Source: Pelagophyceae sp. CCMP2097
Taxonomy: Eukaryota > Sar > Pelagophyceae
Direction: 5' to 3'
Length of the DNA stretch: 19,613 bases
NCBI GenBank assembly: GCA_026770575.1
Contig: MU657170.1
Span: 503,378-522,990 of the forward strand
Part shown: in pieces, positions 1-19,613 of the stretch
Layout: the number at the start of each line of letters is the position of its first letter
How positions within the stretch are numbered: position 1 is the first letter of the stretch
Position numbers and translations under genes: made by a program
Notes under the pieces: generated by a model
Database searches by the model: none
The model's input: the letters and a program-made list of their open reading frames with translations, nothing else
What the model was told of the DNA's origin: nothing

Positions 1-845
1 AAGGCTCCCCCGTCGCACCGCGGCAGCGCTTTCGCTTCAAACACGACCTATATGGGACCCAGTCGCCGCCGTGGAGCCGCCGGAGGGCGTTCGCCACGAG
101 AGGCCAGTCAGCCGCGATAATGCCACTTCGGCATCCTGAAAATATACTTGATATTACAAGAGCGCGCCGGAGGCACACGGAGGACCCGACTTCGAGCGAA
201 GGATACAGACAAATCCTATTGCAATGCCCACGTAAATAATTAAAATTATTTAACTAATCGCTGAATTTTGCGGCCGACCAGATTCGAACCTGTGACCACC
301 TTCTTCTTCTATGATGATTCCAATGAGGCTCCTGCTCGACCTCCACTCCCAATTTTAGTGACCACATCAACCACCAAAATCGCTGAATCGGCCGAGTTGC
401 TGTCCTTTCCTCCCAAAGGCGGAACCTCACGGATTCGAAGGGCCCTTGCCGTAAACTGACGTTGATTAAGCGGCAAGGATCCTTCGGGTCCTTAAAAATC
501 GCCTTTAAGCAGCTGACATCTTTTTGGTCTTAAAAGTTAAATTTTAGATAACTTTCGATTTTTGCGCTTAAAACTGAGTTTAAAACCCAGCTCACTTAAA
601 ATTTAGATAACTTTCAGCTTAATCACTGCCAGAAGTTTGCAACCAGCTGTCACTGTCGAATTAGATTATCACCGGAAATTATTTAACTTCTTTTTGCCCT
701 TGAATGATGAGTGGCGCCACGCCAGCCACTACCGCGAGGCGCCCTGGAGGCGCTTGTTGGCTAATCATGAACTACCCTTATTTTGGCGAATCTCTGCGAA
801 AGCTTCTTAATTTAGTAGTTAATCAAGTCAAAACCCTCAGTGCCC
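1..845. other. AT-rich intergenic stretch without a supported gene
   Basis: I see no reading frame with coding character here. The stretch is AT-richer than the rest of the window. It holds a short direct repeat (TTTAGATAACTTTC at 543-556 and 602-615). On the minus strand around 275-295 there is a GGTTCGAATC sequence like a tRNA B box, with no matching acceptor stem or A box, so it is at most a tRNA or SINE relic. Confidence 0.5.
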
Positions 846-978
846 AAAAATTAAAAGTCGATAAAGGCGCCAAGGACAGTGCGTACAACTTGGACAGTCG
901 TGATGGGGCACCGTGCCCGATCGCGACTGTCCAAGTTGTACGACCTTTCCTTGCTTCCTTTAGTGGTTTTTGATTTTT
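846..978. repeat. Imperfect 133-bp foldback (long inverted repeat)
   Basis: The two halves are reverse complements centred near 912. The inner arms are nearly perfect: GTACAACTTGGACAGTCG at 883-900 pairs with 924-941, and GGGCAC/GTGCCC close the centre. The outer arms (846-882 and 942-978) match at about two positions in three by hand count. There is essentially no loop, so a transcript would fold into one long hairpin. No target-site duplication is evident. It may be a decayed foldback MITE or a small-RNA hairpin locus. Confidence 0.7.
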
Positions 979-1114
979 CGCGGTTTGGGAAGTTACTTCT
1001 TCGCGCGCTGGTCTCCGAGGCGGCAACTAGTGCGACTGGAGGGGGCGGCAAGAACGCACGCACGCGATTTCTGTTAGGCGAATTCGACAGTGTGTTCGAA
1101 AGCTGGTTGATCTA

Positions 1115-1310
1115 CTAGGAAGTTCCACCCCCAATTAGAATAATCCCCAATAAGAATCGTTTCTGACCAATCAGGGAGCTTGGAAATATAACATGTTCAG
1201 AAAAATGGAATCCCAATGCTCCGATAGAGCAGAATATGTTCAGAAAAAGGTTGATTCTAATTGGGGGATTTCCAGGAAAGCCGATTCTAATTGGGGGTGG
1301 AACTTCCTAG
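1115..1310. mobile_element. 196-bp MITE with TA target duplication (Tc1/mariner-like)
   Basis: Perfect 27-bp terminal inverted repeats, beginning CTAGGAAGTTCCACCCCCAA, lie at 1115-1141 and 1284-1310. Each outer end is flanked by TA (1113-1114 and 1311-1312), the target duplication expected for Tc1/mariner/pogo-type transposases. Subterminal copies of the AATTGGGGGA-type motif and a repeated ATGTTCAGAAAAA give it internal structure. It has no coding capacity, so it is non-autonomous. The superfamily is inferred only from the TA duplication. Confidence 0.8.
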
Positions 1311-1760
1311 TATACTTCGTCTACTTCGAGGGACGTGCGTACTAACGTGCGTTGCCGCGGTGGTGTTGCATCCCCGGTGAGCGAGGCGTTTGCATGCCGG
1401 ACCCTCCATCGGCACCATGTTCACCCTCCATTCGCACCATGTTCACGACTCGTCGACAGGTCTTCAAAATGGACGCCCGGCCGCCCGCCGCGCCGAAGCC
1501 ATGCTGCGTCTGCGGCGAGGCCGGCGGCAAGCACTGCACCAAGTGCAAGTCGTGCCACTGCTGCTCCAAGGCGTGCCAGCTCGTCGACTGGTACGACCGC
1601 GGCCACAAGGCGTAGTGCAGGCAGATGGCCGCCGACTTCCAAGACCGGCTCCTCGACGCGCTCATACCAGCGAAGAAGCCCAAGGAGGCGTTGCGGTTGC
1701 GGTATATATACCGGGCCCCACAATCACCTCTAAGGATAATGATCCGGTGAATCCCCTTTT

Positions 1761-1844
1761 GCCCCCAGCGGGCCATCGCGGATTAATGGGCCCACGTACA
1801 CAATCACTTGCGAATGGTCTCGGGTTCGATTCCCGCAGGGGGCA
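1761..1844 (+). ncRNA. tRNA-like sequence inside the terminal-repeat element
   Basis: GCCCCC at 1761-1766 can pair with GGGGGC at 1838-1843, leaving A1844 as discriminator. A T-arm (CGGG, loop TTCGATT, CCCG) spans 1821-1835 and matches the Pol III B box GGTTCGATTCC. GGGCC (1770-1774) can pair with GGCCC (1789-1793) as a D-stem. The anticodon arm is not clear and the seventh acceptor pair is mismatched, so I read it as a tRNA-derived (SINE-like) head rather than a working tRNA. Confidence 0.35.
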
Positions 1845-1903
1845 CTCGATTTTGGCGAGTGTTACCCTGGTAAGCCTCCACTCCCCAGCGGCCACGTGTC
1901 CAA

Positions 1904-1966
1904 GACACGCAGTAAGCCCGCCCCGCGGCAACAGGTTCAAGACCTGCAGTAAGGCCGCCACCGGAG
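1904..1966 (+). repeat. Tandem hairpin units with GCAGTAAG(C/G)CCGCC
   Basis: Two adjacent units occur in the inner part of the 447-bp element. Each has a short stem (GTGTC/GACAC, then AGGT/ACCT) followed by GCAGTAAG(C/G)CCGCC. They are only 30-odd bases apart, look like a local duplication, and suggest structured RNA. Confidence 0.4.
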
Positions 1967-2951
1967 CCGGACCAAGGCCCGGTGCATTATCGTATTTTGC
2001 CTTTCTCCACGCTAAACCTCCCGTTCCTACGGTATGCGTGTGGGGGAGCGTTGCGGTATATATACCGGGCCGCACAATCACCTCCAAGGATAATGATCCG
2101 ATGAATCCCCTTTTGCCCCCAGCGGGTCATCACGGGAGGAGCCGGCCATCGTCGAGGACATCTTTTTGGCGGACGGTTCCAAGGCGGCGGCGCTTATATC
2201 GGTTACTCCGACGGAGAAGACGGATGCCACCGCGCCGAGCGACGACGCGCCGGACTGGCGTGGCACGTGCGCCATCTGCCTGGACCTGCTTCCAGTCGAG
2301 CGTGGCCGGCAAACCTTTTACAATTGCTGCTGCAAGCGGATCTGCCTGGAATGCTCCGACAAGTACAAGTACGACACGCGCTGCCCGCTCTGCCGCATGC
2401 ACAAGTGCGAGTCGGCTGCCGAGTCGCTCCGCCTGCTGCAGAAGAATTCGGACAAGGGCAACGCAGAGGCGCAGGCTCAGCTCGCGCACTTGTACCAGAA
2501 TGGCACCATGGGCCTCAAACAGAATTTTAAGCGCGCGGTCCAGCTTTACAAGCTCGCGGCGGCGCAAAGCCACGCACCAGCTTTGTATTCATTGGGACAT
2601 TGCCATGTCGTTGGCGTCGGCGTCGAGATAAACCTCAAGGCCGCCCTGCTCTGGTTTCGACGCGCAGCAGAGCAATGACTTCCGAACGCGCAGTTCATCA
2701 TCGGCTCTGCGTTTTACAGAGGCAGGGGCGTGCCGCAGTCGTACGACGAAGCCGTAGCGTGGTATTGCCTCGCCGCGGCGCAGGGCCAGCCGGCGGCGCT
2801 CTTCTACCTCGGCGTCTGTCACGCAAACGGCCACGGCGCCGAGCGGGGCGACCAACAGGCGCTGCGCCTCTTCAAGCGCGCCGCGGCCAAGGGGGCCGCC
2901 GGCGCCACGGCGGCGGTCGACTTCTTCGAGACGGTCGATGCGACCCATACA

Positions 2952-3027
2952 CCGAGTCGGAAGAAGGTTGTTAATCGGGTGACACCGATCGAGTCGGGCC
3001 GGACTCGGAAGAAGGTTGTTAATCGAG
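2952..3027 (+). repeat. Direct repeat at the tail of the Sel1 pseudogene
   Basis: The 19-mer GGAAGAAGGTTGTTAATCG occurs at 2959-2977 and again at 3007-3025, 48 bp apart, just after the last Sel1-like helix. It adds a repeated RKKVVNRV segment to the reading frame. It probably lies past the original end of the coding region. Confidence 0.6.
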
Positions 3028-3072
3028 TTTTAATCCCTCGAGCCGGCAACGGGCCCCGCAGGCTGGGCGCAT

Positions 3073-3109
3073 GCGGGGACCGCCACGATGCGCTGCGAGG
3101 GGGTCTGTT
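3073..3109 (+). repeat. Dispersed 37-38-bp motif, copy 1
   Basis: GCGGGGACCGCCACGATGCG and the following GAGG...GTCTGTT recur at 4847-4884 with only a few differences, in the same orientation. This copy lies just past the Sel1 pseudogene and is followed by an A-rich stretch, as is copy 2. Confidence 0.6.
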
Positions 3110-3122
3110 TGAACTGCGTTAA

Positions 3123-3340
3123 TGTAGCAAAAAGTAAAAATTCCTTGCCGGCGGGCTGGACGGCGCAGCCGTCGACGAGTCCCACGCTTGAAGCAGCGAG
3201 GGGCTCCCTAGGGGAGCTGTGACGGGCCCGCTGTGAAAAACGGCCAGGTTATCGCGTACGAGCCGCGAGCAGGAGCGATTTGCACTTTGCGGTTCCGAGC
3301 GGGTCTCCCGATGAGGCTGTACGTCTCGGCGTTCAACGAG
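3123..3340. other. Unassigned stretch between pseudogene and MITE
   Basis: A minus-strand frame (about 3345-3210) reads plausibly, with segments such as LNAETYSLIGRPARN, but it has no start, no clear splice sites and no family I recognise. The MITE at 3343 cuts into whatever this was. Confidence 0.3.
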
Positions 3341-3390
3341 TACAGCAGTTCCCTTTTTATTTCCGAAAGTCCAAAACCAAAAGCATCGGC

Positions 3391-3432
3391 CAAAAGCAAA
3401 AGCAAAAGCAAAAGCAAAAGCAAAAGCAAAAG
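3391..3432 (+). repeat. CAAAAG hexamer microsatellite, left arm of hairpin MITE (about 7 units)
   Basis: Seven uninterrupted CAAAAG units form part of the left arm. The mirrored array in the right arm (about 3623-3652) has about five CTTTTG units, so the arms have drifted in copy number since they were identical. Confidence 0.85.
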
Positions 3433-3676
3433 CAAAAAACCAATATCCAAAACCAAAGGCATGTCAAAATCTCAATAAGGCGGATATTTAGGATTTTATC
3501 AAATCTATTTCCAAAATTTTTGAGCACAATTCTCAAAATAAGACTTTTGGGATTTTATTAAATCTTTAAATATCTGCCTTGTTGAGATTTTGACATCTTT
3601 GGTTTTGGATATTGGATTTTTGCTTTTGCTTTTGCTTTTGCTTTTGCTTTTGGCCGATGCTTTGGTTTTGGACTTA

Positions 3677-3911
3677 CAGCACTTTCCGCGTAAAATGAAT
3701 GGGCGCCGATACTTGACTTTCAAAGTATCGGCTCCAGTATCGACCAAAATCTCAAGTATCGGCAAGTCAAATTCGCAATAAGTTTAATTAAAATCCTAAA
3801 TGCCTGCTTATTGAGAATTTGACTTGCTGATACTTGAGATGTTGGTCGATACTTGAGCCGATACTAGAAAGTCAAGTATCGGCGCCCATTCATTTTACGC
3901 GGAAAGTGCTG
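3677..3911. mobile_element. 235-bp nested palindromic MITE with TA duplication
   Basis: The terminal inverted repeats start CAGCACTTTCCGCGTAAAAT and run about 105 bp (3677-3781 against 3807-3911) with few mismatches. They are flanked by TA at 3675-3676 and 3912-3913. The arms contain repeated AAGTATCGGC-like words. It sits in a TA near the right end of the larger hairpin MITE and shares the CAGCA(n)TT(n)CC end motif, so both were probably moved by the same transposase type. It is non-coding. Confidence 0.85.
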
Positions 3912-3938
3912 TACGGAAATAAAGTGGGAACTGCTGTA

Positions 3939-4920
3939 AGGGCTCGCCAACGCTTGGGAAGCAGTGTCAGAGGCTGCCGGACGAGGGTCGTCGAAGATTT
4001 CGATGGCCTTTTGGCTCAACGAGCTGCCTCGTACGTGCGAGGGCATGAGATACGCCAGTGCTCGAACGACGCCGGCGACTTTAGAAGATGACTGTGGGCC
4101 CCTCGCTTGTCGGAGTAGGCCAGTCTTTCACCCTGAAACGATACTACTTCGAACCGACGGTGGACGATGATCTCGTCACGTGAGTCCTTCTACGCGGATG
4201 ACGGAAATGGCACCAATCATGCGCGGGGCGCGAGACGATAGTAGAACTTTAGCCGCCCCTGCGGTGCCTTTCTCGACCCCGGTCTCCGGCACCGTGGACG
4301 GATGCGCCGATAGTGCGTCGCAGCCGCAGCACCCGAGCGACGTGCGGGGCCGCGGCCCCGCGCCGACGCGCCTTTGCCCGAGGTGGACGTCCGAAGCGCC
4401 GGGCAAGGTCAGATAGGTAGGCTTCGGTGACGGATGGAACCTGCGCAGACTCGCACGACCCTCCAATGCCCGGGATGCACTCGAGCGGCCCTGTTCGTTT
4501 CATCGAGTCGACAACCAGGCTCGTCTCTCAGCGGTTCCGCGCGCCCGTTCGTCTTTGGGCTCTCGGCCGACTCGAGGGACCTTGGGGGGTCGCGCCGCCG
4601 AGAAGGCGCGGTCCCCCAAGAGGCCCACACCCGGGTGATTTCGAGCACCGCGGTCATTTTGAACCTCTCGGGGCCACAGCGCTCGGCGAATCCGGCCCAG
4701 AGCTCGGAGCTGCTGCACAGGGTGAGTATACATACGGACCGAAGCCCGAAGAGACGGGCGTAGACCTTGGCCACCCCACGCGGCAAAACGGCGAAAAGGG
4801 TCAAGTGGGTCCGAGTCGCAAGCCTGCAGGCTCTGCCGGGGCAAGGGCGGGGACCGCCACGATGCGCCGCAAGGGAGGTCTGTTGACATCAGAAGCGTGT
4901 GTTTATGTATAACAAAAAAG
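3939..4920. other. Repeat-like region with weak coding traces; no confident gene
   Basis: Several frames stay open on both strands and none is convincing. On the plus strand 3942-4087 reads as a plausible fragment (KISMAFWLNELPRTCEGMRY). A short piece from the ATG at 4088 ends at a GTGAGT donor near 4179, and a CAG/GTGAGTATAC donor lies near 4722. On the minus strand a long open stretch spans 4804-4409. I remember similar text next to many pelagophyte gene ends, which would make it an interspersed repeat, but I cannot check that here. Confidence 0.35.
4847..4884 (+). repeat. Dispersed 37-38-bp motif, copy 2
   Basis: This is the partner of 3073-3109. It lies about 40 bp past the stop of the minus-strand receptor gene and is followed on the plus strand by an A-rich run (AACAAAAAAGTCAAAAAA, 4911-4928). 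It may be a 3'-end element or part of a retro-copied tail. Confidence 0.6.
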
Positions 4921-6109
4921 TCAAAAAAGCCCGCCCGCCTCGCCGGCGTCACCCAGCGGCGCCAGTGTCCTGGCCACGACGAGGGGCGAGAGCGTCTTGG
5001 GATCGGGGCATTCGCTCCAGAGCTGGCGGTCGAGCGAGGGTTGCGAAGTCGGCGATCGGGGTGACGGGGCAGTCGTCGATCGGGGTGACAGGGCAGTCGT
5101 CGAGCGAGGTGACGACAGTGACGCGGGCTGCGACCGCGGCGTGTCCGCCGGCGGCCGCGGCGGCGGCGAGCGCGGTGGCGAACGGTTCGCAGGCGGCGAG
5201 CGGTCCACCGACGGGGCGCGGTCCGGCGACGGCCGCGGCGCATTTGCCAAAGGGGCCAAAGGGGAGACGTCTCTCGGTCGTTGGTGCCTTGGAGGCGGCC
5301 GCCGAGGCGGCGGCGAGAACGCTCTTTGCGGCGGTGAGGCGCGCCACCAAACCGTCGACCGCGGTGTTGGCGGCTCGCTGATCCGCCGCGGCAGGAGCAC
5401 GGGGACGCCAATCGCTAAAGGGCCGGCGTAGAGCGGTCTGTCGTGGCCTTGGTCTGCGACGACGTCGTACGTGCCCGCATCTGCGACCGCATCTGCGACC
5501 GCATCTGCGACGACGTCGTACGTCCCGGACCGTTTCCGCAAAGCGAGGCCGCCGACGAGGGAAGGGCCGTCCACTTCCACTTCCGTGTCCGTGTCCGCCG
5601 CCGCCGCGGCATCCAAAGGCGCCGCGACACGAATGCCGTGGACGCTCGCGTCCAGAGCGGCGTCGAGCGCTTGCATTGCCAAGGAAAAGCCATTCAAACT
5701 CGCGTCCAGCAGACCCGACGCCGTCTGCGCCGCCCGGCTCGTCCGCGGCCGCGGCATGGTTTCGACGCCGCACTCGGCGAGGAACCAGAGCAGGTCCTCC
5801 CTGCGGTGTGTGGAGCCTTCTCCAAGCTCCTCTTTTGACAAAACCTTGACAAAAGTGGGCCGGTCGCCTCGAACGAGGCACCTGCCCGTCTGCGAATCAA
5901 CTCGGGCGACGTCGTGCGGGTCCACAAACGCAAAGTATGGCGACTTTGACGCCAGGAAGACGGCGGACTTCGTCGCCAAAAAGACGCCGGCATTCAAAGT
6001 CGTCGTCGAGGCGTCGTCCGCCGCCTCGGCCACGTCCGCCGAGGCCGCCTCGGCCACGCCCGCCTCTGCCGCGACGTCCGCCCCCGCTCCCTGCTCGACT
6101 AAGCTGACG
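4921..6109 (-). CDS. Exon 15 (rest): variable Ala-rich segment and disordered Pro/Ser/Arg tail of the CHAT protein
   Basis: The same frame continues unbroken to TGA at 4921-4923. First comes an Ala/Val/Asp-rich part, then a possibly folded stretch (SKSPYFAFVDPHDVARVDS; REDLLWFLAECGVETM), then a short internal duplication (TYDVVAD twice, around an ADAVADA array at 5449-5530). A long Pro/Ser/Arg tail with repeated SPRSTT(A) follows. No catalytic family is recognised. The tail is probably disordered and could carry docking or phosphorylation sites. More introns in this exon cannot be excluded. Past the stop the strand reads CTTTTTTGACTTTTTTG, a T-rich 3' end. Confidence 0.55.
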
Positions 6110-9100
6110 CCCTCTGCGACCGGAGCTAAAAGGGTCTGCATGGCCTCGTGAAACGCGACGTCGACGCTCGACCCCTTTGCCATGGCCCTGTACACCGCAG
6201 CAGAGAAGGCTGCGGCCCCCGCATCAACGCACGCCGTCCGCCACCCGACGGCACAGACGTCGGCGTCGCCTCTTTGCGCGGCGAGAGCTAAAGCGAGAGA
6301 GTCGCACGAGTTGGCGAAGAAGAGCTCTGGTCGGGCTTCGGCGACCAGCGACTCGAAGTTCAGCAGAGGTTGGGCCTAGGTCACATGGTGCCGACGTTTC
6401 GGGGAGCATCCACGAATCCTGCACACCCCTCGCAGCACTGGCGCCCCCGCCGCTTCAAGACGCACCACGATGCGCACGCGCATCTGGTCTTTCGCTTCTT
6501 CCGGCGTCGTTTGCATAGGCTCGCTCCGCGCGTGCAACGGCTCTTCATAAAGAGCGTGCTCCGCGAACCCGTGCCCCGCCGTGTGCAGCCAGAGTCTGGG
6601 CGTCTCGCGCATCGTCTTCATTTGGCGGAAGAGATTGCGGCCGTTTCGCCTCGAATTGAACGACCCAAAGTGCGCGCAACTTCGCAAAGTCGCGCCGACT
6701 GTGTCTATCGAGCATTCCACGACGTTCACTTTCACGGCGCGGTCCGGGCCGGCGACGGCGCGCCGGATGGCCGCGACTTCGAAGTCCCACCGGCGGGCGT
6801 CGTCCGACGTCTGAACCGACTTTGAAGTCCCGCGGACCTATCCGGTTTCCACGTTTTTCCGCGAGAATTACGTCTCTTCCAAACCCGGTCCGCGCAGAGG
6901 CGGCCCCGAAAAGAGTACGAGACGGCCGCAGGAGATGGGCCGGGAGACGGGCCGGGAGACGGCCCCTTTCGAGGCATTCGGATGTCCCAGAGGCGGCCCC
7001 TTTCGACGCATTCGGATGTCCCTTTGGACAAAGGTCCGGGATTGCAACGGGAGAGAACCACCAGGGCGCCGGTCCTCACAAAGACCAGCGTCGCGGCCGT
7101 CTCGCTTCGCTTCGTCTGGATGCTCCTTAAAGCACCGCGGCCCCACCAGGGCTCTTTCGGCCTCTGGGGTGCGGCACAGGGGAAGAGTCGGCTTCGGCTT
7201 TTCTCGCCCTCTGCCACCCAGGCCTCTCGCCTCATCTGCCATTGAGCCAACCGCAACACCCCGTACACCGCCAAGCCGGTGAAGACGGCCGCCGCGCCGA
7301 GGACTGCATAAGTGGGGCCGTCCTCGTCGTCGTTTTCTTTTTTACCATCGGAACGAAAACGATCCACGTATTCCGTCGCCCAATCTGCGAGGCCTAGATA
7401 GGGCGGTGATGCCGAGTTTGGACGGGAGCGGGGTTTCATTGGGTCAGGGGGCCCTGCGACAAGGTCCGGGAGACACCTTTCACGCAACGAGGTCCCTGTG
7501 AAAAAGTCCCGTGGCGTGGTCGCTCTGACCAAGTCGCCGCGACACGGTCCCGTGGCAAGCTTCCCGCGGCAGACGTCCCGTCAAGATCCTTGCGACGAGG
7601 TCCCTGTGACACGGTTGCATCGAAAAGGGCCCCGTAACGACGTTCCTTGGACGAGGTCCCGCAAAGGTCCCTGCGACAAGGTCCGTGCGACAGGAAACGT
7701 GTCTCCCTCAAAGGTCCCCGTGGGAAGGTCCCCGTGGCGAGTTTCCCTCAAACGGATTCCGTGGAACGAAAAGGACCTCTCTCGGACAGTCCCCTGCGAT
7801 GAGGTCCCTTTGACAAGGAAAGGTCCCTACGTCAAGGTCCCCAGGGCTGTGTCACAGGGCCCCCGCGAGCAAGGTGCCCGGTGGCAGGTTTCCTCCGACA
7901 AGGACCCGCGACGCTGCGACAGGGTCCCTCTGACAAGGGCCCTCTGAGAAGAGCCCGTTCAGGTCCCTCTGAGAAGAGCCACTCTGACAAGATGCCAGTG
8001 TCCCATTGGCAAGAGCCGTACAGCCGACGGCAGCGCCCGGTCGTCCATCCCTCGAGGCCCGCCGCTCCCGGCGCGGCCTTGATCGGAAACGGGTCGGCCG
8101 AAGTACAATCCAACTTGGAAACAACTTTTTCGAGTCTTTCGTGGTCCCATTTTCGAGATCCCCGAGGCACCTTGCCCGCAACGAAATCCCCGTCACCCTG
8201 TGATGAGGTCCCTGCGAAAGGGATCCCGCGGCAAGGTCGCTGGGATGAGGTTGCTGCGACAAGGAACACGGTCCCGCGACAAGTTTCCCGTGGCAGAGGT
8301 CCCGTCAACCCTGGGACGAGGTTGTTACGAAAAGGGCCCTGATGCAAGGTCCCCGTGACGAGGTTCCTTTGACGAGGTCCCCATGACAATGTCCCTGTGA
8401 CAAGGTCCGTGCGACAGGGTCCGTGCGACAAGTTTAACAACGTGCGGAGAAAGACCTCCCTCCGGTCCTCAAGACGGTCTCCTGTGACGAGGACCCCGTG
8501 GCAAGGTCCCCGTGGCAAGGTCCCGATGCCAAGAACCCAGTGACGAGGTCCCCGTGACAAGTGGTCTTACGACGTGCCGACAAAGGACCCTTTTTCGGAA
8601 ACCCTGCGACAAGGTCCCTTTTTCGGAAACGGGACCGACGACTGAAAAGATGAAGAAACCATCGAAACGCCCAGCGTGGCGATGGAAGCACGCATTCAAG
8701 AGACACAGGGACGTACCGTCGCATTGGACGGCGTAGTCTTCAGCCGACCCGTTCGCGCTCTGGATATTCACACCGTCTAAATGCGGGCAGAGGATGGTGC
8801 GGGCGACCAAATCATCTTTCGAGAAGATGAGCTCGAAACCCGCCTTTTGGGCTGCGGCGCGGCCTCGGTCCGTGAGAAGGCCGAAGGCCACCAAGGGAGC
8901 CAAAGTCGGCCACACCGCCTCGTCGTCTCGGGAACTGATGTACAAAACGCGCCGGAGAGCGTAGTCCCTGTCTGCATAATCCCTCGCGGTGGACTGCAAT
9001 TCCATAGTGTCGTTCGACCTGCCGACTTTATCAGGGGCGATGCGTATGGCCACCACCCGGTCGTCTAAAAACGAAGCGGCCGCAAAGGCGATCGCGTCGT

Positions 9101-12100
9101 CGTGTTGAGAAACTTCGTCGACCATTTCCGACGGGAAATCGCTCGCCACGAAAACGTTGCCACTGGAAAAGTTTAGAGTCTGGTGCAGCGCGTCGTGGAA
9201 GGCGTCTTCCCGTTGCTTCTCGCTGGAAGAAGAGTTCGATGTGTGCCCGTGGCTGTAGTTGCCGTGGTCGTGAGTTGCGTCGAGGACCGCGGCCTCGCTC
9301 AAGCCGCGGAAGGTTTCGGCGCCTCTGGCGAATTGTTTCGCGTCAAAAAGGCGACTGCCGAAAAAGTCAAACGTCCCGTGGCCGGGGGCCGCGCCGGCCT
9401 AAAGGGCGAGCGTGACGGTGCTGGCGCGCCCTGCAACCCTCTGGCGAGACCCCAGTCTCCCGAAAGGACAAAGTCCCATCTGATGGCCCTGTCATCGGGT
9501 ACCGTCGTCCCCGTGGCGTGGTCCCTGACAAGTGACCCGTGGCAAGGTCCCTGCCAGAAACCTGTACCAAGAGGTATTTATGGAAAGGTCCCCGTGACGA
9601 GGCCCCCGTGACGAGGCCCCGCCCCGTGGCAAAGGCCCGTGACGACAACCCCGTGACACGAGGCCCGTATCTCCCTTTGGACCCCGCAACGCGGAATACA
9701 AAAAGCTCCCTGGCGCTGGTGCGAAAACGGACCCTGCCCCTCGAAGGCCGCGTTTGCCCTTTTCCAGCGCCGAATTTGGCGATCAAAATCGTCGACTGCG
9801 CGCAGCGCTCATCAAAGTCGCTCCATTCCCGAACACCGTCCCGGTCGTCAAACGGCGCCACCTCGCGCAGCACGACGCCCTAAAGAGCGGATGAGGCCTC
9901 GATGGCAGTCGGACGAGGGACCCCGCCACCCCAAATGCACCTGCGCTGCAAGCTCGGCATCGGAGAGCGAGCTGAACACCCATCGCAGCTGGGCCAGCGT
10001 CAGCACGCCGCCGAGGTGGTCGAAGATGCAGTCGTGGGCCGGGCCCTTTTTGGCGACGAAGACGGCAACTCCGTCGTACGAAATGGGCCAAGAATAAACA
10101 CGAGCCGCGGCCACTTCGTGCGAGCCCTTCTGCAGCGTGTCGAGCTGCGCCAAGTCGTCGGCGGTAAAGGCCTGGCGCCACTCGTCTTCGGCGACGTTGC
10201 AGCGGCCGTTGATGCACAGGGCCTACGGGTTTCCCGCTTCAGGGGTTCCCTCTCGGCGCTCCTTGGAAAAGGCCCCGCGAGGAGAAACCAAGTCCCCTCA
10301 ACGTCCCCGCGAAAAGGTATGATGAGAACCTTCTTGACAACTTGCCCGTGGCAACTTTCCAGAGGTCCCATTCGCCCCTCGAAAGGGCCTCTCCGGTCCC
10401 TCAACGGCAACCCCGGACAACGTTTCGATGCAAAGGTCCCTATGACAAGATTTCAAAGGGTTGTATGCCAGAAACTTGTGGCAGAGATGTTTGTGACCCG
10501 GTCCCAGTAACGGCAACCCCGTGACAAAGTTCCCATCAAGGTCCCTATGACAAGAACCCCGTGACAGGATCACCGCAAAGACGCCCCTGTGGTGACCACA
10601 TCACAATTACAAGTGGTGACGCCGTGACACGGTTCCCGTGATGACGTCAAGGGGTCCCTGGTCCCAATGAAAACGTCCTGCGACAAGTTTTCCGTGGCGA
10701 GGTCCCGCGACAAGTTCCCCGTGACACAATCCTGTGGCAAGGTCCATGAGACAATGTCCCCTTGACAAGATTACCGTGACGCGGTTCCCGTGACACTAAG
10801 ACGAGGTTCCCGGAACCCGTGACAAAGGTGAAGGTGGCTGTGACAAAGTCCCTGTGGCAAGGTCGTTGTGACGCTGTGACAAGGTCCCGGTGACAAGGTC
10901 GTTGCGACATGGTCGTTGTGACAAAGTCCCTGTGGCAAGGTCTCTGCGACGAGGTCCCGTGGCAAGGTCGCTGCGACGAGGTCTCTTTGACAACATCCTC
11001 GTGACAGGGTCGCCATAGCGAGGTCCTTGGGACAAGGTCCGTGTGACAAGGTCTCTTTAACAAGGTCCTCGCGAAAGGGTCGCTGTGATAAGGCCTGTGA
11101 CGAGGTCTCTTTGACAACGTCCCGTGGCAAGGCCCCTGCGACGAGGTCCTTAAGCCAAGGTCCCTCTGACTCGGTCCCTCTGGCAAAAGGTCCCTGTGAC
11201 AACGTCGCCTTGACAGGGACGTTCAGACAGGTCCCAGTCAAGTCCCGTTGGCACGAGTTCCAGAGCCGCGACGAGGGCCGCTGCGGGATCCCGGGGTCCC
11301 TCTGACAAGGGCCCGCGAAAGTGACTGGGTCCCTCTGACAGGGTACCGTAAAAGTCGATCGGCCCTCAGAGGAAAGTTCCCGTAAAAAGTGACTGGGGCC
11401 CTCTGAAAAGATGCCAGTGTGGGCCCGTGACAGAGGTCCCCGTGGCAGAGGTCACCAGGTGCCAGAGTCGCCGTGACAAGGACCCTCTGGTAAGGTCCCC
11501 GAGACGGTGCCCCGTGGCAGGGTCCCTTTGGGCACCTTTCCCGAATAGAGGGCCCCGTCATCCCGTCACTTCGACGAGGTCCCGTCGGACCGGGGAGGGG
11601 TGCAACGGTCCGACGGGGAGGCCCTTTTGGCGAGGCCCCTCTCAGGCGAGGTCCCTCTGACGAGGTTCCTTTGGCAAGAGATCGAGAGTCACAAGGGGTT
11701 GCCGTGCCGTCGGGCCCGCCACACAGTCCCTGTGGCAAAGGTCCCTGTGACAAAGTCGACGCGACAAGGTCCCCTATGCCGAGGCCCCTCTGTCGAGATT
11801 TTCGTGACGAGGCTCCTTTCCCAAAACGACTTCTCCGTCACCCTGTGCTCACTCTGCAGCCATGCCGGCAGTCGACAAGCGTCCGGGCAGGGCCCCTTTG
11901 CACGAGAAGGTCCAAAATCAAGTTGCCGACGGTGCGGAATGTCCCACGATGGACACCGCATCAAACGGCAGCAACGTTGGGCGAGAGCCTTTCCGCCCTC
12001 GTCTTCAGCTTTGCGCAGTCGCGCACCGTCTCAGAGTCGCGGAAGCGGCGCGGCTGCACGGAGACCTTGGCCTCGGAGGGGTCCCACTCGCCTGGCAACG

Positions 12101-15100
12101 GTGGGCAATATGAGAGGGATCCTCCTCTGGCATCCTCGATGAACAACTTCGGTCCATCCCGCTTTGACTCACGGCTGAGCATGCCCGCGGTCGCTTCAAA
12201 GCGGCACAGCGCGTGGACGGCGGCGGAAGTGCCGCCGCCGTGGACGGTCGAAGAGAAGAATTCGTCGAGGGGAGCGTAAGTAGTCGACCAAGCAGCCAGA
12301 AGGGCATACACCGTCGTCGACCTGATTCGCGTTTCCGAGAACCACGTACGACGCCCTCGAAAAGGCCGAAACGGAAAGCCTCTTCTATTCGAGCCTCTGC
12401 GACGACGTCTGCCTCTGCCAAGACTTCCGCCTCTTCTATTCGAGCCCCTGGAGCCCAGACACGCCTCCCAGGCGTTGAAACGCTTCCCGGCGGACGCTGC
12501 ATCTGGCCCGAGGACGACGAGGGGCCTGCGGGTGGTCCACATTGATTTATCTGCATCCCAATTTTCGAACAACCGCCCCGCCCCCGCCTCTTGCTTTTCT
12601 GCCGCCGAGACCAGGGCCGCGGCCGCGCCGTCCGTCATCAACGGGCCCGGGTCGTTGGCGTGCCTAAAGCGAGACACGTCCGCCTTGGCGCACGACTCCG
12701 CTCAAAACTCGCCCCGCGGTCGAAGGCCCCCGCTCATCACAAACTCGCCTATCCGCTTCTCCTTGCACAAGCTTTTGCAGCGCGTCCGCGACGGCCGCCC
12801 TGGAAGATGCGCATTCCGTCGGAGATAGCGCTTCTAATCCGGCATGCACTGCGGCTTGCTGTCCAACGTCCGATAACGCCACATCTATAAACCGCAAAGC
12901 CTCCACCGCCTCCGCGGCGTCGGCGCACGAAGCGACGGCGTCGAAGCGGAGTGCTAAAGATAATGTTCGGCCGAAGAGTGTTGCGTCTGTCACAATTTCC
13001 GCGCAAGTGTCCTGATAAACATTCCCCGTCGGTCTACGCAGAGCCGCCGAAGACATGAAGCCCATCGTCGAACCCGCCGGCTCCGCCAGCAAAACCTAAC
13101 GGAAGCGTACGGCGACGCAATCTTCAGATGCACGCACGGCCTCGGCGATGTCGAGATTGTACTCGCTCACGGAACGCGCCGCCCACCGCGCGTCCACCTG
13201 CAAAGGGGCGTTTCAGACGCGCCGCCCTCTGGGATCGGCCGCAGAGCGCATCGAATGGTCTCCTCCTTTCGATGGCCTCACGACGGTCCTCGAGACGGGC
13301 TTTTGATGGGCTCTTGATGGCCGTCTTGAGGACCGTTTTGAGAACCGTTTTGAGCACCTTCTTGAGGCTGTCTCAAGGCCATCTTTCGAGGGCCGTCTCG
13401 AGGGCCTTGTCAGAGGGACCGTCGAGAGGCCGTCTCGAAGACCGCCCCGTGGCCGTCTCCGGGACCGTCTCAAGGGCGGCTTGGGGCTGTCTTGAGGACC
13501 TTTGGGCCGTCTCGAGGCCTTGGAGAGGACCATCCCGCGGCCGCCTCGAGGGCCGTCTTAACGACCGTTCCGAGCCGTCTTGGGTCCGTCTCGAGGATTA
13601 TGGATTATCGAGGACCATCTCCGGAAGACCATTTCCGGAAGACCGCCTCGAGGCCGACACGGACCGTCTCGAGGCGGCCTTGGGACCGTCTCGAGGCCGC
13701 CTCGGAGAACGTTTCGAGGGCCGTCGTGAGGACCGTTTTGAGGACAGAGGTCGTCTCGAGGCCATCTCAAGGACCGTTTCGACTACCTTGGGACCGCCGC
13801 GAGGCCGTCTCGAGGACCGCATTCCGTCTCGAGGACCGTATTCCGTCTCGAGGCTCTCTCGAGAACCGTCCTCAGGGCCGTCTCGAGGGCCGTCTCAAAG
13901 GCCCGTCAAGACGTCCTCGAGGATCACCTCTTCGGACCATCTTCAGGCCCGTCTCGAGGCCGTCTCGAAGCCGCCTCGGCCCAGTCTCGAAGACCGTCTC
14001 GAGGCCGTCTGAGGTTCGAGCAAGTCTGCATCCCTGAGGCGACTCTCGGCGACGCGCCCCCCGGGTTCCGAGGGTGGCGAGGCGACCCTCCCTTCGGCGA
14101 CGCGCTCCTCGGCTTCCCTCGGCAACTCGTCTCTCGGGCGGCCACTCTCGGCAACTTGCCCCTTGCATTTCAATGAGAAAACAACGCACGTCTTCCACGT
14201 CGTCACTGAGCGCGCATCCTAAAGCTTGCCCGACCGCCGTCCGGACGGCGGACGGGTGCCACGCCCCCGCCCTCGTCAGCGTGTTGTTCAGCTGCGCGGC
14301 GCAGTCGCGGCCCGCGTCGGCGAAGAGTGCGCAGTCGCCGTCGACGCTTTGGCAGAATTCTTCCTCCGAGTCAGCTTCTTGCACCGCCACCGCGCGCACC
14401 GGCTCGACGACGTCCTTCCACTTCGCTTCGCCCCTCGGGGAAGCGCACAGAGCTCGCTTCAAGGCCGCTTTCGTGGCCCCGCAACACGCGCACCGAGCAG
14501 CCTTCTTCGGTACGACAAGAGCTATCGTGTCATGTGCAACTGGTATCGTGAGAAGCGTCGGCGCTTTAAACGGACCGCATCGGCCGCCCTGGCAGGCCAG
14601 GCTCCAATCAGACACGTGGAGCGGGCCTAAGAAACAACTTTCACAGAAGGCTTCTTGCAAAGGCCCCTCGTGGGGGCCCATCTGTCGCTTCGGCCTCTCG
14701 TGCAGGCCGATCTGTATCTTCGGCCCCTCTTCGGCCCCTCTGTTGAGAGGGAGGCGCCTCGTCGACTCACGTTGGCCGGCGTCCAGCCCCAACTCGCGGC
14801 CCCCGCACTTCCGCGCCGCCGTGGCCGAACCGCGCGGCGACGCCGTCGCCGTGAGCAGCGCCAGGCCGAGGCAGACGTGGTCGTCGTCGCCGTCGTGCAC
14901 CTTTGATGCGTCTCGGGACGACAGAAGCGGAGGGTCGACGGCCGCGGAAAGGACAACAGCCGCAGAAGGCCAAAGGGACAAAGGCCAGGTAGGAATGCAA
15001 AGCCCCCCCTCGGGCTCCGTTCGCGCACCGCGACGGCGACCGTCGGCGGCGAGTTCCGCGAGACCTACCACGCCCGGTCGATGAGCCGCTCATGGCCCAG

Positions 15101-15256
15101 GGAGGCATCCATCTGCGCGAGGGCCGGTGGAAAACTCACGTCTCTTGACCAAAGAGCGAAGGGGTTCAGCAGTTCTTCAGTCGTCTGCACCAGCACGCCA
15201 CCGGCGCCACTTAGGCAGAACACCAAGAGGCACAGCGCGGAAGCGCATTGCCGCAT
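4921..15256 (-). CDS. Predicted receptor-protease: signal peptide, two PstS-like domains, TM helix, CHAT caspase-like domain
   Basis: This is a hand-built spliced gene on the minus strand. Favoured exons are 15256-15140, 14900-14771, 14626-14190, 13197-13171, 13095 to about 12700, 12663 to about 12440, about 12356-12173, 12091-12027, 10222-9941, 9879 to about 9733, 9398-8717, 7393-7080, 6810-6665, 6595 to about 6466 and 6375-4921. Where I could fix both ends, the sites are GT/AG and the phases agree, e.g. GACG/gtacgt with ctatctag/GC (phase 1) joining the second binding domain to the TM exon. The product would lie in the surface or an internal membrane, sensing a small anion or ligand outside and acting as a protease inside. 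Exons 5-7 and the end of exon 10 are unresolved. It could be two adjacent genes, but the phase-matched 8717/7393 junction argues against that. Confidence 0.6.
5044..5120 (-). repeat. Tandem repeat in the C-terminal tail coding the SPRSTTA motif
   Basis: GATCGGGGTGACGGGGCAGTC-type units of about 21-24 bp are repeated and translate on the minus strand to SPRSTTALSPRSTTAPSPR. The array stays in frame with the coding sequence, so copy number can vary without breaking the protein. Confidence 0.6.
5449..5530 (-). repeat. In-frame 12-bp array flanked by a duplicated 17-mer
   Basis: GCATCTGCGACC units lie between two copies of GCGACGACGTCGTACGT. On the minus strand they encode TYDVVAD, a VADA array, then TYDVVAD again. 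This is slippage within the coding region that keeps the frame. Confidence 0.7.
6110..6810 (-). CDS. Exons 13-15 (part): CHAT-type caspase-like protease domain
   Basis: The fold elements run ATLVFTSDD (strand), RRWDFEVAAIRRAVAG (helix), VNVVECSIDTVGATL, LWLHTAGHGF (His motif), LVAEARPELFFANSCDS (Cys motif), CAVGWRTACVDAGAAAF and YRAMAKGSSVDVAF. The presumed catalytic His is at 6573-6571 (second His of HTAGHG) and the Cys at 6306-6304 (NSCDS), the clan CD dyad. Two small introns, 6664-6596 (69 bp) and 6465- or 6426-6376 (90 or 51 bp), are multiples of three. The second must be removed because it holds an in-frame TAG. CHAT proteases cleave specific protein partners in bacterial defence and death pathways; here the domain would face the cytoplasm. 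The substrate is unknown. Confidence 0.78.
6811..7079 (-). other. Intron 12 with a GGGCCGGGAGAC repeat
   Basis: It is bounded by gtgagg (7079-7074) and ggttcag (6817-6811). The middle (6935-7020) holds repeated GGGCCGGGAGAC and a duplicated CCCCTTTCGA-GCATTCGGATGTCC block. Open frames across it are low-complexity read-through. Confidence 0.55.
7080..7393 (-). CDS. Exon 12: juxtamembrane and single transmembrane helix
   Basis: After the ctatctag acceptor the exon reads LADWATEYVDRFRSDGKK, an acidic stretch, then a hydrophobic helix (YAVLGAAAVFTGLAVYGVL, about 7275-7219), then a basic inner flank (QMRREAW). The charge change fits an outside-in orientation. It joins upstream in phase 1 to the PstS-like exon and downstream in phase 0 (TTT/gtgagg at 7080, ggttcag/ACG at 6810). 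The downstream junction completes the strand ATLVFTSDDARRWDFE that opens the CHAT domain. An alternative is an independent start at the ATG at 7439, giving a shorter membrane-anchored CHAT protein. Confidence 0.65.
7394..8716 (-). repeat. 1.3-kb intron packed with family-1 minisatellite
   Basis: This is the intron between the second PstS-like domain and the TM exon (gtacgt ... ctatctag). Two blocks, 7440-7980 and 8170-8640, consist of degenerate 14-15-bp units around ACAAGGTCCC(t/c)GTG. Between them, 8000-8165 is non-repetitive and one minus-strand frame has coding character (KVVSKLDCTSADPFP). It might be an optional exon, but I found no phase-compatible acceptor for it. Confidence 0.6.
8717..12356 (-). 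CDS. Exons 7-11: second PstS-like phosphate-binding domain
   Basis: Family landmarks appear in the right order. These are STTVYALLAAWSTTY, HGGGTSAAVHALC and AGMLSREWDPSE (12356-12027, across an 81-bp intron 12172-12092); YSWPISYDGVAVFVAKK and LTLAQLRWVFSSLSDAEL (10222-9941); REWSDFDERC (9879 on); APGHGTFDFF, the equivalent of the ligand loop SGTFDFF (9398 on); then DDAIAFAAASF, ALRRVLYIS and LLTDRGRAAAQKAGFEL. The exon ends GACG/gtacgt at 8717. PstS-like domains bind phosphate or similar anions between two lobes; here the domain would be extracytoplasmic. The true ligand is unknown, since the loops differ from PstS. The donor near 9733 (GTCCGT) is weak. Confidence 0.75.
9399..9732 (-). repeat. 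Intron with family-1 minisatellite, short block
   Basis: The same ACAAGGTCCC/GACGAGGCCCC units occupy about 9440-9670, between the exon carrying REWSDFDERC and the one carrying APGHGTFDFF. The acceptor ctcgcccttTAG at 9399 is good; the donor near 9732 is weak. Confidence 0.5.
10223..12026 (-). repeat. 1.8-kb intron packed with family-1 minisatellite
   Basis: It is bounded by ACG/gtgcgc (12026) and acccgtag/GCC (10223), both phase 0. About 10260-11850 is a nearly continuous array of degenerate GTGACAAGGTCCC units, with variants GTGGCAAGGTC, GCGACGAGGTC and GTCCCTCTGACAAG. Long open frames inside on both strands are by-products of the periodic composition. A non-repetitive patch at 11840-12000 could hide a small exon (segment GPCPDACRLPAWLQ, then a gtgagc donor). 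Confidence 0.6.
12440..13197 (-). CDS. Exons 4-6: first PstS-like domain, C-terminal part, and linker
   Basis: A 27-nt exon (13197-13171) and an exon from 13095 carry AGSTMGFMSSAAL, matching the family's AIGF..YA strand. Then RTLSLALRF and ALSDVGQQAAVHAGLEAL match the closing PLSRPLYIYV and LS.EGQ..V...G elements. Between the pieces, 13170-13096 reads as a 75-bp intron (gtgagc...cgttag). Without splicing the frame contains one TAG at 13098-13096, after SEDCVAVRFR, which itself resembles the family's SEDDN segment, so that stop could instead be a mutation. A further block, 12663 to about 12440 (LMTDGAAAALVSAAEKQ and RPLVVLGPDAAS), lies between the two domains; its splice ends are unresolved and part could be intronic. 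Confidence 0.5.
13260..14010 (-). repeat. Family-2 minisatellite: CTCGAGGACCGT 12-bp units in intron 3
   Basis: Degenerate 12-bp units (CTCGAGGACCGT, CTCGAGGCCGTC, GGGCCGTCTCGA) fill about 750 bp of the candidate intron 14189-13198. The unit is unrelated to family 1. It contains many CTCGAG palindromes, so each strand can form small hairpins. Confidence 0.75.
14020..14160. repeat. Family-3 repeat: TCGGCGACGCG / CTCGGCAACT units
   Basis: About 140 bp of irregular units built on (C)TCGGCGACGCGC and TCGGCAACTYG abut the family-2 array, inside the same candidate intron and close to the exon 3 donor. Confidence 0.45.
14190..15256 (-). CDS. Exons 1-3: signal peptide and first PstS-like domain, N-terminal part
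   Basis: ATG at 15256 starts a 39-codon exon. It has a hydrophobic signal peptide (ALCLLVFCLSGAGG) and then TTEELLNPFALW, which aligns with the first helix of PstS-type domains. The exon ends GAC/gtgagt at 15140. Exon 2 (candidate start 14900) carries GSATAARKCGGRELGLDAG, where such domains have the ligand-loop GGGSSAG region. It ends C/gtgagt at 14771, and exon 3 begins after tttcttag at 14626, restoring an Arg codon. Exon 3 holds TIPVAHDTIALVVPKK, the hinge strand written PVAYDGLAVVV in the family, and many cysteines (secreted character). The candidate end of exon 3 is GAC/gtgcgt at 14190. The domain is strongly diverged. Confidence 0.55.
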
Positions 15257-15800
15257 TGCAATGCCTGCGCTTCGACAGGTGTTTCGACGTCCAAAGCAAC
15301 TGTTCTTCTTGGTGCGCTTTCCCCGTGATGCCTATGCGGGCCACGCGCGGCGCCGGGCGACGCACCGGCGCGCGTTTAGGGCGGCGTCGTGAGCGCGCCG
15401 TTTCGTGGGCGTCGTCAGCGCTTCCTCGCCGCTGCGCAACGTTCCAACGGCCCTCCGCGTTGCCCCGTGTAGCTCCTTATCGGCGGGCGTCTGCGCGGCG
15501 CCCGCTGGCGCCCGCGGCCCCCGGCGCGTTCAGAGGTGGCCCGGTGGTCAAGCTGGTTAAGAGGGTAGCATAACTCGTCAATAAGCCTTTTTTGTAGGCC
15601 CAAAACTTTGACGTGACGACAACGTCGTAAAATGACCGTCACGCCACGCCAGAGATGCAAATTGCATCTGCGTTACACGCAAAAAACGTAGTCCAACGGC
15701 CGACGCCGGCGCTAGAGCCGGGCGGCCGCGCGGGCCCACGTGCTCAACCCTGAGCCGAACTCTGCGGCCGCTTCGATGGTTCCAACGCCAAATGAATCGT
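15257..15800. other. Upstream region of the receptor gene; no gene supported
   Basis: Just upstream of the receptor start on the minus strand I see no TATA box or clear initiator. The plus-strand frames in 15081-15573 are arginine-rich composition artefacts. It contains a GATGCAA-A-TTGCATC palindrome at 15654-15668 and a small hairpin, ACGACAACGTCGT, near 15616. Confidence 0.4.
15544..15590 (+). promoter_or_regulatory. Perfect Pol III A-box followed by a T6 run
   Basis: TGGTCAAGCTGG (about 15547-15558) fits the A-box consensus TRGYNNAGYNGG. A T6 run (15583-15588), a Pol III terminator signal, follows about 25 bp later. No B box or T-arm lies in between, so it is not a tRNA gene. It could be the 5' half of a tRNA relic or a chance match. 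Confidence 0.25.
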
Positions 15801-15809
15801 GTCAAATAA

Positions 15810-16013
15810 AAGTTTGATGTCGAGATTCAACAGAATTTTGTAGTCAACTCAAAGTTTTTAAAGGGAATCTTGTCAACGCGCGGAAAGTTCCTCGATCTTG
15901 CCGACATCCCATACCATTTCTTCGGGTACTTGACGTTCGACGACAGCCCCGCGAGACTCCACCCTGGGGAGCACGCCACGCCGACCGACCCGAGCCTATG
16001 GCCATCTCAATAG
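15810..16013 (+). CDS. Unrecognised coding fragment (last exon or gene remnant)
   Basis: The frame is open for 67 codons to TAG at 16011-16013. The text is protein-like (KFLDLADIPYHFFGYLTFDD), unlike the arginine-rich noise around it, but there is no ATG. A possible acceptor, attcaacag, lies at 15833. I do not recognise the family. The opposite strand is also open here but reads less like a protein. Confidence 0.3.
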   Translation, partial: KFDVEIQQNFVVNSKFLKGILSTRGKFLDLADIPYHFFGYLTFDDSPARLHPGEHATPTDPSLWPSQ

Positions 16014-16180
16014 TCTGCAGTGGGATACTCCATCGGCCGAGCACTCCGTCGGACGATCGAACGCGCCCTAGAAGAACCCCGAGCCTCGAGGGCCAGAGGC
16101 CGGCTGCCACCCGAAGCCCCGCGCCGTCCGGGTCGCGCGGAGTATAGCGTCAGTTTCCCGGGCGTTGGTCTCAGCGCGCG

Positions 16181-16790
16181 CGACGGCGCCTGCTGCGCGG
16201 CTGCGGCGGCGGCGCGAGCCGTCGCCTCGCGGTTATGAAGCGTCGACAGCTGACCTCGACGGTGGCCTCGCCGAGTCCAGCGACAGCCGCGCGGGCGACG
16301 GTCAATGCACGGCAACGTCGCGCGCTCGTGCGACGATTTCCAACGCGCGGGCGACGGCGCTCGGTGCGCGGCGGAGGCTGCGGCGCGGGCCGGCGTTTCG
16401 CGGTCCCGGGGCGCCAACAGCGGTTAGCGGGTTGGCTGCGGCGAGTAAAGCTACAGCCGCGCGTGCGACGGCCGCCGCACGAACGACGGCGCGCGCGAGG
16501 GCGACGTTGCCCGGCGCGCGGGCGACGGCGCTCGCTGCGCGGCTGCGGCGTAGGCGCGGGCCGGCATCTCTCGGTTCCGAAGCGACGACAGCGGCCAGCG
16601 TGCTGGCTGCGGCGAGTAAAGTGACAGCCGCGCAAGCGATAGCCTCACGGGCGACGGCGCGCGCGCGATCGACGCCCCTCGGCGCGCCGGCGACGGCGCA
16701 CGCTGCGCCGTTGCGTCGACGGCGCGAGCCAACGTTTCGCGGTCCTGAGGCGCCGACGACGAGCGCCGCGCCGCGCGCAAGCGGCCGAGG
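16181..16790. repeat. Tandem repeat of 171, 171 and 168 bp (57-, 57- and 56-codon period)
   Basis: Units begin at the CGACGGCGC(n) anchor at 16181, 16352, 16523 and 16691, and share GCTGCGGCG, CGCGGT(t/c)CC(c/t)G and GGCTGCGGCGAGTAAAG. All spacings are multiples of three, as in a coding repeat. The plus strand is open in one frame throughout. The minus strand would give REMPARA..AAAQRAPSPARR units in one frame, broken by a single TAG near 16453. I cannot tell which strand, if either, is translated. Confidence 0.65.
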
Positions 16791-18341
16791 CGCCGGCGTT
16801 TCAAGTTTCGCGGCGCGGCGGCGCTCCTCGTCGTGGGCGGCGACGACTCAAATGCGTCGAGCAGCGGCGAGTCCGTCTCCGACGACACGGACGACTCGGA
16901 CGCCGGCGAGGCGGCGGACTCTGGCCTGCTTGGCACTGAAAGGCGCTTTGAACTCTGTCAGTTCCTCGTCCGCCGAATCGCCGTCGCCCCCGAGGACGAC
17001 GCGCACGGCACGCCCGCCGGTTCGCGCGCGATGCGGCGCGAGCAGCACCGCGCGCGCCTCGGCGAGGCCTTGCTGGACTTTGAGCGCTGGGCGCGCGCCG
17101 CGGCGCCGCCGCTCGCGGCGCCCGGCGCAGACGCAGTCTGCGCCAAAGTCCGCGGCGCGCTCGCGTTTGCGCGCGGCGGCGGCGCGCGGTCCGCGCTCAC
17201 GCTCATCGCCGTCGCGGACGACGGCGCCGCGCTCGAGGACGTGAAGCACGTGGCCCCGTGGGCGCCAAACGCAGTCGGACCCCTCGACGTCGCGCCCTTG
17301 ACCGCGCGAATCTCCCTCGACGCGCGCAACGACTTTGTCGTCTCCGTGGCCCGCGTCTCTGACCAGGACCTGGCCGCGCGGCGGACGCACGTCGAGGGGG
17401 CGCGCATGGCCACAGAAGACGAACGTTCTCAACGCGCCACCGCCTTTCGCGCCCACGCCGAGGCCGAGTCCAGGACTGCGCTGCGGGCGTACGCGAGCCG
17501 CCAAGCCGCGGAAATCCTCGCGCAGGACCGCGCCCGCCTCGCGCGGCGGAGCGCGGCCGCCGCCGCCGCTCAAAGGGCCCAGCACGAGGCGGAGCGGCTC
17601 GACGGCGCGGCGGCCTTCCAAGAAGCGCTGCTCGAGGCCGCGCGCCGCGCGATCCACGTCCTCGCAATCTGCGTCGACGCGGGCGTCGCGCACCTGCGGC
17701 TCAACGACTCCGGGGACGGGGGCGACTTTTCAACGTTCTGGGAAACGCCCACAGCATCGCAGCCAGTCCTCGCCCGCGGCGCGATGGCCGTCGCGGCGGA
17801 TGCGCCATTCGCCTCGCGACGAGGAGCCGCTCCCGCTCCCGTCGGCTTCCCGACGGTTTGGCGCCCGTCGAAGTTCGGCGTCGACGGCGGCCGCTGGCCC
17901 CTCTGGGGCGGCGCCCGAGCCGTCGTCTGCCAGCACGCCGCCACGCTCAAGGTCCGCCGCCTCGGGCGGCGGAGGGTCGTCCCGGAGGACGCGGCGCCCG
18001 AGACGCCCGGCAGAGATGCCACGGAGCCGTCCTCCACGCCGGATCGGTACGGTTCGGCGCCGAGCCAGCCGCCGAGCCCAGCACGAGGCATCGCCGTGGC
18101 TGCAGAATCTTCAAAAGGTGCAGAGGCGCGCAAGCGGCGGCGCTGCTTGCGGCGAGGTGCAAAACACGCTGCCCGCGGCGAACTCGAGGCGGTGCGCTTC
18201 CCGCGCGCGCGTCCCACGCCGAATCCGCCGGCCCGCAACGCCATGCGCACCTTGACGGGTCGTCGGCGCAGCAGCGACGCCATTCCGGGAGAACAAAGAC
18301 AGACAAGTCTACTCATGCCGTTTTTCCAACGTATTTATTGA
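16749..18341 (+). CDS. Unrecognised acidic/coiled-coil protein (3' part of a gene)
   Basis: The frame is open from after a TGA at 16746 to TGA at 18339-18341, about 530 codons with strong GC at third positions. There is no ATG before 17030; a GTG lies at 16833. The true N-terminus is probably in an upstream exon, perhaps the tandem repeat just before it. It has a basic stretch (RKRPRRRRFKFRG, nuclear-signal-like), an acidic Ser/Asp run, a mixed alpha/beta region (ALTLIAVADDGAALEDV), an Ala/Arg/Glu-rich likely coiled coil (about 17420-17670) and a more structured part (FPTVWRPSKFGVDGGRW). The last ~100 codons are low-complexity and may be past the real end. No family recognised. Confidence 0.55.
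   Translation, partial: GADDERRAARKRPRRRRFKFRGAAALLVVGGDDSNASSSGESVSDDTDDSDAGEAADSGLLGTERRFELCQFLVRRIAVAPEDDAHGTPAGSRAMRREQHRARLGEALLDFERWARAAAPPLAAPGADAVCAKVRGALAFARGGGARSALTLIAVADDGAALEDVKHVAPWAPNAVGPLDVAPLTARISLDARNDFVVSVARVSDQDLAARRTHVEGARMATEDERSQRATAFRAHAEAESRTALRAYASRQAAEILAQDRARLARRSAAAAAAQRAQHEAERLDGAAAFQEALLEAARRAIHVLAICVDAGVAHLRLNDSGDGGDFSTFWETPTASQPVLARGAMAVAADAPFASRRGAAPAPVGFPTVWRPSKFGVDGGRWPLWGGARAVVCQHAATLKVRRLGRRRVVPEDAAPETPGRDATEPSSTPDRYGSAPSQPPSPARGIAVAAESSKGAEARKRRRCLRRGAKHAARGELEAVRFPRARPTPNPPARNAMRTLTGRRRSSDAIPGEQRQTSLLMPFFQRIY
18334..18339 (-). terminator. AATAAA polyadenylation-type signal, minus strand
   Basis: TTTATT on the plus strand reads AATAAA on the minus strand, next to the stop of the candidate repeat protein. 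Whether this alga uses AATAAA is not known to me. Confidence 0.3.
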
Positions 18342-18874
18342 AGCGCAGCACGCCGATTCGAGATCTCCGATTCCAGAATATTTAGCGGCGCCATCGGCGG
18401 AGGTGACCCGGCGCCGGTGAAGACGAGTGGACGCCGCGCGCCGCACAGCGTCTTACCTTGATTCTGGCAGTGGCCGCGTGCGGTCCAAACGACGTCGCGG
18501 CCCTCCTCCTCTCCTCCCAGAGCCCCCGAGTGCCGTGCCCGCCGGCCCGCCGCGGCATCGACGGCCCGTCGTGCGCTGCCTCTGCGAGGCCGCCGACGAG
18601 GGCGGTGGGGTGACGGAGCCTTTTCCACCAGTCCCGCGGCGGCGGCCCTCGCAGCGGTCCAAACGGCGGAGGGGCCCTCTGCTCCCCGAGCCCCCGTGCG
18701 CCATGCCCCCCGGCCCGGCTGGACGGCCCTTCCAGGCGCCCCCTCTGCGGCGTACGCCGACGAGGGGCCGTGGAGCGACGGAGCCTCGTCCGCCAGTCGT
18801 GCGGAGCGTTCCACCCCGGACCCCGAGTGACGTCTGCGGGACCGCGCCGTCGAACCCAGGAGGTTGATCGGCAT
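18335..18874 (-). CDS. Candidate repeat protein with two 58-codon units
   Basis: ATG at 18874 opens a frame (MPINLLGSTARS) covering two tandem 174-bp units, with segments such as DEAPSLHGPSSAYAAEGAPG and VEKAPSPHRPRRR. At about 18460 there is a strong donor on this strand (AATCAAG/GTAAGA). Read unspliced, the frame ends at TAA (18337-18335), overlapping an AATAAA signal (18339-18334). The composition is Ala/Gly/Arg-rich and no family is recognised. The plus strand is also open across the repeat, so strand is a judgement based on the donor and AATAAA. Confidence 0.35.
   Translation of the reverse strand: MPINLLGSTARSRRRHSGSGVERSARLADEAPSLHGPSSAYAAEGAPGRAVQPGRGAWRTGARGAEGPSAVWTAARAAAAGLVEKAPSPHRPRRRPRRGSARRAVDAAAGRRARHSGALGGEEEGRDVVWTARGHCQNQGKTLCGARRPLVFTGAGSPPPMAPLNILESEISNRRAALQ
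18481..18828. repeat. Two tandem 174-bp units
   Basis: CGGTCCAAACG starts at 18481 and again at 18655. Both units share GAGCCCCCG(a/t)G, CGCCGACGAGG and GACGGAGCC landmarks in order. The 174-bp spacing is 58 codons. A degenerate third start may follow at about 18829. Confidence 0.65.
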
Positions 18875-18943
18875 ACCTGTAGGTCACGCGCATCTTTCGG
18901 GGACAGCGCCAGGTCCGGACAACGCGAGGTCCGCGCGCGCGCC

Positions 18944-19162
18944 ATGGCACGAAAGAGGAAGGGTAATCATTCGGTGAAGGGCGGCGAGAAGACGCTTCGT
19001 CGAGAGGTTGCCACGGCGAGGGCTAACAAGGCGTTTGTCGACGGCGCCATTTCGAATGCTCACATTGCCCAGCGCCAGGCGTTCGAGGCGTACGTCACCT
19101 TGCCCGTGGCTGCGACCGAGGCGTTCCCGGTGACTCGGACGGTGGCACCGCAGGCTCAATAG
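18944..19162 (+). CDS. Small basic protein, 72 residues, unrecognised
   Basis: The ATG at 18944 has a good context (GCGCGCCATGG). The product starts MARKRKGNHSVKGGEK, continues with an Ala/Arg helix-like part and ends VTRTVAPQAQ before TAG. Codon choice looks coding, with few rare codons. A short, lysine-rich N-terminus suggests nucleic-acid binding, but I know of no family. It could be the first exon of the gene to the right, via a donor-like GGTGCC at the stop. Confidence 0.45.
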   Translation: MARKRKGNHSVKGGEKTLRREVATARANKAFVDGAISNAHIAQRQAFEAYVTLPVAATEAFPVTRTVAPQAQ

Positions 19163-19184
19163 GTGCCAGCCGCCCGACGTTTTC

Positions 19185-19425
19185 ATGGAGGACCGCCAAG
19201 TCGTCTCGGTCTTCGCGTCGCCGACACTGTACTCGTCCAAGCCGGCGAGCAAGACGGCCGAGGACACGTCGTCTTTACTAAAAGGCGCGTGCGGCGACCC
19301 GTCTCCGCCCTTGCCCTTTTCCAGAGACATGGCGCCGCCGCAGGCGGGGACGACGCCGCGGTCGAGGACGAAGCCGCGATCAAGGACGACGACTCGGGCG
19401 CGAACTGCAACGCGGGCGGCGACTC
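19185..19425 (+). CDS. Partial gene: N-terminal exon and an acidic second exon
   Basis: ATG at 19185 opens MEDRQVVSVFASPTLYSS and stays coding-like to about 19320. A polypyrimidine tract with cttttccag ends at 19324, and a second frame from 19325 reads GGDDAAVEDEAAIKDDDSGA, ending before a gtgcgt donor near 19432. The exact donor of the first exon is not clear. The gene continues beyond the window. The opposite strand is open too, but reads as arginine-rich noise. Confidence 0.35.
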
Positions 19426-19507
19426 GACGGTGCGTCCGCCCGCAATCGCTGGGGCTTTGGGATGCCGTCTTTGGGCGCGCCGGCGTCGCGCTGTTGATGC
19501 TCGCCGT

Positions 19508-19575
19508 AGGCCTCCGACGGGGCCTCCGACGCGGCCTTCGACGCGGGGTCCAACGCGGCCTCCGACGAGGGCGCG
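19508..19575 (+). repeat. GGCCTCCGACG(g/c) short tandem repeat
   Basis: Units of about 12 bp (GGCCTCCGACGG, GGCCTTCGACGC, GGCCTCCGACGA) repeat five or six times near the right edge, probably inside an intron of the partial gene. Confidence 0.6.
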
Positions 19576-19613
19576 TCCGATGCACCGAAGCGCCATGAGC
19601 CGGGCCCTACGCC

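Follow-up and report, generated by a model that had tools for sequence, protein, structure and literature searches.

Does a single gene of Pelagophyceae sp. CCMP2097, a single-celled Arctic pelagophyte, encode a receptor with a caspase-like protease built in? The question is raised by a 19,613-nucleotide stretch of this genome (the window), for which an earlier note had proposed a single-pass receptor with two PstS-like ectodomains and a cytoplasmic CHAT protease. Animal caspases are switched on through adaptors, and to our knowledge no direct receptor-protease of such a kind has previously been described in a eukaryote. The gene opens to direct test one route by which phytoplankton might sense nutrients, neighbours or attackers and commit themselves to death, a process that is still poorly understood.

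The gene model (Table 1) requires 12 introns, nine junctions of which were inferred in addition to the three listed earlier. Those three (8717/7393, 7080/6810 and 14771/14626) have GT-AG borders and matching phase, just as had been claimed. The spliced translation is open throughout, with one terminal stop only, and runs from a signal peptide through two ectodomains (D1 and D2) and one transmembrane (TM) helix to a CHAT-like protease and a Pro/Ala/Arg/Ser-rich tail. When codon usage was scored with stops left out, the model frame ranked top of six in 12 of the 13 exons and top of three in all 13. The junction between exons 1 and 2 (15139/14900) is uncertain; read-through past 15140 (VSFPPALAQ...) is also coding-like. 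Pfam searches of nine unspliced open reading frames returned three weak, unrelated matches only (E 0.046-0.25). We regard the coding exons as shown or well supported, and the gene looks real, nearly as it was first drawn.

Table 1 Features of the receptor-protease gene model, in positions of the window
Feature	Position	Strand	Basis or detail
Whole gene model	4921..15256	minus	13 exons, 1,624 aa + stop
Signal peptide MRQCASALCLLVFCLSGAGGVLV	15188..15256	minus	end point set by eye
Exon 1	15140..15256	minus	donor GTGAGT at 15139
D1, probable degenerate PstS-like domain	12745..14900	minus	weak profile score
D1 exons	14900-14771, 14626-14190, 13197-13138, 13095-12745	minus	gene model
Linker + D2, PstS/SphX-like (PBP_like_2) domain	8717..12683	minus	PstS profile, hhalign, Pfam
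Linker + D2 exons	12683-12463, 12321-12027, 10222-9941, 9879-9733, 9398-8717	minus	gene model
Repeat-rich intron between PBP part and TM part, 1,323 nt	7394..8716	minus	GTACGT...CTAG
Exon 11: ectodomain end, acidic outer flank, TM, basic juxtamembrane segment	7080..7393	minus	spliced model, hydropathy, charge count
Single TM helix YAVLGAAAVFTGLAVYGVLRL	7248..7310	minus	mean hydropathy 1.87
CHAT-like protease domain (predicted)	6082..7106	minus	exon 11 end, 6810-6427, 6375 onwards
Introns in protease part	7079-6811 and 6426-6376	minus	gene model
Predicted catalytic His, H1092, HTAGHG	6571..6573	minus	column His in 44/46 distinct bacterial CHATs
Predicted catalytic Cys, C1164, NSCDS	6304..6306	minus	column Cys in 44/46 distinct bacterial CHATs
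C-terminal tail	4924..6081	minus	composition

We searched for a protein or transcript covering the model in a protein database that does contain CCMP2097 proteins and MMETSP transcripts. None turned up, either with candidates limited to 783-2,492 aa (the 7,992 best-sharing, E<=0.01) or with candidates limited to 284-905 aa (the 7,997 best-sharing, E<=0.1), and no paralogue of the gene was found in the genome. The lack of an annotated model or transcript in these searches, the lack of a paralogue and the degenerate state of D1 would suit a decaying or unexpressed gene, that is, a former receptor-protease that is now a pseudogene or silent copy. We consider this unlikely: there are no in-frame stops over 13 exons and 1,624 codons, coding-frame codon bias is retained in 12 of the 13 exons, the catalytic pair and the splice sites are intact, and the repeat introns may have defeated the gene finder.

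The absence of a joining transcript from both searches would also be expected if the locus held two neighbouring genes, one for a double-PBP protein that is secreted or stays in the ER (15256 to ~8469) and one for a membrane-anchored CHAT protease starting from the ATG at 7439, in which case there would be no ligand gating in cis. This ATG is in frame and upstream of the TM exon, and a repeat-rich gap of 1.3 kb separates the PBP part from the TM part. However, the codon score drops at the 8717 donor from +0.36 to -0.42, the 82 codons of read-through being negative on average, and climbs at 7393 from -0.26 to +0.08, the open stretch of 62 codons before it (including the codons from 7439) being negative on average as well. 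In addition, the record of a glutaminase-type gene shows removal of an intron of 2,935 nt, and a TM helix after a PBP domain fits the layout of seven glutaminase receptors described below. We therefore judge a pair of separate genes to be improbable, and return to the single gene in what follows.

Hydropathy and charge counts agree with the signal peptide and the one-pass hydrophobic helix, acidic on its outer and basic on its inner flank, that had been proposed. The signal peptide, with a mean of 2.21 for the 19-mer at residue 5, contains the most hydrophobic stretch of that length. The TM helix, which comes second to it in hydropathy, is the sole other strong hydrophobic segment, with seven acidic and four basic residues in the outer 20 aa and three acidic and five basic residues in the inner 20 aa, and can be taken as shown or well supported. 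The ectodomain carries six N-glycosylation sequons, the cytoplasmic part none; this, together with the parallel layout of the seven glutaminase genes, upholds both the proposed domain order and the cytoplasmic position of the caspase-like protease. Signal peptide, Venus-flytrap (VFT) ectodomain, single TM helix and cytoplasmic enzyme are found in order in one open predicted spliced chain, for which the two database searches found no joining RNA.

To characterise the ectodomain, we used a PstS-like profile built from bacterial domains (29 rows, 27 distinct). D2 matched this profile at 38.0 bits in three colinear stretches, the best of 5,000 shuffles reaching 6.5, and hhalign gave a probability of 95.4% over 243 columns. 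PBP_like_2 (PF12849) was the sole Pfam match listed for D2 at E<=10 among 24,736 models, its E of 0.012 falling short of the cut-off. Unlike the 29-row profiles, a four-sequence SphX profile did not place D2 above shuffles (9 of 5,000 as good), and searches of PDB sequences with D2 and the CHAT-like domain yielded nothing useful (one chance match, E 0.72). D2 has the profile match and landmarks in common with PstS/SphX phosphate-binding proteins, but is part of a receptor and lacks one glycine of the GSGAG loop as well as the SGT serine; this position, Ser in all 24 distinct aligned PstS-like domains, is His (HGT) in D2. By its sequence, D2 is clearly predicted to be a solute-binding domain with the PstS/SphX fold, its anion pocket being altered. 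A phosphate sensor was rejected as a firm claim because the SGT serine is missing from D2, and D1 has no SGT at all. D1 scored 3.5 bits against the PstS-like profile (10 of 5,000 shuffles as good or better) and 22.0 by hhalign (probability 1.8%; 1 of 200 shuffles better), had no Pfam match at E<=10 among the 24,736 models, and is probably a degenerate PstS-like domain. Of the two PstS-like ectodomains originally proposed, D2 is thus borne out, whereas D1 is weak.

The cytoplasmic region carries the CHAT signature, a His in an HxxGHG-like motif and a later Cys in a CxS motif, in order; the His and Cys columns are each conserved in 47 of 49 sequences when duplicates and the C19 CHAT are counted. 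With our own CHAT profiles, either none or one of 5,000 shuffles matched or exceeded the domain (15.3 bits against a best shuffle of 11.7; with profile c1, 1 of 5,000 was at least as high), and BLASTP aligned it with the C19 CHAT at E 0.001. The sole Pfam match listed for it at E<=10 among 24,736 models was CHAT (PF12770), at 13.0 bits against a cut-off of 24 (E 0.072). An AlphaFold model of the protease (pLDDT 40.4, pTM 0.39) was too poor to judge the fold, and structure matches were uninformative. The CHAT protease with HTAGHG and NSCDS that the earlier note had read here is therefore upheld in its His/Cys pair, which lies on conserved columns, but not by its Pfam score. We regard the pair, as aligned, as shown or well supported, and the domain as a predicted, divergent CHAT-like cysteine protease. 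A real fusion whose caspase-like domain lacks catalytic activity or is no protease, and which acts as a scaffold signalling by binding, like the pseudo-caspase CHAT1 of Csx29, would be in keeping with the divergent sequence, the score under the Pfam cut-off and an N-terminal half that is barely recognisable by profile; we give this a low probability, with both catalytic positions kept along with neighbouring conserved Gly, Ser, Asp and Tyr positions. The last 294 aa, in the tail, consist of 16% P, 14% A, 11% R and 10% S. A search of viral contigs for relatives of CHAT and of the glutaminase receptors yielded nothing useful, and a profile search of bacterial CHAT ORFs found none with a PstS domain at E<=0.01 (50 loci, L035-L056 and L093-L120, plus L028; mostly short flanks).

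Seven further genes in the genome (C6, C17, C23, C32, C39, C74 and C536) encode two PBP regions, one TM helix and a cytoplasmic glutaminase. Three of them are matched by intron-free, transcript-like records (P0001, P0003 and P0004), with a glutaminase domain in P0001 at a Pfam E of 2.7e-92, and the introns inferred from these records are of a similar GT(G/A)..AG style, mostly TAG, and up to 2,935 nt long. The double-PBP-TM-glutaminase proteins (P0001-P0005) resemble the CHAT receptor in their two PBP regions, single TM, cytoplasmic enzyme and similar introns, but have a glutaminase in place of the CHAT domain and PBP domains that differ by profile: profiles of their PBP1 and PBP2 scored D1 and D2 no better than shuffles. 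Descent of the CHAT receptor from the glutaminase receptors is therefore not supported, and we treat it as a parallel rather than a proven relative. Given these seven genes, three with transcript-like records, the pairing of two external PBP domains with an internal enzyme seems to be a modular receptor type in this alga. The like layout of the seven genes points to a broader receptor style, on which our literature search found no paper.

Taken together, we lean, with slightly better than even confidence, towards a single-copy gene for a type I plasma-membrane, ligand-gated receptor, with two flytrap (solute-binding-protein) domains outside, D1 degenerate and D2 of PstS/SphX fold, one helix, and a CHAT-like cysteine protease in the cytoplasm. 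An extracellular solute or protein partner would bind, and D2 would close or the ectodomain dimerise, as in Venus kinase receptors (VKR) or natriuretic-peptide receptors. This may bring two CHAT domains together or shift the position of the catalytic loop, in the way described for Csx29, and the activated protease could then cleave either its own tail or some target in the cytoplasm. The receptor would likely be used in stress, nutrient or cell-death signalling. If true, a receptor with its own caspase-like protease would link an outside signal to proteolysis, and perhaps to death, through one protein in a marine alga. More tentatively, and at somewhat less than even chance, this eukaryote may possess one-pass receptors of a modular class that wires bacterial-type flytraps directly to cytoplasmic enzymes (a glutaminase in seven cases, a caspase-family protease in one), the protease form coupling an extracellular solute to intracellular proteolysis without adaptors.

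The earlier note knew of no described receptor with this order, and our literature search likewise found no paper describing a PBP-TM-CHAT receptor; the layout of sensor plus caspase-family protease, however, has a cyanobacterial precedent (PMC3501461). In that paper, single proteins pair a metacaspase with CHASE2 (Trichodesmium erythraeum IMS101) or with ANF_receptor (Cyanothece sp. PCC 7424), each pairing being represented by a single sequence, and its authors inferred a cytoplasmic protease for the CHASE2 form. Like the algal model, these join an extracellular sensor and a caspase-family protease in one protein, but they are bacterial, with a metacaspase rather than CHAT, another sensor fold and, around CHASE2, four TMs. 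VKR, for which ligand-induced activation and dimers have been shown (PMC2680970), share the VFT ectodomain, single TM and intracellular enzyme, but are animal proteins with one VFT and a tyrosine kinase instead of a protease. Finally, the TPR-CHAT protein Csx29 of Craspase has a CHAT protease with a His/Cys pair, which its sensor part activates by allostery (PMC10028731), as might hold for the algal protein, although Csx29 is soluble, RNA-guided and TPR-linked, with two CHAT subdomains.

The window comes from Pelagophyceae sp. CCMP2097, an Arctic stramenopile alga whose genome is described in PMC9756366; it is eukaryotic, and its genes are intron-bearing. Our genome searches covered an assembly of 66.2 Mb in 638 contigs, which is smaller than the 85.8 Mbp tabulated in PMC9756366. 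By strand reading and phase testing, the gene for a predicted CHAT receptor (signal peptide, two ectodomains D1 and D2, a transmembrane segment, a CHAT-like protease and a tail) was modelled as 13 minus-strand exons, which join to encode 1,624 amino acids in a frame that stays open until a single stop. All 12 introns are GT-AG, with lengths from 42 to 1,804 nt. The three junctions named in an earlier, sequence-only note are all present among them, and the other nine were set by eye with domain landmarks and phase as guides; the boundary between exons 1 and 2 is the least certain. The long introns are packed with degenerate minisatellites, with a unit of about 14 nt (AAGGTCCCTGTGAC) in several introns and of about 11-12 nt (CCGTCTCGAGG) in another, as would be expected if related repeats had spread among introns.

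Positions of the CHAT receptor exons and of other features (window coordinates, except for the glutaminase receptors)
Feature	Position	Strand	Basis or content
Exons 1-5	15256-15140, 14900-14771, 14626-14190, 13197-13138, 13095-12745	minus	phase testing
Exons 6-10	12683-12463, 12321-12027, 10222-9941, 9879-9733, 9398-8717	minus	phase testing
Exons 11-13	7393-7080, 6810-6427, 6375-4921	minus	phase testing
Intron minisatellites	7582-8561, 9586-9620, 10831-11755, 13312-14014		degenerate repeats
Sel1-repeat gene	2097-3119	plus	Pfam E 1.3e-16 and 1.2e-15 (two ORFs)
Tandem repeat	16174-16765		171 bp, 2.5-2.7 copies
Glutaminase receptors (L021-L027)	contigs C17, C23, C536, C74, C39, C32, C6		two PBP_like_2-type regions, one TM, cytoplasmic glutaminase

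The model was then scored with a codon table trained on the exons of the glutaminase receptors, seven genes of the same genome, together with the CHAT-hit ORFs of contigs C19 and C131. When stop codons were ignored, the model frame was the best of the three same-strand frames in 13/13 exons and the best of all six in 12, the single exception being the 60-nt exon. Within the eight introns longer than 100 nt, with stops counted, no coding frame was found apart from an opposite-strand frame of a 141-nt intron (+0.18). A reading as two separate genes would divide the model between 8717 and 7393. There, the score falls from +0.36 over the last 60 codons before the donor at 8717 to -0.42 beyond it, and rises from -0.26 before the acceptor at 7393 to +0.08 within the transmembrane exon. 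This speaks against two separate genes, though it does not replace RNA.

Two segments of the predicted product are strongly hydrophobic, namely the signal peptide and residues 936-956, and its charges are consistent with a C-terminus inside, in agreement with the single-pass layout and cytoplasmic C-terminus proposed previously. Shuffling predicts 2.1 N-glycosylation sequons for the ectodomain, which carries six, a number that 1.6% of shuffles attain, and 1.1 for the 668 residues past the membrane segment, which carry none.

Against 24,736 Pfam models, D2 matched PBP_like_2 (E 0.012) and the protease matched CHAT (E 0.072), each as its sole match at E<=10 and each under the curated cut-off; D1 had no match at E<=10. 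Since both families had been named beforehand in the earlier note, these weak matches count for more than their E-values suggest. A PstS profile of 29 rows (27 distinct), drawn from Chloroflexota genomes, gave D2 38.0 bits over three stretches in colinear order, with none of 5,000 shuffles above 6.5, and hhalign gave 95.4% over 243 columns with a score of 64 (200 shuffles reach at most 27). For D1, the same profile gave 3.5 bits (10/5,000 shuffles equal or better), or 4.4 bits with D2 included (6/5,000 as good), two earlier profiles were equalled or bettered by 17/5,000 and 98/5,000 shuffles, and hhalign gave 1.8% with a score of 22.0 (1/200 shuffles better). These scores are weak, but the best D1 alignment is colinear and plausible, and D1 is therefore probably PstS-like; of the two PstS-like ectodomains originally claimed, D2 is thus upheld and D1 remains a probable case. 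Counted over 24 distinct relatives, D2 retains the S, T and V of the N-terminal loop (present in 22, 19 and 15) and the G and T of SGT (24 each), and has His for the SGT Ser and Ala for the invariant Gly of the GSGAG loop (both 24/24 in relatives). As judged from these residues, D2 retains the family landmarks without the full phosphate pocket. Tandem PstS-like domains were observed in Herpetosiphon aurantiacus (genome G001), where a 706-aa ORF (L057) holds two that are very similar, and paired matches lie within one long frame in several other genomes of its phylum.

The protease was compared with profiles of bacterial CHAT sequences, built with or without the CHAT of C19. It exceeded the best of 5,000 shuffles on three (15.3 bits against 11.7, 12.7 against 11.5 and 11.8 against 10.6), and on a fourth (10.6 bits) 1/5,000 shuffles was as good or better. 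BLASTP against the C19 CHAT gave E 0.001. The predicted catalytic His and Cys, which lie in the HTAGHG and NSCDS motifs of the earlier note, fall on columns that are each conserved in 44 of 46 distinct bacterial CHATs, and with the C19 CHAT included, conserved Asp (35/47), Tyr (36/47) and Gly (31/47) positions are also retained. The AlphaFold model of the protease was too poor in quality for use.

A search of the 66.2 Mb assembly for further copies of the CHAT receptor gave none, and no relative emerged among the best 7,992 (783-2,492 aa, E<=0.01) and 7,997 (284-905 aa, E<=0.1) database protein candidates. The genome has two other CHAT matches, on C19 and C131. The 1,900-aa C19 ORF (L028) matches LRR weakly and has, besides its CHAT match, a NACHT/nSTAND-type ATPase, an NLR-like layout in an alga. 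Searching the genome for the CHAT family scored this ORF at 28 bits, tblastn matched it to a bacterial CHAT at E 9e-36, and over part of its CHAT it shares 44% identity with a CHAT of an Anaerolineae bacterium (L035); a Pfam scan of the whole ORF found no CHAT at E<=0.01. No PBP domain was seen at C131 (L029). The CHAT-hit ORF there adjoins others that by eye resemble the Sel1-repeat gene of the window, in which RING-like cysteines, again by eye, precede the repeats. The window also holds a tandem repeat, which lies inside long open frames that overlap across the two strands.

PF12849 was found at 12 places in seven loci of the genome (two in five loci, one each in C6 and C32). ORF reading and alignment of P0001 identified two PBP regions, a transmembrane segment and a glutaminase in 7/7, and these loci account for every one of the 14 listed glutaminase matches of the genome. 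Signal peptides, checked in part of the set, were seen in P0001, P0003 and C6. Five database proteins (P0001-P0005) match this genome or bear the CCMP2097 name; P0002 and P0005 are named 'beta-lactamase/transpeptidase-like protein' in nr. P0001 (1,225 aa, from a record of 3,933 bases) and the MMETSP transcripts P0003 and P0004 each match a glutaminase-receptor gene and lack its introns, so the layout seems to be expressed as a single chain, although these records in part resemble chimeras of paralogues. Setting the three against the genome yielded eight introns flanked by no more than two mismatches each (donors GTGCGT, GTGCGC, GTGAGC, GTACGA and GTATGA; seven TAG acceptors and one CAG; 61 to 2,935 nt); two further P0004 gaps, of 49 nt (25 mismatches) and 54 nt (3 mismatches), were excluded, and the gene models of P0002 and P0005 contribute four more introns of 47-153 nt. 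Profile comparison detected no relationship of D1 or D2 to these PBP domains, and the parallel therefore establishes that such a layout exists in the alga, not shared descent.

Flytrap domains shut on their ligand and act as dimers, which in VKR drives an intracellular kinase (PMC2680970), and the CHAT protease Csx29 is inactive with misplaced catalytic Cys and His until distant binding realigns both (PMC10028731). By analogy, we propose a similar coupling across the single membrane helix of the CHAT receptor: the binding of a ligand or partner to D2 (or D1) would rearrange a receptor dimer, the CHAT domains would become active, and their target would be either a protein of the cytoplasm or the tail of the receptor itself. 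We infer each of these elements: the ligand, the dimerisation, the activity and the substrate.

The flytrap-membrane-enzyme layout predicted for the CHAT receptor is that of VKR and natriuretic-peptide receptors (PMC2680970), and single cyanobacterial proteins fuse a metacaspase to CHASE2 or ANF_receptor (PMC3501461). CHAT itself has been described in conflict systems of bacteria (PMC10907252) and in Craspase. The earlier note knew of no receptor with this domain order, and the open-licence papers that we searched likewise held none, nor any eukaryotic combination of PstS-type and CHAT domains. Receptor-metacaspase fusions and flytrap-membrane-enzyme receptors are known already; what would be new is the combination of PstS-type and CHAT domains in a eukaryote.
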